Below are positions 1 to 64,000 of a stretch of DNA of 64,000 nucleotides, piece after piece. A model generated the notes under the pieces. That model did no database searches and was not told the DNA's origin. It saw only the letters and a program-made list of their open reading frames with translations. The position numbers and the translations under genes are program-made. Each line of letters opens with the position of its first letter. The first letter of the stretch is position 1. Source of the stretch: Streptomyces sp. CB02056 (GTDB taxonomy: Bacteria; Actinomycetota; Actinomycetes; Streptomycetales; Streptomycetaceae); assembly GCF_001905545.1 (NCBI RefSeq), contig NZ_LIPD01000007.1:404340-468339 (forward strand). The letters are read 5' to 3'.

Positions 1-2
1 GC

Positions 3-251
3 CTGGTGCAGGACACCCCCGCGCTGCGCGACTACTCCCAACGGATGTGGACCCGCCACGAAACGGCCCTGGCGCGGGCCATCGCGCAGGCCGTGGACGC
101 GCCCGACGACGACGTCAGCTGCGTCGCCCTGGCCCGGTTCGCCCTGGCGGCCCGCAGCCTGATCCTGCAGCACCCCGAACCGCGCCGGGCTGCCGACGAG
201 GCCTTCGCCCTGCTCGAACACGGCTGGGCGGCCTCCCATCCGAGCAGCTGA
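3..251 (+). CDS. TetR-family regulator, C-terminal part (gene cut by window edge)
   Basis: The reading frame is open from the first bases of the window, so the 5' end and the DNA-binding domain lie outside. What remains (about 82 residues) is an alpha-helical segment rich in Ala, Arg and Leu ending in LLEHGW. It resembles the C-terminal ligand/dimerisation domain of MftR-like TetR regulators, with an ALARFALAARSL helix and a DEAFALLEHGW helix. A TetR-type repressor is the likely identity, but the helix-turn-helix cannot be checked here. The next gene on the same strand starts about 155 bp downstream, so they are probably not in one operon. Confidence 0.6.
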   Translation: MVQDTPALRDYSQRMWTRHETALARAIAQAVDAPDDDVSCVALARFALAARSLILQHPEPRRAADEAFALLEHGWAASHPSS

Positions 252-407
252 CCCGATCCGCGAGAGCCCCGATGCGCGCACAGGCGCCGCGTGCTCCCGG
301 CCGCGGCCCCTGTGATCCGCGGATCGCACCGATTGTCGCGAAGCCTTGACACTGCGCCACGGGCTGAGAACCCTGGTGCTGTACTCCAGGGACGCGAGGG
401 ACACGGC

Positions 408-956
408 ATGCCATGGGTTGACGAGAGCAAACGCCACCGGGGTTTCCCGGCGGCGGTGTTGGCGGACGGCAGCGAGCCGGAGCCGCTGCCGGACGGGCGC
501 ACCACCTGGTGGCTCTACAACGGTGCGGACGGTCCCCGGGCCACCGCGGTGCGCGGTGGTTGCAGCTGCGGCTGGCGGGGCGAGCAGGTGCACCGGTTGG
601 ACTTCGGCGACGACTCGGCGACCGAGGCGGTGGGCAAGGACACCGGGCCGTTCGCGGACTGGGAGTCGCACGTCGACCTGGCCGAGGGTGTGGTGCCGCG
701 CGAGGTCGAGGACCTGATCGCGGCGCTGGTCGACCGGATCTGCGACCTGACGGAGAGCAGGCCGTACGCCGCCGCCCGTGCGGCCGGCCGGTTCGAGCGC
801 GCCGCCGCTTCGACCGCGCTGCTGGCCGGCCGCAGGGCCCACCACAACCTGATGACCTGGGAGTACATCGGCCGCGCCTTCGGCTGCGGGCCGGCGGAGG
901 CGCAGGAGCGGTTCGGCGAGACGCCGCAGGACGGCGACCGGGACGACGAGGTGTAG
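408..956 (+). CDS. conserved actinobacterial protein with CxCGWRG motif
   Basis: A 182-residue soluble protein. The ATG at 408 is preferred over upstream in-frame starts because the conserved-looking part begins at MPWVDESK and a purine-rich stretch precedes it. The middle holds a GGCSCGWRG motif (two Cys) followed by an acidic segment with FADWESHVD. The C-terminal third contains LMTWEYIGRAFGCGPAEAQERF, which reads like the recognition half of a helix-turn-helix of the kind seen in small Streptomyces proteins of unknown function. I do not assign a function. A possible role is DNA-associated regulation, inferred only from that C-terminal helix pair. It is followed by a tandem repeat and a strong hairpin, so it is probably monocistronic. 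Confidence 0.7.
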   Translation: MPWVDESKRHRGFPAAVLADGSEPEPLPDGRTTWWLYNGADGPRATAVRGGCSCGWRGEQVHRLDFGDDSATEAVGKDTGPFADWESHVDLAEGVVPREVEDLIAALVDRICDLTESRPYAAARAAGRFERAAASTALLAGRRAHHNLMTWEYIGRAFGCGPAEAQERFGETPQDGDRDDEV

Positions 957-986
957 GTCGTCGGTCGTCACGCATCGGGCGGGCGG

Positions 987-1043
987 TGCGAGCACCGGTG
1001 CCGGCTGCGAGCACCGGTACCAGCTGCGAGCACCGGTATCAGC
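987..1043. repeat. 19-bp tandem repeat, three copies, after a stop codon
   Basis: Three head-to-tail copies of tgcgagcaccggtgccggc and close variants start at 987, 1006 and 1025, with a period of exactly 19. They differ at only a few positions. The array begins 31 bp after the stop codon at 956 and ends 16 bp before a perfect hairpin. Confidence 0.9.
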
Positions 1044-1058
1044 GAGGACACCGCCAAG

Positions 1059-1090
1059 CGGGTGCCCGCGTCACCACGACGGGCACCCGC
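1059..1090 (+). terminator. hairpin terminator after the CxCGWRG gene
   Basis: The arm gcgggtgcccg (1059-1069) pairs perfectly with cgggcacccgc (1080-1090) over 11 bp with a 10-nt loop. There is no long T-run, which is common for Streptomyces terminators. It lies between the + strand gene ending at 956 and the - strand gene ending at 1298. The rest of the gap up to 1298 shows only a weaker hairpin at 1169-1185 (cacccc / ggggtg) and no coding signal. Confidence 0.65.
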
Positions 1091-1297
1091 TCCTCAACCA
1101 CCCCCGGTCCTGCCAGGACCGGGCTCCCGCCCCGATGCTGCCGCACCCCTGCCCGCGCGCGCCAGCTCCACCCCCCGAAGGGGTGACAGGTCCCAACCCT
1201 TCCGATTTTTTCTGCTCCGCGGGAGTCCGCCCTGGGGGTGTCCCGGCCTGGGGGCGTCCCGGCGTCCGGCGCGGACCGCTTCCGGTCAGGCCTCCGG

Positions 1298-1795
1298 TCA
1301 GGCGTCGAGGACCTGGCCTTCGCGCTTGACGACCGGTCCTTCCGTCGACCACGGGAACTCGATCCAGTCGTCGGTCCGCTTCCACACGTACTCGCACTTC
1401 ACCAGGGAGTGCGACTTCTCGTAGATGACGGCGGACCGGACCTCGGCGACGTGGTCGAGGCAGAAGTCGTGCACGAGCCGCAGGGTCTTGCCCGTGTCGG
1501 CGACGTCGTCGGTGATCAGGACCTTCTTGTCGGTGAAGTCGATCGCGGCGGGAACGGGCGCCAGCATGACGGGCATCTCGAGGGTGGTGCCCACGCCCGT
1601 GTAGAACTCGACGTTCACCAGGTGGATGTTCTTGCAGTCCAGCGCGTACGCCAGACCGCCCGCCACGAACACCCCGCCGCGGGCGATGCTCAAGACGAGG
1701 TCGGGCTCGTAGCCGTCGTCGGCGATCGTCTGCGCGAGTTCGCGCACCGCCCGCCCGAAGGTCTGGTAATCCAGGGTCTCACGCACATCAGTCAC
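1298..1795 (-). CDS. purine-type phosphoribosyltransferase
   Basis: A 165-residue type I phosphoribosyltransferase. The PRPP-binding loop is VLITDDVADTGKT at residues 92-104, preceded by the early-strand loop LSIARGG at 35-41, both typical of the Gpt/Hpt group that transfers purine bases to PRPP. The length fits a single-domain salvage enzyme. The start is GTG at 1795 (GTG-ACT-GAT). The exact base (xanthine, guanine or other) cannot be told, and the divergent hood region between residues 60 and 90 is not diagnostic. It sits alone, with 140 bp to the WYL regulator gene upstream of it on the same strand. Confidence 0.82.
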   Translation of the reverse strand: MTDVRETLDYQTFGRAVRELAQTIADDGYEPDLVLSIARGGVFVAGGLAYALDCKNIHLVNVEFYTGVGTTLEMPVMLAPVPAAIDFTDKKVLITDDVADTGKTLRLVHDFCLDHVAEVRSAVIYEKSHSLVKCEYVWKRTDDWIEFPWSTEGPVVKREGQVLDA

Positions 1796-1936
1796 GACGA
1801 TCAGTGTCCTTGGCCGTCGGCCGGGCCGCGAGTTCCGGCACGCTCTGGACCGGAAGTGTGGTGCTTCACACGTCGGCCGAGCGCTCCGGTTCCCCGGGCC
1901 ACGGCGGCCGGCCCGCGGGGAGTCGGGCGGGTGCCG

Positions 1937-2932
1937 TCAGGTCCGGCGGGCGTGGGAGGCCAGGCGGTCGGCGAGGGCGGTGACGAGGGTGCGCAGTTCC
2001 TCCGGGCGCTCGATGACGAACGGCCGGTCGATCGCGGCGAGGAGCGGCGGCAGCCAGTCGAGGCGCTCCGCCCGTAGCTCGACGCGCAGCCAGCGCTCGG
2101 CGGTCGGGTCCCCGTCCGGTGCCGGTGCCGGGTCGTGGTCCTCCAGTGTCGCGACGCCGGCGGGCAGGTGGGCCCGGATCTGCTCGGCCGTGCCGTGGAT
2201 GCGCAGCGTCACCTCGTGCCGGTAGTCGGCCGTGGCGAAGCCCGACAGCAGGCGGTCGGCCGGGTCGGGGCCGGCGGGCACGTCGAACATGCCGGGCAGG
2301 GCCCTCGCGTCCGCGACGCGGTCGAGCCGGAAGGTCCGGTCCTCGCCGATCCCGGGGTCCGCGCCCGTGACATACCAGCGGTTCGCGTGGGCGACGATCC
2401 CGTACGGGTGCAGCGTGCGCTCACTGGGCCGGCCGTCGCGGTCGGTGTACCTGAGGGAGACCGGCCGGCGGTGGCGCACCGCGTCGGCGAGGGTGAGCAG
2501 GATCCCGGCGTCAGGGGCGGCGTCCCCGCCGGAGCCGTCCGTGAAGGAGAGGGCGTCCAGGAGCGCGTCGAGCCGGGCCGCGACGTGCCGGGGCAGCACC
2601 CGGCGGATCTTGGCCGCCGCGGTCTCGCCCGCCGTGCGCTCGGCCGTCGCCAGTCCCGTCCGGCGTCCGGCGAGCAGTCCGAGCAGCACGGCGAGCGCCT
2701 CGTCCTCGCCGAGCATGAGCGGGGGAAGGCGGTAGCCCGGGGAGATCCGGTAGCCGCCGTACCGGCCGCGCACCGACTCCACGGGCACGTCGAGGTCGAT
2801 CAGGTGGTCCACGTAGCGCCGCACGGTGCGCCCGTCGACGCCGAGGCGGTCGGCCAGTTCGGCCAGCGTCCGGGTACCGCCCGACTGCAGCAGCTCCAGG
2901 AGGGTCAGCACACGGCCGGTGGGTCGGGACAT
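1937..2932 (-). CDS. YafY/WYL-domain transcriptional regulator
   Basis: A 331-residue regulator with an N-terminal DeoR-like winged helix-turn-helix (residues about 5-60: LAELADRLGVDGRTVRRYV) and a central WYL ligand-sensing domain (about 150-225) with HPYGIVAHANRWYVTG at 175-190. The C-terminal part matches the WCX extension. The ATG at 2932 is chosen over an in-frame GTG at 2938 because MSRPTGRVLTLLELL is the usual beginning of this family. The gene diverges from the VOC protein gene, and a perfect 13-bp inverted repeat lies 16 bp upstream of its start, making autoregulation and control of the neighbour likely (inference). Confidence 0.88.
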   Translation of the reverse strand: MSRPTGRVLTLLELLQSGGTRTLAELADRLGVDGRTVRRYVDHLIDLDVPVESVRGRYGGYRISPGYRLPPLMLGEDEALAVLLGLLAGRRTGLATAERTAGETAAAKIRRVLPRHVAARLDALLDALSFTDGSGGDAAPDAGILLTLADAVRHRRPVSLRYTDRDGRPSERTLHPYGIVAHANRWYVTGADPGIGEDRTFRLDRVADARALPGMFDVPAGPDPADRLLSGFATADYRHEVTLRIHGTAEQIRAHLPAGVATLEDHDPAPAPDGDPTAERWLRVELRAERLDWLPPLLAAIDRPFVIERPEELRTLVTALADRLASHARRT

Positions 2933-2947
2933 GACCACAGCCTAGGC

Positions 2948-2976
2948 GGATAGTGGACAGGTTCTGTCCACTATCC
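2948..2976. promoter_or_regulatory. operator palindrome between WYL regulator and VOC gene
   Basis: A perfect inverted repeat: ggatagtggacag (2948-2960), spacer gtt, ctgtccactatcc (2964-2976). It lies just outside the WYL regulator start and 92 bp upstream of the VOC gene, in a local AT-richer patch. This is the expected position for the regulator's binding site; the assignment is inference from position and symmetry. Confidence 0.7.
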
Positions 2977-3067
2977 CTCCTAGTCTGCGGAGCGCACGGC
3001 CGCTCAGCGGCACCAGCACTCAGCCGCGCGACCGCGGCCGGCTCCGACCCCGTCCCAGGAGGACACC

Positions 3068-3466
3068 ATGGACTTCGTTTCGATCCGCATCATCACCGGC
3101 GACGTCGCACGCCTGGTCGAGTTCTACGAACGCGCCACGCAGGTACGGGCGGAGTGGGCCACCGAGGACTTCGCCGAGCTCCGGACCCCGGGAGCCACCC
3201 TCGCGATCGCGGGCACCCGCACCGTCCCGCTGTTCGCCCCGGGCTCCGCCCGCCCGGCCGCCAACCAGAGCGTCATCACCGAGTTCCTCGTCGACGACGT
3301 GGACCGCGTCCACCGCGACCTGACCGGGTTCGTCACGGACTTCGTCACCGAGCCGACCACGATGCCCTGGGGCAACCGCTCCCTGCTGCTCCGCGACCCC
3401 GACGGCAACCTCGTCAACTTCTTCACGCCCGTCACCCCGGCGGCCATCGCGAAGTTCACCCGCTGA
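3068..3466 (+). CDS. VOC-superfamily (glyoxalase/bleomycin-resistance-like) protein
   Basis: A 132-residue protein with paired beta-alpha-beta-beta-beta modules. It begins DFVSIRIITGDVARLVEFYERAT and ends with the characteristic LLRDPDGNLVNFFTP. A good ribosome site (caggagga) precedes the ATG. VOC proteins are metal-dependent lyases, dioxygenases or antibiotic-sequestering proteins. Without a substrate-specific motif the reaction cannot be named. It is likely the regulated target of the divergent WYL regulator, as these pairs are common in actinomycetes (inference). Confidence 0.82.
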   Translation: MDFVSIRIITGDVARLVEFYERATQVRAEWATEDFAELRTPGATLAIAGTRTVPLFAPGSARPAANQSVITEFLVDDVDRVHRDLTGFVTDFVTEPTTMPWGNRSLLLRDPDGNLVNFFTPVTPAAIAKFTR

Positions 3467-3481
3467 CGGGGCACCCCGCCG

Positions 3482-4372
3482 CTACGCCATCCCCGCCCGC
3501 CGAAGCAGGTCTTCGTCACCCGCGGCGCCCGCAGCACCGACGGCCGCCGCGCCGCGGGGCTCGCCGGTGTCCGTGCACAGCCCCGCGAGCAGGCGCAGCC
3601 CGTCCTCGGCGGGGCTGCCGGGGGCCGCGGACAGCACCAGCAGCTCGATGCCCGGCTCGTCCGGCAGCGCGAAGTTCTCCTGGTGCAGTTCCAGCGGTCC
3701 GACCAGGGGGTGCCGGTACGCCTTGCGCCCGTGGGTGCGGGCGCGGACGTCCGCGCGGGCCCAGAGGCGGCGGAAGCGCTCGCTGCCCATCGCCAACTCG
3801 CCGATGAGCGAGGCCAGTCGGGGGTCGTCGGGGTACTGGCCGGCGGCCAGCCGCAGGTGCCCGACCACGTCGAGGGTGCAGTTCTCCCAGTCGGCGTAGA
3901 GGCCGCGGTCGGCCTCCTCCAGGAAGATGTGCCGGGCGGTGTTCAGGCCCGGCATCGGGCGGCCGAGGAGGAGGCCGGCGAGACGGTTCCCGGCGAGGAC
4001 GTCCAGGCGGTGGTTCATGATCAGCGCGGGTGCGCCGGCCACCAGGTCGAGGACGCGCAGCAGTTCCGGCCGGACCCGGCTGCCCGGCGCCGTCGCACGG
4101 CGGCGGCGCTGCCGCGCGAGGCGGTAGAGGTGACCGCGTTCGGTCTCGTCGAGGTCGAGGACGCGGGCGAGCGCGTCGAGGACCTGCTCGGAGGGCTGGG
4201 TCGCGCGGCCCTGCTCCAGGCGTACGTAGTAGTCGACGCTGACGCCGGACAGGTGCGCGACCTCCTCGCGGCGCAGCCCCGCGACCCGGCGGCGGCTGTC
4301 GGTGGGGATGCCGACGGTGGCCGGATCGACCCGGGAACGCCTGGTCCGTAGGAAGCCCGCGAGATCGTCCAT
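3482..4372 (-). CDS. XRE-family regulator with MmyB-like ligand-binding domain
   Basis: A 296-residue regulator. Residues about 8-70 form a Cro/CI-type helix-turn-helix (LRREEVAHLSGVSVDYYVRLEQGR). The rest (about 105-285) is the MmyB-like PAS-type domain with MNHRLDVLAGN and the late motif HPLVGPLELHQENFALPDEP, a family that in Streptomyces binds fatty-acid-like ligands. It diverges from the quinone reductase at 4535, the usual arrangement in which this family controls a short-chain reductase or flavoprotein next door. The ATG at 4372 begins with MDDLAGFLRTRR, the canonical N-terminus. It converges with the VOC gene, leaving only 15 bp. Confidence 0.9.
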   Translation of the reverse strand: MDDLAGFLRTRRSRVDPATVGIPTDSRRRVAGLRREEVAHLSGVSVDYYVRLEQGRATQPSEQVLDALARVLDLDETERGHLYRLARQRRRRATAPGSRVRPELLRVLDLVAGAPALIMNHRLDVLAGNRLAGLLLGRPMPGLNTARHIFLEEADRGLYADWENCTLDVVGHLRLAAGQYPDDPRLASLIGELAMGSERFRRLWARADVRARTHGRKAYRHPLVGPLELHQENFALPDEPGIELLVLSAAPGSPAEDGLRLLAGLCTDTGEPRGAAAVGAAGAAGDEDLLRRAGMA

Positions 4373-4534
4373 GCCCCTCAGTATGGCCGCGGCGGGCGCC
4401 CGTACGGCCGGCTCGGGTGCCCGTGAGGGTGGCCCTGCCGGTACCAGGAAGTCCGGTCCGACGGAAGCGGCGCCCCTGAACGCCGGGCGCCGCGGCGTCC
4501 AGGATCAGAGGCATCCGATCCGAAGGAGTCCCCC

Positions 4535-5314
4535 GTGAAGACGCTGATCGTCCACGCCCACCCGGAGCCGAAGTCGCTCAACAGCTCGCTGAAGGACCTC
4601 GCGGTGTCCACCCTGGAGACCGCCGGGCACGAGGTACGGGTGAGCGACCTGTACGCGATGAACTGGAAGGCGGTCGTGGACGCCGCGGACTACGGCCCCG
4701 AGGCCTCGAGTCCGCTGAAGGTCGCCCTGGACTCGGGCCGGGCCTTCGAGGCCGGCACGCTCTCCCCGGACGTCCGCGCCGAGCAGGAGAAGCTGCTGTG
4801 GGCCGACACGATCGTCTTCCAGTTCCCGCTGTGGTGGTACACGATGCCCGCGATCCTCAAGGGGTGGGTGGACCGGGTGTTCACCTACCGCTTCGCGTAC
4901 GGCGTCGGCGAGCACAGCGCCACCAGGTACGGCGAGCGCTTCGGCGAGGGCACCCTCGCGGGCCGGCGGGCGCTGCTGTCGGTGACCGTCGGCGGCCCGG
5001 AGTCGCACTACGCCGCTCGCGGGATCAGCGGCCCCATCGACGACCTGCTGTTCCCGTTCCAGCACGGCGTCCTCTACTACCCGGGCATCGAGGTGCTGCC
5101 GCCGTTCGTGCTGTACGGCAGCGACCGGATGACCGACGAGGACTACCCGGCCGTCGCCCGGGCCTGGGAGCAGCGCCTGCTCACCCTGGAGTCGACCGAG
5201 CCGATCGCGTTCCGGCGGCAGAACTTCGGCGACTACGAGATTCCCTCGCTGCACCTGAAGGAGGGGCTGGAGCCCGCGGGCCGCACAGGGTTCGGGCTGC
5301 ACGTGCGCGGCTGA
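4535..5314 (+). CDS. NAD(P)H:quinone reductase, flavodoxin-like fold
   Basis: A 259-residue flavoprotein of the NQO1/NQO2-like family. The N-terminus KTLIVHAHPEPKSLNSSL is the FMN/FAD phosphate-binding strand-loop. FQFPLWWYTMPAILKGWVDRVF (around residues 95-117) is the highly conserved flavin-ring segment. The C-terminal part is longer than MdaB-type proteins and matches the NQO2-like group. It carries out two-electron reduction of quinones or related substrates in the cytoplasm. The GTG start at 4535 has aaggag just upstream. It is probably controlled by the divergent MmyB-type regulator. Confidence 0.87.
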   Translation: MKTLIVHAHPEPKSLNSSLKDLAVSTLETAGHEVRVSDLYAMNWKAVVDAADYGPEASSPLKVALDSGRAFEAGTLSPDVRAEQEKLLWADTIVFQFPLWWYTMPAILKGWVDRVFTYRFAYGVGEHSATRYGERFGEGTLAGRRALLSVTVGGPESHYAARGISGPIDDLLFPFQHGVLYYPGIEVLPPFVLYGSDRMTDEDYPAVARAWEQRLLTLESTEPIAFRRQNFGDYEIPSLHLKEGLEPAGRTGFGLHVRG

Positions 5315-5315
5315 G

Positions 5316-5549
5316 GGCGGTCGACTCGGTCCCCCGACTCGGTCTGTCAGCTCGGTCTACCGACTCAGTTGGTCGGCTCGGTCCACCGACTCGGACCGTC
5401 GGCTCGGTCTGCTACTTCAGTCCGCCGGCTGGGTCGGACAACCCAGTCCGGCGGCTGGGTCGAGCAACCCAGTCCATCGGCTGGGTCGAACGACAAAGTC
5501 CGTCGGCTGGGTCGAACTACCCAGTTCTCCGACTCAGTCCGCCGGCGAC
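5316..5549. repeat. 13-bp tandem repeat array, 18 units, between convergent genes
   Basis: Starting 2 bp after the stop at 5314, consecutive 13-mers of the form gtccaccgactcg run without interruption to 5549 (units start at 5316, 5329, 5342 and so on). The second half alternates two sub-types, gtccggcggctgg and gtcgagcaaccca, giving a 26-bp higher-order period. Their ctgggt and acccag cores are complementary, so successive units can fold into repeated hairpins. The last two units contain the stop codon (5534-5536) and the last codons of the convergent LuxR-type gene. Confidence 0.93.
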
Positions 5550-7942
5550 CGCTCCGCGAGCCCCCGGCGCCGCGGGCCCCGGGCGGGACCGCCTCGCTGC
5601 TCGTACGTCCACACCGCCAGCTGCGTGCGCGAGGCGAGCCCCAGTTTGCCCAGGATGCGTTCGACGTGGTTCTCCGCGGTCCGCTGCGCGATGGTGAGGC
5701 GCGCCGCGATGTCCTTGTTGGTGAGGCCCTCGGCGACCAGTTCCGCGACCTGGCTCTCGCGCTTCGTCAGTCCCGGGACCCCGGCCGGGTCGTCGAGGAC
5801 GTGGGCCATCGCCTCGTCCACGGTGGCGCGCGCTCCGCGGCGGAACTCCCGGTCGAAGGCGGCCGCGCCCAGCGCCTCCCGTACCGTGGCGTCCAGGCGC
5901 AGGTGCTGGGTGCGCATGAACGGCGCCGCGCCGAGCCGCCCGCCCAGTGACTCCCACAACAGGTGCAGCACGCCCAGGAGCCGGGCAGTGCGCCGCGGGT
6001 CGTTCCGGGTGCTCCAGGCGATGACCTCCACGCACATGGCCACGTCCCACCAGTCCTGGAACGGGCGCAGCCGGGCGATGGCCGCCCTGGCGTGCGTGGT
6101 CGCGTCGGCGGGCGCGTCCGCGCGCAGGGCCAGCAGGGCGCGGGCGAGCAGGGCCATGCCGTGCAGCCATGACTCGCCGTGCGTGCGGGCGGCCGCCTCG
6201 ACCTCGCCGCACGCCTCCTCGGCCACGGCGGCCTCGCCCCCGCAGGCGTGCGCGATGGCGAACTTGACCCGGCACTCGAGGGCCGCGTCGAGGCAGCCCA
6301 GCGCGCGGAACTCGGTGCGCGCCCGCGCGAACAGTTCGGCGGCGCTCGCGTAGTCCTCGCGCCAGACGGCGAGGATCCCGTGGTGGTGCCACACCCACGC
6401 CGACTCCCGCCGGTGGCCGCCCTGTTCGGCCGCCGCCTCGCACGCGGCGAGCGCCTGCCGTACGTCGGCGTCCGGGTCGCCCTGCAGGATGCGCAGGTAC
6501 GTGTCGGTGACCCGGGCGTGGACACGGACGGCCGTCTCCGGCCCCGTCGCGCCGTCACCGCGACTGTCACCGTCACCGCCGTCCTGCGCATGGTCAGCGG
6601 CGAGCAGCTGCGACAGCCAGTGGCGCCCCTCGGACAGCAGGCCCGCGGTCATCCAGTAGTGCCGGGGCGACACGGCCAGGGCCAGACCGGCCCGTGCCTG
6701 CCCGGGCCGCTCCAGGCAGAATCCCAGGGCGGCGCGCAGGTTCGGGTGGTCCAGGCGAAGGCGCGTGAACCAGTCGACCTGCCGGGGCCCGAACCACTCC
6801 CGCCCTGCTCGTGCGGTCAGTTCGGCGTACCGGTCCCGGTGGCGGCCGCGCAGGGCGTCGAGCGAGTTGGACGCGGCCAGCCGCTGGTGCCCGTACTCCC
6901 GTACCGTCTCCAGCATGTGGTAGCGCGAACGTCCCCGCACATGGCGGCAGTTGACGATCGACCGAGCCACCAGGCCGTCGAGGGCGTCGAGCAGGGCGGC
7001 GGGCGGCAATTCGGCGTCCGCGCAGACCCGTTCGAGGCTCTCCAGGTCGAAGCCGCCGCGGAACACCGAGGCCCGCGCCCACAGCAACCGCTCGCGCCCC
7101 GTGCACAGTTCGTGGCTCCAGTCGATCAACGCGCGCAGGGTGCGCTGCCGGTCGGCGGCGACGCTGCTCCCGCCGGTGAGCAGCGCGAACCGGTCCGTGA
7201 GCCGCTCCAGGATCTCCTGCGGCGTCAGGCTCCGGATGCGGGCGGCGGCCAGTTCGATCGCGAAGGGCAGCCCGTCCAGGCGGCGGACGAGCTCGGCGAC
7301 GGCTGCGGCGTCCGGCCTGGTCAGGGTGAAGCCGGGCAGCACGGCGGCGGCCCGGTCGACGAACAGCGCGACGGCCGGATTGCCGTTCAGGTCGCGCAGG
7401 CCGTGACCCGCCCGCGCGTCCGGCACCGGCAACGGCTCCACGGGAAAGACCTGTTCGCCCGCGATGCCGAGCGGCTGCCGGCTCGTCGCCAGGACGCGCA
7501 GTCCGGGCGCGGCCCGCAGCAACGCGTCGGTGAGGCGGGCGCACGCGTCGACCAGGTGCTCGCAGTTGTCCAGGACCAGCAGGGCGCGCCGCTCGCGCAG
7601 CCGGGCGGCGAGGACGGCCGCCGGGTCGGCGCCGGGGTGCCCCGGATTCGCCACGTCGAGGGTGCCGAGGACGCTCGACGCGAGCAGCTCCGGGTCCCGG
7701 AGGTCGGCGAGTTCGGCGACGTACACGCCGTCGGGGAAGGCGGAGCGCGCCGCGTCCGCCGCCACGCGCAGCGCCAGCCGGGTCTTGCCCACGCCTCCGG
7801 TGCCGCTGAGCGTCACCAGACGCGCGCCGGACAGCAGCCGGGCGATCCGGGCCGTGTCCGCCCGCCGCCCGATCAGCGGCGTCAGTTCGGCGTCGAAGCC
7901 GCCGAGGCCGGCGAACGTCCCCGCGGCTGCCCCCGTTCCCAT
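5534..7942 (-). CDS. large ATPase-LuxR transcriptional regulator
   Basis: An 802-residue protein. The N-terminal NB-ARC/STAND-type ATPase domain has Walker A SGTGGVGKT at residues 46-54 and a Walker B-like LLVLDNCEH near 120. The middle (about 350-720) is helical, TPR-like and rich in Ala and Arg. The C-terminal LuxR helix-turn-helix (about 735-790) contains LTKRESQVAELVAEGLTNKDIA, with the usual acidic Glu and the NKDIA recognition helix. Such proteins are typically transcriptional activators acting on neighbouring or distant operons. The target is unknown. The stop codon lies inside a 13-bp tandem repeat array. Confidence 0.88.
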   Translation of the reverse strand: MGTGAAAGTFAGLGGFDAELTPLIGRRADTARIARLLSGARLVTLSGTGGVGKTRLALRVAADAARSAFPDGVYVAELADLRDPELLASSVLGTLDVANPGHPGADPAAVLAARLRERRALLVLDNCEHLVDACARLTDALLRAAPGLRVLATSRQPLGIAGEQVFPVEPLPVPDARAGHGLRDLNGNPAVALFVDRAAAVLPGFTLTRPDAAAVAELVRRLDGLPFAIELAAARIRSLTPQEILERLTDRFALLTGGSSVAADRQRTLRALIDWSHELCTGRERLLWARASVFRGGFDLESLERVCADAELPPAALLDALDGLVARSIVNCRHVRGRSRYHMLETVREYGHQRLAASNSLDALRGRHRDRYAELTARAGREWFGPRQVDWFTRLRLDHPNLRAALGFCLERPGQARAGLALAVSPRHYWMTAGLLSEGRHWLSQLLAADHAQDGGDGDSRGDGATGPETAVRVHARVTDTYLRILQGDPDADVRQALAACEAAAEQGGHRRESAWVWHHHGILAVWREDYASAAELFARARTEFRALGCLDAALECRVKFAIAHACGGEAAVAEEACGEVEAAARTHGESWLHGMALLARALLALRADAPADATTHARAAIARLRPFQDWWDVAMCVEVIAWSTRNDPRRTARLLGVLHLLWESLGGRLGAAPFMRTQHLRLDATVREALGAAAFDREFRRGARATVDEAMAHVLDDPAGVPGLTKRESQVAELVAEGLTNKDIAARLTIAQRTAENHVERILGKLGLASRTQLAVWTYEQRGGPARGPRRRGLAERSPAD

Positions 7943-7987
7943 GGGTGGTCATCCTACGGACGCGCGCTGACGGTACCGGCACGGAAA

Positions 7988-8029
7988 GCGTGCGGGAATT
8001 GAGTAGTTCTCCCGTTGTCCCCCGCACGC
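7988..8029. promoter_or_regulatory. nested inverted repeat in divergent promoter region
   Basis: The arms gcgtgcggg (7988-7996) and cccgcacgc (8021-8029) are perfectly complementary. Between them lies an AT-richer core with the smaller symmetry gggaa / ttctccc. It sits between the LuxR-type regulator start (7942) and the divergent membrane-protein gene (about 8081), so an operator or leader hairpin is possible. Confidence 0.45.
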
Positions 8030-8080
8030 ACCCGCCCGAGACTCGACGACGCGGTATCGGACGGCTATGCGAGGTGTGTG

Positions 8081-8995
8081 GTGACGGCAGGCACGGCGGC
8101 GGGGTCGGAGCGGAGCGGGCGGCTGCTGGGGCAGCGGGTGTGGACCTACCAGGGGGCCTACGTACGCAGGCCGACAACCGCGCTGGTCGTGCTCCTCATC
8201 CTGTTCGGCGTGCTGTGCTCCCTCGTCGGCAAGTACTACGACGAGGACTCCTCGTTCCGCCTCGCGTTCTGGGCCCTGCCCGTGGCGGCCCTGGGGTGCC
8301 TCGCCCTGTGCGTGCGGCACGCCCGGATCCGGATCCGGGAGTACGAGCACGGCTTCGAGCTGCGCCGGCCGGGGCGCCGCACGCTGCGGTACGCGTGGCA
8401 GGAGATCGCCTCCGTCGAGTCGACCCGGGTGTCCGTCCACTTCAACTCGGCGCACTCGCACGACGTGCTCAAGACCGTGATCCGCCCCCACTCGGGCGGC
8501 CGGATCCGCCTCCGGGGCCTGGACTACATCAGGGTCCAGGAGGAGTGCGGCTTCTGGCGGATGATCACGAAGGCGCACCCCACCACCGGCGCGCGCTTCG
8601 TCTCGGACGCGACGCAGTCCGTCGCCGTGGCCCGTGCGCAACGCCTCCTGGACGAGCTCGGCGCGGGCGGGTCGTTCCGCTGGGGCGCCCTGACCTTCAC
8701 CGCCGAGGGGATGACCCTCTCCCCGTTCCCCGCGCCGATCGCCTGGTCCCGGATCGCCCTCGTCTCCGCGCGCCCGGCGGACGGTGTCCAGCTCGACGTC
8801 CGGGGACTGGCCTCGCACGTCGGCAGCCGGGCCCTGTCGGGGCGCGCGACGAAGGCGGGCTACCGCACCGAAGGGGACCGGCTGGAAGTGTTCGTGCCCG
8901 TCCGCCGCCCCGGATCGGACTACGTGGCGCTGAGCGTCCTGCTCGCCCACGGCACCGCCCTGCGGAACGGGCAGGACCAAGGACACGAGGGATAG
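8081..8995 (+). CDS. membrane-anchored protein of unknown function
   Basis: About 304 residues. A GTG at 8081 (or 8078) preceded by gcgagg is preferred to the more upstream ATG at 8015, which would put unlikely sequence at the N-terminus. Two hydrophobic helices occur near the N-terminus (PTTALVVLLILFGVLCSLVG and LAFWALPVAALGCLALCV), then a soluble domain of beta-rich appearance with repeated WQEIASVES- and WSRIALVSA-like strands. This pair looks like two related PH-like or DUF6585-like modules, each starting with an aromatic strand. I do not recognise an enzyme motif. It converges on the LysG gene with a 26-bp gap. Confidence 0.65.
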   Translation: MTAGTAAGSERSGRLLGQRVWTYQGAYVRRPTTALVVLLILFGVLCSLVGKYYDEDSSFRLAFWALPVAALGCLALCVRHARIRIREYEHGFELRRPGRRTLRYAWQEIASVESTRVSVHFNSAHSHDVLKTVIRPHSGGRIRLRGLDYIRVQEECGFWRMITKAHPTTGARFVSDATQSVAVARAQRLLDELGAGGSFRWGALTFTAEGMTLSPFPAPIAWSRIALVSARPADGVQLDVRGLASHVGSRALSGRATKAGYRTEGDRLEVFVPVRRPGSDYVALSVLLAHGTALRNGQDQGHEG

Positions 8996-9021
8996 CGAGG
9001 GTCGGCCGGGCCCCGGCCGGT

Positions 9022-9939
9022 CTACGGCCGGCGGCGGGTGGGCCCGGGCCGCAGGGCCTCGGCGGCGGCCGCCGCGACGGCCTCGGCGACCGTGGACAGG
9101 GCGGGCGAATCCAGCTTCCACTGCTGCCAGTACAGGGGAACGTCCATCGGCCGGGCGGGTGCCAGCTCCACCAACCGCCCGGACCGCAGCAGCGGCTCGG
9201 CCTGCGGCTCGGGCACGAGGCCCCAGCCGAGACCGGCGGCCACCGCGTCCCGGAACCCGTCCGAGGCGGGCACCAGGTGGCGGATCCGCCCGGCGCCCGA
9301 CCGCCCCCGGGTGAGGGACCGGACGAACTCGTCCTGGAGCTCGTCGCGCCGGTCGAAGGCCACGGTGGGGGCCCGGCCCAGATCCTCGGCCAGGTCCCCG
9401 GTGAGATGACGGGCCGCGAACTCCGGTGTGGCCACGGCCAGGTAGCGGGCCAGCCCGAGCCGCCGCACGGTGCAGCCGGCCACCGGGTCGGGCGAGGAGG
9501 TGACGGCGGCCATCACCTGGCCCTCGCGCAGCAGGGCGGTGGTGTGGGCCTCGTCCTCCCGGTGGAGCTCGAAGCAGATCGGCGGGTCCTGCGGCACCCG
9601 GGTGAGCGCGGGCAGGAACCAGGTCGCGAGGGAATCGGCGTTGACCGCGATCGGGACCCGGGCCGGGCCCTGCTCGGCCGCCAGGCCCAGTTCGGCGCGG
9701 GCGTCGCGTTCCAGCCGGGCGAGCTGGCGGGCGAACCGGACCACCACCTCGCCGGACTCGGTGGGCCGCACCGGCTTGGTGCGCATCAGCAGGACCCGAC
9801 CGGTGCGCTGTTCCAGGGCCTTGACGCGCTGGCTGACGGCGGAGGGGGTCACGTGCAGTGCGGCGGCCGCGGCGTCGAAGGTGCCCTCGTCGACCACCGC
9901 GAGCAGGGTCCGGACCTGGTCCAGGGGAAGCTCGTCCAT
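9022..9939 (-). CDS. lysG: LysR-family regulator of amino-acid export (LysG/ArgP type)
   Basis: A 305-residue LysR-type regulator. The N-terminal winged helix-turn-helix has TFDAAAAALHVTPSAVSQRVKALEQ, which matches the ArgP/LysG subgroup. The effector domain follows with NADSLATWFLPAL, also characteristic of this subgroup. An upstream ATG (9981) is possible, but the shorter start at 9939 (MDELPLDQV) fits the family and keeps a near-perfect inverted repeat (9941-9978) outside the coding region. These regulators bind basic amino acids and activate the divergent exporter gene. Confidence 0.9.
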   Translation of the reverse strand: MDELPLDQVRTLLAVVDEGTFDAAAAALHVTPSAVSQRVKALEQRTGRVLLMRTKPVRPTESGEVVVRFARQLARLERDARAELGLAAEQGPARVPIAVNADSLATWFLPALTRVPQDPPICFELHREDEAHTTALLREGQVMAAVTSSPDPVAGCTVRRLGLARYLAVATPEFAARHLTGDLAEDLGRAPTVAFDRRDELQDEFVRSLTRGRSGAGRIRHLVPASDGFRDAVAAGLGWGLVPEPQAEPLLRSGRLVELAPARPMDVPLYWQQWKLDSPALSTVAEAVAAAAAEALRPGPTRRRP

Positions 9940-9940
9940 A

Positions 9941-9978
9941 AGTACGGCTAAGGTTACTTTAGAATCTTTAGCTGTACT
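9941..9978. promoter_or_regulatory. LysG-type operator / lysE promoter region
   Basis: The inverted arms agtacggctaa (9941-9951) and ttagctgtact (9968-9978) match at 10 of 11 positions around a 16-bp AT-rich spacer. This is the only strongly AT-rich patch nearby and it lies between the divergent lysG and lysE starts, as expected for a LysR-type binding site. Confidence 0.65.
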
Positions 9979-10008
9979 CATCTATACGCGGTCCATACGG
10001 TCGGACCC

Positions 10009-10632
10009 ATGACCAGCAGCACCATCGCCGCCGCACTCGCCGGATTCGGTACCGGACTCTCCCTCATCGTGGCCATCGGGGCCCAGAACGCGTTCGTCCT
10101 GCGCCAGGGCGCCCGCAGGCACGCCGTCCTCGCGGTCGTCGCCATCTGCGCCGTCTCGGACGCGGCGCTGATCGCGCTCGGCGTGACGGGGGTGGGCACG
10201 GTGGTCACGGCCTGGCCCGCGGCGCTGACCGCGGTGGGCCTGATCGGCGGGGCGTTCCTGCTCTGTTACGGCTTCCTGGCGGCCCGACGGGTGCTGCGCC
10301 CGGATCCGGCGGCCGCGCTCACCGGCGGCGGACCGGAGACCGGGTCCGTCCGGCGAGCGGTCCTCACCTGCCTGGCGATGACCTGGCTGAACCCGCACGT
10401 GTACCTCGACACCGTGCTCCTGCTGGGCTCGCTCGCCTCCGACCGCGGCGACCTGCGCTGGGCCTTCGGCGCGGGCGCGGCGCTGGCCAGCCTGTGCTGG
10501 TTCGCCGCCCTGGGCTTCGGCGCCCGGCTGCTGAGCGGCGTCCTGTCCCGGCCGAGGGCCTGGCGGGTGCTGGACGGACTGGTCGCGGCGACCATGCTGG
10601 CGATGGGCGGGATGCTCCTCGCCGGGGCGTAG
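10009..10632 (+). CDS. lysE: LysE/ArgO-family amino-acid exporter
   Basis: A 207-residue inner-membrane protein with about six hydrophobic helices. The signature GTGLSLIVAIGAQNAFVLRQG at the N-terminus and TWLNPHVYLDTVLLLGS in the second half are hallmarks of LysE/ArgO exporters of lysine and arginine. It is divergent from its LysR-type regulator with a 69-bp intergenic operator region. The link with lysine is of interest because a probable lysine-polymer synthetase lies 30 kb away, though nothing connects them directly. Confidence 0.92.
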   Translation: MTSSTIAAALAGFGTGLSLIVAIGAQNAFVLRQGARRHAVLAVVAICAVSDAALIALGVTGVGTVVTAWPAALTAVGLIGGAFLLCYGFLAARRVLRPDPAAALTGGGPETGSVRRAVLTCLAMTWLNPHVYLDTVLLLGSLASDRGDLRWAFGAGAALASLCWFAALGFGARLLSGVLSRPRAWRVLDGLVAATMLAMGGMLLAGA

Positions 10633-10683
10633 GGCGCCCTGACCCACCGGCCCCGGCTGCCACCCGCGTGGGTGGCCGGCCAT

Positions 10684-10717
10684 GGTGGCATCCGACCCGA
10701 CCAGGCCGGATGCCACC
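10684..10717. terminator. bidirectional hairpin between convergent genes
   Basis: ggtggcatccg (10684-10694) pairs perfectly with cggatgccacc (10707-10717), an 11-bp stem with a 12-nt loop. A second smaller hairpin (ccaccc / gggtgg, 10660-10675) lies just upstream. Both sit between lysE and the convergent membrane-protein gene. Confidence 0.7.
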
Positions 10718-10791
10718 CTTCGTCCGACGCCGCGCGGACCCGCGGGCGTACGCGCGGGTTCACTCCGCGGGGCCGGGGCCGTGCCCGGGGG

Positions 10792-11787
10792 TCAGGGCTG
10801 CTGCGGGTCGCTCCGCGGGCCGAACCGGCCCGTCAGCCGGACCGCAGCGAGGGCGACCGCGTACCCGACGGTGAACAGCACCACCAGGAACAGGACAGCG
10901 GTCGCGTTCATGACGTAGTAGCCCGTCAGCGTGGGGGCGACCACGGGCGGCACCCCCAGGACGACGGCCGTCAGGGCCGCCGAGCGGACCGTACGGGTGG
11001 TGCAGGCGACGGCCGCGCCGACGACCACCGGGGCGACGAGGGGGAATCCGGTCCGGAAGAACACTCCCTCCCCCGGGCCGGAGACCAGGACGAGGGCGAC
11101 GTCCGAGGCCGTGGTGGCGAGCACGACCGCCCACGGTACGGCGGAGCGCGGTCGCGTGGTGCGGTCCGGCGGGGCGGCCAGCAGCACCAGGGCGTTGAGG
11201 GCGAACAGCACCGTGTCCGGGCCGACCAGACCGTAGGTCAGCGGGCCCCGCGCGTGCGCACCGGGCAGTTCGGGGCCGGCGAGCAGGACGAGCAGCGGGG
11301 CCACGACGGTGGCCGCCGCCAGGGCGCGGGCCGCCGTCCAACGGCCGGTCAGCGCCGCGACGGCCATCAGCACCGCCGGGACGAGCAGCGCCATCGTGGC
11401 GCCGAGCGACCCGACGCGCATCCCGCCGTCCGGGTCGGTGGCGGCCCGGACCGCCCAATAGAGGTGCACGGCCGCGTAGCCGCCGGCCAGTGCGGCGGCG
11501 AGCGGGGCCGCGGTGGCCAGGGCCCGGCCCGCCGGCCGGTGGGAGACCAGGCCGAGCCGGACCCGGACCCCGTGCCCCGCCACATCGGCCACCTCACGCA
11601 GAGCGGCGAGCGGACTCGCGGTTCGGACGCGGCGCTCGGCGTGATCGGCAACCTCCGCCAGCGCGTGGGTGCCGTAGGAGGCCGGGTAGAGGGCGAGGGC
11701 GCGGCGCAGCAGGTGGGTCGTCAGGCGGCCCTCCCTGCTCTGCTCCTGGTGATTCTGGTGGTCCTGGTGGTCCTGGTGCGCGGTCAT
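10792..11787 (-). CDS. multi-pass membrane protein paired with PadR regulator
   Basis: A 331-residue protein with about seven or eight hydrophobic helices from residue 85 on. The N-terminus carries a His/Gln-rich repeat (HQDHQDHQNHQEQ) encoded by a 9-bp tandem repeat, followed by a soluble helical segment with LLRRALALYPASYGTHALAEVADHAE. That kind of N-terminal domain is often found on permeases placed behind PadR genes in actinomycetes. The ATG overlaps the PadR stop by 4 bp (11784-11787), so the two are translationally coupled. The transported substrate, if any, is unknown. Confidence 0.72.
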   Translation of the reverse strand: MTAHQDHQDHQNHQEQSREGRLTTHLLRRALALYPASYGTHALAEVADHAERRVRTASPLAALREVADVAGHGVRVRLGLVSHRPAGRALATAAPLAAALAGGYAAVHLYWAVRAATDPDGGMRVGSLGATMALLVPAVLMAVAALTGRWTAARALAAATVVAPLLVLLAGPELPGAHARGPLTYGLVGPDTVLFALNALVLLAAPPDRTTRPRSAVPWAVVLATTASDVALVLVSGPGEGVFFRTGFPLVAPVVVGAAVACTTRTVRSAALTAVVLGVPPVVAPTLTGYYVMNATAVLFLVVLFTVGYAVALAAVRLTGRFGPRSDPQQP

Positions 11788-12146
11788 GCCGGGCCTCCCG
11801 CGAGCCTGTTCCGGGTGATGGCGAGGCGGCGGTCGGCCTCGCGGAGGGCGGCCCGCAGCCGCCGGCTCTCGTCGGTGAGGGCCTGGGTGCCGGTCGGGGT
11901 GAGGGCGAAGACGCGGCGGGGTCGCCCGTCGACCGTCTCCTCCCGTTCGACCCGGATGAGGCCTTCGGCGAGCAGTCGGTCGAGCGTGCCGTACAGGCTT
12001 CCGGCGCCGAGCCGGACCCGGCCGTCGGAGATCGCGGCGACCTCGTCGCCGAGCGCGTAGCCGTGCCGGGGCTGGTCTGCGAGGGCGGTGAGCAGCAGGA
12101 AGGTGGGCTCCTGCATGGAGCGTTTCTTCGTCACGCCGATCACCAT
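11784..12146 (-). CDS. PadR-family transcriptional regulator
   Basis: About 120 residues. The winged helix-turn-helix has MQEPTFLLLTALADQPRHGYAL, then GSLYGTLDRLLAEGLI, both signatures of PadR. The start is uncertain: ATG at 12146, GTG at 12134 or ATG at 12116 all keep the domain. I use 12146, and even the shortest leaves the fold intact. A 13-bp palindrome lies immediately upstream. It is the first gene of a two-gene operon with the membrane protein, which it probably represses in response to an unknown ligand. Confidence 0.85.
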   Translation of the reverse strand: MVIGVTKKRSMQEPTFLLLTALADQPRHGYALGDEVAAISDGRVRLGAGSLYGTLDRLLAEGLIRVEREETVDGRPRRVFALTPTGTQALTDESRRLRAALREADRRLAITRNRLAGGPA

Positions 12147-12148
12147 AG

Positions 12149-12161
12149 TACGGTCACCGTA
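12149..12161. promoter_or_regulatory. palindrome upstream of PadR gene
   Basis: tacggt-c-accgta is a perfect 6-bp inverted repeat with a 1-bp centre, placed directly upstream of the PadR coding start. It is probably the PadR autoregulatory operator. Confidence 0.55.
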
Positions 12162-12254
12162 GTGTCCGGAAGAGCGGGTGCGATCGGAGGCGGGGGGCAC
12201 TCACCGCTCATCCGCCAGGACCAACGCACACCCGGGAAGCCGGTAAGGCTTGCC

Positions 12255-12324
12255 TTGCCATGGAGTCGGGCCCGCCTCTATGGTGAAGTCCTCAGAGGAC
12301 CTGAAGACCTGGGGACCTGAGGAC
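12255..12324 (+). promoter_or_regulatory. promoter and operator of the amidase operon
   Basis: A -35-like TTGCCA (12255-12260) and -10-like TATGGT (12279-12284) are separated by 18 bp. Immediately downstream, gtcctc-a-gaggac (12288-12300) is a perfect 6-bp palindrome, followed by 8-bp tandem units gacctgaa, gacctggg, gacctgag (12298-12321). gtcctcag (12288-12295) is also complementary to ctgaggac (12317-12324). A palindrome over the expected transcription start suits repression by the operon's own GntR regulator (inference). Confidence 0.5.
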
Positions 12325-12342
12325 TACTTGGGGAGAGTGATC

Positions 12343-13824
12343 ATGTCAGACCTCCATGCCCTGACGCTGGCCGAACAGGCGGCGGCGATCCGCGGGCGCA
12401 CCGTCTCGCCGACCGAACTCGTCGACCACCACCTGCGCCGGATCGAGGAACTCGACGGCGTGCTCGGCGCCTACCGCACGGTCGACGCGCCCGGCGCCCG
12501 TCGGGCCGCCCGTGCGGCCGAGGCCAGGCTGGCCGCCGCCGGGGACGGCCCCGAGACCGGGGACGGCGCCGGGCTGCCGCCACTGCTCGGCGTGCCGCTG
12601 TCGGTGAAGGACACCTGGCCGGTCGGCGGGCTCCCGTTCACCGCGGGCTCCGCCGCCTTCGACGACCGCACCGCTCCGCAGGACGCCGCCGTGGTCGGCG
12701 CCCTCCGGGCCGCGGGCGGCGTGCTGCTGGGCACCACCACGGCCGCCGAGTTCGGCTGCTCCGCCTACACGGAGACGGTCCACGCCACCGCGCGCAGCCC
12801 GTACGACCCCGGCCGCGGCGCCGGGGGTTCCAGCGGCGGGGCGGCCGCCTCGGTCTCCGCCGGACTGGCCGCCGGGGCCCTGGGCAGCGACGGCGGCGGC
12901 TCGGTCCGGATCCCGGCCGCCGCCTGCGGTGTGGTCGGCCTCAAGCCCAGCCGGGGCCGGGTGACGACCGCCCCCGGCACGGACGCCTTCGGGCTGGCCA
13001 CCGCCGGCCCGCTGGCCCGGACGATACTGGACGCGGCCCTCCTGCTGGACGTCATGGCCGGCAGCGTCCCGGGCGACGGCAGCACCCTGCCCGCCTCCCC
13101 CGCCGGCCACTTCCGGGCCTGCGTCGAACGCGAGCCCGGCCCGCTGCGGATCGGCGTCCTGCCCCGGACGGACGGGTGGCACCCGGAGGCCGCGCTGGCC
13201 TCCCGCCGCACCGCCGACCTGCTCGCCGACCTCGGCCACCGGGTGGAGGAGGCCCCGCCGTTCGACCCCGCCGAGTACGTGCCGGACTTCACCGTGCTGT
13301 GGAGCGTGCTGGCCGCCGCCGTGCCCGTCCCGCCGGAGCGGGAGGACCGGCTGCTGCCGCTGACCCGCTGGCTGCGCGCCCGGGGCAACGAGCACAGCGC
13401 GGTCCGGCTGGCCGCGGCGATGGCCTCGCTGACCGCCACCGCCCGGACGATCTGCCACCGGTACGACCATTTCGACGCGGTGCTGAGCCCCACGACGGAC
13501 CAACCGCCGCTGCCGGTCGGGTCGTTGGCCGACCCTGACGCCCCGGAGCGGACCTACGCCCGGATGCTCGCCGTCACCCCGCGCACGCCGGTGGCGAACC
13601 TCACCGGCCGGCCGTCGATCAGCCTGCCGCTGCACTGGACCCCGGACGGACTGCCGATCGGCGTGATGCTGACCGCCCGGCTCCACCAGGAGGGCCTCCT
13701 GCTCTCCCTCGGCGCCCAGCTGGAACGGGCCCGGCCCTGGCACCACCACGCCGCCCGGCAGGCGGCCGTCCTGGAGCGGGCGACCGGGCAGAACACGGCG
13801 CGGCCCGAGCGGGGGACGCGGTGA
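12343..13824 (+). CDS. amidase-signature-family hydrolase
   Basis: A 493-residue cytoplasmic amidase. The Ser-cisSer-Lys catalytic triad is visible as Lys89 in SVKDTW, the GGSSGG loop at 161-166 and Ser187 in GSDGGGSVRIPA. The family hydrolyses amide bonds of small molecules, and GatA-like specificity is unlikely because no GatB/GatC partner is near. The ATG at 12343 has ggggagag upstream; an upstream in-frame ATG lacks such a site. It is the first gene of an operon with an MFS transporter (4-bp overlap) and a GntR regulator, suggesting uptake or export of the amide or its product. The substrate is unknown. Confidence 0.88.
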   Translation: MSDLHALTLAEQAAAIRGRTVSPTELVDHHLRRIEELDGVLGAYRTVDAPGARRAARAAEARLAAAGDGPETGDGAGLPPLLGVPLSVKDTWPVGGLPFTAGSAAFDDRTAPQDAAVVGALRAAGGVLLGTTTAAEFGCSAYTETVHATARSPYDPGRGAGGSSGGAAASVSAGLAAGALGSDGGGSVRIPAAACGVVGLKPSRGRVTTAPGTDAFGLATAGPLARTILDAALLLDVMAGSVPGDGSTLPASPAGHFRACVEREPGPLRIGVLPRTDGWHPEAALASRRTADLLADLGHRVEEAPPFDPAEYVPDFTVLWSVLAAAVPVPPEREDRLLPLTRWLRARGNEHSAVRLAAAMASLTATARTICHRYDHFDAVLSPTTDQPPLPVGSLADPDAPERTYARMLAVTPRTPVANLTGRPSISLPLHWTPDGLPIGVMLTARLHQEGLLLSLGAQLERARPWHHHAARQAAVLERATGQNTARPERGTR

Positions 13825-15062
13825 AGCGCGGACAGCTGGCCTTCCTGACCGGCACCCACATCGTCAACGACCTCTACCAGGGCGCCGTCCCGGCCCTGCT
13901 GCCCTTCCTGATGTCCCAGCGGCACTACAGCTACACCGCCGTCTCCGGCATCGCCCTGGCCGCGAGCGGCCTGTCCAGCGTGGTCCAGCCGCTGTTCGGC
14001 CTGCTGGTCGACCGCCGCCCCCGCGGCTGGCTCATCCCGGCCGGCTTCCTCACCGCCGCGGCCGGGATCACCGGTGCGGCCCTCGCCGACAGCTACCCGC
14101 TGACCTGGCTCTTCGCCGCGCTGGCCGGCATCGGCATCGCCGCCTACCACCCGGCCGCCACCAACCAGGCCCGGGTCGCCGGCGGACAGTCCCAGCGGGC
14201 GATGAGCCTGTTCTCCGTCGGGGGCACCCTCGGCGCCTCGCTGGCACCGGCCCTGGTCACCCTCGTGGTCGGCGCGTACGGCCTGGGCGGCAGCTGGCTG
14301 CTGGCCGTCCCGGCGCTGGTGACGGCCCTGCTGTGGGCCGCGCAGGGCCGCTGGCTGCGGTACCGCGGCCACACCCCGGCGACCCCGGCCGCCGCCCGGG
14401 GCGCGGCGACGAGCGCCCACCGCGACGACTGGCGGGCGTTCGGACGCCTCGCCGCGACCACCGTCGCCTGGTCGATCCCCTACGTAACCGTCACCTCGAT
14501 GCTCGCCCTCCACATCCAGCGCGACCTCCACGGCTCGACGGGAACCGGCGCCGCCGCACTGACCCTGCTCACCCTGGCCGGGGCGGCCGGCACCCTGCTC
14601 GGCGGCTGGCTCGGCGACCGGCACGGACGGATGACCCCGATCCGCACCGGCTACTTGCTGGCCGTCCCCGCCCTGGCCGCCGTGGCCTTCGCACCCTCCG
14701 TCGCGGTCGCCATGGCCGGCGCGGTGGCGTTCGGACTGGCCATGTTCCTGCCCTTCGCCCCGCAGGTGACACTCGCCCAGGACTACCTGCCCACCCGGCC
14801 CGGCACCGCCAGCGGGCTGACCCTCGGACTCGCCATGTCCGTGGGCGGCCTCGCCGCACCGGCGCTCGGGGGCCTGGCCGACGCCCACGGCCTGCGGACC
14901 GTCCTCGCCCTGGTCCTCGGCGTGCTGGCGCTCGGACTCGGCTCCGCGCTGCGGCTGCGCGACCGCGTACTGCCGGAGGCGGGGCCGGAGCAGGGGCCGG
15001 AACCGGCCCCGGAACGGGTGAACGAGCAGGCCGCCACGGGTGCGGCACCCGGAGGACGATAG
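13821..15062 (+). CDS. MFS transporter, fosmidomycin-resistance (FSR)-like
   Basis: A 413-residue, 12-helix major facilitator. The N-terminus HIVNDLYQGAVPALLPFLM is typical of the FSR group, and loop 2-3 has the MFS-like LVDRRPRG. A second conserved element is GGWLGDRHGRMTP. The GTG start overlaps the amidase stop (GTGA), indicating coupled translation. It probably moves the amidase's substrate or product across the membrane. It could also be a simple drug-efflux protein. Confidence 0.85.
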   Translation: MKRGQLAFLTGTHIVNDLYQGAVPALLPFLMSQRHYSYTAVSGIALAASGLSSVVQPLFGLLVDRRPRGWLIPAGFLTAAAGITGAALADSYPLTWLFAALAGIGIAAYHPAATNQARVAGGQSQRAMSLFSVGGTLGASLAPALVTLVVGAYGLGGSWLLAVPALVTALLWAAQGRWLRYRGHTPATPAAARGAATSAHRDDWRAFGRLAATTVAWSIPYVTVTSMLALHIQRDLHGSTGTGAAALTLLTLAGAAGTLLGGWLGDRHGRMTPIRTGYLLAVPALAAVAFAPSVAVAMAGAVAFGLAMFLPFAPQVTLAQDYLPTRPGTASGLTLGLAMSVGGLAAPALGGLADAHGLRTVLALVLGVLALGLGSALRLRDRVLPEAGPEQGPEPAPERVNEQAATGAAPGGR

Positions 15063-15072
15063 GGTCGTCCTC

Positions 15073-15774
15073 ATGACTGTTCGCCCGGTACGCCATCGCT
15101 CACTGGTGGAGGAAGCCACGGCCGAGCTGCGCCGACTGATCGGCACGGGCGAGTGGCCGGTCGGCAGCAAACTGCCCGGTGAGGTGGAGCTGAGCCGACT
15201 CCTCGGAGTCGGCCGGACCACCTCGCGCGAGGCCGTCCGGGTGCTGATCGCCGACGGCCAGCTGCGCGCCCGTCAGGGCTCGGGCACGTACGTGGCCGCC
15301 GCCGCCCCGGTCTCGGAGTTCGACCGGGAGCTGCGGCGCTCGGAGGTCTTCGACGTGTACGAGGTCCGGGCGGCGCTGGAGGTGGAGGCGGGCCGGCTGG
15401 CCGCGCAGCGGCGCACCGAGGCGGACGTCGCCGCGCTCCGGGCGGCGCTGGCCGCCCGCGACGCGGCCGCCGACCCGGCCGAGCTCGTCGAGACCGACCT
15501 GGAACTGCACCGCCAGGTCGTCCGGGCGGCGCACAACCCGGTGCTCATCCGCCTCTTCGACTCCTTCGTCGACGCGCTGCGCGAAGCGGCCGGCCACGTG
15601 GTGGCCGACAACCGGCTCCACGACGGCGTCGAAGCGGAGGGCATCACCCACGCGCACCGCACCCTGGTCGAGGCGATCGCCGCGGGCGACCCGGACGCCG
15701 CCGTCGCGGCGACCCAGGCCAACCTGGACCACACCCTCGACAGACTGCGCGCCACGGGCACCGGACCACGCTGA
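15073..15774 (+). CDS. GntR/FadR-family transcriptional regulator
   Basis: A 233-residue regulator. The N-terminal winged helix-turn-helix contains KLPGEVELSRLLGVGRTTSREAVRVLIADG, and the C-terminal helical FCD domain has the metal/ligand His pattern (LELHRQVVRAAHNPVL and HRTLVEAI). The ATG at 15073 is preferred because the longer frame from 15040 overlaps the transporter's end. It lies 10 bp after the MFS gene, so it is the last gene of the amidase-transporter operon and likely its autoregulator, binding near 12288. Confidence 0.87.
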   Translation: MTVRPVRHRSLVEEATAELRRLIGTGEWPVGSKLPGEVELSRLLGVGRTTSREAVRVLIADGQLRARQGSGTYVAAAAPVSEFDRELRRSEVFDVYEVRAALEVEAGRLAAQRRTEADVAALRAALAARDAAADPAELVETDLELHRQVVRAAHNPVLIRLFDSFVDALREAAGHVVADNRLHDGVEAEGITHAHRTLVEAIAAGDPDAAVAATQANLDHTLDRLRATGTGPR

Positions 15775-15853
15775 GCCGGCCGCACCCGCGCCCGACCGCC
15801 TCGGGCCCGGCCGTCCGGTCGTGCCCTCGTACGGCCCCCGGGTCCGGCGGTTC

Positions 15854-17137
15854 CTACCGACAGGAGCCGCCGGGCCCATCCGCATCACCGGGCCCCACCT
15901 GGCTCCCCACCGAGGCCAGGTAGGCGGCGGTCAGCTCGGGGGTGGCCAGCCAGGCGGCGTAGTCGCGCGCTTCGGCGTAGGTGTTGGCGAGCCGGCGGCC
16001 GACCTCCGGGTGTTCGGCGGCGGCCGCGAACACCCCCTGGAGGTGGTCCGGCACGGTCAGCATCGCGGCGGTGAACTCGACGCTGTGGCGGGCCTGTTGC
16101 TGCCAGAACCGCTCGGCGGTGCGGCACATCCAGTCGGCCGTGTAGGGGGCGTCGCCGTGCTCCACGACGGCCCGGCGGTAGGCCTCGGCGGCCCGGGCGG
16201 CGTTGTTGGCGCCCTGTCCGGCGATCGGGTCGGTCACCACCACCGCGTCGCCGAGGCCCAGCACGTGGACGGCGTCCACGCCCGAGCCGAGCTCCGCCAC
16301 CGCGCGCCGGACCACCGGGGTGACCGCGCCGAACAGCCCGGCCCCGGCGTCGGTCGGCTCGGCCTCCGTCCAGAGCTCCGCCTCCCAGGGCAGGTACTCG
16401 GCCAACAGCTCGCGGATCCGGGCCAGTTGGACATCCGGCGGCGGGGCGTCGCCGAACGCGTCCAGCGGGCCGCCGGGCAGCGCCTCCCAGAGCAGGATGT
16501 CGCAGGGGCCGGAGAGGGTGAGCGCCGGCTGCAGGTACAGCTCGCCTAGGCCGGGCAGGGCGTTCATCCGGGCCCTCGGCCCGGCGGCCGGGTCCGGCGA
16601 GCCGACGCCGTGCGCGTACAGGCAGGACAGGGCCCGCTGCGGTCCGTCGAACGGCGAGCGGCCGGCGTCGCGTTCGAAGATCCCGGACAGGGCGCCGCGG
16701 CCGGCCGCGACCACGGTCAGCTCGTGCCGACGGGCCAGCTCGTGCAGCCCGCCGCGGTCCAGCGTGCGGTACTCGACCACGCCGCCGCGCTCGGCCAGCA
16801 GTTCCAGCCAGCCGGCCAGCTTGAGCCGCTGGTCCACCGACTGGGCGGGCTCGTCCAGCGTCATGGTGTACTCCAGCGCCCGCACGCCGGGGGGCGCCGC
16901 CAGCACCGCCTCCACCGAGGAGACGGCCGGCGCCTGCTCCGCCCAGAGGTCCAGCCCGGCCGCCGCCTCGATCCGCAGGGCGGGGCCGAACATCGCCTGG
17001 GTGGACAGCACCCGGCCGCCGCGCAGCTGCTCCGGGGTGCGCTCGGCGACCAGCGTCACCCGGTACCCGTCCGCCACCAGCCCGAGCGCGAGTTGGAGGC
17101 CGGCCTGGCCCGCTCCGACGACGGCGATCCGGCGCAC
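15854..17137 (-). CDS. StyA-like FAD-dependent monooxygenase
   Basis: A 427-residue flavoprotein. The Rossmann FAD motif VVGAGQAGLQLALGLV is at residues 6-21, and the StyA-type signatures are RGGRVLSTQAMFGPAL (about 39-54), RLKLAGWLELLAERGG and VVTDPIAGQGANNAARAAEAYR near 275-296. The family comprises styrene and indole monooxygenases, which need a separate flavin reductase; none is encoded nearby. The GTG start has ccaggagg upstream, and a perfect palindrome lies 21-35 bp upstream. It is 154 bp downstream of the type II thioesterase on the same strand. The substrate is unknown. Confidence 0.85.
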   Translation of the reverse strand: MRRIAVVGAGQAGLQLALGLVADGYRVTLVAERTPEQLRGGRVLSTQAMFGPALRIEAAAGLDLWAEQAPAVSSVEAVLAAPPGVRALEYTMTLDEPAQSVDQRLKLAGWLELLAERGGVVEYRTLDRGGLHELARRHELTVVAAGRGALSGIFERDAGRSPFDGPQRALSCLYAHGVGSPDPAAGPRARMNALPGLGELYLQPALTLSGPCDILLWEALPGGPLDAFGDAPPPDVQLARIRELLAEYLPWEAELWTEAEPTDAGAGLFGAVTPVVRRAVAELGSGVDAVHVLGLGDAVVVTDPIAGQGANNAARAAEAYRRAVVEHGDAPYTADWMCRTAERFWQQQARHSVEFTAAMLTVPDHLQGVFAAAAEHPEVGRRLANTYAEARDYAAWLATPELTAAYLASVGSQVGPGDADGPGGSCR

Positions 17138-17157
17138 GCTGCCTCCTGGTGGTCTGT

Positions 17158-17172
17158 TGACGGTCCGTCAAG
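17158..17172. promoter_or_regulatory. TGACGG-N-CCGTCA palindrome before the StyA-like gene
   Basis: ttgacgg-t-ccgtcaa is a perfect 7-bp inverted repeat with one central base, 21 bp upstream of the monooxygenase start. The inner 13 bp match the palindrome before the AMP ligase at 20802-20814 except for the central base, suggesting the same repressor. Confidence 0.65.
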
Positions 17173-17291
17173 CAGGCACAGTAGTCGAGCGGGCGCGCTC
17201 CGGTCACCGGTGGCGGGCGCATCCGTTCGAAGGAGGCGGCGGCGTGCGGACCGCGCCGCCGCCCCGGTCGCCCGGGGTGCCCCGGGCCGGC

Positions 17292-18044
17292 TCAGCCGCG
17301 CAGGTGCGCGGTGAGCACCTCCACCACGTCGTGGGTCCGGTCGGCCAGGTAGAAGTGCCCGCCCTGGAAGACCCGCAGGTCGAAGGGGCCGGTGGTGTGC
17401 CGCTCCCACTGGCCGACCTGGTCGACGGTGGCGTGCGCGTCGGACTCCCCCGCCAGGGCGGTGATCGGCAGCGACACGGTCGCGTCCGGGGTGCTGCAGT
17501 AGGTCTCGACGGCCATGTAGTCGGCCCGCAGGCTCGGCAGGACCAGCTCGCGCAGGCCGGGCACGGCGAAGATCCGGTCGTCCGTGCCGCCGAGCGCGGA
17601 GATCTCGGCGAGCAGTTCGTCGTCCGGCAGCTGGTGGACCCTGGTCGTCCGGGGCAGCGAGGGCGCGCGGCCGGCCGAGACGACCAGCCGGTCCGGCCCC
17701 CGTACGCCGTCGCGCTCGAAGCAGCGGACCGTCTCGAAGGCGACGGCCGCACCCATGCTGTGCCCGAAGAAGGTGAGCGGCCGGTCCGCCCACTCCCGCA
17801 GCTCCCGGGCGAGCTGCTCGGCGAGGCCGGTCACCGAGCCGATCGTCGGCTCGCCGATGCGGTTCTGCCGGCCCGGGTACTGGACGGCGAGCACATCGGC
17901 GTGCGGCGCCAGCGCGTTGGCGTACTCCAGGTAGTAGCTGGCCGAGCCGCCGGCGTGCGGGAAGATCACGATCCGGGCGGGCGCGGAGTCGGACGGGTTG
18001 AACCTGCGGAACCACGGATTCTCGACGACGGCGCTGCTGGACAT
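17292..18044 (-). CDS. type II thioesterase (alpha/beta hydrolase)
   Basis: About 250 residues. It starts with WFRRFNPSDSAPARIVIFPHAGGSASYY, the standard oxyanion region of type II thioesterases, has the nucleophile elbow GHSMGA (FFGHSMGAAVAFE) and ends with GGHFYL, which supplies the catalytic His. These enzymes clear wrong acyl groups from carrier proteins of NRPS or PKS lines. No modular synthase is adjacent, but a Pls-type synthetase is 22 kb away and a stand-alone AMP ligase 3 kb away. The ATG at 18044 gives the usual N-terminus; the longer frame adds an unlikely Arg/Pro-rich leader. Confidence 0.9.
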   Translation of the reverse strand: MSSSAVVENPWFRRFNPSDSAPARIVIFPHAGGSASYYLEYANALAPHADVLAVQYPGRQNRIGEPTIGSVTGLAEQLARELREWADRPLTFFGHSMGAAVAFETVRCFERDGVRGPDRLVVSAGRAPSLPRTTRVHQLPDDELLAEISALGGTDDRIFAVPGLRELVLPSLRADYMAVETYCSTPDATVSLPITALAGESDAHATVDQVGQWERHTTGPFDLRVFQGGHFYLADRTHDVVEVLTAHLRG

Positions 18045-18196
18045 GCGGGGTGCGACCTCTCTCCGTGACGGACTCTGCAGGCCCCAGTCTGGCAGTGCCG
18101 GGCCCCGCCGCGGGCGCGAAGTGACGATCATGACCCTCCGGCAGGCCGGTTCTCGCCGGTGCCCCGCCGGCCGCCCGGGCCTGCCTGTCAGGAGGT

Positions 18197-19405
18197 TCAG
18201 GCCCGGACACCGGTCGCGGGGTCCGGGTCGGTGACCCAGCCCGCGGCCAGGAGGAGGCCGGAGGTGCGGTGGACGGCGAGGAAGCCGAACGGCCGTCCGA
18301 AGCCGGCCCGGGCGATCCGCCGTAGGTACGACGGGCGCGGGCGGGCGGCGGCGCCCCCGGCGACTCCGAGGGCGGTCACCGAGGCGGCGCGGAAGCCGTC
18401 CGGGCCGAAGGTCGCGGTGGCGCGCTGCCGGGCGCCGTCGATGAACAGCGGTTCCTCTCCCCCGAGCCCGGGCAGGCGGTGCTCGGTCTCCGAGCGGGTC
18501 CCCAGCGTGGCCAGGCCGAAGAGGTCGAGTCGGGCGAGCAGATCGTGGTCGGCCCCGACGGTGAACCGCGGGACGTCCACGGCCAACAGGTCCTCCGGCT
18601 CGTACCGCCGGATCCGGTCGATCGTCAGGCCGGGGCCGGGGGTGCCGACGGGCAAACGGTCGGCGGTGGTCCGGCGGTGGCGCCCGCTCGATGCCTCGAT
18701 CCCGGTGGCCAGCACCCGGCCGGGCGACGCGCCGGGCTCGCCGAGCAGCAGATGGACACTGATGTCCCCGTACCCGTGCACCCGCACTTCGGTGACGAGC
18801 CCGGTCGGTGACTCCAGCACGGCGGCCCGGTCCAGCAGGCAGGTGTACCGCGACAGATACCGGACGGGCCTGCCCCAGGCGTCCGCCGGACCCTCCGGCG
18901 GGCCGTCGATCTCGTCGAACGGCCGGATCCAGTCGGTCCGGACGGTGAGCGCCGCGGCCAGCACCAGGCGGGTCTCCCGGTCCAACCGCACCGGCATGGC
19001 GTCGATCAGACCGCCGGTGGCGCGGGCGGCCCAGGCGTCCAGCCGCGCCTGGTCCTGCCGGACGTCACCGGAGAGCCGCCCGTGTACACCCGCCGGCAGC
19101 CCGGCCGGCCACTCCGGGCGCAGCCGCAGCCGCTCACCCGTCCAGAGCCCGAGGGCCGAGCCGACCGCCGGGATGCCCTCCAGCAGACCGAGGAGTTCCC
19201 GGGCCCGCTCGGCGGCAGCCTCCGGCAGCAGACCCAGGGCCTGCGTCAACTCGCCCTGGACGGCGGGGCTTCCGGCCGGCGCCAGCAGGCCGAGCAGCGG
19301 CCAGACACCGGCCGGCATCAGGACCGTCCCACCCGCCGGGTCGACCTGCCCGACCCAGCGCGCGCCCAGCGCGTTGACGACCCTCACGGCTTCGGCCCGA
19401 CTCAT
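18197..19405 (-). CDS. serpin-family protein
   Basis: A 402-residue protein with the serpin fold's late signature FGFLAVHRTSGLLLAAGWVTDP at the C-terminus, equivalent to the FLFLI-strand and GRV turn of serpins. Earlier it has ALTVRTDWIRPFDE, equivalent to the shutter-region NAIYFKGTW-strand. The presumed reactive-centre region (DGFRAASVTALGVAGGAA) is short and Ala/Gly-rich, and I cannot name the P1 residue. The ATG at 19405 starts MSRAEAVRVVNAL, matching the first serpin helix. No signal peptide is visible, so an intracellular inhibitor or non-inhibitory serpin is likely. Confidence 0.75.
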   Translation of the reverse strand: MSRAEAVRVVNALGARWVGQVDPAGGTVLMPAGVWPLLGLLAPAGSPAVQGELTQALGLLPEAAAERARELLGLLEGIPAVGSALGLWTGERLRLRPEWPAGLPAGVHGRLSGDVRQDQARLDAWAARATGGLIDAMPVRLDRETRLVLAAALTVRTDWIRPFDEIDGPPEGPADAWGRPVRYLSRYTCLLDRAAVLESPTGLVTEVRVHGYGDISVHLLLGEPGASPGRVLATGIEASSGRHRRTTADRLPVGTPGPGLTIDRIRRYEPEDLLAVDVPRFTVGADHDLLARLDLFGLATLGTRSETEHRLPGLGGEEPLFIDGARQRATATFGPDGFRAASVTALGVAGGAAARPRPSYLRRIARAGFGRPFGFLAVHRTSGLLLAAGWVTDPDPATGVRA

Positions 19406-19577
19406 CCGCCCCCCTTCGCTCGATCGTCCGGTACGCCGCCGAGGGTAGGCCCGCGCCCGGGTGGGAGGCGACCGGTTTACCGGCACTCCCGGCCGCCAAC
19501 GCCCGCTCCGGGAAGGCGGGTTCCGCCGTCCCCCCTTTCCGCTGTCGACCTGATCCGATCCGTGTCAGCATGGCCGC

Positions 19578-19895
19578 ATGAGCGAACCCGACGACTGGAT
19601 CACCATCGCGGCGTACGAGAATCTGCCCGGCCGCCCGACCCCGCCGGCAGCCCTCCGCGCTTGACTGCGTGACCGGGGCATCGACTGGATGCCCATCGCC
19701 GCGGAAGCGGTGCGCAGTGACCTGCTCTGCGGGGTCGGACCGGACGGCCGTTGGCACGGCTGGTTCGAGGTCCGGGTCCACGCCGACGCCCTGCGGACGA
19801 TCGGGCTGCACCCCGAGCAGGCGTCCGCGGTCGTCAACGGATCTTCCCCGCCCGGCTGGTGGCACGCCGAGGCCGAGCGCCGGGCCCGTCGGTGA
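19578..19895 (+). pseudogene. small gene interrupted by an in-frame TGA
   Basis: The frame from ATG 19578 reads MSEPDDWITIAAYENLPG and on to ALRA, then meets TGA at 19662-19664, and continues in the same frame as LRDRGIDWMPIAAEAV to a second stop at 19895. Both halves have strong coding character and read like one protein of about 105 residues. Alternatives are two tiny genes (an ATG at 19689 gives 68 residues), read-through, or a sequencing error. The joined product has the beta-alpha look of a small regulatory domain, but I do not recognise its family. Confidence 0.55.
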
Positions 19896-19914
19896 CGGCG
19901 GCCGCCGGCCCGGA

Positions 19915-20547
19915 TCAGCCCGCCGCGCCGAAGCGGACCGTCTCGGCGCGGGAGCGGGAGGCCGCGTCCAGCAGCAGGACGGACGAGGCCTCCGGGGTCG
20001 GCATCGGGCCGCCGGCGCGCACGTGCCGGGTGAAGGCGGCCAACAGCTGCTCCAGGCCGCGGCGGTGGCGGGCGAAGACCCGGCCGGAAGCGTGCCGGCC
20101 GCGGGCCCGCTGGCCGTCCAGCGCGGTGGCGGCGCCGACGTCCAGCAGCACCAGGTGCAGTTCGCGGCCCCGGCGGGCCGCCTCCCGGGCGAGCCAGCGC
20201 CGCATCCAGGCGCGGCTGCCGCAGTCGTGCACCAGCAGCGGGCCGCCACCGCGCACCGAGGAGCGCAGCAGCCGGAAGTGTTCCAGCCGGGCCCACGGCC
20301 GGTACACCGCGTACGGCAGGGCGGCGGGCATCACCGCCTCGCAGGCCTCGTGCACCGTCCGCGGGTCCACGGCCCGGACCGCCGCCCCGGACCAGCGCCG
20401 CAGCAGCGTGCTCTTCCCGGCCCCCGGCAGCCCGGACACCACCACGACGGCGTCGGCCGGGTAGGCGGTGACGAACCCCGCCCCGGCCTCGCCCCGCAGA
20501 TCGACCACGCCGCGCGGCGCCACGACCGCATCCACCCCGCCGCCCAC
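19915..20547 (-). CDS. P-loop kinase-like ATPase (zeta-toxin/AAA-like fold)
   Basis: About 210 residues from a GTG at 20547; the frame stays open further upstream but that part looks non-coding. The Walker A motif VVSGLPGAGKSTLLRRW falls at residues about 36-52, followed by VDPRTVHEACEAV and a second conserved segment LLVHDCGSRAWMRRWLAREA. The late LVLLDVGAATALDGQRARGR is like the base/adenine-binding end of small kinases. The phosphoryl acceptor is unknown. It converges with the interrupted gene and diverges from the AMP ligase at 20831. Confidence 0.72.
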   Translation of the reverse strand: MGGGVDAVVAPRGVVDLRGEAGAGFVTAYPADAVVVVSGLPGAGKSTLLRRWSGAAVRAVDPRTVHEACEAVMPAALPYAVYRPWARLEHFRLLRSSVRGGGPLLVHDCGSRAWMRRWLAREAARRGRELHLVLLDVGAATALDGQRARGRHASGRVFARHRRGLEQLLAAFTRHVRAGGPMPTPEASSVLLLDAASRSRAETVRFGAAG

Positions 20548-20800
20548 CAGTCCGAGCCCCCGTTCACGTCCGACCGGGAACCCTAACAACAACGCCCGGC
20601 CGGCCGCTCGGCGGATCCGGCCGGACCGGGCCTCGGCGTCGGGCGTGCGCGCCTCGCGGAGAGGAAGCGGGGGCGCCCTCCGGCCGGGGGCCGAGGGGAC
20701 CCCGCAGGCCCGCACCGGTCCGTCGGCGCCTACCCGCACCCGTCGGTGCCCCTGGGCCCCCGGCGACCGCAGTGCACCCGTGGGCCCGCCGTCCACTAGG

Positions 20801-20815
20801 CTGACGGGCCGTCAG
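20801..20815. promoter_or_regulatory. TGACGG-N-CCGTCA palindrome before the AMP ligase
   Basis: ctgacgg-g-ccgtcag, a perfect 7-bp inverted repeat with one central base, ends 15 bp before the ATG at 20831, just ahead of the ribosome site aggagga. It shares TGACGG-N-CCGTCA with the site at 17158-17172. Confidence 0.65.
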
Positions 20816-20830
20816 ACAGGAGGACGGGCC

Positions 20831-22381
20831 ATGGCGGAGGCGGCTCCGACGTACACCGCGCTGGTGCTGGACGGGCTCGCCCGCGATCCCGCCCGGGTGG
20901 CGCTCCGGTACGGGGACGAGGAGTGGACCGGGCAGCGCTGCCTGGACCTGGTGCACCGCGCCGCCCGCGCGCTGGAGCGGGCCGGGCTCGGGCGCGGGGA
21001 CGGGGTGACGGTGCTGGCCGGGAACCGGCCGGAGGCGCTGCTGGTGCGGCTGGCCGCGAATCTGCTGGGCTGCCGGGTGGCGATGCCGTTCCCGGACGGG
21101 CCGGTCGCCGAGCAGGTGGCGCTGGCGGAGTTCGCCGGGACGTCCGCGCTGGTCTTCGACCCGGTCCGGTGCGCGGCGGCGGCCGACGGGGTCGCGCGGG
21201 CGGTGCCCTCGGCCGTCCTGCTCTCGCTGGGCCCGTCGCCGCTCGGGCTCGGCACGGACCTGCTGGACCTCGCCGCGGCCCGCTCCCCCGCCCCGCTGGC
21301 GCCCCGCTACCGGCCCGAGGACGTGATGGCGGTGCGGTTCACCGGCGGCACGACCGGGCGCCCGAAGGGGGTGCTGCGCCGCTTCGCCCGTCCGCCGCGC
21401 CCGCCGCTGCTGGCCGGCTCGGTCTTCCTGCTGTGCACCCCGCTCTGCCACGGCGGCGGCACCACGGCGGACCTGGCGCTGGCGGCGGGGGGCACGGTGG
21501 TGATGCAGGACGGGTTCGACGCCGGGGCCGTGCTGGCGGCGGTCGAGCGGCACCGGGTGTCCCGGATGTACCTGCCGCCGCACCTGCTGTACCGGCTGCT
21601 GGACCACCCGCTGCTGCCGACGACCGACACCGGCAGCCTGCGCCGGGTCGGCTACACCGGGTGCGCGCCCTCGCCGCGGCGGCTCGCCGAGGCGACCCGG
21701 CGGCTGGGCCGGGTGCTGCACCAGACCTACAGCCTGACGGAGTGCGGGCCGGTCGCCCGGCTGGGCCCGGACGAGCACCTGGCACCGCGGCTGCTGACCA
21801 CCGCGGGCCGCCCGTACCCGGACACCGGGCTGCGCGTCCTGGACGAGGACGGCGCCGAGCTGCCGCCGGACCGGACCGGGGAGATCTGCGTCCGGACGCC
21901 GACCGCGATGGCCGGCTACTGGCGCGACCCGGAGCTGACCGGGCAGGTGCTCCGGGACGGCTGGCTGCACACCGGCGACCTGGGCAGCCTGGACGCGGCC
22001 GGCTATCTGACGGTGGCCGGGCGGCGGGACCCGATGGCGGTCGTCGAGGGGCACAATGTGTTCCCCCGCGAGATCGAGGAGCCGCTGCGCACCCACCCGG
22101 AGGTCCGCGAGGCGGTGATGTTCACGACCACCGACCCGGACCGCCTGGAGCGGGTGCACGCCGCCGTCGCCCTCGTCCCCGGCTCGCGGCTGACAGCCGA
22201 GCAGCTGCACCGCTGGGCCCGGGCGCACGGCCTCGGCCGGTGCGCCCCGGACTCACTCCTGCTGCTGCCCGCGATCCCGCTGAACGGTCTCGGGAAGCCG
22301 GACCTCGCCGCCCTGCGGGCCCAGGTGGACGCCGGGAGCGGACGGGCGGCCGCCACCGCGGGGGCGCGCGACGGGGTGTGA
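20831..22381 (+). CDS. AMP-dependent acyl-CoA synthetase/ligase
   Basis: A 516-residue member of the ANL superfamily. The phosphate-binding loop is FTGGTTGRPKGV (residues about 172-183), the A5-like motif is YSLTECGP, the hinge region is GWLHTGDLGSLDAAGYL and the C-terminal lysine is in GLGKPDL. It adenylates a carboxylate and probably transfers it to CoA; a fatty acid or aromatic acid is likely, but the substrate cannot be read from the sequence. The ATG at 20831 has caggagga 8 bp upstream. The gene is next to the palindrome shared with the StyA-like gene, linking it to the thioesterase-monooxygenase group (inference). Confidence 0.88.
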   Translation: MAEAAPTYTALVLDGLARDPARVALRYGDEEWTGQRCLDLVHRAARALERAGLGRGDGVTVLAGNRPEALLVRLAANLLGCRVAMPFPDGPVAEQVALAEFAGTSALVFDPVRCAAAADGVARAVPSAVLLSLGPSPLGLGTDLLDLAAARSPAPLAPRYRPEDVMAVRFTGGTTGRPKGVLRRFARPPRPPLLAGSVFLLCTPLCHGGGTTADLALAAGGTVVMQDGFDAGAVLAAVERHRVSRMYLPPHLLYRLLDHPLLPTTDTGSLRRVGYTGCAPSPRRLAEATRRLGRVLHQTYSLTECGPVARLGPDEHLAPRLLTTAGRPYPDTGLRVLDEDGAELPPDRTGEICVRTPTAMAGYWRDPELTGQVLRDGWLHTGDLGSLDAAGYLTVAGRRDPMAVVEGHNVFPREIEEPLRTHPEVREAVMFTTTDPDRLERVHAAVALVPGSRLTAEQLHRWARAHGLGRCAPDSLLLLPAIPLNGLGKPDLAALRAQVDAGSGRAAATAGARDGV

Positions 22382-22548
22382 CGCGCCCGCCGAGTGCATC
22401 GAGCGCCTACGCGGGCGACCTCTCGTGCGCCACCCGGCGGGAAGAACCGTCCGTGGGCACTCGATCGTGCGGCCCGACCTGCCGATACATCCCCGGCAGC
22501 GCCGTGCACGTCGCTGTGGGCCGCACCGTCCCCCCAGGAGGCACTCCC

Positions 22549-22731
22549 TTGACCTGGCTACGCGTCCTGACCGCACTGGGCATCCTCGCCGTGGCGGCCA
22601 GTGCCCTGATCGTCTTCGCCCTCTGCACCGCCACCTCGCGCGGCGAGCGCGCCGCGGAGGAGGCGCCGCCCGACCTCCGGGCGGACGCCGAGGGCAGCGG
22701 CCTCTTCCAGCGGATGGGCGGCGACAGCTGA
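22549..22731 (+). CDS. small single-pass membrane protein
   Basis: A 60-residue protein starting with TTG at 22549 and preceded by caggaggc, a near-ideal ribosome site. Residues 2-25 (LTWLRVLTALGILAVAASALIVFAL would be the helix, with the first residue read as Met) form a transmembrane segment, and the remainder is a short acidic cytoplasmic tail ending in FQRMGGDS. It lies 168 bp after the AMP ligase. I do not recognise its family. It is too short and uses a rare start, so ordinary gene finders may miss it. Confidence 0.6.
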   Translation: MTWLRVLTALGILAVAASALIVFALCTATSRGERAAEEAPPDLRADAEGSGLFQRMGGDS

Positions 22732-22752
22732 CGCCGCGCCGCCCACCGCCGG

Positions 22753-23742
22753 TCAGTGCCCGGCGATGTCGTCCGGCCGGACCTCGATGTGGTCGGCGGC
22801 GAGATCGACCGCCACCCGGTGCTCCATGCCGAGCGACTCCAGGAACTTGACCGGCAGCTGCACCCGGCCGCTGCGGTCCAGCATCACGTACTCGCGCTCG
22901 TTCACCGACTCCTCGCCGTGCTCGTCCATCACGGTGCGGCGCAGCACCTCGCTGGCGGTCCGCCCGTCCCGGATCGCGACCGTGCGACGGACCTCGCCCG
23001 CGACCATCGGGTCGTGGGTGACGATCACGACGGTGGCGCCCAGTTCGCGGTTGACGGTGCGGAAGGACTCGAAGATGATCCCGGCGGTCTCCGAGTCCAG
23101 CTCGCCGGTGGGCTCGTCGGCGAGCAGCACCGGCGGGTTGTTGGCCATCGCCACCGCGATCGCCACCCGCTGCTGTTGGCCGCCGGAGAGCTCGTTGGGC
23201 TTGCGGTGGGCGAGCTCGCCGATCTCCAACGCCTCCATCAGCTCCGCCACCCGGGCCGCCTGCTGCCGGGCCCCGCCGGCGCCCGAACGACGACCGCGCA
23301 GCTGCATCGGCAGGGCGATGTTCTCGGCGGCGGTGAGGAAGGGCAGCAGGTTGCGGGCGGTCTGCTGCCAGATGAAGCCGACCACCTCGCGCCGGTAGCG
23401 CAGCCGCTCCTTGACCGACATCTCCAGCAGGTCGCAGCCGGCCACGGTGGCGGTGCCGGCGGTCGGCACGTCCAGCCCGGCGAGGATGGTGAGCAGCGTG
23501 GACTTGCCGCTGCCCGAGGCGCCGACCAGGGCGACCAGGTCGCCCTGGCGGATGGTCAGCTCCAGGCCCTGGAGCGCCTGGACCTCGACCCCCTCCGCGC
23601 TGAAGATCCGGACCAGCCGGTCGCAGACGATGGCCGCTCCCTCGCCGTACGCCTTGGGCGAGGCGGCGGCGAGGGCCCGCTGCTGGAGCTCCTGGAGGCT
23701 GGGGGCCTCGGCGACCGTCCGCTCCTGGGGAGTGCTCTTCAC
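22753..23742 (-). CDS. ABC transporter ATPase with C-terminal AbrB-like domain
   Basis: A 329-residue protein. The MacB/LolD-type ATPase spans about 35-265: Walker A GASGSGKST at 74-82, Q-loop FIWQQ, signature LSGGQ at 185-189, Walker B VLLADEP, and H-loop His243. After it, residues about 284-324 (REYVMLDRSGRVQLPVKF, LGMEHRVAVDLAADHIEVRP) look like a SpoVT/AbrB swapped-hairpin fold, which in other proteins binds DNA. The GTG at 23742 has acaggaga upstream. It follows the two permeases on the same strand (133-bp gap) and is their likely energy source. Confidence 0.85.
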   Translation of the reverse strand: MKSTPQERTVAEAPSLQELQQRALAAASPKAYGEGAAIVCDRLVRIFSAEGVEVQALQGLELTIRQGDLVALVGASGSGKSTLLTILAGLDVPTAGTATVAGCDLLEMSVKERLRYRREVVGFIWQQTARNLLPFLTAAENIALPMQLRGRRSGAGGARQQAARVAELMEALEIGELAHRKPNELSGGQQQRVAIAVAMANNPPVLLADEPTGELDSETAGIIFESFRTVNRELGATVVIVTHDPMVAGEVRRTVAIRDGRTASEVLRRTVMDEHGEESVNEREYVMLDRSGRVQLPVKFLESLGMEHRVAVDLAADHIEVRPDDIAGH

Positions 23743-23875
23743 CGGTGGTCTCCTGTCTCGACTGTCTGCTTCATCGCACCGCTCTCCACTGTCCCGGCGG
23801 ACCGGGCCGCTGTCACGGCCCGTGCACCGCCCCCGCCCGCCGCTCCCGGCGGGTCCGCCGCTATCCGTGCCGGCC

Positions 23876-26722
23876 TCATTGCCGTTCCCCCGCTCGCAGT
23901 TCGGTGGCGATCTGGCGCCGGCCGGCGACCAGGGTCTCCAGCACCACCCCGAGGCCGACCACCAGGGCCAGACCGGCGGTGGGCAGCAGCACCGGCAGCA
24001 CCGCCGGGGCCAGGGTCTCGCCGACGGTGGCACCGACCAGCGCCGAGAGGTCGAAGGCGCCCCCGAGCAGGGCGACCGCGGCCAGCGCGACCAGCCCGCC
24101 GCCGACGGCCGCCGCCAGGGTCTGCGGCAGCGCCTCGGCGATGATCAGCACCAGGCCCTGCCGGGGCCGCAGGCCCATGGTGCGCAGCCGGGCGAGCACC
24201 GCCGTACGGTCCGGCGCGGCCCGCAGCAGCGTCAGCAGCACGGCCAGCAGGGCGAAGCCGGCGGCGGCGAAGCCCGAGTACCAGAACAGCCGCCCGGCGG
24301 CGTGCTGCACCGGGTCGCCGGCCAGCTCGGCGATCTTCTCGCGGCTGCTGTGCACCACGTAGCCGGGGGGCAGGCCGGCGGTGGTCTTCCCGGCCGCCGT
24401 GGCCTCCGCGTCGATCAGCTTGGCGACGCGCCCCAGGAGCTCGCCGCTGCCGATGGCGCGCTCCCGCAGCAGGGCGCGGACCCGGTCCGGATCGACGTCG
24501 CCGACGGCGAACCACTTATTCACCCGGTTCGACCGCTTGAGCTCCGGCAGGTGCTCCGCGGCGGGGCCGGCCGGCACCACGACGAAGGGCTTGCCGGGGT
24601 CCGGGAAGGCGGGCGTGGCGGTGACGATCCCCGCGACGCTGGTGGCCATCTGGCTGCCGGAGGGCGTGCGCACCTGCGGTGCGCCCGAGTCCAGGTGCGC
24701 GGCCAGGTCCCGGCTGAACAGCGCGGGGACCGGGCCGTCCTTGCCGCCCGGGGCGGCGGTCAGCCTGGCCGGGTCGTACCCGCCGACCCCGACGGTGCGG
24801 GAGATCTCCGCGTAGGCCTCGGGCTCGACCACCACCAGGACGGCCTCGGCGGTCTCCCGGTCGGCGCCGACGAAGGTGGCCCGCTCCTCGATCCACGCGC
24901 CGGTCGCCGCCCGGACGCCGGGCAGTTCGCCGGCCGCCTTGGTGAAGGCCTCCGGCAGGTTGGCGTAGAGCGGGACGGAGACGGACACATCGCCGCCGGT
25001 GGAGAGCCGCGCGGCACGCGCCCGGGAGTGGTCCACCGTGTCGAGCACGGTGGCCCCGAAGCCGGTGGCGGTGACGGCGATCAGCAGGGCGAGCAGCGGC
25101 AGCGCGGAGGGCCGCCGCCGGCCCGAGTTGTCGCGGGCGGCCCGGACCAGGCCGAGGAAGCCGACCAGGCCGCGGCCGCGGCCGGCGAGTGCGGCCAGCC
25201 AGCCGACCACGACCGGCTCGATCCTCGCCAGCAGCAGGCCGCCGGAGACGGCGAGCAGCAGCGGGGCGGCCACCAGCAGCGGGTCGACGCCGCTACCGGG
25301 GTGGCCGACGCCGCGACGTCGGACCTCGGCCACGGCCGCGGCGGTGACGGCCAGCACGGCGAGTTCGCCGACCATCCGGCGCCAGCCGCCGGCCGCCCGC
25401 GGGCGCGCCCAGAGCAGCGCGGCCCGGACCGGGAAGACCAGGATCGCGAGCAGGGTCACGGCGAGCGCCAGCAGCACCGGGGTGCCCCAGCGCGGGGTGG
25501 GCAGCAGCACCAGCGCGAGGGCCGTGCCGAGCACGGCGGCGGGCAGCACGGTCACCGCGCCCTCCCCGAGCAGCCGCAGCAGCACCCCGGTGCGCGAGCC
25601 GCCGCGGGCCTGGAGCAGCCGGATCTCGGCCGTGCGCCGGTCCGTGCTGAGCGCCGCGGCCAGGCAGAGCACCACGACCGCGACGCCGGCGACACCGGCC
25701 GGCCCGATGGCGCCGAGCGGGGCCGCGGCCTGGTAGCGGGCGGTGGCCCGGGCGAGGACGTCCGGCATCAGCGAGGTGGCGTGCAGGTCGGCCCGGAGGG
25801 TGGCGTCGATCAGGGCGGTCATGCCGGGGCCGGCCGTGTACGAGCCGAGGACCTCGCGGGTGTGGTCGAGCTCGTCGGCGCGCAGCGAGCCGGGGTCGAC
25901 GGGCAGCCGCCAGAAGTTCTGGCCGCTCGAACCCCAGCGGGCCAGCGCGGTCAGGCTGCCGCCGTCGACGAAGCCGCTGGTCCAGTACCACGCGTCCTCG
26001 CCCTTGACGCCCAGGCAGGCCCTGGACGGGCAGCCGAGTCCCTCCCAGAACGGGTCCTGGGGGTCGTTGACCCGGTAGAGGCCGGTCACGGTGGTGCGCA
26101 GCGCGACCGGTCCGTCGGTGCCGCTCTCGATGACGTCGCCGACCTTGATGTTGATGGCCTCGGCGGCCTGCTGGCTCAGCGCGATCGGCAGCGGGCCGTC
26201 GACCGGGGCGGGGCCCGGCCAGGTGCCCGCGGTCAGCGTCGCCCGGTCGGCGAGGCCGTGCAGGTAGAACAGGCCGAGCCCCGGGACGGCCCGGTCGGAG
26301 AGCCGGGTGAACCCCGGGTTGAACATCTTCCGCTCGGTCTTGATCCGGGTGCCGTGGACCTGGGCGGACGCGCTCAGCGGCAGCTGCCGTCCGATCTGCG
26401 CGTCGAACTTCCGCTGCAGGGCTTCGAGGGCGGCGCCGTCGTCGCCGGGGGCCAGCCCGGAGGTGACCTCCAGGTTGGTGACGTTGGTGCCCAGGCCGCG
26501 CGTGAACTCCTGGAGCGCGCTGTCCGCGTTCCGGTCCGCGATGCGCGGGAAGGCCGCCGCCAGGAAGACGGTGACGAGCGCGAGGGCCGCCGTGAGCAGC
26601 GCGGCCAGCGGCATCGCGCGCAGCCGGGTGCGGACCCAGGGCGCGGGCCGGTGGGCCCGCGCCGGTTCGGGCGCCGGCGGCGGCGCGTGGGTGGGCACGG
26701 TGGTGCCGGCCTTGGTGGTCAC
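23876..26722 (-). CDS. FtsX/MacB-type ABC permease (large)
   Basis: A 948-residue permease with an N-terminal transmembrane helix (LAALLTAALALVTVFLAAAF), a long extracytoplasmic domain, then several clusters of membrane helices. The FtsX repeats appear twice, the second ending with the LVALAAVALLGGAF and ALVVGLGVVLETLVAGRR helices. The GTG start overlaps the upstream permease's stop by 4 bp. The pair probably forms a heterodimer that moves a lipid, peptide or protein from the membrane's outer face, or transmits force like MacB; the cargo is unknown. Confidence 0.85.
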   Translation of the reverse strand: MTTKAGTTVPTHAPPPAPEPARAHRPAPWVRTRLRAMPLAALLTAALALVTVFLAAAFPRIADRNADSALQEFTRGLGTNVTNLEVTSGLAPGDDGAALEALQRKFDAQIGRQLPLSASAQVHGTRIKTERKMFNPGFTRLSDRAVPGLGLFYLHGLADRATLTAGTWPGPAPVDGPLPIALSQQAAEAINIKVGDVIESGTDGPVALRTTVTGLYRVNDPQDPFWEGLGCPSRACLGVKGEDAWYWTSGFVDGGSLTALARWGSSGQNFWRLPVDPGSLRADELDHTREVLGSYTAGPGMTALIDATLRADLHATSLMPDVLARATARYQAAAPLGAIGPAGVAGVAVVVLCLAAALSTDRRTAEIRLLQARGGSRTGVLLRLLGEGAVTVLPAAVLGTALALVLLPTPRWGTPVLLALAVTLLAILVFPVRAALLWARPRAAGGWRRMVGELAVLAVTAAAVAEVRRRGVGHPGSGVDPLLVAAPLLLAVSGGLLLARIEPVVVGWLAALAGRGRGLVGFLGLVRAARDNSGRRRPSALPLLALLIAVTATGFGATVLDTVDHSRARAARLSTGGDVSVSVPLYANLPEAFTKAAGELPGVRAATGAWIEERATFVGADRETAEAVLVVVEPEAYAEISRTVGVGGYDPARLTAAPGGKDGPVPALFSRDLAAHLDSGAPQVRTPSGSQMATSVAGIVTATPAFPDPGKPFVVVPAGPAAEHLPELKRSNRVNKWFAVGDVDPDRVRALLRERAIGSGELLGRVAKLIDAEATAAGKTTAGLPPGYVVHSSREKIAELAGDPVQHAAGRLFWYSGFAAAGFALLAVLLTLLRAAPDRTAVLARLRTMGLRPRQGLVLIIAEALPQTLAAAVGGGLVALAAVALLGGAFDLSALVGATVGETLAPAVLPVLLPTAGLALVVGLGVVLETLVAGRRQIATELRAGERQ

Positions 26723-29700
26723 ATCTCCTCCACGTGGCGCAGCCGCGCGGCCACGTCTCGACGCCGGCGGCCGATCAGGAAGGCCGACAGCAGCGGGACG
26801 ACGGCGATCGCCCCCGCGAACAGCAGCGCCTGACCGAACGGCAGCTCGACCAGGGCCTCCGGCACCGGGCGGCGGGCCGCCGGGGTCAGCACCACGAAGG
26901 GCACGATCAGCCGGACGAGCAGGGCTCCGAGGGCGAGGCCGACGATCCCGCCCAGGCCGACCAGCACCGCGTTCTCGGCGGCGACGGTCCGGGTGACCTG
27001 CTTGCGCGGGGCGCCCAGGGCGAGCAGCAGCGCGGAGTCCCGGGAGCGCTCGTGCGCCGAACCGGCCACCGCGGCGGCGAAGCCGATCGCGGCGAGCACG
27101 GCGGTGACGATCGCGATGGCCATCAGCGCGCTCTGCGGGGCGGCGCCGACCGGGTCGCCGAGGAGGCCCTCGGAGACCTCCTCGTAGAGCGCGAGGTCCT
27201 GGCTGCCGGGCGCGCCGCGCAGGGCGGCGGCGGCCTCGGCCGGGATGCGGTCGCCCGGCCCCGTGGCGGGCAGCCACCACTCGGTGCGGGAGGGCAGGTT
27301 GCGGTCCTGGACGGACAGCATCCGGGCGACCGAGCCGAGGTCCAGCAGCAGCGCCCGCTGGCCGGCCACCGGGAGGGCCTCGACCGCGCCGGTCACCTTG
27401 ACCGGGACGACGACCCCGCTGAACGGCACCTGGAGGGTGTCGCCGACGGAGGCTCCGACGGACTTCAGGTAGTCGTGGGTGGCGACGCCGTTGACGGCGG
27501 CCGGCAGGGGCGCCCCGGTCGGGCTCAGCACCGCGCGGATCGGGTCTCCGATGCCGCCCGCGGGGTGGTAGCGGACCGTGAACAGGCTGTCGGGGGCGGC
27601 CGCTTCGGAGGCGAGCGCGGCCACCGGCGAGCCGCCCGCGCCGTTGCGGGACTCCGGCGGCTTGATGGTCCAGCCGGCACCGGACGGCACCGGGACGGCG
27701 GTGGACGGTCCGTCGGCGGTGTCCGAGACGGCCAGGTTCCGCAGGGTGACCTCGCCCTCGCTGCGGTCGCCGAAGGCGACGTTCGCGCCGACCACTGTCA
27801 GCGGGGCGGCGACCGAGCCCACCGGGGCGTCGACCAGCGCGCCGAGCCGGATCGAGGAGTGGACCTGGCCGTTCATCGGGAGCTCGCCGAACGGGACCTT
27901 GTGGACCAGGCCGAAGCGGTCGCGCAGCAGCAGCCGGACCTCGGGCTGGATCGGGACGCTGGTGAACCGCGAGTTCTTCGGCTCCTGCTGGCTCACCGCG
28001 ATGTCCGCGTCGATCCGCAGCGGGCTGCCGGGCAGCGGGATGCCGGCGGGGGCGGGGGAGGCGAGCGAGCCGAAGACCTCCGTACCGGTGCGGCCGTCGA
28101 GCAGGTCGGAGCGGACCGGGACGCGTTCGGCGAAGGCGGCGGCGTCCACGGCCATCAGCTGGCCGGAGCCGCCCTGCAGCGGCTGCTCATCGCGCACCAC
28201 CGCGACCAGCCGGTCGCCGCCGGGCAGGCTGCCGTAGCGGCCGCCCTGACCCATCGGCGCGTTGTGCGAGCCGGAGATGCGCAGGCCGCCGGCCGTGGCG
28301 AAGGCCGCCTGGTCGCGCTGGGAGGCGGTCCAGGTGGCGTGCTGACCGAGCGCCAGGACACCGGTGGCCACGGCCATGACGAGGAGCAGGACGGGGCCGG
28401 TGGCGCGGCCGGGCCGGCGGGCCAGCTGCCAGCCGACCATGGCGGGGCCGAGGCCGCTGCCCCGGGCCGCCGCGCGGGCGCCGAGCCGGGCGACGACCGG
28501 CAGCAGCCGCAGCACCACCAGGGTGCCGGCGCACAGGGCGAGGGTCGGGGTGGCGACCAGCAGCAGGTCCACGTCCAGCCGGCCGGTGGAGTCGGGGGAC
28601 AGCCCGCCGCCGTACTGGTCGAGCTGCTGGTAAGCGAGGGCGGCCAGGGCGAGCACGGCGATGTCGCCGCCGTTGCGGGCGACGCCGGAGACCACCGCCT
28701 GGCGGCGGCCGGCCCGGCGGCGCAGGGCGGCACCGACGCCGCGCACCACGCTCGGCACGGTGGCCAGCAGGATGCAGGCGAACGCGCAGACCACGGCCAC
28801 CGGCCAGAGCGACCAGCTGATGCCGGTGTCCAGGGCGACCTGGTGGGCGCTGCCGAGGCCGGCCAGCGCGCGGACCAGGAACGGGGTCAGCAGCGGCGCG
28901 AACACCGCCGCGGGCAGGGCCAGCAGCAGCGACTCCAGGGCGGTGAAGGAGCCGAGCCGGACGGCCGAGGCGCCGCGCGCGGCGAGCATCTCGTTCTCGG
29001 ACTCCTGCCGCGCGGCGATCAGGTGCACGACCAGCAGCAGGGCCGCCGCGGCGAGCACCGCCAGCTGGAGGGCGCCGATCAACAGGGTGGACCGGGCGAC
29101 CACCATGCTGTCGGACAACTCGCGCATGATGTCGGGCAGTTCGGTCTTCGCGGCGAGCGAACCGGAGGTCCGCAGCTCATCGGAGAGGCGCTGGGCGCGG
29201 TCGCCGACGGCCTGCGCGGCGGCCCGGTCGACGCCGGAGAAGTCGGCGTCCAGCGACCAGCCGCGGCTGCTCTGGACCAGGCCGGCCGTGGTGAAGGCGC
29301 TCTGGTCGACCATCATCGGGCCGAAGGTGGTGAAGCCGGCGACCTCGATCTCGTGGCCGCCGACCGGGTCGATCCGCCAGTACGGGGCGGCCGGGTCGGT
29401 GGCCCGGTAGACGCCGGTGATCCGGACGGTCAGCGGCTTGCTGTCGTTCCGGTCGACGAGCCGGACCTCGGCGGGCAGGGCCTGCTCGGTCAGACCGAGC
29501 CGGCGCAGCAGGCTCTGCGGGACGGCGGCCTCCGGGGCGGCGGACTGGGCCGGCCCGGTGGCGGCGCCCGGCCAGGCGCCGGCCACCAGTTGGACCCGGC
29601 CGCGGTCGAGGTCGGCGAGGACCGTCAGGTCGAGCTGGGCGCCGGGGGCCTGGCCGGCGGAGGCGCCGGCTGCGCCGGTGCCGCTCGCCGGGCTGCCGTT

Positions 29701-30075
29701 CGCCGCGGTGCCGTTGGCCGGACTGCCGTTCGCCGCACTGCCGTTCGCCGCGCCCCCGGAGCCGGGCAGGCTGTAGGAGCGGCTGCGCATCACGCTGTCG
29801 GTGTGCACGGGCAGGTCGCCGAAGAGCTTCTGCCGGTAGGAGGCGAGCGCCTCCTCGTCCTTCGTCCGCTGGTCGAGTCCGTGCTCGCCGGTCACCGTCA
29901 CCGTGGTTCGTGCGTGACCGGGCCCTTGGAGCGCCTGTCGCAGGCCGGCCTCGCCGACACTGCTGTTGAAGGCGACCAAGGCGGTCAGCACGGATGTGGT
30001 GATCAGCACCGCGAGCAGGACGGCGGCAGCCAGCGGCACTCGTCCGCGCAGTCGGCGCACGACGAAGCCGAGCAT
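26719..30075 (-). CDS. FtsX/MacB-type ABC permease (large)
   Basis: An 1118-residue permease, start ATG at 30075 with ggggaggaa upstream. It has an N-terminal helix (VPLAAAVLLAVLITTSVLTALVAF), a large outer domain, a central cluster of membrane helices near residues 325-460, and a C-terminal cluster with LLLALGAPRKQVTRTVAAE, the typical FtsX motif. The outer domain contains a Gly/Ser/Ala/Asn-rich linker made of five 5-residue repeats (around residues 107-131). It is the first gene of the permease-permease-ATPase set. Confidence 0.85.
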   Translation of the reverse strand: MLGFVVRRLRGRVPLAAAVLLAVLITTSVLTALVAFNSSVGEAGLRQALQGPGHARTTVTVTGEHGLDQRTKDEEALASYRQKLFGDLPVHTDSVMRSRSYSLPGSGGAANGSAANGSPANGTAANGSPASGTGAAGASAGQAPGAQLDLTVLADLDRGRVQLVAGAWPGAATGPAQSAAPEAAVPQSLLRRLGLTEQALPAEVRLVDRNDSKPLTVRITGVYRATDPAAPYWRIDPVGGHEIEVAGFTTFGPMMVDQSAFTTAGLVQSSRGWSLDADFSGVDRAAAQAVGDRAQRLSDELRTSGSLAAKTELPDIMRELSDSMVVARSTLLIGALQLAVLAAAALLLVVHLIAARQESENEMLAARGASAVRLGSFTALESLLLALPAAVFAPLLTPFLVRALAGLGSAHQVALDTGISWSLWPVAVVCAFACILLATVPSVVRGVGAALRRRAGRRQAVVSGVARNGGDIAVLALAALAYQQLDQYGGGLSPDSTGRLDVDLLLVATPTLALCAGTLVVLRLLPVVARLGARAAARGSGLGPAMVGWQLARRPGRATGPVLLLVMAVATGVLALGQHATWTASQRDQAAFATAGGLRISGSHNAPMGQGGRYGSLPGGDRLVAVVRDEQPLQGGSGQLMAVDAAAFAERVPVRSDLLDGRTGTEVFGSLASPAPAGIPLPGSPLRIDADIAVSQQEPKNSRFTSVPIQPEVRLLLRDRFGLVHKVPFGELPMNGQVHSSIRLGALVDAPVGSVAAPLTVVGANVAFGDRSEGEVTLRNLAVSDTADGPSTAVPVPSGAGWTIKPPESRNGAGGSPVAALASEAAAPDSLFTVRYHPAGGIGDPIRAVLSPTGAPLPAAVNGVATHDYLKSVGASVGDTLQVPFSGVVVPVKVTGAVEALPVAGQRALLLDLGSVARMLSVQDRNLPSRTEWWLPATGPGDRIPAEAAAALRGAPGSQDLALYEEVSEGLLGDPVGAAPQSALMAIAIVTAVLAAIGFAAAVAGSAHERSRDSALLLALGAPRKQVTRTVAAENAVLVGLGGIVGLALGALLVRLIVPFVVLTPAARRPVPEALVELPFGQALLFAGAIAVVPLLSAFLIGRRRRDVAARLRHVEEM
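29681..29755. repeat. 15-bp tandem repeat within the permease gene
   Basis: Five 15-bp units of the type ccgttcgccgcggtg (29681, 29696, 29711, 29726, 29741) encode, on the minus strand, a Gly-Ala-Ala-Asn-Gly / Ser-Pro-Ala-Ser-Gly-like linker in the first permease. The unit keeps frame (5 codons), so copy number could vary without breaking the protein. Confidence 0.88.
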
Positions 30076-30505
30076 CAGGTTCCTCCCCCGGACTTACGTC
30101 CCCGGTTGCATCCCCGGGCCCCGCTCGTCGGTCCGATCCGAGTGCCGATCCGCGTGCAGATCGGTCACAGATGGACACACCGCGGGCACACCGGCGCATT
30201 GATCACCGGCTATCGGTCGCCGGATAGCGGACGATGCTGTCAGATTCGATCCAGGAACGGAAGGGACTTGCGCGAATCAAGTAAGCAGTGAGCAAATTCC
30301 TTTCATTGGTAGCATCCCGGCCGGGGATGCCCTACTTGAAATGCCATGAACACCTCACAAATCCGGCTTCGGCGCACTCCTTTGGCCCGGGACACCGACT
30401 TCTCGGATTCCCGCCCGGGAACGTGAACCGCCGGAGCACTCATATCCGTAGAACCGGACGGGACCCGGATGGAACCGGGCCGCCACGCCCACAGGGGGAC
30501 GCCGC
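30076..30505. promoter_or_regulatory. 430-bp divergent promoter region of the ABC genes
   Basis: No coding signal on either strand. It is distinctly less GC-rich than the flanks. It holds gctatc / gatagc (30209-30214, 30223-30228) and the hairpin gcatccc / gggatgc (30312-30318, 30324-30330), which lies midway between the divergent starts. The permease start (30075) and ATPase start (30506) could be co-regulated from here. No regulator gene is adjacent, so an unlinked factor or two-component system is likely. Confidence 0.5.
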
Positions 30506-31237
30506 ATGACGCAGCCTCAGGCCGCCACCGCCGACACCACCACCCAGCCGATGGTGGCCGTCACCGACCTCCGCCGGAGCTTCGGCACCGGTGAGCGGAC
30601 CGTGCACGCCCTGCGCGGCGTCTCGTTCACCGTCGGCCGTGGTGAACTCACCGCGCTCAAGGGCCGGTCCGGCTCCGGCAAGACCACCCTGCTGAACCTG
30701 GTCGGCGGCCTGGACGCACCGACCGGCGGCAGCATCGCGCTGGACGGCATCGACCTCGCCTCGCTGGACGAGGACGGCCGACTCGCCCTGCGGCGGGAGC
30801 GGATCGGCTTCGTCTTCCAGTCCTTCGGGCTGATCCCGATGCTCACCGCCGCCGAGAACGTCGGCGTGCCCCTGCGGCTGCGCAAGGCCCCGGCCGCCGA
30901 GCGCGAGGAGCGCGCCCACACCCTCCTCGCCCTGGTCGGCCTCGCCGACCACGCCAACCAGCGCCCCGGCGAGCTCTCCGGCGGCCAGCAGCAGCGCGTC
31001 GCCATCGCCCGTGCGCTGGCCAACCAGCCCAGCCTGATCATCGCCGACGAGCCGACCGGTCAGTTGGACTCCGAGACCGGCCGCTCGATCATGGAGCTGC
31101 TGCGCGCGGTGGTGCGCAGCGAGGGCGTCACCGTGCTGGTCGCCACCCACGACCCGACGCTGATGGGGCTCGCCGACCGGGTGATCGAGGTCCGGGACGG
31201 ACGGATCGTCGAGGAGGAGGCGGAGCAGGCCGCCTAG
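30506..31237 (+). CDS. ABC transporter ATPase (MacB/LolD-like)
   Basis: A 243-residue ATPase: Walker A GRSGSGKT at 53-60, Q-loop FVFQS, signature [15 protein letters not shown] at 157-171, Walker [10 protein letters not shown] near 177-185, and H-loop ATHD. It is divergent from the permeases but of the right subfamily to work with them. With the second ATPase at 22753 the locus has two ATPases for two permeases. Lacking the AbrB-like tail, it may be the transport ATPase, while the other is regulatory (inference). Confidence 0.88.
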
Positions 31238-31304
31238 CGGAACGGGCCCGGGCCCCGGGGCTGATCCCGGTGTGCGCTACGGGTGCGCGTGACAGGACTG
31301 CTTT

Positions 31305-31341
31305 ACGGGGGTGGGGATGCGGGGTGCCTCCCCGCCCCCGT
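31305..31341. terminator. bidirectional hairpin between convergent genes
   Basis: acgggggtgggga (31305-31317) pairs with tccccgcccccgt (31329-31341), 13 bp with one G-U pair and an 11-nt loop, between the ABC ATPase (ends 31237) and the oxidase (ends 31361). Confidence 0.65.
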
Positions 31342-31360
31342 GGGGCGCCGGCGCTCGGAC

Positions 31361-32983
31361 TCAGGGCCCGGCCGGGACGATCGATTGGGCGTGGTGGAAC
31401 ACCTCCTCCCCGTCCCAGTAGGCCTTGGTGCGTTGCAGCCGTGGGTAGTTGCCCTTGTAGTAGAGGCGCGGGTAGTCCGGGTCGGGCTGGTCGGCGGTGC
31501 CCAGGTCGGTGTCCGGGTAGTTGACGTAGGCGCCGTCCGTCGCGGTGTCGACCTCCGGGACACCGCCCGTCTCCCGGTAGACGTCGCGGTACAGCCCGCT
31601 CAGGTAGGCGAGGTGCTCCTCGTCCTCGGCCGGGTCCGTCCAGTGCGTCTGGTACTGCAGCTTCATGATCGAGTCGCGCTGCGGGACGGCCGTCTCCTCG
31701 GGGCGGCGGGCGTTGATCCGGCAGCCGTAGGAGTCGATCTGGACCACCGTGTTCGAGAGGTCCGCCCCCTCGACGTCCCGCGTCAGCCAGTCCCAGAAGG
31801 CGGCGATCTGCGCCGGGGCGAACGGCGCCCGGTGGTAGGCCGACTTGTGCTTGCCCCGCTCGTTGTCTCCCGAGGGGTTGAGCGTCATGGTCGCCTGGAA
31901 CCACGGCATCCGGCGCCGCTTGTCCGGGTAGGGCAGGAACAGCCCGCCGGCCGAGCGGGTCTGCACCACCGCGCGCGTCGTCATCCCCTGTTCGACGGCG
32001 GCCACGAAGGCGTCGAGCGGGGCCGGGTCCGCTCCGTCCCACTGGCTGAACAGGACGACGTTCCCGTTGGAGTGGTGGGTGAGCTTGAGGATGGCGAACA
32101 GCCCCTGGTACACCGCCTCCCGCGGGCCGCTGTGCTCGGCCATGAAGGCGCCGAAGTTGGCCACCAGGGTCTCGAAGTCGGCCGGCCGCCGGAGCAGTTC
32201 GGCCCAGGGCCAGGCCACGCTGCTCAGCCAGACCCGGGGCGGCGGCTGGGGCACGTCCGACGCGAAGTGGTAGCGCAGCACCACCCCGAAGTTCCCGCCC
32301 CCGCCGCCGGTGTGGGCCCAGAAGAGGTCCTGCTCGGGCGAGCCCGGCGCGTCCTCGCGGTGCGCCTTCGTCACCACCGCCCGGCCGCCCCGGACGGTGA
32401 CCACGTCGACCTGGACGAGGTGGTCTACGGTGAGCCCGTGCCGCCGGGAGAGCAGGCCGTACCCGCCGCCGCAGACGTGCCCGCCCGCGCCGACCGAGTA
32501 GCAGGACCCGGCGGGCAGGGTGACGGCGTACTCGCGGAACAGCGTGGTGTAGACGTCCCAGTTGGTCGCGCCGCCGTCGACGCCGTAGGTGGGCCGGCCG
32601 AACTTGTCGGTCGAGGCGGCGACGCCGCGCATCGTGCCGAGGTCGAGGATGACGCCTTGGTCGTTGTCGACGAAACCCTCGTAGCAGTGCCCGCCGCCGC
32701 GGACCGTCGGCCGTAGCCCGGCGTCCAGCGCGCGGTTCACCTCGGCGACCGCGTCGGCCTCGTCGCCCACCAGCCGGATGTAGGCGGGACTGCTGCTCCA
32801 CCGCTGGTTGAAGCCCTGGGCGAGGGTCTGGTAGCGGGGGTCACCGGGCAGCACCGACCGCCCCTTCGGCAGCTCCCGGCGCGCGCCCTCGGCCGCCGCC
32901 GCGCCCGTGGAAGCGGCGGTGATCCCGGCGGCCGCCGCGCCGGCACCGCCCAGGAATCCCCGCCGGGAGAATTCGTACCGCAT
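31361..32983 (-). CDS. Tat-exported FAD-linked oxidase (berberine-bridge type)
   Basis: A 540-residue secreted flavoprotein. The N-terminus has a twin-arginine signal (EFSRRGFLGG), then an Ala-rich stretch. The PCMH FAD domain has GGGHCYEG with His99 and GSCYSVG with Cys161, the pair expected to bind FAD bicovalently in berberine-bridge and aclacinomycin oxidases. The second glycine-rich region is VCGGGYGLLSRRHGL. Near the end the BBE motif is YYKGNYPRLQRTKAYWD. It probably oxidises a sugar, polyphenol or secondary metabolite outside the cell. It stands alone, with a long upstream gap rich in TGAC/GTCA motifs. Confidence 0.87.
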   Translation of the reverse strand: MRYEFSRRGFLGGAGAAAAGITAASTGAAAAEGARRELPKGRSVLPGDPRYQTLAQGFNQRWSSSPAYIRLVGDEADAVAEVNRALDAGLRPTVRGGGHCYEGFVDNDQGVILDLGTMRGVAASTDKFGRPTYGVDGGATNWDVYTTLFREYAVTLPAGSCYSVGAGGHVCGGGYGLLSRRHGLTVDHLVQVDVVTVRGGRAVVTKAHREDAPGSPEQDLFWAHTGGGGGNFGVVLRYHFASDVPQPPPRVWLSSVAWPWAELLRRPADFETLVANFGAFMAEHSGPREAVYQGLFAILKLTHHSNGNVVLFSQWDGADPAPLDAFVAAVEQGMTTRAVVQTRSAGGLFLPYPDKRRRMPWFQATMTLNPSGDNERGKHKSAYHRAPFAPAQIAAFWDWLTRDVEGADLSNTVVQIDSYGCRINARRPEETAVPQRDSIMKLQYQTHWTDPAEDEEHLAYLSGLYRDVYRETGGVPEVDTATDGAYVNYPDTDLGTADQPDPDYPRLYYKGNYPRLQRTKAYWDGEEVFHHAQSIVPAGP

Positions 32984-33074
32984 GTTCCGTCCCCACTTTC
33001 CCGAGTCCGAGAGAAGCCGGCGGCCCGCACGCTAACACGGATATCCGGCCACGGGAATCGGTTAATGGAAAGTG

Positions 33075-33087
33075 TGACAGTACGTCA
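33075..33087. promoter_or_regulatory. TGAC-N5-GTCA palindrome upstream of the oxidase
   Basis: tgac-agtac-gtca lies 92 bp upstream of the oxidase start. The 364-bp gap (32984-33347) also contains TGACGATCCGTC at 33202-33213, the same core as before the Pls-type gene, and a terminator on the minus strand at its far end. I saw no gene in it. Confidence 0.45.
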
Positions 33088-33272
33088 TTCCTGCTGGTCC
33101 GACCTGGTCTTGACCGTCACCATGACACCGGAATCCCATTGTCAGTGGCATGGGCTATGGTCGCCGACGAATCGCAGGAATCCGCTCCACGGGAGGTTCG
33201 ATGACGATCCGTCTCCGCATTTTCCGCGTTCTCCGGGCCCTCCCGGCCCTCCGGGAACTCGCCCGGAAAACA

Positions 33273-33312
33273 CGGTCGTGGTGGTCGGCTGCACCGCCGA
33301 CCACCACGACCG
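33273..33312 (-). terminator. strong terminator after the tripeptidyl-peptidase-like gene
   Basis: cggtcgtggtggtcggc (33273-33289) and gccgaccaccacgaccg (33296-33312) form a perfect 17-bp stem with a 6-nt loop. Read on the minus strand it is followed by tgtttt, a U-rich tail, 36 bp after the stop of the gene ending at 33348. It is the most convincing intrinsic terminator in the window. Confidence 0.85.
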
Positions 33313-33347
33313 TCAAACCCTCCCCCGGGTCACCGGGGGCCGTTCCG

Positions 33348-34967
33348 TCAGACCGCCGGGAAGATCTCCGCGTCCGGCTTCAGCAGCTGGCCGGCCGCCG
33401 GCGCGGTGCCGTCGACCAGGTAGCGGGTGACCATCTTGTTCAGCGCCTGGCTGCGGCCGACCGCGCAGTGCTCGATCGAGTCGACGCTGACCAGCACCGC
33501 GTTGCCCAGCTCCTGCTGCATCCGCTGGGCGAACTTGTACTGGGTGGCCGGGTCGTAGAGGTTGCCGATCACCATCACGGTGTTGGAGGTCTTCTTGTTC
33601 CACGGGCCGGAGAAGCGCTCGGCGTCCCGGGCCGGGGCCGGCCAGCTCGCGCACGCGGGCGCGTCGAAGGCCTGGTAGCGGCCGAAGGTCGGCATCTCCT
33701 TCTCCCAGGCCTTGGCCGCGTTCGCGAACACCCGGTCGTTGGAGGGGTACGGCTTGTCCTGGCAGTTGACAGCCATGTAGGAGTCGTCCGCGGTGTACTC
33801 GGAGTCGACCGGGGCCTCCCGCAGCGCCGTCCGCGGGACGTCCACCGAGAGCAGGTTGGCGTCCTCGTCCGAGACGTTCGCCTGCGGGGCCAGCAGGGCG
33901 GCCGCGGCCGGCTTCTGGAACACCTGGTAGGTCGCCTGGAGGGACTTGGCCAGCGGGGCCAGCTTGGCCTGCGAGTACAGGGCGCTGGCCACCTCGCCGG
34001 TGAAGCTGCTCAGCGTCACCTTGGAGCCGTTCGGCAGCGTGATCGGGCTGGTCCGCAGGTGGTCGCGGAGCTGGTCGAACTTGGCCCGGGTGTCGCCCTC
34101 GCCGAAGGCGCAGCGCGGGGCGCCGGCGGTCTGGCAGCGCTTGAGGAACTCGTCCAGGGCCAGCTCGAAGCCGTTCGCCCGCTGGCGGTCGTACTCCAGG
34201 CCGTTGTGCAGGCGCAGGTTCGGGTCGACGTTGCCGTCGACGATGATCGCGCGGACCTTGTTCGGGTACATGTTGGCGTACGTCGAACCGATCAGGGTGC
34301 CGTAGGAGAACCCGGCGAAGGTGAGCTGGGCGTCACCGACGGCGCGGCGCATCCGGTCGAGGTCGCGCACCACGTTGATGGTCGACATGTGCTCGATCAG
34401 CGGGCCGGCGTTCTTGCTGCACGCGTCGGTGTAGTCCTGGTCCGCGTCCAGCGTCTCGTTGATCTCGGCCTTGGTGACCGGCACGCCGACCATGCGGTTG
34501 GTGACCGCGTCGGCGTCCTCCTGGGTCTTGAAGCACTTGAGCGGGTTGCTCCGGGCCACGCCGCGCGGGTCGAAGCCGACCAGGTCGAACTTCGACTGCA
34601 CCTCGGTGCCGAAGCGGGCGGTCGTCGCCCACAGGTAGCCACTGCCGCCCGGGCCGCCCGGGTTGAGGAACAGCGAGCCGATCCGCTTCGACGGGTCGCT
34701 CGCCCGCCGCCGCATCATCGCGATGCCGACCTTCTCGCCCGACGGCTTGTCGTAGTCCAGCGGCACGGGGTAGACGGCACAGTCGTAGATGCCGGGGTCC
34801 GGCTTGGTCGGGTCGGGGTTGCACGGCGTCCAGGCGACGGGATCGACCTTCGCCTCGGCCAGGCTCGGGGTCTGGTCAATAGGCGCTGCCGAAGCGGCGG
34901 CGGCGGTGCCGGTGACAAGTGCGAGAGCGCAGGTGACCGCTCCGGCCAGCGTGGATATGCGGGACAA
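33348..34967 (-). CDS. secreted tripeptidyl-aminopeptidase-like alpha/beta hydrolase
   Basis: A 539-residue secreted hydrolase. The start is TTG at 34967 with gaggagg just upstream, giving a signal peptide (STLAGAVTCALALVTGTAAAASA) ending around residue 30. The catalytic domain has LNPGGPGGSG (oxyanion loop), nucleophile elbow GFSYGTL and, late, DSIEHCAVG around the catalytic His. This is the family of Streptomyces tripeptidyl aminopeptidases (Tap/SlpD/SlpE), which cleave peptides outside the cell. It is transcribed alone and ends in a strong terminator. The 407-bp upstream gap holds a perfect palindrome. Confidence 0.88.
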   Translation of the reverse strand: MSRISTLAGAVTCALALVTGTAAAASAAPIDQTPSLAEAKVDPVAWTPCNPDPTKPDPGIYDCAVYPVPLDYDKPSGEKVGIAMMRRRASDPSKRIGSLFLNPGGPGGSGYLWATTARFGTEVQSKFDLVGFDPRGVARSNPLKCFKTQEDADAVTNRMVGVPVTKAEINETLDADQDYTDACSKNAGPLIEHMSTINVVRDLDRMRRAVGDAQLTFAGFSYGTLIGSTYANMYPNKVRAIIVDGNVDPNLRLHNGLEYDRQRANGFELALDEFLKRCQTAGAPRCAFGEGDTRAKFDQLRDHLRTSPITLPNGSKVTLSSFTGEVASALYSQAKLAPLAKSLQATYQVFQKPAAAALLAPQANVSDEDANLLSVDVPRTALREAPVDSEYTADDSYMAVNCQDKPYPSNDRVFANAAKAWEKEMPTFGRYQAFDAPACASWPAPARDAERFSGPWNKKTSNTVMVIGNLYDPATQYKFAQRMQQELGNAVLVSVDSIEHCAVGRSQALNKMVTRYLVDGTAPAAGQLLKPDAEIFPAV

Positions 34968-35055
34968 GGAACCTCCTCCGTACTGAAAGGGCGGCCCCAG
35001 CCTGTCAGTCGGAGATCTCCGTGGGAAGACCTGGGAGCGGCGTAAATCATCCACC

Positions 35056-35074
35056 CGCGATGTGACACATCGCG
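35056..35074. promoter_or_regulatory. palindrome upstream of secreted peptidase gene
   Basis: cgcgatgt-gac-acatcgcg, an 8-bp perfect inverted repeat with a 3-bp spacer, lies 89 bp upstream of the TTG start in an AT-rich patch (35040-35110). The remainder of the 34968-35374 gap is plain GC-rich sequence with no gene visible. Confidence 0.55.
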
Positions 35075-35374
35075 AAATATTCTGTGAATGAACCAACTTG
35101 ACGGTTGATTGACCTGAGATTTCGTCATCCCGCGTTGCCGATCGGCCGTCGGCCGTCCGGGTTCGGTGGGGGGCGGGCGGCGTCCGGCGGGGGGTCTGCG
35201 CAGCCGACAAGGGCGCGGATTTCCCGCGCGGCCGAACACCCAGGGGCTCCCGCTATTGCGCGATCGGCATCGAGGGCACGGCGCTCCCCGCCGGTGCTCG
35301 GCGGCCCGTGGACGGGAGATGGTCCCACGCCTCGCAGGCGCGAGCCGGGTCGCGCCGGCGAGGAGCGGCACGCC

Positions 35375-35980
35375 TCAACTCGCGGCCGCTCCCCGCAGGG
35401 CGGCCGCCACCAGTCCCTGGATCGCGTCGACACCGGGCTCGCCGCCGCCCACCAGGTGCTCGAAGACCAGGCCGTCGACGCAGGCCAGCAGTGTGGTGGT
35501 CCGCCCGTCGGGGTCGCTCACGCCCTGGTCGGCGAGGAACGCGCGAACGGCGGCGCGCCCGGCGTTCTCCCGCGGGACGAGGATCTCGCGCAGTTCGGGA
35601 TCGCGCACACTCTCCACCGCGCAGGCGTACCGGGCCAGCGAGCGCCGCCGCCCGTCGCCGGACAGTCGTTGCCGCATCAACTCGGCGATGCCGTCGGCCA
35701 GTTCCTCCGACGAACGGACCGGCACCCGCTCCCCCATGGCGTGCAGCTCGCCCTGGTCCAGCTCCACCAGCCGCCGCACCAGCGCGGTGAGCAGGGCCTG
35801 CCTGGTCCGCAGGTAGGCCGAGGTGGTTCCGACCGGCAGCCCGGCCGCCGCGTCGACCGCCCGGTGGGTCAGTCCGCGCACCCCGAGGTCGGCCAGCACC
35901 CCGATCGCGGCGTCCGCCAACACCGTCCGGCGGTCCGGCCGCCCCGCATCGTCCCGCTTCTGGTCCTCGTGTCGCCGCAT
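35375..35980 (-). CDS. TetR-family transcriptional regulator
   Basis: A 201-residue regulator. The N-terminal helix-turn-helix is LTHRAVDAAAGLPVGTTSAYLRTRQALLTAL, with Thr-Ser in the recognition helix, and the C-terminal domain is helical (AESVRDPELREILVPRENAGRAAVRAFL), close to the TetR_C_17/PsrA-like group. It diverges from the FAD monooxygenase at 36191; the palindrome at 36144-36159 between them is its likely operator. The ATG at 35980 is used. Its ligand is unknown, perhaps the monooxygenase's substrate. Confidence 0.88.
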   Translation of the reverse strand: MRRHEDQKRDDAGRPDRRTVLADAAIGVLADLGVRGLTHRAVDAAAGLPVGTTSAYLRTRQALLTALVRRLVELDQGELHAMGERVPVRSSEELADGIAELMRQRLSGDGRRRSLARYACAVESVRDPELREILVPRENAGRAAVRAFLADQGVSDPDGRTTTLLACVDGLVFEHLVGGGEPGVDAIQGLVAAALRGAAAS

Positions 35981-36143
35981 CCCTCCTTTCTACCGGGGCC
36001 GCGGCACCCGGCGCGCACCACCTCGGTCCGAGCCGACCGCCGACCGCCACCCCACCACCCCGAACCGCCCTGGCGGACCCCGGCGGACCCCGGCGGCCCC
36101 GCCCCCACCCCCGTCCACCTGCTGACAGCCCCGTAGTACGCTC

Positions 36144-36159
36144 CTTCTACAGATGTAGA
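36144..36159. promoter_or_regulatory. TTCTACA-GA-TGTAGAA operator
   Basis: A perfect 7-bp inverted repeat with 2-bp spacer, 31 bp upstream of the monooxygenase. It contains TACA-N2-TGTA, the core also used by BlaI/CopY repressors, but no such gene is near. The divergent TetR regulator is the most economical binder. Confidence 0.65.
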
Positions 36160-36190
36160 AAGCAGCGCGGCAACACGGGAAGGACCGGGC

Positions 36191-37456
36191 ATGAGCAGCA
36201 GCAGCGCGGTGGTGGTCGGGGGCGGCATCGGCGGACTGGCGGCCGCGATCGGGCTCCGACTGGCGGGGTGGGACGTGACCGTGGTCGAGCGGGCGGCCGT
36301 CCTGGACGATGCGGGCGCCGGCATCTCGCTGGCCGCCAACGGGATGCGCGCGCTCGCCGCCCTGGGGGTCGGCGAGGCGGTCGAGGCTGCCGCCCGCCGC
36401 CAGTACACCGGCGGCACCCGGACGCCGGATGGCCGCCGGCTCGCCGCGATGGACGGTGCGGCACTGGAACGCGAGCTGGGCGCCCCGATCGTCGGGATCC
36501 CCCGCGCTGCTCTGCACCGCATCCTGCGCGAGGCGCTGCCCGCCGAGTCCCTGATCGTCGGCGCCGAGGTGACCGAGCTGGACACCACCCGGCCGTTCCG
36601 GGTCCGGGTCGGGTTCGGCGGCACCACCCCGGCGACCGACACCCAGCAGGCCAACCCCCGGCAGACCGACCCCCGGCACGCCGACCCCCAGCACTCCGAC
36701 CGCCCGAAGGCCGACTTCCTGGAGGCCGACCTCCTGGTCGCGGCCGACGGCCTCAACAGCCGGCTCCGGCGCCGCCTCTTCCCCGACCACCCCGGGCCGG
36801 TCTACAGCGGCTCGACGGTGCTCCGGGCGATCACCGAGCGCCCGGTCGACGGGCTGAGGGCCGACTTCGAGATCACCTGGGGGCACGGCGCCGAGTTCGG
36901 CCACATCGCCTTCCCGGACGGCACCGCCGAGTGGCACGCGGTCCTGAACGCCCCGGCCGGGGTCCGCTACCGGGACCCGCTGGCCGAGGTCCGCCGCCGC
37001 TTCGCGCCCTGGCACGAGCCGATCCCCTCGCTGCTGGCCGCGACCCGGCCGGAGGCGGTGCTGCACCACGACATCAACGAGCTGACCACCCCGCTGCCCT
37101 CCTACGTCTCGGGGCGGGTCGCACTGCTCGGCGACGCGGCGCACGCCATGACGCCCCACCTCGGCCAGGGCGCCTGCCAGGCCCTGGAGGACGCGGTGAC
37201 CCTGGCGGCGGCGCTCGCCGAGGCCCGGACGGTCGAGGGCGCGCTCGCCCGGTACGACGCGGCCCGCCGTCCGCGCAGCCAGACCGTGGCCCGGGACGCC
37301 CGCCGGGCCGGCCGGATGGGCCAGCAGCTCGCCCACCCCCTGGCGGTCGGCCTGCGCAACGCCGCGATCCGGCTCACCCCGCCCGGCGCGATGGTCCGGA
37401 CCGTCCTGCGGCACGCCGACTGGACGCCGCCGCGGATCGCTCCGCGTGCCGCCTAG
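36191..37456 (+). CDS. class A FAD-dependent monooxygenase
   Basis: A 421-residue flavoprotein hydroxylase. The FAD fingerprint VVVGGGIGGLAAAIGLRLAG is at residues 7-26, the NAD(P)H/FAD DG motif is LLVAADGLNSRLRRRLF, and the GD motif is VALLGDAAHAMTPHLGQGACQALEDA near residue 310. The family hydroxylates aromatic compounds. An insertion between the second and third conserved blocks holds a 5-residue repeat. It diverges from a TetR regulator with a clear operator between. Followed 57 bp later by a MarR gene. Confidence 0.88.
   Translation: MSSSSAVVVGGGIGGLAAAIGLRLAGWDVTVVERAAVLDDAGAGISLAANGMRALAALGVGEAVEAAARRQYTGGTRTPDGRRLAAMDGAALERELGAPIVGIPRAALHRILREALPAESLIVGAEVTELDTTRPFRVRVGFGGTTPATDTQQANPRQTDPRHADPQHSDRPKADFLEADLLVAADGLNSRLRRRLFPDHPGPVYSGSTVLRAITERPVDGLRADFEITWGHGAEFGHIAFPDGTAEWHAVLNAPAGVRYRDPLAEVRRRFAPWHEPIPSLLAATRPEAVLHHDINELTTPLPSYVSGRVALLGDAAHAMTPHLGQGACQALEDAVTLAAALAEARTVEGALARYDAARRPRSQTVARDARRAGRMGQQLAHPLAVGLRNAAIRLTPPGAMVRTVLRHADWTPPRIAPRAA
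36647..36706. repeat. 15-bp tandem repeat within the monooxygenase gene
   Basis: Four units of the form cagaccgacccccgg (36647, 36662, 36677, 36692) encode a Gln/His-x-Asp-Pro-Arg-like insertion. It lies just before the ADLLVAADG strand, at a surface-loop position. The unit is five codons, so changes in copy number keep the frame. Confidence 0.85.
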
Positions 37457-37476
37457 GCACAAGCCCATCGTCCCGC

Positions 37477-37513
37477 TTGACGCGGAATCAAGTTAGGCGC
37501 CATATTACTTCTC
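37477..37513 (+). promoter_or_regulatory. promoter of the MarR gene, probably leaderless
   Basis: TTGACG (37477-37482) and CATATT (37501-37506) are spaced by 18 bp, placing the transcription start at or next to the GTG at 37514, with no ribosome site between. cttga / tcaag arms (37476-37492) around the -35 could bind MarR. Confidence 0.6.
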
Positions 37514-38035
37514 GTGACCCAGTACTCCGCGGGCGGTCCCACCGCCCCCAGCCTCGACCAGGCGCGCCGCCAGATCGCCCGCTACGGCCTCTCGGCCGAT
37601 CCGCAGGCGATTCTGGTCGCGACCCGGCTGATGGCGGCGGGCGCCCGGATCAACCAGGCCGGCGAGGTGCACTTCGGCCGCTTCGGCCTCTCCACCGGCC
37701 GCTACCGACTACTGGCGGACCTGGAGGACCACGGCGGCGAGAAGTCGCCCTCCCAGCTCGCGGCGAGTCTCGGCGTCTCCCGGGCGACGGTGACCGGCCT
37801 GGTCGACGGCCTGGAGCGGGAGGGCCTGGTGGCCCGCCGGCCGTCCACCGAGGACGGCCGCGGCAACGTGGTGATCCTCACCGCGCGGGGCGCCGACAGG
37901 CTGCGGGAGCTGGCGCCCGAGCACTTCGCCCGGATGCAGGCGCTGGTCGGGGGGCTCTCCACCGAGGAGCGCGCCACCTTCCTGGACCTGCTGGGCCGGG
38001 TGGTCGCGGGCATGGACGCGCTCACCGAGGACTGA
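37514..38035 (+). CDS. MarR-family transcriptional regulator
   Basis: A 173-residue regulator. The winged helix-turn-helix has FGRFGLSTGRYRLLADLEDHGG, SPSQLAASLGVSRATVTGLVDGLEREGLV and the wing RPSTEDGRGNVVILTARG, all in canonical MarR order. A long N-terminal helix carries the dimerisation residues. The GTG at 37514 has no ribosome site and sits where transcription should start, so leaderless expression is likely. A double palindrome (38087-38126) before the next two genes is its probable target. Confidence 0.9.
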   Translation: MTQYSAGGPTAPSLDQARRQIARYGLSADPQAILVATRLMAAGARINQAGEVHFGRFGLSTGRYRLLADLEDHGGEKSPSQLAASLGVSRATVTGLVDGLEREGLVARRPSTEDGRGNVVILTARGADRLRELAPEHFARMQALVGGLSTEERATFLDLLGRVVAGMDALTED

Positions 38036-38044
38036 TCCGCACCC

Positions 38045-38072
38045 AGGCGGGCCGCCGTTCGGTGGCCCGCCT
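38045..38072 (+). terminator. hairpin after the MarR gene
   Basis: aggcgggccgcc (38045-38056) pairs with ggtggcccgcct (38061-38072), 12 bp with one G-U pair and loop gttc, 10 bp after the MarR stop. Confidence 0.6.
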
Positions 38073-38086
38073 CCTCTCAGCCTCAA

Positions 38087-38126
38087 TAGTTAGGTACCTA
38101 AGCACAAATACTTAGGTACCTAACTA
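38087..38126. promoter_or_regulatory. double palindrome operator (two TTAGGTACCTAA sites)
   Basis: tagttaggtacctaag (38087-38102) and cttaggtacctaacta (38111-38126) are perfect inverted copies with an 8-bp spacer. Each arm holds the 12-bp palindrome TTAGGTACCTAA, with centres 22 bp apart, about two helical turns. It ends 23 bp upstream of the membrane-protein start, where a MarR dimer pair could block RNA polymerase. Confidence 0.85.
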
Positions 38127-38149
38127 CCAACGAAAGGACATCCGCTCCG

Positions 38150-38638
38150 ATGAGCAAGAAGGCCCCCGGCGCTCCCCCGCCCTTCATCCTGTGGCGCGAG
38201 GTCCTGCTCGCCTACGCCATGCCCGCCGCCATGGCCGGGGCCGGTGGAGCCGTCACCGGCCAGCCCCAGCTGGTGGCCGCCGCGCTCACCACCATCGGCG
38301 GCACCTCCGCCCTGGTGGCCGCCGCACTCGGCACCGCACTGCGCCGCCGCCCCGTCCGCACCCGGCCGGCCCGGACCCCGCGCGCCCTCGCGGCCGCCGC
38401 CCTCGGCCTGGCCGGAGCCGCGCTCGGCCTGGCCGTCGGCCTCGCCGCCGCCCACTGGCTGCCGCAGGTCCCCCGGCTGGCCGCCAGCCCGTGGCCGCAC
38501 CGGCTCCCGGTCGACCTGCCGGTCTCCTCGGCGATCGCCGCCACCATCACCACCTGGCACTGGCGCGGCAGCCGCCCGGCCCGCACGGCACAGCACCGAC
38601 TCCCCACCGCACCCCTCCCCGAAAGGCAGACGTCATGA
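38150..38638 (+). CDS. small multi-pass membrane protein in MarR-controlled operon
   Basis: A 162-residue protein with about four hydrophobic helices (LLAYAMPAAMAGAGGAV, LVAAALTTIGGTSALVAAALG, ALAAAALGLAGAALGLAVGLAA and a weaker one), separated by an Arg/Pro-rich cytoplasmic loop (RRRPVRTRPARTPR). It carries no recognisable motif. The ATG at 38150 follows aaagga. Its stop overlaps the next gene's start (ATGA at 38635-38638), showing coupling with the NmrA-like protein. Function unknown; it may help export or sense the MarR ligand. Confidence 0.65.
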   Translation: MSKKAPGAPPPFILWREVLLAYAMPAAMAGAGGAVTGQPQLVAAALTTIGGTSALVAAALGTALRRRPVRTRPARTPRALAAAALGLAGAALGLAVGLAAAHWLPQVPRLAASPWPHRLPVDLPVSSAIAATITTWHWRGSRPARTAQHRLPTAPLPERQTS

Positions 38639-39501
38639 TCGTCATCATGGGCGCCGGTGGCGCCACCGGCGGCGCCACCCTCCGCAGCCTCGCCGCCCTC
38701 GGCGCACCGAGCCGCGCCCTCAGCCGCGAGCCCGCCCGGCTGGCCGCCGCACTCGACGAGCGCACCCTCGCCCGCACGGCCACCCTCCCGGCGGACGCCG
38801 CCGACCCGGCCTCCCTGCGCGCGGCCTTCCGTGGCGCGCACCAGCTCTTCCTCACCATGGCCAATGGCCCGCAGCAGGTCCGGTACGAGCTGAACGCGAT
38901 CGAGGCGGCGGTCGACTGCGGCGTGGAGCACATCGTCAAGGTCTCCGCGCCCGCCGCCGAGCCGGACTCCCCCGTCGCCGTCTCCCGCGGCCACCACCTG
39001 ATCGAGGAGCGGCTGCGCTCCTCCGGCATCACCACCACCGTCCTGCGGCCGTACGCGTTCATGCAGAAGCTGCTGCTCCTGGCGCCCGGCATCGCCGCCG
39101 CCGGAGTGGTGCACGGCGCGCTGGGACAGGCGCGCTGCAACTACGTGGACGCCCGGGACATCGGGGACGCGGCAGCCGAGGTGCTCACCCGCCCCGAGCT
39201 CGCCGGTGGCACCTATCCGCTCACCGGCGGGCGGGCCTACAGCTACCCGGAGCTTACCGCGCTGCTGGGCGAGCTGCTCGGCCGGCCGGTCCGCTACCTC
39301 GACCTGGGCCCGTCCGAGCTGCACGCCCACCTGGTCGGCCGGGCCGGGATGCCGGACTGGCTGGCCACCCACGTGGTGGAGATCCAGCGGCTCGCGGTGG
39401 TCCGCAAGGAGACGCCGGACGACACCTTCCTCCGCCTCGCCGGACGCGCTCCGCGCACCCTGGAGGCCTTCCTCGGCGAGAACCTGCACCGGTTCCGCTG
39501 A
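38635..39501 (+). CDS. NmrA-like NAD(P)-binding protein
   Basis: A 288-residue Rossmann protein of the atypical short-chain dehydrogenase group. The N-terminal GAGGATGGATLRSL is the NAD(P) loop of NmrA/QOR2-like proteins, followed by HQLFLTMANGPQQVRYELNAIEAA and VEHIVKVSAPAAEPDSP in their usual order. The C-terminal GGRAYSYPELTALLGELLGRPVRYLDL is also typical. The family includes NmrA-type regulators and NAD(P)H:quinone reductases; the active Tyr-x-x-x-Lys pair is not evident, so sensing or quinone reduction are both possible. It is the last gene of the MarR-controlled pair. Confidence 0.85.
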   Translation: MIVIMGAGGATGGATLRSLAALGAPSRALSREPARLAAALDERTLARTATLPADAADPASLRAAFRGAHQLFLTMANGPQQVRYELNAIEAAVDCGVEHIVKVSAPAAEPDSPVAVSRGHHLIEERLRSSGITTTVLRPYAFMQKLLLLAPGIAAAGVVHGALGQARCNYVDARDIGDAAAEVLTRPELAGGTYPLTGGRAYSYPELTALLGELLGRPVRYLDLGPSELHAHLVGRAGMPDWLATHVVEIQRLAVVRKETPDDTFLRLAGRAPRTLEAFLGENLHRFR

Positions 39502-39627
39502 CCGCCGGGCCGTACGGCGGGCCGGGACCGGACCGAAGGGGCCGAGCTCGAAACCCGGCCCGCCGACGGCCCGCCACCCGAAGGGAGCAGCATTCGCTGT
39601 GGCGTGGATCACGGTCGAAGAATCGAC

Positions 39628-39705
39628 CTGACGATCCGTCAATTTCACTGACACCTCGTCACATGGGTTCCAACGGGGCTCAGTTATTGACTGATGAAGC
39701 GTCAG
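39628..39705 (+). promoter_or_regulatory. cluster of TGAC-N5-GTCA-type sites upstream of the Pls-type gene
   Basis: tgac-gatcc-gtca (39628-39640) and tgac-acctc-gtca (39648-39660) are 20 bp apart; a looser ctgat-gaag-cgtcag lies at 39691-39705. The 390-bp gap 39502-39891 otherwise holds only a ttattgac AT-rich patch near 39683 and no gene. A repressor or activator dimer array is likely, upstream of the synthetase start at 39892. Confidence 0.55.
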
Positions 39706-39891
39706 ATTCGGCCACTCCGGCGCCAGTTGGGCCGTGCGTCCGCTCCTGCCGGGTCGCCGCGCCGGGGCTACCATCGGTCGGGTTGTCCGCTCCGGCCCCG
39801 GAGTGGGGTCACCCGATCAGGCGGTGCCCCCACCGCCCCAGGGGTCGGGCATCGGTCGGAACGGGGCGAGGACGAGGAGCGCACGGCTGCC

Positions 39892-42800
39892 ATGACAGCT
39901 GAACCGAGCTACCCGGAGCAGTACCCCACGCCACCGCAGGATCCGACGCCCCACGCCGACCCCGTCCAGGGGTCCACGCCCCACGCCGAACCCGCCCAGG
40001 CGCCGGTGCCGCAGGCCGAGCCGGCCCTCGCCCTGTTCCCCGGCCGCCCGGCCGCCGCCCCGCGCACCCTGGTCGACGTGCTGGACGCCACCGTGTCCGC
40101 CCACCCCGACGAGCCCGCCCTGGACGACGGGCGCACCGTGCTCAGCTACCGCGCGCTGGCCGCCGAGGTCGAGCAGCTGCGCCGCCGGCTGGCCGCCGCC
40201 GGGATCGGCCCGGGCGACCGGGTCGGCGTGCGCGTGCCCTCCGGCACCAACGACCTGTACGTCTCGATCCTCGCGGTGCTCGCCGCCGGGGCCGCCTACG
40301 TCCCGGTGGACGCCGAGGACCCGGACGAGCGCGCCGAGCTGGTCTTCGGCGAGGCCGCCGTCGCCGCCGTGCTCGGCGCCGGACGCGGCCTGGCGACCAC
40401 CGGCGAACGCGCTCCCGCCCTGGAGCGCCGCCCCACCCCCGCCGACGACGCCTGGATCATCTTCACCTCCGGGTCGACCGGCAAGCCGAAGGGCGTGGCC
40501 GTCACCCACCACAACGCCGCCGCCTTCGTGGACGCCGAGGCCGCGCTCTTCCTCCAGGAGGAGCCGATCGGCCCCGGCGACCGGGTGATGGCCGGCCTCT
40601 CGGTGGCCTTCGACGCCTCCTGCGAGGAGATGTGGCTGGCCTGGCGGCACGGCGCCTGCCTGGTGCCGGTCCCCCGCTCCCAGGTGCGCAGCGGCGCCGA
40701 CCTCGGCCCGTGGCTGGCCGAGCAGGAGATCACCGTGGTCTCCACCGTCCCGACCCTGGCCGCGCTGTGGCCGGCCGAGGCCCTCAACGAGGTGCGGCTG
40801 CTGATCTTCGGCGGCGAGGCCTGCCCGCCCGAGCTGGTGCAGCGCCTGGTCACCGAGGGCCGCGAGCTGTGGAACACCTACGGCCCCACCGAGGCCACCG
40901 TGGTCGCCTGCGCCGCCCTGCTGACCGGCGAGGGCCCGGTGCGGATCGGCCTGCCGCTGGACGGCTGGGACCTCGCCGTGGTGGACGAGGCCGGCCTGCC
41001 GGTCGCCCCCGGCGGCACCGGGCAGCTGGTGATCGGCGGGGTGGGCCTGGCCCGCTACCTCGACCCGGAGAAGGACGCCGAGAAGTACGCGCCGCTGCCC
41101 TCGCTGGGCTGGGAGCGCGCCTACCGCAGCGGCGACCTGGTCCAGGCGGACCCGGCCGGCCTGCTGTTCCTCGGCCGCACCGACGAGCAGATCAAGCTGG
41201 GCGGCCGCCGGATCGAGCTCGGCGAGGTCGACGCGGCCCTGCAGGCCCTGCCCGGCGTGGCGGGCGCGGCGGCCGCCGTCCGGACCGCGCGCGGCGGCAA
41301 CCAGCTGCTGGTCGGCTACCTGGTGGTCCAGGACGGCTTCGACCGCGAGCAGGCCGTCGAGCGGCTGCGCGCCGAGCTGCCCGCCGCCCTCGTGCCGCTG
41401 CTGGCGACCGTCGAGGCCCTGCCCACCCGGACCTCCGGCAAGGTCGACCGGGCCGCCCTGCCCTGGCCGCTGCCCGAGCTGGAGAACGCGGGCCCCGGCG
41501 AGGAGCTGTACGGCACCGAGGCCTGGCTGGCCGAGCAGTGGTCGGAGATCCTCGGCGTGCGGGTCGGCGGCCCGCGCGACGACTTCTTCGCGATCGGCGG
41601 CGGCAGCCTGGCCGCCGCCCGGCTGACCACCCTGCTGCGCACCCGCTACCCGAGCGCGGCCGTGCTGGACATCTACCAGCACCCGACGCTGCGCAAGCTC
41701 GCCCGGCACCTGGAGCGCTCCGCCGGCGAGAGCGCCGAGGCCCGTACCGTCGCCCTGGTGCCGACCAGGGCCAAGCTGCTCCAGCTGCTCCTGCTGGTTC
41801 CGCTGTTCACCGTCGTCGGCCTGCGCTGGACGGTCGCCCTGCTGGCCGCCGGGAACCTGCTGACCCACCTCGGCGACTACCCGTGGGCGCCGACCGCCTC
41901 CTGGTGGTGGGTCGGCGCGGGCGCGCTCGCGCTGTACACCCCGGCGGGCCGGCTGGCCGTCGCGGCGGGCGGCGCCCGGCTGCTGCTGCGCGGGGTGCGC
42001 CCGGGCAGCCACCCGCGCGGCGGCTCCGTCCACCTGCGGCTGTGGACCGCCGAGCGGCTGGCCGAGCTGAGCGGCGCGGACTCGCTGTCCGGCGCCTGGC
42101 TGACGCGCTACGCCCGGGCGCTGGGCGCCAAGGTCGGGCCCGAGGTGGACCTGCACTCGCTGCCGCCGGTCACCGGGATGCTGAAGCTGGGCCGCGGCTG
42201 CGCGGTCGAGGCCGAGGTGGACCTGTGCGGCTACTGGCTGGACGGCGACCGGCTGCTGATCGGCCAGGTCAAGATCGGCTCCGGTGCCGTGGTCGGCACC
42301 CGGTCGACGCTGCTGCCCGGCGCCCGGGTCGGCAAGCGCGCCCAGGTGGCGGCCGGCTCCAGCGTCACCGGGCAGGTGCCGACCGGCCAGCGCTGGGGCG
42401 GCGCGCCCGCCGTCAAGCTGGGCCGCACCGAACGCGCCTGGCCCAAGGAGCGCCCCGCCCGCCGGGCCCGCTGGGCCTCGCTGTACGGCGCCAGCGGTGC
42501 CGTGCTCGGCCTGCTGCCGGCGCTGCCGGCGCTCGCCGCGCTGGCCGTGCTGTCCCGGTTCGTCGACCAGGGCGCGGCGCTCGGCCCGGCGCTCGGCGGC
42601 GCGCTGCTCGGCCTGCTGCCCGCCACGCTGGCGTTCGGCGCGGTGTACGCGGCGCAGCTGGTGGTGCTGGTCCGGCTGCTGAGCACCGGCCTGGTGCCCG
42701 GGACGCACCCGCTGCACGGCCGGGTGGGCTGGCAGGCGTGGACCGTCACCCAGCTGATGGACCGGGCCCGCGAGGTGCTGTTCCCGCTCTACGCCGGGCT

Positions 42801-43854
42801 GGTCACGCCGCTGTGGCTGCGCACCCTCGGGATGCGGGTCGGCCGGGGCGCGGAGGTGTCCACGGTGCTGGCGCTGCCCAGCCTGACCACGGTCGGCGAC
42901 GGCGCGTTCCTGGCCGACGACACCCTGATCGCCCCGTACGAACTCGGCGGCGGCTGGGTGCGGCTCGGCGAGGCGAAGGTCGGCGAGCGGGCGTTCCTCG
43001 GCAACTCGGGGATGACCGCGCCGGGCCGCTCGGTGCCCAAGCGCGGCCTGGTGGGCGTGCTGTCGGCGACGCCGGCGAAGGCGAAGAAGGGCGGCTCGTA
43101 CCTGGGCATGCCGCCGATGCGGCTGCCGCGTTCGGCGGACCTGGCCGACCAGAGCCTGACCTACGAGCCGCCGGCCCGGCTGCTGTGGGCGCGCGGGCTG
43201 GTCGAGGTGGCCCGGCTGGTGCCGGTGCTGGCCTCGGCGGCGCTGGGCCTGCTGACCGCGGCGGCGCTGTCCTGGCTGGCGGCCGGCTCGCCGCTGACCG
43301 CCGCGCTGCTGTCGGGCCTGGTGCTACTGGCGGCCGGCGCCCTGGCCTGCCTGGTCTCGGCCGCCGCCAAGTGGCTGCTGGTCGGGCGGTTCCGGGCGGT
43401 GGAGCACCCGCTGTGGAGCGGCTTCGTGTGGCGCAACGAGCTGGCGGACACCTTCGTGGAGATGCTGGCGGTGCCGTGGCTGGTCGGCGCGGTGCCGGGC
43501 ACCCCGGTGCTGAACCTGTGGCTGCGCTCGATCGGCGCGCACGTCGGGCACGGGGTCTGGTGCGAGAGCTACTGGCTGCCGGAGGCGGACCTGGTCACCC
43601 TCGGCGACGGGGTCACCATCAACCGGGGCTGCGTGGTGCAGACGCACCTCTTCCACGACCGGATCATGCGGATGGATACTGTGGTCCTCCGCGAGGGCGC
43701 CACCCTGGGCCCGGGCGGCATCGTGCTGCCCGGCAGCACGGTGGGCGCGCGCAGCACGCTGGGCCCGGCCTCGCTGGTGATGCGCGCCGAGTCCGTCCCC
43801 GCCGACACGCGGTGGCTGGGCAACCCGATCGAGGCGTGGCAGAGCACGCCGTGA
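39892..43854 (+). CDS. pls: Pls/PosA-type peptide synthetase (probable poly-epsilon-lysine synthetase)
   Basis: A 1320-residue membrane-bound synthetase, about the length I recall for the Streptomyces albulus poly-epsilon-lysine synthetase. The adenylation domain (about 50-530) has FTSGSTGKPKGV at 191-202, NTYGPTEAT at 328-336 and Lys517; the thiolation domain carries GGGSL with Ser572. Then come three membrane-helix pairs and three tandem C-terminal domains with left-handed-helix-like repeats (about 740-850, 945-1090, 1175-1320). Specificity positions 241, 242, 245, 284, 305, 307, 329, 337, 338, 517 read D-A-E-S-I-G-T-V-V-K, close to the lysine code DAESIGSVCK that I remember. It overlaps the next gene by 4 bp. 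Confidence 0.87.
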   Translation: MTAEPSYPEQYPTPPQDPTPHADPVQGSTPHAEPAQAPVPQAEPALALFPGRPAAAPRTLVDVLDATVSAHPDEPALDDGRTVLSYRALAAEVEQLRRRLAAAGIGPGDRVGVRVPSGTNDLYVSILAVLAAGAAYVPVDAEDPDERAELVFGEAAVAAVLGAGRGLATTGERAPALERRPTPADDAWIIFTSGSTGKPKGVAVTHHNAAAFVDAEAALFLQEEPIGPGDRVMAGLSVAFDASCEEMWLAWRHGACLVPVPRSQVRSGADLGPWLAEQEITVVSTVPTLAALWPAEALNEVRLLIFGGEACPPELVQRLVTEGRELWNTYGPTEATVVACAALLTGEGPVRIGLPLDGWDLAVVDEAGLPVAPGGTGQLVIGGVGLARYLDPEKDAEKYAPLPSLGWERAYRSGDLVQADPAGLLFLGRTDEQIKLGGRRIELGEVDAALQALPGVAGAAAAVRTARGGNQLLVGYLVVQDGFDREQAVERLRAELPAALVPLLATVEALPTRTSGKVDRAALPWPLPELENAGPGEELYGTEAWLAEQWSEILGVRVGGPRDDFFAIGGGSLAAARLTTLLRTRYPSAAVLDIYQHPTLRKLARHLERSAGESAEARTVALVPTRAKLLQLLLLVPLFTVVGLRWTVALLAAGNLLTHLGDYPWAPTASWWWVGAGALALYTPAGRLAVAAGGARLLLRGVRPGSHPRGGSVHLRLWTAERLAELSGADSLSGAWLTRYARALGAKVGPEVDLHSLPPVTGMLKLGRGCAVEAEVDLCGYWLDGDRLLIGQVKIGSGAVVGTRSTLLPGARVGKRAQVAAGSSVTGQVPTGQRWGGAPAVKLGRTERAWPKERPARRARWASLYGASGAVLGLLPALPALAALAVLSRFVDQGAALGPALGGALLGLLPATLAFGAVYAAQLVVLVRLLSTGLVPGTHPLHGRVGWQAWTVTQLMDRAREVLFPLYAGLVTPLWLRTLGMRVGRGAEVSTVLALPSLTTVGDGAFLADDTLIAPYELGGGWVRLGEAKVGERAFLGNSGMTAPGRSVPKRGLVGVLSATPAKAKKGGSYLGMPPMRLPRSADLADQSLTYEPPARLLWARGLVEVARLVPVLASAALGLLTAAALSWLAAGSPLTAALLSGLVLLAAGALACLVSAAAKWLLVGRFRAVEHPLWSGFVWRNELADTFVEMLAVPWLVGAVPGTPVLNLWLRSIGAHVGHGVWCESYWLPEADLVTLGDGVTINRGCVVQTHLFHDRIMRMDTVVLREGATLGPGGIVLPGSTVGARSTLGPASLVMRAESVPADTRWLGNPIEAWQSTP

Positions 43855-45227
43855 CCACCTCCCCGTCCCCCCGTCCCGGCCCGCAGGAAGCGCACGTCCC
43901 CGTGAAGCCCAAGCACGTCCCAGCGGCCGCCGGCGCCCCGGACCCGTACTTCCCGAACAGCGGCGACCACCGCTACCGGGTGCACCGCTACGAGCTGGCG
44001 CTGGACTACCGGCCCGGGCCCAACCGGCTGGCCGGCTCGGCCCGGCTGAGCGCGGTCGCGGACGCGGCGCTGGCGGAGTTCGCGCTCGACCTGGCCGAGT
44101 TCCGGATCGGCCGGGTGCTGGTCGACGGCAAGGCCGCCCGCTACACCCACCGCGGCGGCAAGCTGCGGATCCGCCCCGCCAGGGCGCTCGCGCCGGGCGC
44201 GGCGTTCACCGTCGAGGTGCACTACGCGGGCAACCCGCGCCCGGTGCGCAGCCCGTGGGGCGGCCTGGGCTGGGAGGAGCTGACCGAGGGCGCGCTGGTG
44301 GCGAGCCAGCCGGTCGGCGCGCCGTCCTGGTTCCCGTGCAACGACCGCCCCGCCGACAAGGCGACCTACCAGCTGGCGCTCACCACGCCGTCCCCGTTCA
44401 CGGTGGTGGCGAGCGGCCGGCTGCTGACCCGCACCACCCGGGCGTCCAGCACCACCTGGGTGTACGAGCAGAGCGCGCCGACCCCGACGTACCTGGTGAC
44501 GGTGTCGATCGGGCACTACCGGCCGGTGCCGCTGGCGGTGCGCCCGGCGGTGCCGCAGACCGGCTACGTGCCGGAGCGGCTGGCCGCCGCCTTCGCCCGG
44601 GACTTCGCCCGGCAGCCGGAGATGGCGGCGTACTTCGGCGAGGTCTTCGGCCCGTACCCGTTCGGCGAGTACGCGGTGGTCGTCGCGGACGAGGAGCTGG
44701 ACGTCCCGGTGGAGGCGCAGGGCGTCGCCACCTTCGGCACCAACCACCTCGGCGGCGGCTGGGAGCGCGAGCGGCTGATCGCCCACGAGCTGGCCCACCA
44801 GTGGTTCGGCAACAGCGTCACCATCGCCGACTGGCGGCACATCTGGCTCAACGAGGGCTTCGCCAAGTACGCGGAGTGGCTCTGGTCCGAGCACGCCGGC
44901 GGCCCGGGCGCGGCCGTGCACGCCGCCGCCGCGCACCGGCTGCTGGCCGGGCTGCCGCAGGACCTGCCGCTCGGCGACCCGGGCCGCAGGCTGATGTTCG
45001 ACGACCGGCTGTACCAGCGCGGCGGGCTGGTGGTGCACGCGCTGCGGCGGGCGCTCGGCGACGACGCGTTCTTCGCGATGCTGCGGGACTGGACGGGCGC
45101 CAACCGGCACGGCGTGGTCGCCACCGCCGACCTGCGCGCGCACGCCGCCCGGTACACCGCCGCGCCGCTCGGCCCGCTCTTCGAGGCCTGGCTGGAGCGG
45201 CCGGAACTGCCGCCGCTGCCGGGCTGA
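43851..45227 (+). CDS. M1-family zinc metallopeptidase coupled to the Pls-type synthetase
   Basis: A 458-residue peptidase. The zinc site is HELAHQW (His312, Glu313, His316) with Glu335 in LNEGFAKY; the N-terminal beta-sandwich precedes it. The usual GAMEN exopeptidase motif is replaced by VEAQGVATFG (288-296), and the C-terminal ARM-like domain is absent, so this is a short M1 form. No signal peptide is seen. GTG at 43851 overlaps the synthetase stop, so expression is coupled. M1-like peptidases are known as polylysine-degrading enzymes in producers, so trimming or degrading of the polymer is the likely role (inference). Confidence 0.87.
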   Translation: MTTSPSPRPGPQEAHVPVKPKHVPAAAGAPDPYFPNSGDHRYRVHRYELALDYRPGPNRLAGSARLSAVADAALAEFALDLAEFRIGRVLVDGKAARYTHRGGKLRIRPARALAPGAAFTVEVHYAGNPRPVRSPWGGLGWEELTEGALVASQPVGAPSWFPCNDRPADKATYQLALTTPSPFTVVASGRLLTRTTRASSTTWVYEQSAPTPTYLVTVSIGHYRPVPLAVRPAVPQTGYVPERLAAAFARDFARQPEMAAYFGEVFGPYPFGEYAVVVADEELDVPVEAQGVATFGTNHLGGGWERERLIAHELAHQWFGNSVTIADWRHIWLNEGFAKYAEWLWSEHAGGPGAAVHAAAAHRLLAGLPQDLPLGDPGRRLMFDDRLYQRGGLVVHALRRALGDDAFFAMLRDWTGANRHGVVATADLRAHAARYTAAPLGPLFEAWLERPELPPLPG

Positions 45228-45269
45228 TCCGGCGACCGGGCCCGGCCTGATCCGGTCACCGGGCCCGGG
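45224..45269. repeat. 23-bp tandem duplication including the M1 stop codon
   Basis: Two units beginning ctgatccgg (45224-45246 and 45247-45269) agree at 20 of 23 positions. The TGA of the peptidase gene lies in the first copy and is repeated in the second. Confidence 0.8.
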
Positions 45270-45321
45270 CGCGGGATTATTGGGTCGGCGTCGCGGCCGG
45301 GCTGGACTACTGTCCGTGCAC

Positions 45322-46725
45322 ATGTCGATGAGTCCAGAAGCCCACATGACCGACCTCCCCTCCGAGCTGCTGCCCGCCACCCGCCGAGCCCTGCTGCACC
45401 GGCTCGCCGTCGCCCAGGCCGAGGGGCGCACGCCCTCGATGGTCGCCGGGGTGCTGCGCGACGGGCGGCCGGTGTGGAGCGGCGCCCGCAGCATGGTCGA
45501 CGGGCACGCGCCGACCCCGGACGTCCAGTACCGGATCGGCTCGCTCACCAAGACCTTCGTCGCCGTGCTGGTGATGCGGCTGCGCGACGAGGGCCTGCTC
45601 GACCTCGCCGACCCGCTCTCCCGCCACCTGCCCGGCACCCCCGCCGACGACGCGACCGTCGTCCAACTGCTCGCGCACTCCTCCGGCCTGACCGCCGAGA
45701 CCCCCGGCCCGTGGTGGGAGCGGACCGAGGGCTCGCTGCGCCCCGGCCTCGACGACGTCCTGGAGGCCGACCGGCCGCTGAAGCACCCCGCCGGGCGGGT
45801 GCACCACTACTCCAACCCCGGCTACGCGCTGCTCGGCGCCCTGGTCGCGAAGCTGCGCGGCGAGCCCTGGGGCGAGGTGCTGCGCCGCGAGGTGCTGGCC
45901 CCGCTCGGCATGGACCGCACCACGCTGCTGCCCGAGCACCCGCACGCCGGGGGCTTCGCCGTCCACCCCTGGGCCGACGTCATGCTGCCCGAGCCGCTCA
46001 CCGACACCGGGCTGATGGCGCCGGCCGGCCAACTCTGGTCCACCATCGCCGACCTGGCCCGCTGGGCGGCCTTCCTGACGGCCGGCGACGACAGGGTGCT
46101 GTCCGCCGACACCGTCGCCGAGATGCGCCGCCCGGCCGTCGCCCCGGACGACGCCGAGTGGACCAGCGGCTACGGCCTCGGCCTGCAACTGCGCCGCGAC
46201 GAGGGCCGGCTGCTGTACGGGCACACCGGCTCGATGCCCGGCTTCACCGCGGGCCTGTGGATCAGCGAGACCGACGGCCTGGCCGCGTACGCCCTCTCCA
46301 ACGCCACCAGCGGTGCCAGCGCCGCGTCGCTGGCCGCCGAGTTGATCGCGCTCACCGCCGACCTGGAGCCCCGGCTGCCCGAACCGTGGCGCCCGCTCGC
46401 CGAGGTGGACGCGGAGCTGCTGGAGCTCACCGGTCCCTGGTACTGGGGCGCCGCGCCGGCCGCCCTGCGGCTGAGGCCCGGGCGGGTGCTGGAGCTCGCC
46501 CCGCTCACCGGCCGCGGCCGGGGCTCGCGCTTCCGGCCCGAGGCGGACGGCACCTGGACCGGTGTGGAGAACTACTACGCGGGCGAGACCCTGCGGGTGG
46601 TCCGCCACCCCGACGGCACGGTCAGCCACCTCGACGTCGGCTCCTTCGTCTACACCCGCGAGCCGTACGGCCCGGCCGGCGCCGTCCCGGGCGGGGTCGA
46701 CCCGGAGGGCTGGCGGGCGTTCTGA
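45322..46725 (+). CDS. class C beta-lactamase-like serine hydrolase
   Basis: About 467 residues from ATG 45322; starts at 45328 and 45346 are also possible and none has a strong ribosome site. The catalytic set is SLTK (74-77), YSN (163-165) and HTG (301-303), as in D-aminopeptidases, esterases and class C beta-lactamases (family S12). A C-terminal domain of about 110 residues (after WRPLAEVDAELLELTGPWYWG) resembles the lipocalin-like domain of D-aminopeptidase-type proteins. No signal peptide is evident. Being 94 bp downstream of the peptidase on the same strand, it may belong to the same operon; its substrate is unknown. Confidence 0.85.
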   Translation: MSMSPEAHMTDLPSELLPATRRALLHRLAVAQAEGRTPSMVAGVLRDGRPVWSGARSMVDGHAPTPDVQYRIGSLTKTFVAVLVMRLRDEGLLDLADPLSRHLPGTPADDATVVQLLAHSSGLTAETPGPWWERTEGSLRPGLDDVLEADRPLKHPAGRVHHYSNPGYALLGALVAKLRGEPWGEVLRREVLAPLGMDRTTLLPEHPHAGGFAVHPWADVMLPEPLTDTGLMAPAGQLWSTIADLARWAAFLTAGDDRVLSADTVAEMRRPAVAPDDAEWTSGYGLGLQLRRDEGRLLYGHTGSMPGFTAGLWISETDGLAAYALSNATSGASAASLAAELIALTADLEPRLPEPWRPLAEVDAELLELTGPWYWGAAPAALRLRPGRVLELAPLTGRGRGSRFRPEADGTWTGVENYYAGETLRVVRHPDGTVSHLDVGSFVYTREPYGPAGAVPGGVDPEGWRAF

Positions 46726-46740
46726 GCGGCGCGCCGCTCT

Positions 46741-46862
46741 CGTCACGACAGCGGTACGTCGGATCGTCACGACGGCGACGTGACGCGAGCGGCGTGACGG
46801 CGCGATCGTGACGACAGCGGCGTGACAGCAGCCGCGTGACGACCGCGGGGTCGCGACAACGG
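46741..46862. repeat. 14-bp tandem repeat array after the serine-hydrolase gene
   Basis: Units starting cgtcac or cgtgac occur at 46741, 46765, 46779, 46793, 46807, 46821 and 46835, with a degenerate one at 46849. Spacing is exactly 14 bp from 46765 on, for example cgtgacgacagcgg. The first unit is separated by 10 odd bases. The array starts 16 bp after the stop codon and runs into a hairpin. Confidence 0.88.
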
Positions 46863-46891
46863 GGGCGTGCGGTGCGGCCGTACGCCCCCGT
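46859..46891 (+). terminator. hairpin terminator at the end of the 14-bp array
   Basis: acgggggcgt (46859-46868) pairs perfectly with acgcccccgt (46882-46891), 10 bp with a 13-nt loop. It ends the transcription unit that includes the serine hydrolase. From here to 47130 no gene is visible; only a ribosome-site-like tggaggg precedes the olsB start. Confidence 0.65.
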
Positions 46892-47130
46892 GGTGCGTGT
46901 TGTCCACCCCCCGCGAACGAGCGCCCGGTGCCGGGCAGATGACCGCCGGGCCACGGGTGGTGCCATTCAACAGGTGCACATCTGCGGTCCTCCGGGCCGC
47001 AACATGAATGCCAACCGATTCGGAGAGAAACACGGGGACCGGTTCGCGTCCATGCCCAACCGCCTGCGGACCGGGACGGTGCCCTGGTGATCCACGGCAC
47101 CGCCGATCGTGCTGCCCTGGAGGGTCCGCC

Positions 47131-47967
47131 ATGACCACCGTCCCCACGTACGCTCCGTCCGCAGTCACCACCACCCACGACGCCCCGGCGGTCCCCGCGC
47201 CCCGCCCCCACCGGCCCGCCGCCCCGGCCTCGTACACCGTCTCCCTCGCCCGCGACGAGGACGACGTGCGCGCCGCCCAGCGGCTGCGCCACCAGGTCTT
47301 CGGCACCGAGCTGGGCGCCGAACTGCACAGCCCGGTCGCGGGCCTGGACGTCGACCCCTTCGACGAGTTCTGCGACCACCTGCTGGTCCGCGAGGGCGAG
47401 CAGGGAACCGTCGTCGGCACCTACCGGCTGCTGCGCCCCGAGGCCGCGCGCCGGGCCGGACGGCTGTACTCCGACGGCGAGTTCGACCTCTCCGCGCTCG
47501 CGCCGGTCCGCCCCGGCCTGGTCGAGCTCGGGCGCTCCTGCATCCACCCGGACCACCGGGGCAACGGCGCCGTCATCAACCTGATGTGGGGCGGCATCGC
47601 GCGCTACCTGGCCGACACCGGCAACACCTGGGTCGGCGGCTGCTGCTCGATCGAGCTGGCGGACGGCGGCGCCACCGCGGCCCGGGTCTGGGACACCGTC
47701 AGCGCCAAGCACCTGGCGCCCGAGGAGTACCGGGTCACCCCGCACCGTCCCTGGGACGCCACCGGGGTGGCGCGCGCCGAGCGGGGCGCGCTGCCGGCCC
47801 TGCTCCGCGGCTACCTGCGGCTCGGCGCCTGGGTCTGCGGCGCGCCCGCGTACGACCCGGACTTCGACTGCGCCGACCTGTACGTGCTGCTGTCGCTGGA
47901 GCGCACCGACCCGCGCTACCTGCGGCACTTCCTGTCCGGCGGACCCGCCTCGGGCGCCTCGTCGTGA
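47131..47967 (+). CDS. olsB: ornithine N-acyltransferase (OlsB-like)
   Basis: A 278-residue GNAT-fold protein of the hemolysin-like OlsB group. It has ARDEDDVRAAQRLRHQVFGTE at the start of the fold, then FDEFCDHLLVRE, GTYRLL, and VELGRSCIHPDHRGNGAVINLMWGGIARYL, all hallmarks of OlsB, which transfers a 3-hydroxyacyl group from ACP to ornithine. The first 35 residues are Pro/Ala-rich and may be disordered. The ATG at 47131 has ctggaggg upstream. Its stop overlaps the next gene's GTG, an olsBA order typical of phosphorus-free ornithine-lipid synthesis. Confidence 0.88.
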   Translation: MTTVPTYAPSAVTTTHDAPAVPAPRPHRPAAPASYTVSLARDEDDVRAAQRLRHQVFGTELGAELHSPVAGLDVDPFDEFCDHLLVREGEQGTVVGTYRLLRPEAARRAGRLYSDGEFDLSALAPVRPGLVELGRSCIHPDHRGNGAVINLMWGGIARYLADTGNTWVGGCCSIELADGGATAARVWDTVSAKHLAPEEYRVTPHRPWDATGVARAERGALPALLRGYLRLGAWVCGAPAYDPDFDCADLYVLLSLERTDPRYLRHFLSGGPASGASS

Positions 47968-48785
47968 GCGTCTGGCTGCCCACCGCGACCTGCCGGCCCG
48001 AGACCTGCCTGGCCGACGTCCCGCCGAGGGTCTCCCACCCCCGGCGGGCGCTGCGGCTGACGGCCTGTCTGGCGGCGGTGCTGGCCGGGGTCGTGCTCCT
48101 CCCGCCGGTCCGGCTGCTCCCGGACCGCGCCCGGAACCGGCTGGCCCGGCTCTGGGCCCGGGTCGTGCTGCGCACCCTCGGGGTGACGGTCCACCTCGCC
48201 GGGCCCGACGGCTGGGGGCCCGGCGCGGACGGCGGGGTGCTGGTGGTGGCCAACCACGTGTCCTGGCTGGACATACCGCTGCTCGCCGCCGGGCGGCCGG
48301 GCCGGTCGCTGGCCAAGACCGAGGTCCGGAAGTGGCCGGTGCTCGGACCGCTGATCGCCTTGGGCGGCACCGTCTTCCTGGACCGCGACCGGCTGCGGAC
48401 GCTGCCGGACACCGTCGCGACGGTGGCCGAGGTGCTGCGCTCCGGCCACCCGGTGATCGTCTTCCCGGAGGGGTCGACCTGGTGCGGGCGGGAGAGCGGC
48501 CGGTTCCGGCCCGCGCTGTTCCAGGCTGCGGTGGAGGCGGGTGCCGACGTCCAGCCGGTGACGATCCGCTACCGGCTGGCGGACGGACGGCCGACCAGCG
48601 TGCCCGCCTTCATCGGGGACGACGGACTGCTCACCTCGCTCGCCCGGGTGGTCGCGGCCCGCGGGCTGGTCGCCGACGTGACCTTCCTGCCGCCGATACC
48701 GCCGCCCGGGCCCCGGCCCGGCCGGGCGGGCGCCCGGCGCGAACTGGCCCGCACGGCGCAGGCGGCGGTGGAAGGGATCCGCTGA
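47964..48785 (+). CDS. olsA: lyso-ornithine lipid O-acyltransferase (OlsA-like)
   Basis: A 273-residue 1-acylglycerol-phosphate acyltransferase-family protein. The catalytic NHVSWLD (His-x4-Asp) and FPEGST motifs are present, with an N-terminal membrane helix (LRLTACLAAVLAGVVLLPPV). With olsB in front and coupled by a 4-bp GTGA overlap, the second step of ornithine-lipid synthesis is the natural role, though PlsC-like use on phosphatidic acid is possible. The stop lies in the first unit of a 10-bp array. Confidence 0.87.
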   Translation: MSVWLPTATCRPETCLADVPPRVSHPRRALRLTACLAAVLAGVVLLPPVRLLPDRARNRLARLWARVVLRTLGVTVHLAGPDGWGPGADGGVLVVANHVSWLDIPLLAAGRPGRSLAKTEVRKWPVLGPLIALGGTVFLDRDRLRTLPDTVATVAEVLRSGHPVIVFPEGSTWCGRESGRFRPALFQAAVEAGADVQPVTIRYRLADGRPTSVPAFIGDDGLLTSLARVVAARGLVADVTFLPPIPPPGPRPGRAGARRELARTAQAAVEGIR

Positions 48786-48842
48786 CCTCGCACGACCTCC
48801 TGTGACCTTCCCGGCCTTCCGCGACCTCCCGCGACCTCCTGA
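48784..48842. repeat. 10-bp tandem array beginning in the olsA stop codon
   Basis: Six units gacctcgcac, gacctcctgt, gaccttcccg, gccttccgc, gacctcccgc, gacctcctga occupy 48784-48842; the fourth is one base short. The first begins with the last two bases of the olsA stop. The array sits between convergent genes. Confidence 0.8.
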
Positions 48843-48861
48843 CAGCACCTCACCGGTCGGC

Positions 48862-50427
48862 TCAGGCGACGCCCGCCCCGGCCAGGTCCTCCGGCCGCGG
48901 CTCTTCGGAGGCCGCCGGGGCGAGCGGGCGGGCCCGGCCGACCAGGACGGCGACCAGGACCGCGGTGACGGCGAGCGCGGCCGAGCCGCAGCGCAGCGCG
49001 AGGTGGATGCCGTCGACGAAGGCCCCGTCCACCGCCTGGCGCACCGGCTCGGGCAGTGCGCCGGCCGCGCCGCCACCGCCGTGGGCCGCACTGGTCGGCG
49101 CGTCCGCGATCGGGCCGACGGCCTCCGGCGGGACGCCGAGCCGGTGCAGGGCCGAGGTCAACCCGTCGGTCATCCGGTTGGTCAGGACGGCGCCGAGCAC
49201 CGCGATCCCGAGCACGCCGCCGAGCTCGCGCAGGGTGTTGACGGTCGCCGAGGCCATCCCGGTCTGCGCCGGGGCGACCCGCTGGAGCACCGCGACCGAG
49301 ACCGGGGTGAAGGTCAGCCCCATGCCGAAGCCCATCGTGAACAGCGTCCACAGGTACTCCGGGTAGCGGGCGTGGTCGCCGTACAGCGACAGCCCGCCGA
49401 GACCGAGCGCGCACAGCGCGAGGCCCAGCACCATCGGCGGCCGGGGGCCGTACCGGGCGGCGAACCGGCCGGACAGCGGCCCGGCGACCACCAGCATCGC
49501 GGTCATCGCCAGCCCGGCGTACCCCGCGCCGGACGGGGACCAGCCGAGCACGCCCTGCATCATCAGCGGCAGGAAGAACAGCGCCCCGAACATCCCGAAG
49601 CTCACCATGAACCCGCTGAGCAGCGCGCCGCTCAACGCGCCGTCCCGGAACAGCCGCAGCTCCAGCATCGGCTCGGCCAGGCGCAGTTCGAGCAGCAGGA
49701 AGGCGGCCAGCAGGACGACGGCGGCAGCGCCGCAGCCGGTCACCCGGGGGTCGGTCCAGCCTCGCGTGGGGCCCTCGATCAAGGCGTAGACGAGCAGGCC
49801 GAGGCCCGCCGCCGAGAGCGCGAACCCGCCGAAGTCGATCCGCCGGGGGCGCGGCGGGATCTCCGGGAGGACCTTGGCGGCGAGCAGGACGCCGGCCACG
49901 CCGATCGGCACGTTGATCCAGAACACGCTGGCCCAGCCGAAGTGTTCGACCAGCGGGCCGCCGATCACCGGGCCGATCGAGAGGCCGATCGCGGACACCC
50001 CGGACCACACGCCGATCGCCTTGGCCCGCTCGCGCTCGTCGGTGAACACGTGCCCCAGCAGGGTCAGGCTGCCGGGGGTGAGCAGCGCGGCCCCGACCCC
50101 CTGGACCATCCGGCCCGCGACCAGCACGCCGATCGTTCCGGCGAGCGCGGCCACGGCGGAGCCGAGCGTGAACAGGCCGAGCCCCAGTACGAACATCCGG
50201 GTACGGCCGTGGCGGTCGCCCAGCGCGCCGCCGGTCAGGACGAGTGCCGCGTAGATCAGGCTGTAGCCCTCCGCGACCCACTGGAGACCGCTGATCCCGG
50301 CGTCCAGCTCCTGCCCGATGCGGGGCAGGGCGACATTGACGACGACGTTGTCCAGCATGGCCATGAACATGGCGATGCAGAGCGTGAGCAGCGCGAGCCG
50401 TTTGCGGCGGGCGCTCGACTTCTCCAT
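48862..50427 (-). CDS. MFS drug-efflux transporter, 14-helix DHA2 (EmrB/QacA) type
   Basis: A 521-residue transporter. It begins KRLALLTLCIAMFMAMLDNVVVNVALPRI, the DHA2 motif with the LD-x-(T/V)-(I/V)-V-N-V-A-L-P stretch, then WVAEGYSLIYAALVLTGGALGDRHGR. A motif-C region (GVWSGVSAIGLSIGPVIGG) marks it as an antiporter for export. The ATG at 50427 follows ggaaggga; the in-frame ATG 18 bp upstream lacks that. It diverges from a TetR regulator over a pair of operators. The drug is unknown. Confidence 0.9.
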   Translation of the reverse strand: MEKSSARRKRLALLTLCIAMFMAMLDNVVVNVALPRIGQELDAGISGLQWVAEGYSLIYAALVLTGGALGDRHGRTRMFVLGLGLFTLGSAVAALAGTIGVLVAGRMVQGVGAALLTPGSLTLLGHVFTDERERAKAIGVWSGVSAIGLSIGPVIGGPLVEHFGWASVFWINVPIGVAGVLLAAKVLPEIPPRPRRIDFGGFALSAAGLGLLVYALIEGPTRGWTDPRVTGCGAAAVVLLAAFLLLELRLAEPMLELRLFRDGALSGALLSGFMVSFGMFGALFFLPLMMQGVLGWSPSGAGYAGLAMTAMLVVAGPLSGRFAARYGPRPPMVLGLALCALGLGGLSLYGDHARYPEYLWTLFTMGFGMGLTFTPVSVAVLQRVAPAQTGMASATVNTLRELGGVLGIAVLGAVLTNRMTDGLTSALHRLGVPPEAVGPIADAPTSAAHGGGGAAGALPEPVRQAVDGAFVDGIHLALRCGSAALAVTAVLVAVLVGRARPLAPAASEEPRPEDLAGAGVA

Positions 50428-50451
50428 GGGTTCCCTTCCGATCATGAGCCC

Positions 50452-50505
50452 CTAACAGTGTTAGGGGTCGACGTGACAGCCACAGAGTGCACCTAACGGT
50501 GTTAG
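50452..50505. promoter_or_regulatory. paired operators CTAAC-N3-GTTAG
   Basis: ctaac-agt-gttag (50452-50464) and ctaac-ggt-gttag (50493-50505) are near-identical 13-bp inverted repeats with centres 41 bp apart. They lie between the divergent MFS (50427) and TetR (50552) starts, one near each gene. The spacing would allow separate control of each promoter. Confidence 0.8.
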
Positions 50506-50551
50506 ATTGCAAGCGGGAATCGACCGCACCACCGGAGGCGTCCGCACAGCC

Positions 50552-51250
50552 ATGCCGCAGAACCACACCGACACACCCGGAACCGACGACGCGACACCCG
50601 CCCTGACCAGGGAGGCCCTCGCCCAGGCCGCACTGCGCGTCCTGGAACGGGACGGCCTGGCCGGGCTCTCCATGCGCAAGGTCGCCGCCGAGGTCGGCGT
50701 CAAGGCGGCCTCGCTGTACTGGCACGTCCGCAACAAACAGGAACTCCTCGACCTGCTCACCGACGCGGTGATGGGCTCCGCCGAGCCCCCGCCGCGCGAG
50801 GGCGACTGGCGCGAACAGTTCCACGCGTACTGCTGGCGCTACCGCCGCCTGCTGCTCGGCACCCGGGACGCGGCCAAGGTCGTCGCCGGCCGGCTCGCCC
50901 CCGGACCCAACCTGCTCGGGCTCATGGAGGACCAGCTGGACCGGCTCCGCGCGGCCGGCTTCACCGACGCCGACGCCGCCATGGCCAGCTACCTGCTCGG
51001 CGCCTTCGTCCAGGGCTTCGTGCTCCAGGAGCAGTCGCCGATCTCGGCCTCCGAGGTCCTCGGCACCAGCCGCCGGGACATCGCCGACGCCGCCGGAGAC
51101 CTGTTCCGCGCCCTGCCCGCCGAGACCTTCCCCAACCTGGTCGACCTCGCCGACGACCTCACCGAGCCGAACATGGACGCCCGCTTCGAGTTCGGCGTCC
51201 AGCGGATCCTCGACGGCCTCGCGGCCCTGCTGCCGCCGGAGCGGCGCTGA
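50552..51250 (+). CDS. TetR-family regulator of the adjacent MFS pump
   Basis: A 232-residue TetR protein. Helix-turn-helix: REALAQAALRVLERDGLAGLSMRKVAAEVGVKAASLYWHVRNKQELLDLL; the LYWHVRNK-type recognition helix and following DAVMG match TetR itself, and the C-terminal helical domain resembles TetR_C_1. The ATG at 50552 is the first Met before the domain, with ggagg farther upstream. It likely represses both itself and the efflux gene through the CTAAC-N3-GTTAG pair. Confidence 0.9.
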   Translation: MPQNHTDTPGTDDATPALTREALAQAALRVLERDGLAGLSMRKVAAEVGVKAASLYWHVRNKQELLDLLTDAVMGSAEPPPREGDWREQFHAYCWRYRRLLLGTRDAAKVVAGRLAPGPNLLGLMEDQLDRLRAAGFTDADAAMASYLLGAFVQGFVLQEQSPISASEVLGTSRRDIADAAGDLFRALPAETFPNLVDLADDLTEPNMDARFEFGVQRILDGLAALLPPERR

Positions 51251-51380
51251 GCCCGGGACCCGCGGCCGCCTCTCCCGGTCCTCGGCCTCCTTCCACGCCG
51301 CCTCCCTCGGGCCGGACCTCGGCCTCCGGCAACGGGTAGGCTCACCGGGCCCCGCCCGTACGACCACGGAGGAGTCACCG

Positions 51381-52343
51381 ATGCCCGAGCCGTACCCCCT
51401 CTACGAACCCTACGCACAAGGCCTGTTGGACGTCGGCGACGGTCAGCTGATCCACTGGAACGCCTCCGGCGACCCGGCCGGCAGGCCGGCCGTGGTGGTG
51501 CACGGCGGGCCCGGCTCCGGCCACAACCCGGGCACCCGGCGGTACTTCGACCCGAAGCGCTACCACCTCGTCCAGTTCGACCAGCGCGGCTGCGGGCTCA
51601 GCCGGCCGCACGCCGCCGACCCGTCGACCAGCCTGGAGCACAACACCACGGCGCACCTGATCGCCGACATGGAGCGGCTGCGCGAGCACCTCGGCATCGA
51701 CAAGTGGCTGCTGCACGGCGGCTCGTGGGGCTCCACGCTGGTCCTCGCGTACGCGCAGGCCCACCCGGAACGGGTCTCCGCGATCGTGATCTGCGGGGTC
51801 ACCATGACCCGTCCCGAGGAGACCGACTGGCTCTACCGGGGCGTGGGCCGCTTCCTGCCCGGGCCCTGGGAGGAGTTCCGGGACTTCCTTCCGCCCGCCG
51901 ACCGGGACGGGGACACCGTCGAACTGCTCGCCGCCTACAGCCGGCTGCTCAACAGCGCCGACGAGTCCGTCCGCCGGGCCGCCGCCAACGCCTGGGCCAC
52001 CTGGGAGGACGCGGTCATCTCCCACGAGTCGCTGGGCAAGCCGAACGCGTACACCGACCGCCCCTCCGAGGCGCTGATGGGCTTCACCCGGATCACCGCG
52101 CACTACTTCTCGCACCAGGCCTTCCTGCCGGACGGCCAACTGCTGCGCGACGCCGGACGGCTGGCCGGAATCCCCGGCGAGCTGATCCACGGCCGACTGG
52201 ACCTCGGCGGACCGCTCGCCACCGCCTGGCAGCTGGCCAAGGCCTGGCCGGACGCACGGCTCACGGTCATCGACGAGTCCGGGCACACGGGGAGTCCGCG
52301 GATGCGGGAGGCAGTCCTGGCCGCGATCGAACGCTTCGCCTGA
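51381..52343 (+). CDS. pip: proline iminopeptidase
   Basis: A 320-residue alpha/beta hydrolase of peptidase family S33. HGGPGSGHNPGTRRYFDP (oxyanion loop), FDQRGCGLSRPH, nucleophile elbow GGSWGSTL, and late catalytic residues in IHGRLDLGGPL (Asp) and ESGHTGS (His) follow the proline iminopeptidase pattern closely. The length is right. It releases N-terminal proline from peptides in the cytoplasm. The ATG at 51381 follows cggagga. It is followed by two overlapping hairpins, suggesting independent transcription. Confidence 0.93.
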   Translation: MPEPYPLYEPYAQGLLDVGDGQLIHWNASGDPAGRPAVVVHGGPGSGHNPGTRRYFDPKRYHLVQFDQRGCGLSRPHAADPSTSLEHNTTAHLIADMERLREHLGIDKWLLHGGSWGSTLVLAYAQAHPERVSAIVICGVTMTRPEETDWLYRGVGRFLPGPWEEFRDFLPPADRDGDTVELLAAYSRLLNSADESVRRAAANAWATWEDAVISHESLGKPNAYTDRPSEALMGFTRITAHYFSHQAFLPDGQLLRDAGRLAGIPGELIHGRLDLGGPLATAWQLAKAWPDARLTVIDESGHTGSPRMREAVLAAIERFA

Positions 52344-52349
52344 GCGCTC

Positions 52350-52386
52350 CCCGACCTCGGGGTCGGGCCGTTCCGGCCAACGGCCC
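52350..52386 (+). terminator. two overlapping hairpins after pip
   Basis: cccgacc / ggtcggg (52350-52356, 52361-52367; loop of 4) and gggccgtt / aacggccc (52365-52372, 52379-52386) share bases, so only one can form at a time. They lie 7 bp after the stop. Confidence 0.55.
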
Positions 52387-52415
52387 GGCCCTACGGCGAC
52401 CGTAGAATACGGCGC

Positions 52416-53414
52416 ATGATCGCCTATGCCCCAGCCGCCCTGTTCTTCGTCCTGTTCGGACTCGGGGTACTACGCGACCGTCGCCAGTTCAGCAACGCCA
52501 TCCTGCTCGGCATCGCCGTCTCACTGCTCTCCCTCGCCGTGCTCGCCGAACTGCGCAGAGCCCCTACCCTGGTGGTGGAGATCGCGATGGTGGCGATCTT
52601 CCTCCTGCCGACCGTCGGAACGGTGGCCCTGATCTGGTTCCTCATCGCCAACGGCCTGACCATGATCCGCAAAGAGGGCAGACGGCCGGCCAACCTGCTC
52701 TCGCTGCTCGCCGGTCTGGGCATCGTCGCCGTCATCCTGATGCTGTTCGTGGCCCTCGCCCTCCGCTCGGCCCGACTGGGCATCGTGGTCGGCACCCTGC
52801 TCCTGGTGATCGGCTACGTCTCCTTCCTCTTCACCTGCTTCATCGGCTACGCCTTCCTCTACGGCCGCCACCGGCCCCGCCAGGACGTGGACTTCGTGGT
52901 CGTGCTCGGCTCCGGACTGATCGGCGGCGAGCGCGTCCCGCCGCTGCTCGCCAGCCGGCTGAACCGGGGCCGCGAGGTGTACGAGAAGCAGGCCGCCCGC
53001 GGCAACCCGCCGGTGCTCATCACCTCCGGCGGCCAGGGGCCGGACGAGAAGCTGCCGGAGTCCCACGCGATGGCCGACTACCTGGTCGAACACGGCTTCC
53101 CCGCCGAGCACATCGAACGGGAGGACCGCTCGCGCACCACCGAGGAGAACCTGCGGTTCAGCAAGGCCATCATGGAACAGGCCAAGCCCGACTACCGCTG
53201 CGTCGTGGTCACCAACAACTTCCACGCCTTCCGGGCCGCCCTGCTCGCCCGCGAGACCGGCGTCAACGGCCACGTCTTCGGCTCCCCCACCGCCCGCTAC
53301 TACTGGCCGAGCGCGACCATCCGCGAGTTCGCCGCGATCTTCCTGTCGCACAAGCTGGTCAACTTCGGCATCTGCGGCCTCATCGCCCTCTGCGGCGTGC
53401 TCGGGGCACTCTGA
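52416..53414 (+). CDS. YdcF/SanA-like DUF218 membrane protein
   Basis: A 332-residue protein with about five N-terminal hydrophobic helices (residues 5-150) and a cytoplasmic or outer DUF218 domain. The latter has FVVVLGSGLIGGERVPPLLASRLNRG, ITSGGQGPDEKLPESHAMADYL and EDRSRTTEENLRFSK, all diagnostic. DUF218 proteins are linked to envelope/vancomycin-type phenotypes, but the reaction is unknown. A final helix is GICGLIALCGVLGAL. It ends in a bidirectional-looking hairpin. The ATG at 52416 begins the first membrane segment directly. Confidence 0.88.
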   Translation: MIAYAPAALFFVLFGLGVLRDRRQFSNAILLGIAVSLLSLAVLAELRRAPTLVVEIAMVAIFLLPTVGTVALIWFLIANGLTMIRKEGRRPANLLSLLAGLGIVAVILMLFVALALRSARLGIVVGTLLLVIGYVSFLFTCFIGYAFLYGRHRPRQDVDFVVVLGSGLIGGERVPPLLASRLNRGREVYEKQAARGNPPVLITSGGQGPDEKLPESHAMADYLVEHGFPAEHIEREDRSRTTEENLRFSKAIMEQAKPDYRCVVVTNNFHAFRAALLARETGVNGHVFGSPTARYYWPSATIREFAAIFLSHKLVNFGICGLIALCGVLGAL

Positions 53415-53460
53415 GCGGCCCCTGCCGCTCTGACCTCTCCGACTGCTCCGAGTACCAGGT

Positions 53461-53494
53461 TCGGGCCCCGGTCGCCACAGCGGCCGGGGCCCGA
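53461..53494. terminator. hairpin between DUF218 gene and thioesterase gene
   Basis: tcgggccccgg (53461-53471) and ccggggcccga (53484-53494), a perfect 11-bp stem with a 12-nt loop, followed by cccttt on the + strand. It lies between two convergent genes. Confidence 0.7.
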
Positions 53495-53543
53495 CCCTTT
53501 CCGGTGCGGGTACGGCGGCCGCCCGGCCGGGCCACCCGCTCGG

Positions 53544-54092
53544 TCAGGCCTCCGGGCGGGGGGCCAGGATCGCGCAGGTGGTGGTGGCGTGCGCGTAGAG
53601 CTTGCCGTTCTCCGTGCCCAGCACCCTGGCCTCCGCCGTCGCCATCGTCCGGCCCAGGTGCAGCACCACGCCCTCGCAGCGCAGCGTCCCGGAGTCGGCG
53701 AAGAGCGGGCGCAGCATGTGGACGTTGAGCTGGGTGGTGGTGTAGCCCACCCCGGCCGGCAGCCTGCTCAGCACGGCGCAGCCGAGGGCCGAGTCGAGCA
53801 GGGCCGCCAGGTAGCCGCCGTGCACGGTGTTCATCGGGTTGTGGAGGTGGTCTCCGGGTTCGCCCCGGAACACCGCCGTCCCCGGCTTCACCTCGGTCAG
53901 GTGGAAGCCCATGGTGCCGCAGATCGAGGGCTCCGGGATCCGCCCGGCGATCCACTCCAGCAGGATCTCCTCTCCGCTCAGGTGGGTGAACTCGGCGATC
54001 GGCGGGCCGGGCGTCCAGGTGTGGGTCCGGGTGCGCCGCTCCGGGCCGTTCGTGGGCTGGGGGCCTTCGGCGGCGATCTCATCGGTGGTCAT
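53544..54092 (-). CDS. PaaI-type hotdog thioesterase
   Basis: A 182-residue hotdog-fold protein. The signature region HNPMNTVHGGYLAALLDSALGCAV contains the Asn-x4-HGG pattern and catalytic acidic residue of the PaaI group; YTTTQLNVHMLRP and GRTMATAEARV follow. It hydrolyses acyl- or aryl-acyl-CoA thioesters in the cytoplasm. The ATG at 54092 starts MTTDEIAAEG and is preferred since upstream frame bases lie in the divergent promoter. It diverges from the secreted esterase by 200 bp. Confidence 0.85.
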   Translation of the reverse strand: MTTDEIAAEGPQPTNGPERRTRTHTWTPGPPIAEFTHLSGEEILLEWIAGRIPEPSICGTMGFHLTEVKPGTAVFRGEPGDHLHNPMNTVHGGYLAALLDSALGCAVLSRLPAGVGYTTTQLNVHMLRPLFADSGTLRCEGVVLHLGRTMATAEARVLGTENGKLYAHATTTCAILAPRPEA

Positions 54093-54292
54093 GGGATCAA
54101 CCTGCCTGGTCCGGCCGCCTGCCTCAAGTGCCTTACGGCGCGCGGCGGGTACGGGGCCGCGGCCGCCGGACCATGGCGGCCCGTGCCATGCCCGGGCGGC
54201 GGACCCCGGATGACCGCCACATGGCACCGGGGCTCCCGGCGCGCCACGCTGCACGGGACCGGCCCCCACTCCTCCCCCACCCAGGAGTCCCC

Positions 54293-55780
54293 ATGCCACT
54301 GCGCCCCACCGCCGCGGCGTTGTTCACCGCCGCCGTCCTCGCGCTCGGTACCGCCGCACCCGGCGCGGCCGCGGCCTCCGACACGGTTTCCACCCTGCCG
54401 TCCGCAGCCGCAGCCGTAGCCGCGGCCGCGAGCGGCAGCTTCCAGCAGGTCACCGGGTTCGGCACCAATCCGGGCAACCTCGCGATGTACACCTACACCC
54501 CCGCCGGGCTGCCCAGCGGCGCTCCTCTGGTGGTCGCGCTGCACGGCTGCGTCCAGAGCGCCACCGACTACTACCGCAGCTCGGGCTGGACCAAGTTCGC
54601 CGACCAGTACGGCTTCGCGGTGGTGTTCCCGCAGACCAGCAGCGTCAACAACAGCCTCTCCTGCTTCAGTTGGTTCGACGCGGGCAAGGCCGCCCGGGGC
54701 GTCGGCGAGGCCAGGTCGGTGGTCGAGATGGTCACCAAGGCCGAGTCCCTGTACGGCTCGGACGCCCGCCGGGTGTTCGTCACCGGGCTCTCGGCCGGCG
54801 GCGGAATGGCCGCCGACCTGCTGGCCGACTACCCCGACGTGTTCGCCGGCGGGGCGATCGACTCCGGACTGCCGGCCCACTGCGCCGCCACCCAGGCCGC
54901 CGCCTCCGGCTGCCAGAACTCCGACCAGGGGCTCACCCCGGCCCAGTGGGGCGACAAGGTCCGGGCCGCGTACCCGGGTTACACCGGACCGTGGCCCAGG
55001 GTGGCGATCTGGCAGGGCACGGCCGACACCGTGGTCAGGCCGGTGAACGCGACCGAGCTGCGGGACCAGTGGACGAACGTCCAGGGCGGCGGCCGCCAAC
55101 CGACCGGCACCCGGAGCCTCCCCGGCGGCACCACCCAGGAGCTCTACGCCGACGCGAGCGGAAAGCCCGCCGTGGCCGTGTTCACGATCAGCGGGATGGG
55201 CCACGGCCTGGCCGTCCACCCGGGCTCCGGGGCCGACCAGTGCGGAGCGACCGGCGCCTACTTCCTCGACACGATCTGCTCCGGCTACTACACCGCGCAG
55301 TTCTGGGGGCTGGACGGCGGCTCCGGCCCCACCGACCCCGGGCTGCCGGCCCCGACCGGCCTGACGGCGAGCGCGACCGCCGGTTCGATCGCCCTCGGCT
55401 GGCAGGCCGTCAGCGGCGCGTCCTCCTACCAGGTCTTCCGCAACGGCGGCCAGGTCGGCACCACGACCGGCACGACCTTCACCGACACCGGACTCGCGGC
55501 CGGCACCACGTACGGCTACACCGTGGCGGCGGTCGACGGCTCGGGCACGGTCGGCGCCCGCTCGGCGGCGGTGACGGCGACCACCCCGGGCGGGGGCGCA
55601 CCCCAGTGCTTCACCGCCAGCAACTACGACCAGGTCCTGGCCGGCCGTGCCACCCAGAGCGGCGGCCTGACCTTCGCGCTGGGCTCGGGCCAGAGCATGG
55701 GGCTCTGGAACACCTTCGTCACCCACACCCTGAAGCAGACCGGCCCGGGCTTCTACGTGCTCGCCGACGGCCAGTGCTGA
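54293..55780 (+). CDS. secreted esterase (PHB-depolymerase-like) with FN3 domain
   Basis: A 495-residue secreted enzyme. The signal peptide (RPTAAALFTAAVLALGTAAPGAAAAS) ends near residue 28. The catalytic domain (about 45-345) has ALHGCVQSATDYY, nucleophile elbow GLSAGGGM, and GMGHGLAVHPG supplying the catalytic His, as in LpqC/PHB-depolymerase-type esterases. A fibronectin type III domain follows (about 353-437), then a short cysteine-containing tail. It probably acts on polyesters or acetylated polysaccharide outside the cell; FN3 modules commonly space such domains. Confidence 0.9.
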   Translation: MPLRPTAAALFTAAVLALGTAAPGAAAASDTVSTLPSAAAAVAAAASGSFQQVTGFGTNPGNLAMYTYTPAGLPSGAPLVVALHGCVQSATDYYRSSGWTKFADQYGFAVVFPQTSSVNNSLSCFSWFDAGKAARGVGEARSVVEMVTKAESLYGSDARRVFVTGLSAGGGMAADLLADYPDVFAGGAIDSGLPAHCAATQAAASGCQNSDQGLTPAQWGDKVRAAYPGYTGPWPRVAIWQGTADTVVRPVNATELRDQWTNVQGGGRQPTGTRSLPGGTTQELYADASGKPAVAVFTISGMGHGLAVHPGSGADQCGATGAYFLDTICSGYYTAQFWGLDGGSGPTDPGLPAPTGLTASATAGSIALGWQAVSGASSYQVFRNGGQVGTTTGTTFTDTGLAAGTTYGYTVAAVDGSGTVGARSAAVTATTPGGGAPQCFTASNYDQVLAGRATQSGGLTFALGSGQSMGLWNTFVTHTLKQTGPGFYVLADGQC

Positions 55781-55814
55781 ACAGACGGCAGCCCGCCCGC
55801 CACCGAGCAGCACC

Positions 55815-55889
55815 ACGACCACCCGCCCCACAACGGCCCACAGCGCGACGGCCCGCACCGCAACAGCCCGCACCGCCACACCGACCGTG
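55815..55889. repeat. 15-bp tandem repeat between convergent genes
   Basis: Five units, acgaccacccgcccc, acaacggcccacagc, gcgacggcccgcacc, gcaacagcccgcacc and a degenerate gccacaccgaccgtg, start at 55815, 55830, 55845, 55860 and 55875. They fill the 113-bp gap between the secreted esterase stop and the convergent amidase stop. Confidence 0.75.
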
Positions 55890-55893
55890 AGGC

Positions 55894-56805
55894 TCATCCC
55901 GCCCCCACCTCCACCTCCGCCCGGAGCCCGGCGAACAGGTCGGTCTCGATCCCGCCCGCCGCGGCCGCCGCACCGGCCTCCGGCAGCAGACTCCGGGCGA
56001 GGTGGTAGTCCTCCGTCGGCCAGACCTCGCGCTCGATGTCCCGCGGGTGGGCCATGAAGGCCACACCCGGCTGCACCTGGGTGGCGTGCGCCAGCATCGC
56101 CGCGTCCCGTACGGCGAACTGCTCGGCGCACGCGATCCGGGTGGTGGCGGCCAGGGCGGGCGGGGTGTCGGGCCAGCCGGCCAGCAGCTCGCCCATCCCC
56201 GAGGGGACACCGCGTTCCGTCATCGCCGTGTGCAGCGCCTGGAACCAGGCCCGGGAGAGCGCCAGGTGGTAGTAGAGCTTGGACACCTGCCAGGGCTCGC
56301 CCTGCCCGGGGTGGCGCTGCGGGTCAGCGGCGGCTTCGACGGCCGCCACGGTGACCCGGTGGGTCATCACGTGGTCCGGGTGCGGGTACCCGCCGGTCTC
56401 GTCGTAGGTGACGACCACCTGGGGGCGGAACTCCCGGATCAGCGCGACCAGCGGCGCCGCCGCCAGCTCCACCGGCCGGGCCGCGAAGCAGTCCTCCGGG
56501 AGCGGTTCGCCCGGCCCGGGCATCCCGGAGTCGACGAAGCCGAGGAACCTCTGGCGCACACCGAGGATCTCCCGGGCGGCCGCCATCTCCTGGCGGCGGA
56601 CGCGGGCGATGTCGGCCCGGACCTCGGGCCGGTCCATGGCCGGGTTGAGCACCGAGCCGCGCTCGCCGCCGGTGCAGGTGGCGACCAGGACGTCCACGCC
56701 CTCGGCCGCGTACCGGGCGAGGGTGGCCGCGCCCTTGCTGGACTCGTCGTCGGGGTGCGCGTGCACGCTGAGCAGGCGGAGAGCGCCGGGGTGACGGGTG
56801 GACAC
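55894..56805 (-). CDS. mca: Mca-like mycothiol S-conjugate amidase (PIG-L family)
   Basis: A 303-residue zinc hydrolase. The zinc motif HAHPDDESSKGAAT is at residues 15-28 and the second site is GYPHPDHVMTH near 139-149, both close to Mca; TCTGGERGSVLNPAMD is also conserved. Mca cleaves mycothiol conjugates to release mercapturic acids, a detoxification step. I choose GTG at 56805, since atggaggtaccc just ahead supplies a ggaggt ribosome site; the upstream ATG (56817) lacks one. The enzyme is 41 bp downstream of an efflux pump on the same strand, fitting export and detoxification of drugs. Confidence 0.85.
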   Translation of the reverse strand: MSTRHPGALRLLSVHAHPDDESSKGAATLARYAAEGVDVLVATCTGGERGSVLNPAMDRPEVRADIARVRRQEMAAAREILGVRQRFLGFVDSGMPGPGEPLPEDCFAARPVELAAAPLVALIREFRPQVVVTYDETGGYPHPDHVMTHRVTVAAVEAAADPQRHPGQGEPWQVSKLYYHLALSRAWFQALHTAMTERGVPSGMGELLAGWPDTPPALAATTRIACAEQFAVRDAAMLAHATQVQPGVAFMAHPRDIEREVWPTEDYHLARSLLPEAGAAAAAGGIETDLFAGLRAEVEVGAG

Positions 56806-56845
56806 GGGTACCTCCATGCTTGGGTGGTCGGGAGCCGCTCGGCGG

Positions 56846-58291
56846 TCAGCGGGACGGGCGGGTGTTCGGGTAGAGCAGTGCCGGGGCGATGGCGAGTGCC
56901 GACAGGGCCAGGACCCACCAGAAGGTCTCGCCGAAGGCCGCACCCGGCTGGTCGGGGTGCCCGCCCTGCGCCTGCTGGAGCGCCAGCGTCAGCACCGCCG
57001 TGCCGAGCGCCCCGCCGAGCCGGTTGAGCACGTTGACCGCGCCCGCCGCCGCCGGCACCTGGGCCTTCTCGACGCTCCCGTACACCGCCGCCAGGCCGGG
57101 GATGGCGATCAGCCCCATGCCCGCGCCGCGCAGCGCCAGCGAGCCGGCGATCAGCCAGGCCGCCGGTTCGGAGCCGCTGCCCAGCCGGGTGAACGCGAGC
57201 GTGCCGACCAGGGAGCAGGCGATGCCGATCATGATCAGCGGACGCGGCGCGAAGCGGTAGGTGATCCGGGCCGCCAGCATGGCGGTGACCGCCGTACCGA
57301 GGGCCTGCGGCGCCAGCAGCAGACCGGCCTCCACCGCCCCGGCGTGCTTCACCTGCTGGTAGTACAGCGGCACCAGGAACATCGAGCTGTAGAGCGCGGC
57401 GCCCTGGAGGAAGCTGTTCGCCGTCGCCACGGAGAACCCGCGCCGGGCGAACAGCCGCAGGTCGATCAGCGGCGCCCGGCCGGCCTTGCGGCCCACCCGC
57501 AGCGCGTGCCAGCCGTAGACCGCCACCAGCACCGTGCCCACCACCAGCGCGACCCAGCCGGCCGTCGCGCCGTCACCGATCGTCGAGAGCCCGTAGACCA
57601 GCCCGGTCAGACCGGGCGAGAGCAGCACCAGCCCCGTCACGTCCAGCCGGGGCTTCGGTATGTCCGACGCCTCGTCAGTCGGCAGCCAGCGGGCGGCGAG
57701 CAGCAGGATCACCAGCCCGACCGGCACGTTCAGCAGGAACATCCAACGCCAGTCGAAGTGCTCCAGCACCAGCCCGCCGAGGATCGGCCCCAGGACCGGG
57801 GCCAGGCTGATCGGGAGCATCAGCGTGCCCATCACCCGCCCGACCCTGGACGGCCCGGCCGCTTGTATGATGATCGCCTGGCCGAGCGGTTGAATCATCC
57901 CGCCGCCGATCCCCTGCAGCACCCGGAAGGCGATCAGACTGCCCGTCGACCAGGCCAGGCCGCACAGTGCCGATCCGAGCACGAACAGGACGACCGAGGC
58001 GAGCCACGCCCGCCGCCCGCCGAAGCGGCCGGCGGCCCACCCCGAGAGCGGCATGGTCAGCGAGATCGCCAGCAGGTACCCCGTGGCCACCCACTGCATC
58101 TCCGCGATCGAGCCGTGCAGATCGCGGCCGACGGAGTCGATGCCGACGTTGACGATCGTGCTGTCCAACAGCGCGAGCACCGGCCCCAGCGCGAGCACCG
58201 AGGCCATCTTCCACAGGCCCGCCGGAATCGGCTCCGGTGCCCCCTCCCGGACTCCTCCCGGCTGGTCCTTCGCGGCGACGGATGTCGTCAT
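56846..58291 (-). CDS. MFS drug-efflux transporter, 14-helix DHA2 type
   Basis: A 481-residue transporter. It begins KMASVLALGPVLALLDSTIVNVGIDSVGR, then WVATGYLLAISLTMPLSGWAAGRFGGRRAW and GTLMLPISLAPVLGPILGG, the DHA2 motifs. The ATG at 58291 follows ggggagggg. It diverges from a TetR regulator over a 33-bp symmetric operator. The Mca-like gene behind it may be co-transcribed. Confidence 0.9.
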   Translation of the reverse strand: MTTSVAAKDQPGGVREGAPEPIPAGLWKMASVLALGPVLALLDSTIVNVGIDSVGRDLHGSIAEMQWVATGYLLAISLTMPLSGWAAGRFGGRRAWLASVVLFVLGSALCGLAWSTGSLIAFRVLQGIGGGMIQPLGQAIIIQAAGPSRVGRVMGTLMLPISLAPVLGPILGGLVLEHFDWRWMFLLNVPVGLVILLLAARWLPTDEASDIPKPRLDVTGLVLLSPGLTGLVYGLSTIGDGATAGWVALVVGTVLVAVYGWHALRVGRKAGRAPLIDLRLFARRGFSVATANSFLQGAALYSSMFLVPLYYQQVKHAGAVEAGLLLAPQALGTAVTAMLAARITYRFAPRPLIMIGIACSLVGTLAFTRLGSGSEPAAWLIAGSLALRGAGMGLIAIPGLAAVYGSVEKAQVPAAAGAVNVLNRLGGALGTAVLTLALQQAQGGHPDQPGAAFGETFWWVLALSALAIAPALLYPNTRPSR

Positions 58292-58412
58292 GCGCCCCTC
58301 CCCTAGTCGCAGTCGGGCCAGCGCCCCCGAACCCGCGTGCGGCACCCCGACGCTCGCTCGGCACACTCTCGGACGCTCACCCGGGCAGCCGCTCCGGCCG
58401 CCCGAGAAGAAC

Positions 58413-58445
58413 TTAGGCCGGACCCACTGATTGGGTCAAGCCTAA
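58413..58445. promoter_or_regulatory. nested operator between MFS and TetR genes
   Basis: TTAGGC-N2-GACCCA-N5-TGGGTC-N2-GCCTAA, two concentric perfect 6-bp inverted repeats over 33 bp. It lies 40 bp before the TetR start (58486) and 122 bp before the MFS start (58291), in an AT-richer patch. Confidence 0.8.
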
Positions 58446-58485
58446 TTCATGTACCCGACCCAGCAACCTGCGCTACGCTCCCGAC

Positions 58486-59133
58486 ATGACCGAGAACGCG
58501 ACCACGCCGAGCCTGCGCGAGCTCAACAAGCGCCGCACCCGCGAGGCGATCTCGCACGCCGCGACCAGGCTCTTCATCGAGCAGGGCTTCGACCGCACGA
58601 CCATCGCCGAGGTCGCGGCCGCCGCGGGCGTCGCCAAGATGACCGTCACCAACCACTTCCCGCGCAAGGAGGACCTCTTCTTCGACCTGCACGAGGAGCT
58701 CGTCGTCCGGCTCGCCGCGACCGTCGCGGGGCGCGCGCCGGGCGAGTCCGCGCTCGCCGCGCTGCGCCGCGACTGCCTCGCCGGGCTCGACCGGCACGAC
58801 GCCCGGCTCGGCTTCTCCGGCCCGGAGTTCGCCCGCACCGTCTTCGACAGCCCCGCCCTGGGCGCCCGGCTGCGCGAGCTGCACGAGCAGGGCGAGACGG
58901 CGCTCGCCGAGGCGCTGGCCGAGGCGGTGCACGAGAGACCCGTCGGCTTCGAGTGCCGCGTCGCCGCCGCGCTGCTCGCCGCCGTCGACCGCGCGGTGTT
59001 CGCCGAGGTGTTCCGCCGCACCCTGGCGGGCGAGGAGCAGGCGGCGATCGCCACCGCCGTCCGCCCCTCGGCGGTCCGGGCCTACGACCGTCTGGAGGGC
59101 GCCCTCGGGAGCTTCGCCGTACGGGAGGCCTAG
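58486..59133 (+). CDS. TetR-family regulator of the adjacent MFS pump
   Basis: A 215-residue TetR protein with RRTREAISHAATRLFIEQGFDRTTIAEVAAAAGVAKMTVTNHFPRKEDLFFDL, the standard helix-turn-helix. The C-terminal domain is helical and not diagnostic. It likely represses the divergent pump and itself through the nested 33-bp operator. The ATG at 58486 follows cgacc only; upstream Met codons are absent. The DNA-reading helix has the MTVTNHF pattern, unlike the TetR classes at 50552 and 61810. Confidence 0.9.
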   Translation: MTENATTPSLRELNKRRTREAISHAATRLFIEQGFDRTTIAEVAAAAGVAKMTVTNHFPRKEDLFFDLHEELVVRLAATVAGRAPGESALAALRRDCLAGLDRHDARLGFSGPEFARTVFDSPALGARLRELHEQGETALAEALAEAVHERPVGFECRVAAALLAAVDRAVFAEVFRRTLAGEEQAAIATAVRPSAVRAYDRLEGALGSFAVREA

Positions 59134-59251
59134 GCCGCGGGTCCGGCCTCCGACCAGGGGCTGAACCACGTGTCCGGGCCGGAGCACCCTTGACGAAAGG
59201 TTGACCTGCTCACGGCAGAAGGTTGGCGATGGCCGCCTCTATCGTCGGCCC

Positions 59252-59932
59252 ATGCCCTCACAGCCCATCAGGCCCACCACCCTGCCGGTCCTGCCCTACC
59301 GCAAGCCCACCCGGGGCCGGGACTACTGGGTCCTGGACAACGTGCTGCCCGACCCGGACGCCGTCCGGGAGCGCTGTCTGGCCCGCGGGGACTGGACCGA
59401 GGGCTACCCGCACCGCCCCGAGACCTGGCCAGGGCTGCGCACCATGCCGGGCCTGGAACCCGGGGAACTGGCCCGGGTCGAGTCGCTGGTCCGCAAGGCC
59501 ACCGGCGCCTCCCGGCTCTGGGTGCAGAGCACCCCGGGCGGCGGCACGCTCAACCACAACTGCGTCCAGGTCGTCGGCGCCGGGGAATCGGAATCCCGCC
59601 CCCACACCGACTCCCGCGCGCTCTGCCGCTACGCCGCCGTCCTCTACCTCAGCCCCGGCGCCCCGAAGGACGCCGGCACCAGCTTCTACCGCCAGCAGTT
59701 CCCCGGCGGCCGCCTCGGCGGCAACCTGGTCAACGCCCCGCACAACAACCTGGTCGAGGCACTCGGCACCCGCCACGTTCCCGGTGACCACTTCACCGAG
59801 GACGTCCGCGTCCCCAACCGCTACAACCAGCTGCTCCTCTACCACGCCAACCTGATCCACAGCGCCACCGGCTACTACGGCACCGACCTGGCCGAGCGGC
59901 GGATGACGGCGGTCTTCTTCTGGATGGCCTGA
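59252..59932 (+). CDS. DUF6445-type putative iron-oxygenase-fold protein
   Basis: A 226-residue protein. It has YWVLDNVLPDPDAVRE, then RPHTDSRALCRYAAVLYLS with a His-x-Asp at 118-120 and a late His203 in HANLIHSATGYYG, the spacing of 2-oxoglutarate/Fe(II)-dependent dioxygenase-like folds. The family I recall is DUF6445; no reaction is established. The ATG at 59252 is chosen since the preceding frame is poorly coding. It is 118 bp downstream of the TetR gene but probably has its own promoter. What it oxidises, if anything, is unknown. Confidence 0.7.
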   Translation: MPSQPIRPTTLPVLPYRKPTRGRDYWVLDNVLPDPDAVRERCLARGDWTEGYPHRPETWPGLRTMPGLEPGELARVESLVRKATGASRLWVQSTPGGGTLNHNCVQVVGAGESESRPHTDSRALCRYAAVLYLSPGAPKDAGTSFYRQQFPGGRLGGNLVNAPHNNLVEALGTRHVPGDHFTEDVRVPNRYNQLLLYHANLIHSATGYYGTDLAERRMTAVFFWMA

Positions 59933-59962
59933 CCCCCACCCACCCTCCGGACGACCCGCCCC

Positions 59963-60139
59963 TCAGTCGGCGCCCACGTGCGCCAGACTCGCCCTGGTCA
60001 GCGCCGCCGCCAACCGGGCCTGGTCCGCCGGCCCGACCAGCGCCCCCAGTGCGGCCGGTTCACCCGGCAGCCCGAGCGTCCGGGCCTCCGCCGGCACCCG
60101 CTCGTCGACGTAGGGCCGCAGCGAGGGCCAGACCGCCAT
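59963..60139 (-). pseudogene. C-terminal-looking gene remnant
   Basis: A 58-residue open frame, ATG 60139 to TGA 59963, starts MAVWPSLRPYVDERVPAEAR and shows strong coding character (GC3 bias, acidic and Ala/Leu-rich helices) but looks like the last part of a longer protein. In frame it meets a TGA 21 bp upstream of the ATG, and I see no upstream start. Remnant of a deleted gene is the likely explanation; a real short protein is possible. The remainder of the 59933-60286 gap holds no other signal except the murQ ribosome site region. Confidence 0.45.
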
Positions 60140-60286
60140 CGCCTCGCGCCGGCCCCCTCATGCCCGCCATCCACGCTTGCCCGGATTCGGGCACCCCGCA
60201 CCCGGGGAGGCTGGCCGCATGAACGAGCGAATCATCGGACGATGTGCCTGGGCGAATAGCACTGCCGCGCGAAGCGAGGCGGGCGC

Positions 60287-61192
60287 ATGAGTCGTGACAC
60301 CGTTCCCGCGACCGAGACCATCCGCCCCGAGTGGGCCGCGATCGACGAGTTGCCCACGGTCGAGCTGCTCCGGCTGATGAACGCCGAGGACCGTACGGTG
60401 CCCGAGGCCGTCGCCGGGGAGTTGGAGCGGATCGCCGCCGTGGTCGACGCCGTGGCCGCCCGGATGGCGCGTGGTGGCCGGCTGGTCTACGCGGGCGCCG
60501 GGACGGCCGGGCGGCTCGGCGTGCTGGACGCCGTCGAGTGCCCGCCGACCTTCGGCACCGATCCGGCGCTGGTCGTCGGCCTGATCGCGGGCGGGCGCCC
60601 GGCCGTCACGGCGGCGGCCGAGGGCGCCGAGGACCGCACCGACCTCGCCGAGGCCGATGTGGCCGCACTCGCCCTCACCTCCGCCGACACCCTGGTGGGC
60701 GTCTCCGCCTCCGGCCGTACGCCCTACCCGCTGGCCGCCGTCCGCGCCGCGCGCGCGGCGGGGGCGCTGACCGTCGGGCTGGCGTGCAACCGCGGCTCGG
60801 CGCTCGCGGCCGCGGCCGAGTTGGGCATCGAGGTGGAGGTCGGCCCCGAAGTGCTGGCCGGATCGACCCGGCTCAAGGCGGGCACGGCGCAGAAGTTGGT
60901 GCTCAACCTGCTCTCCACGGCCGTGATGGTCCGGCTCGGCCGGACGTACGGAAATCTGATGGTCGACCTCCGCGCCACCAACGACAAGCTGCGCGACCGC
61001 GCCCGACGGATCGTCGCCGAGGCGACCGGCGCCGACGGGACCGCGGTCGACCGCGCCCTGAGCGCGACCGGCGGCCGGGTCAAGGACGCCATCCTCTCCC
61101 TGCTCGCGGACGTGGACGCCCCCACCGCAGCGCGCCTGCTCACGGCCTCGGAGGGACGGCTGCGCGAAGCCCTCCGCCTCGCCCGGCCGTAG
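60287..61192 (+). CDS. murQ: N-acetylmuramic acid 6-phosphate etherase
   Basis: A 301-residue SIS-domain enzyme. VYAGAGTAGRLGVLDAVECPPTFG near the start, EGAEDRTDLAEAD, VSASGRTPY and the run NLLSTAVMVRLGRTYGNLMVDL with LRATNDKLRDRA are near-identical to MurQ. It splits the lactyl ether of MurNAc-6-phosphate to give GlcNAc-6-phosphate in peptidoglycan recycling. The ATG at 60287 follows gaggcggg. No partner murK or nagB is adjacent. The 3' end carries a 26-bp tandem duplication that includes the stop codon. Confidence 0.95.
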   Translation: MSRDTVPATETIRPEWAAIDELPTVELLRLMNAEDRTVPEAVAGELERIAAVVDAVAARMARGGRLVYAGAGTAGRLGVLDAVECPPTFGTDPALVVGLIAGGRPAVTAAAEGAEDRTDLAEADVAALALTSADTLVGVSASGRTPYPLAAVRAARAAGALTVGLACNRGSALAAAAELGIEVEVGPEVLAGSTRLKAGTAQKLVLNLLSTAVMVRLGRTYGNLMVDLRATNDKLRDRARRIVAEATGADGTAVDRALSATGGRVKDAILSLLADVDAPTAARLLTASEGRLREALRLARP

Positions 61193-61240
61193 CAGCCCTC
61201 CGCCTCGCCCGGCCGTAGCAGCCCTCCACCGCGCCCGGCT
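61170..61240. repeat. 26-bp tandem repeat at the murQ stop
   Basis: Two perfect copies (61170-61195, 61196-61221), starting ccctccgcctcg, and a partial third (61222-61240) lie at the 3' end of murQ. The TAG stop (61190-61192) is inside the first copy and repeated in the second. Confidence 0.88.
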
Positions 61241-61277
61241 AAAATCCCGCCCGGCCGTAGCCCCGTCCCCCGCCAAC

Positions 61278-61790
61278 TCACCCCAACCGCACGTCCGCCG
61301 CCACGACGACCTCGCCGAGGCGCGGGAAGTCCAGTTCCACCGACGCCCGGTGCTCCTCCGCCGTGAGCGCGGCCATCGCGTCCTCGACGAACACCAGCCG
61401 GTACCCGTGGTCGCCGGCGGCCCGGGCGCTGGACTCCACGCCGAGGTTGGTGGCGATCCCGGTGAACACCAGGGTCTCCACGCCCCGCGCCCGCAGCAGC
61501 CCGTCCAGGCCGGTGCCCTGGAAGGCTCCGATGGTGCGCTTCACCACGACCTCGTCGGCCACCGCCGCGACCTCCGCGACCAGCCCGCTCCCGGGCGGCT
61601 GCTCAGCGACGTTCGGCCGCTCGACCCGCACCGCGACCACGGGCGCGCCCGCCGCCCGGAACTCCCGGGCCAGCTCCAGCGAGGCCTCCACCACCTCCGA
61701 ACCGGTGCGCGGCGCGAGCGGGTTGGCGACGATCCGGTCCATCAGGTCGATCAGGACCAGGGCCGTACTGCGGGGATCAAGGGTGGTCAT
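61278..61790 (-). CDS. isochorismatase-family hydrolase
   Basis: About 170 residues from ATG 61790; GTG at 61799 is also possible. It has ALVLIDLMD (catalytic Asp), VVKRTIGAFQGTGLDGLL (catalytic Lys), and VFTGIATNLGVESSARAAGDHGY where the usual Cys is replaced by Gly (NLGVES), the subtype seen in isochorismatase-proper rather than cysteine hydrolases. The substrate cannot be assigned. It lies 20 bp downstream of the TetR gene on the same strand, likely co-transcribed. Confidence 0.83.
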   Translation of the reverse strand: MTTLDPRSTALVLIDLMDRIVANPLAPRTGSEVVEASLELAREFRAAGAPVVAVRVERPNVAEQPPGSGLVAEVAAVADEVVVKRTIGAFQGTGLDGLLRARGVETLVFTGIATNLGVESSARAAGDHGYRLVFVEDAMAALTAEEHRASVELDFPRLGEVVVAADVRLG

Positions 61791-61809
61791 GGACGTCACG
61801 CTAGTCCAG

Positions 61810-62529
61810 TCACGCCGGCCCGTCCGACGACGGCCCCTCCTGCGCCCGGCCCTCCGAGGCCTGGCCCGCCGAGGCCCGTGCCTCCGAAGCCGGAGCGCAC
61901 TCCGCCGCCTCCCGCGCGATCTCCGCCCGGAACCCCTCGATCAGCACCCGCAGCCCGTACTCGAAGTCCGCGTCGTGGTCGGTCATCCGCAGCACGTCCA
62001 CCGCCTCGCGCAGCAGCGGCAGTTCGCGCAGCGCCTCGTCCGGGAACGGCGGCCGGTCGCGGTCCGCGGTGTCCTGCCGCCAGGCCTGCTCCTCGGTGAC
62101 CCAGCCCATGATGTACCGGTCGACGGTCAGCAGCAGCCGCAGCGCAGTACGCGGGCGCAGCCCGGCCCCGCACAGGGCGGCCAACTGGGCCTCGACCGCC
62201 GGGAGTTCGTCCTCGCTGGGCAGGGTGCCCGCGTGTACCCGGGCGCCGTCGCGGTAGGCGAGCAGGGCGCCGCGCTTGGCGCGGGCGTCGGCAGCGATCC
62301 ACTCGGGCCAGTGCGCCGGGTCCGGCTCGCGGTCGGGCGGGAGGGCCTCGGCGAGCATCGCCTCGGCCATCAGATCGAGCAGTTCCCGCTTGTTCTTGAA
62401 GTGCCAGTACAACGCCGGTGACTGGACGCCGAGTTCACGGGCGAGCCGACGGGTGGTCAGCCCGTCGATGCCCTCCTCGTCGAGCAGGCGCAGCGCCGTG
62501 CGCACCACCTCGTCGCGTTGCAGCGCCAT
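61810..62529 (-). CDS. TetR-family regulator, tetracycline-repressor-like
   Basis: A 239-residue protein. Its N-terminus is VVRTALRLLDEEGIDGLTTRRLARELGVQSPALYWHFKNKRELLDLMAEAM, strikingly like TetR of Tn10 (GLTTRKLAQKLGV, LYWHVKNK). The C-terminal helical domain fits TetR_C and is followed by a Ser/Ala/Glu-rich tail. It diverges from an MFS pump over two operators, one of which, TTTATC-AGC-GATAAG, resembles tetO. The ligand may or may not be a tetracycline. Confidence 0.9.
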   Translation of the reverse strand: MALQRDEVVRTALRLLDEEGIDGLTTRRLARELGVQSPALYWHFKNKRELLDLMAEAMLAEALPPDREPDPAHWPEWIAADARAKRGALLAYRDGARVHAGTLPSEDELPAVEAQLAALCGAGLRPRTALRLLLTVDRYIMGWVTEEQAWRQDTADRDRPPFPDEALRELPLLREAVDVLRMTDHDADFEYGLRVLIEGFRAEIAREAAECAPASEARASAGQASEGRAQEGPSSDGPA

Positions 62530-62567
62530 CCGATCGCCCTCCTGGGTTATCCGCTTGCCAGACCCAC

Positions 62568-62611
62568 CTTATCGCCGATAAGTTCCCGAGCTGGAATTTA
62601 TCAGCGATAAG
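62568..62611. promoter_or_regulatory. paired tetO-like operators
   Basis: CTTATCG-C-CGATAAG (62568-62582) and TTTATC-AGC-GATAAG (62597-62611) are two palindromes with centres 29 bp apart, like the tandem tetO1/tetO2 arrangement. They lie between TetR (62529) and MFS (62657). Confidence 0.82.
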
Positions 62612-62656
62612 GACGGCCGTCGCGACGCCGACGACCGCGAAGGGATCCCACCCCTC

Positions 62657-63970
62657 GTGACCTCCAACCCGAACCCCACCTCCGGACCCGACCCCACCTC
62701 CAGCCCCGACCGCCCCTGGTCCCGCCTGCTGCCGAACACCGCCCCCTGGCGCTCCTCCCGGGACTTCCGGCTGACCTGGACCTCCGGCACCGTCACCCTG
62801 CTCGGCTCGATCTTCACCATGACCGCGATCCCACTCCAGATCGCCGACCTCACCGGCTCGCCGCTGGCCGTGGGCGCGGTCGGCGCGGTCGAGCTCGTGC
62901 CCGTCATCCTGTTCGGCCTCTACGGCGGCGTCCTCGCCGACCGCGCCGACCGCCGCACCGTCGCCCTGGCCACCGAGGTCGCCCTGGCCACGCTCAGCGC
63001 CTTACTGCTGGCCAACGCGCTGCTCGGCGCCCCCGCCGTCTGGCCGCTCTACGTCGCCGCCGGGGTGGCGGCGGCGATCCAGGGCATCCAGCAGCCCTCG
63101 GTCGAGGCGATGGTCCCCCGCCTGGTGCCCCAGGACCAGCTGGTGGCGGCGGGTGCCCTGCTCTCCCTGCGCTGGAGCATCGGTGGCGTGGCCGCCCCGG
63201 CGGCGGCCGGCCTGCTGATCGCGACCGCCGGCGTCCCGGCGGCCTACCTGGTCGACCTCGGCACCTTCCTGCTCTCGATCGCCCTGCTCGCCCGGGTCCG
63301 GCCGGTCCCCTCGGAGCGGGACGCCGAGGCGCCGCAGCTCACCGAGTTCCTCGACGGCGCCCGGTACGCGGCCCGGCGGCCCGATCTGGTCGGCACCTAC
63401 CTGGCCGACCTCGCGGCCACCGTCTTCGCCCTGCCCACCGCGCTCTTCCCGTTCCTCGCCGCGGAGTTGGACGCCACCTGGGCGCTCGGCCTGCTCTACT
63501 CGGCCGGTGCGGCCGGCAGCCTGATCGCCGCCGCGACCGGCGGGTGGGCGGAGCGGGTGCACCGGCACGGCCGGCTGGTCCTGCTCTCCGCGGCGCTGGT
63601 CGGCGCGGCGACGGCGGCGGCCGCCTTCGCCCCGGGCCTGTGGGCCGTCCTGCTCTGCCTGGCCGTCGCGGGCGGCGCGCACTGGGTCGGCGACACCTTC
63701 CGCAGCGCCATCTGGAACCAGTCCATTCCGGACGAACTCCGGGGCCGAGCGGCCGGGTTGGAGATGCTGATCGGCTCCGCCGGGCCGGCCCTGGGCGACC
63801 TGCGGGCGGGCGGGCTCGCGGCCCGCCAGGGCATCCGGGCGGCGCTGCGCACGGGGGGCCTACTCTGCCTCGGCAGCTCGGCCGCCGTGTCCGCCGCGCT
63901 CCCCGCGCTCTGGCGCTACGACCAGCGGGCGCACCGCACCGGGCCGGCCGCGCCGGAGCCCACCCCGTGA
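62657..63970 (+). CDS. MFS transporter, EntS/enterobactin-exporter-like
   Basis: A 437-residue, 12-helix MFS protein of the MFS_3 group. FRLTWTSGTVTLLGSIFTMTAIPLQI at the N-terminus, YGGVLADRADRRTVAL (motif A), and AIQGIQQPSVEAMVPRLVPQDQLVAAGALLSLRWSIGGVAAPAAAGLL are all characteristic. The N-terminus is Pro/Ser-rich and likely disordered. GTG at 62657 follows a gaaggga-like site. With the divergent TetR and tetO-like pair it is probably a regulated drug- or siderophore-export module. Confidence 0.87.
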   Translation: MTSNPNPTSGPDPTSSPDRPWSRLLPNTAPWRSSRDFRLTWTSGTVTLLGSIFTMTAIPLQIADLTGSPLAVGAVGAVELVPVILFGLYGGVLADRADRRTVALATEVALATLSALLLANALLGAPAVWPLYVAAGVAAAIQGIQQPSVEAMVPRLVPQDQLVAAGALLSLRWSIGGVAAPAAAGLLIATAGVPAAYLVDLGTFLLSIALLARVRPVPSERDAEAPQLTEFLDGARYAARRPDLVGTYLADLAATVFALPTALFPFLAAELDATWALGLLYSAGAAGSLIAAATGGWAERVHRHGRLVLLSAALVGAATAAAAFAPGLWAVLLCLAVAGGAHWVGDTFRSAIWNQSIPDELRGRAAGLEMLIGSAGPALGDLRAGGLAARQGIRAALRTGGLLCLGSSAAVSAALPALWRYDQRAHRTGPAAPEPTP

Positions 63971-64000
63971 CGCACCCGCCGCACCCACCCCACGACTGCT

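Follow-up and report, generated by a model that had tools for sequence, protein, structure and literature searches.

Between two convergent genes of Streptomyces sp. CB02056 lies a stretch of DNA built almost entirely from short tandem units, and the question raised by this locus is whether these units form a dedicated element, such as a terminator or the target of a DNA-binding protein, or whether they are the product of local duplication. The window, meaning the whole stretch of 64,000 nucleotides that was analysed, belongs to a genome of 9.54 Mb in 34 contigs. The answer that we regard as quite probable is a minisatellite, enlarged by tandem duplication after the convergent stops, that probably also acts as an ordinary two-way terminator or 3'-end stabiliser. 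The features concerned are the following.

3482 to 4372, minus strand: HTH regulator with an MmyB-like ligand-binding domain, divergent from the reductase gene
4535 to 5314, plus strand: flavodoxin-fold NAD(P)H oxidoreductase gene (Flavodoxin_2), the reductase gene
5322 to 5542, no strand: tandem array, 17 x 13 bp, with a 26-bp higher-order period
5322 to 5425, no strand: first half of the array, units 1-8, of CGACTCGGTC/CGGCTCGGTC type
5422 to 5454, no strand: strongest predicted hairpin, usable on both strands, -25.5 and -26.7 kcal/mol
5426 to 5529, no strand: second half of the array, units 9-16, CGGCTGGGTC and CAACCCAGTC types alternating, one decayed
5530 to 5542, no strand: unit 17, holding the stop TGA and the last two codons of the LuxR gene
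5534 to 7942, minus strand: LuxR-type regulator carrying an AAA ATPase domain, converging on the reductase gene

The gap between the convergent genes is 219 bp long (5315-5533) and the array, which begins 7 nt past the stop of the reductase gene, occupies nearly all of it. The HTH regulator is the usual partner of the reductase gene in relatives, the two forming a recurrent pair on chromosomes and plasmids (on one plasmid the HTH regulator is unannotated beside the reductase gene, yet its DNA matches), and the gene downstream of this pair varies among relatives. Among its named relatives, the LuxR gene is closest to those from Streptomyces. A known RNA family and a tRNA gene were both rejected as the identity of the array, Rfam giving no match at gathering score anywhere in the window and the window holding no tRNA genes.

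The array measures 221 bp and consists of 17 in-register units of 13 bp. The original prediction had counted 18 units; the presence of a 13-bp array between convergent genes is borne out, but the count is better given as 17, the putative eighteenth unit (5543-5555, CGGCGACCGCTCC) being scarcely recognisable and barely resembling the others. Compared with itself, the array has a self-match of 0.53 at an offset of 13 and 0.74 at an offset of 26, with peaks at offsets 13, 26, 39, and 52, against a maximum of 0.40 at any offset of 5-59 in 1000 mononucleotide shuffles. Unit identity, as a mean over the whole array, is 0.53 at lag 1, 0.74 at lag 2, and 0.72 at lag 4. As identity is higher at lag 2 than at lag 1, the true repeat is one of 26 bp, with signs of 52-bp blocks; the periods reported by TRF are 13, 26, and 52. 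A pattern describing the unit pair (three mismatches or fewer) finds 12 matches in the array and one elsewhere in the window, shuffled windows containing a mean of 0.53 and at most 3. In the second half, units carrying CTGGGT (at 5429, 5455, 5481, and 5507) alternate with units carrying ACCCAG (at 5441, 5467, and 5519) so that neighbours can pair, just as had been predicted, the fourth partner unit (unit 14, 5491-5503, CGACAAAGTCCGT) having decayed. The 26-bp alternation is already present in the first half, where pairing is weaker, and core positions within units are strongly conserved. Equally correct was the claim that the array contains the last two codons and stop of the LuxR-type gene, the stop lying at 5534-5536 in unit 17. 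In its head-to-tail copies of a unit within the range of approximately 10-100 bp, the array has the organisation of a minisatellite.

The array is predicted to fold well. As RNA, the stretch 5316-5549 has z-scores of -5.0 on the plus strand and -3.9 on the minus strand, and as plus-strand DNA one of -3.8; the stretch defined by TRF scores -4.0. Folding of both strands had been proposed as a check, and the 221-bp array alone folds better than dinucleotide shuffles on each, with z-scores of -4.6 (plus) and -4.5 (minus). The second half (units 9-16) folds far better than shuffles, at -6.8 and -6.5, and the first half (units 1-8) little better, at -0.9 and -1.0. These values, together with the position between convergent stops, count in favour of a selected multi-hairpin bidirectional terminator, in which a 26-bp hairpin unit would have been amplified because more hairpins insulate convergent genes better. 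The same can be said of a six-pair stem between neighbouring units, the A/B stem, which is paired in 85.4% of cells across the eight 26-mers and in no more than 50.0% after a shift of one to three columns. Under a stricter null, in which the repeat is kept and the unit columns are permuted (200 permutations each), 3 of 200 permutations of 13 columns fold as well as the array on the plus strand and 16 of 200 on the minus strand, the figures for 26 columns being 1 of 200 and 9 of 200; palindromic content thus exceeds that of repeat-preserving permutations on the plus strand and does so less clearly on the minus strand.

Other properties of the folding argue against selection for many hairpins. 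Arrays with their units shuffled in order fold about as well (51 of 200 and 93 of 200 equal the original), and since the folding energy is nearly unchanged by such shuffling, strict alternation is not needed for folding. Compensatory change between paired units was also considered, a case weakened by the eight 26-mers, in which no pair of the A/B stem is altered on both sides; with partners dealt anew, pairing is at least as good in 500 of 500 shuffles. The four 26-mers of the first half carry a C-C mismatch (column 6 with 19) and a G-U pair (column 7 with 18), and three of the four in the second half have G-C at both column pairs, 6/19 and 7/18. These stem-improving changes are a hint of selection for the hairpin, consisting of two substitutions only.

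The original prediction had allowed for a strong bidirectional terminator; hairpin-forming potential on both strands is borne out, but not particular strength. A stable hairpin is predicted on both strands at a site between convergent genes, the strongest being that at 5422-5454. Two T are found in the 8 nt after its stem on each strand, the U-tract of a classical intrinsic terminator is absent on either strand, and a simple terminator scan of 4400-6400 returns no terminator-like sites. The best 45-nt hairpin of the array gap has -31.4 kcal/mol on the plus and -32.0 kcal/mol on the minus strand, close to the median values (-32.2 and -31.8 kcal/mol) for the best hairpin in 101 convergent gaps, each 40-600 bp long, from the sampled part of the same genome. 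Gaps with a hairpin at least as strong number 57 of 101 and 49 of 101, and energy per nucleotide is equal or lower in 69 of 101, the array gap itself included in these counts. With a best hairpin near the median and no T-tract, the multi-hairpin terminator is in our view an unlikely account of the locus. A role as an ordinary two-way hairpin terminator is nonetheless plausible from the predicted folding, and given the usual strength of the hairpin at 5422-5454, the array is probably either such a terminator or a stabiliser of RNA 3' ends. In the portion of a Streptomyces clavuligerus study concerned with highly structured 3' ends, which sets a dividing energy of -23 kcal/mol for 40 nt at 30 C, 353 of 535 such ends are U-lack; this 'HS-U-lack' class, with fewer than three U in 8 nt, shows more read-through than the U-rich class (PMC8269248). 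The array hairpin resembles this class in that it is strong and GC-rich, is usable on both strands, and has fewer than three U among the 8 nt that follow; it differs from the S. clavuligerus 3' ends described there in lying within a 17-unit tandem array and in being a predicted structure (PMC8269248).

Comparison with relatives, covering one genome per species, shows the array to be lineage-specific. It is a single copy in its own genome (one match at E <= 0.001), and among 70 genomes of the genus, its own included, blastn finds one other match at this threshold (37 bp in G018, called coding). At E <= 0.01, short matches occur in 14 other genomes of the genus, one of them a noncoding 13-bp array (L131, in G043). 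The reductase gene has relatives in 68 of 388 genomes at E <= 1e-120; at the 33 loci examined, from 29 of the 67 non-own matched genomes and 4 of 88 plasmid records, the array is absent beside the gene in 33 of 33, and so is the LuxR neighbour within the available flank. Presence is thus not conserved at the orthologous place, as in a minisatellite, and absence alongside unchanged gene ends, which the original prediction had named as evidence against itself, is largely what the 33 relatives display for the reductase gene. Some tandem repeat starts within 200 nt of the reductase stop in 8 of the 33 (TRF score of at least 40), and with a score of at least 60 and a start within 30 nt of the stop in 4 of 12 same-genus loci and none of 21 others. 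The following arrays downstream of reductase genes are unrelated to the 13-bp array.

L293: CGGGA, 5 bp
L294: 16 bp, extending across the stop
L311: 14 bp
L318: 14 bp

On the LuxR side, where downstream DNA was inspected for 8 of 80 loci (one, L042, a partial match), TRF reports no array downstream of the two closest relatives (L038, 85%; L039, 83%), whose proteins end approximately 13 residues earlier. No relative of the reductase is found at E <= 1e-10 in the 84 loci of LuxR relatives (L034-L117).

The original prediction had also allowed for a DNA-binding protein reading a 26-bp period. A target array of this kind, read with a period of 13 or 26 bp, would account for the strongly conserved core positions, and several searches across the family lean the same way. 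With the array as query, family-wide blastn finds matches in at least 56 of 394 genomes, its own included, compared with at least 37 of 394 for a reversed array, both counts being lower bounds as two candidates were scored per genome. Classification covered 29 of the array's 58 non-own places and 30 of the 39 found by the reversed control; matches overlapping a tandem repeat number 16 of 29 versus 5 of 30, and 8 versus 3 of these lie in sequence called noncoding. Allowing a gap of 0-28, 74 of 394 genomes contain the exact core pair, which is present at 101 places; the backwards pattern is present at 43. The period itself is not reproduced, however: noncoding matches with a period of 13, 26, or 39 number 3 of 29 against 2 of 30 for the reversed control, and the core pair has no preference for 13-bp spacing across the 394 genomes, this spacing being seen in 3 of the 74 matched genomes, one of them its own. 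Unit sequence and spacing are not conserved across related loci as they would be in an iteron-like array. With one other match in the genus at E <= 0.001, no spacing preference, a single copy in the genome, and absence beside 33 reductase relatives, a conserved protein-target array was rejected and the reading of a 26-bp period by a protein is not supported; we consider it highly improbable. What these searches suggest is that the family may have a mild bias towards sequence of the array's type, not a conserved element.

Look-alike arrays of 13 bp with a similar core just after stops do occur in other genomes (L122, L127, L131), which would suit a dispersed mobile or REP-like repeat family. 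Such look-alikes differ in unit and gene, though, and the idea of one motif recurring after stops in different species is weakened by the matches that the backwards array also finds. The genome contains one copy and not the many homologous copies of a REP- or BIME-like family (one match at E <= 0.001), so membership of a dispersed family was rejected and is in our view highly improbable. As a separate observation, GACTCGGTC pairs approximately 32-37 bp apart, with partly similar spacers of GGCCAAGAAGGCACC type, occur at L171 (G168:C19) and at places in G271, G225, and G315, and may form a repeat family of their own within this bacterial family.

The array is one of many. In 1.264 Mb of its own genome, 579 gaps of 20-1500 bp were surveyed (TRF score of at least 50) and contain 129 arrays 30 bp or longer, at densities per kb of 0.86 in convergent, 0.80 in co-directional, and 0.65 in divergent gaps, the 13-bp array being the second longest in these gaps after four tandem small genes. 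Past stops, arrays cover 7% of the first 25 nt, 8-11% at 25-100 nt, and 1-3% beyond 150 nt. Within genes they cover 2-3% of the final 150 nt, and ahead of starts 2-4% of the nearest 50 nt, rising to as much as 8% at 100-150 nt. Of 495 post-stop stretches in this genome, 84 (17.0%) contain an array, as do 48 of 482 pre-start stretches (10.0%); the corresponding rates in dinucleotide shuffles are 1.4% and 0.6%. Five further genomes of the genus have post-stop counts of 13/84, 6/39, 14/44, 6/44, and 12/42, and five from a second genus within the family have 15/89, 8/46, 10/40, 3/43, and 0/26, so that one of the ten is without any; in 67 loci mostly from other actinobacteria (L045-L111) they number 14 of 257. 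Over 2.464 Mb, 15 of 239 convergent gaps of at least 40 bp are at least half array, the gap studied here being the longest of these. Of the 57 stretches of 80 bp or more that were scored as array and noncoding, the 13-bp array ranks sixth by length; the gene caller being a simple GC3 filter, some arrays in this count are genes, and the longer stretches include five tRNA-Arg genes (L324) and a small-gene repeat (L235).

Several of these stretches are of note in their own right. Within the window, an array of 26 bp x 2.8 (61168-61239, 95% matches in TRF) spans the stop of a gene ending at 61192, repeating its last coding bases and TAG, and noncoding arrays lie shortly after gene stops at 46762-46848 (periods of 14, 28, and 42 bp) and 987-1043 (19 bp). 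L233 carries an 86-bp x 8 array (11881-12571) and, at 13225-14194, repeated palindromes of GGAAGTCGGC..GTCGACTTCC type in a long stretch without a called gene, the two together at approximately 131881-134194 of G000:C12. At L235 (14367-14925, approximately 174367-174925 of G000:C12), a tiny gene is present in four tandem 141-bp copies, two of which translate as MANILALQELDEEIVVDAPFSSVSAFSC and MADILALQELDEEIVVDAPFSSLSYWSC; these may be repeated RiPP precursors. L324 (14294-14823, G028) holds five tandem tRNA-Arg genes (anticodon tcg) of 92 nt at 109-bp spacing.

As a class, post-stop arrays fold poorly. For 119 of the 167 found, those of 40-250 bp, the mean z is -0.54 with 14% below -2, and array-free post-stop sequence averages -1.39 (250 stretches), the arrays folding less well (Mann-Whitney p 0.011). 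Most post-stop arrays are therefore unlike terminators and the 13-bp array is an exception; the poor folding of the class also speaks against the multi-hairpin terminator. Arrays that include a gene stop form 46 gene-array pairs with 45 distinct arrays in 2.464 Mb. Preferential copying of the stop codon was considered and rejected, the stop triplet being repeated exactly in 20 of 43 copies one period on, versus 22.9 expected from the similarity of other triplets. None of the titles and abstract openings in a literature search of partial coverage concerns Streptomyces post-stop arrays, which does not imply that they are unpublished; the passage on intergenic tandem repeats in one paper deals with synthase genes (PMC4849082).

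Taken together, tandem duplication after convergent stops, probably with an ordinary terminator or stabiliser as a by-product, is the explanation that we prefer. Local duplication would have produced 13-bp units and then blocks of 26 and 52 bp, growing in DNA between two convergent stops where extra copies presumably cost little, and the result would be one member of a class of degenerate tandem arrays found after stops across the genome and the family. The pair of neighbouring units at 5422-5454 would then form a hairpin of the usual strength for convergent gaps of this genome, through which the array probably also acts in termination or in stabilising RNA 3' ends. Counting against this explanation, the 13-bp array is atypically well folded for its class (-4.6/-4.5 versus a mean of -0.54), arrays also occur away from gene ends (coverage of 8% at 100-150 nt upstream of starts), the stop codon is not specially copied, one genome has 0/26, and the second half carries the stem-improving substitutions.

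A broader proposal, which we put forward tentatively as a minority possibility, is that an unrecognised process across the Streptomycetaceae grows private arrays after stops, in approximately one in six stretches, and that occasional capture of a hairpin gives rise to a new two-way terminator; its likelihood is lowered because the stop codon is not specially copied. By itself, the 13-bp array is of little consequence. The single locus is ordinary in kind, and a better lead is how common post-stop arrays are in the family. If arrays arise after stops this often, they would provide new 3' UTRs and terminators at little cost, might serve as fast-evolving strain markers, and would form the background for judging any regulatory repeat claimed in the family.

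Bacterial minisatellites, or VNTR-type repeats, consist of short tandem units and are intergenic and lineage-specific. The array is like them in all three respects, and unlike typical examples in that its units are degenerate, its hairpin-forming alternation is unusual, and it is known from one strain. The tandem repeats of Borgs, archaeal extrachromosomal elements, are A-enriched, with near-identical units in the examples given (PMC9879509). Arrays of both kinds arise independently in or between genes and are rarely kept in close relatives, whereas those of the Streptomycetaceae are GC-rich, degenerate, and concentrated after stops, judged against the Borg repeats described in that account (PMC9879509). 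In marine Beggiatoaceae, the TAACTGA repeats are one fixed heptamer that, in the genome described, lies mostly just before start codons (PMC4679880). These too are abundant intergenic direct repeats with two to many copies per set, but in the Streptomycetaceae the sequence differs at each gene and the arrays are densest after stops, which sets them apart from the heptamer as it is described there (PMC4679880).
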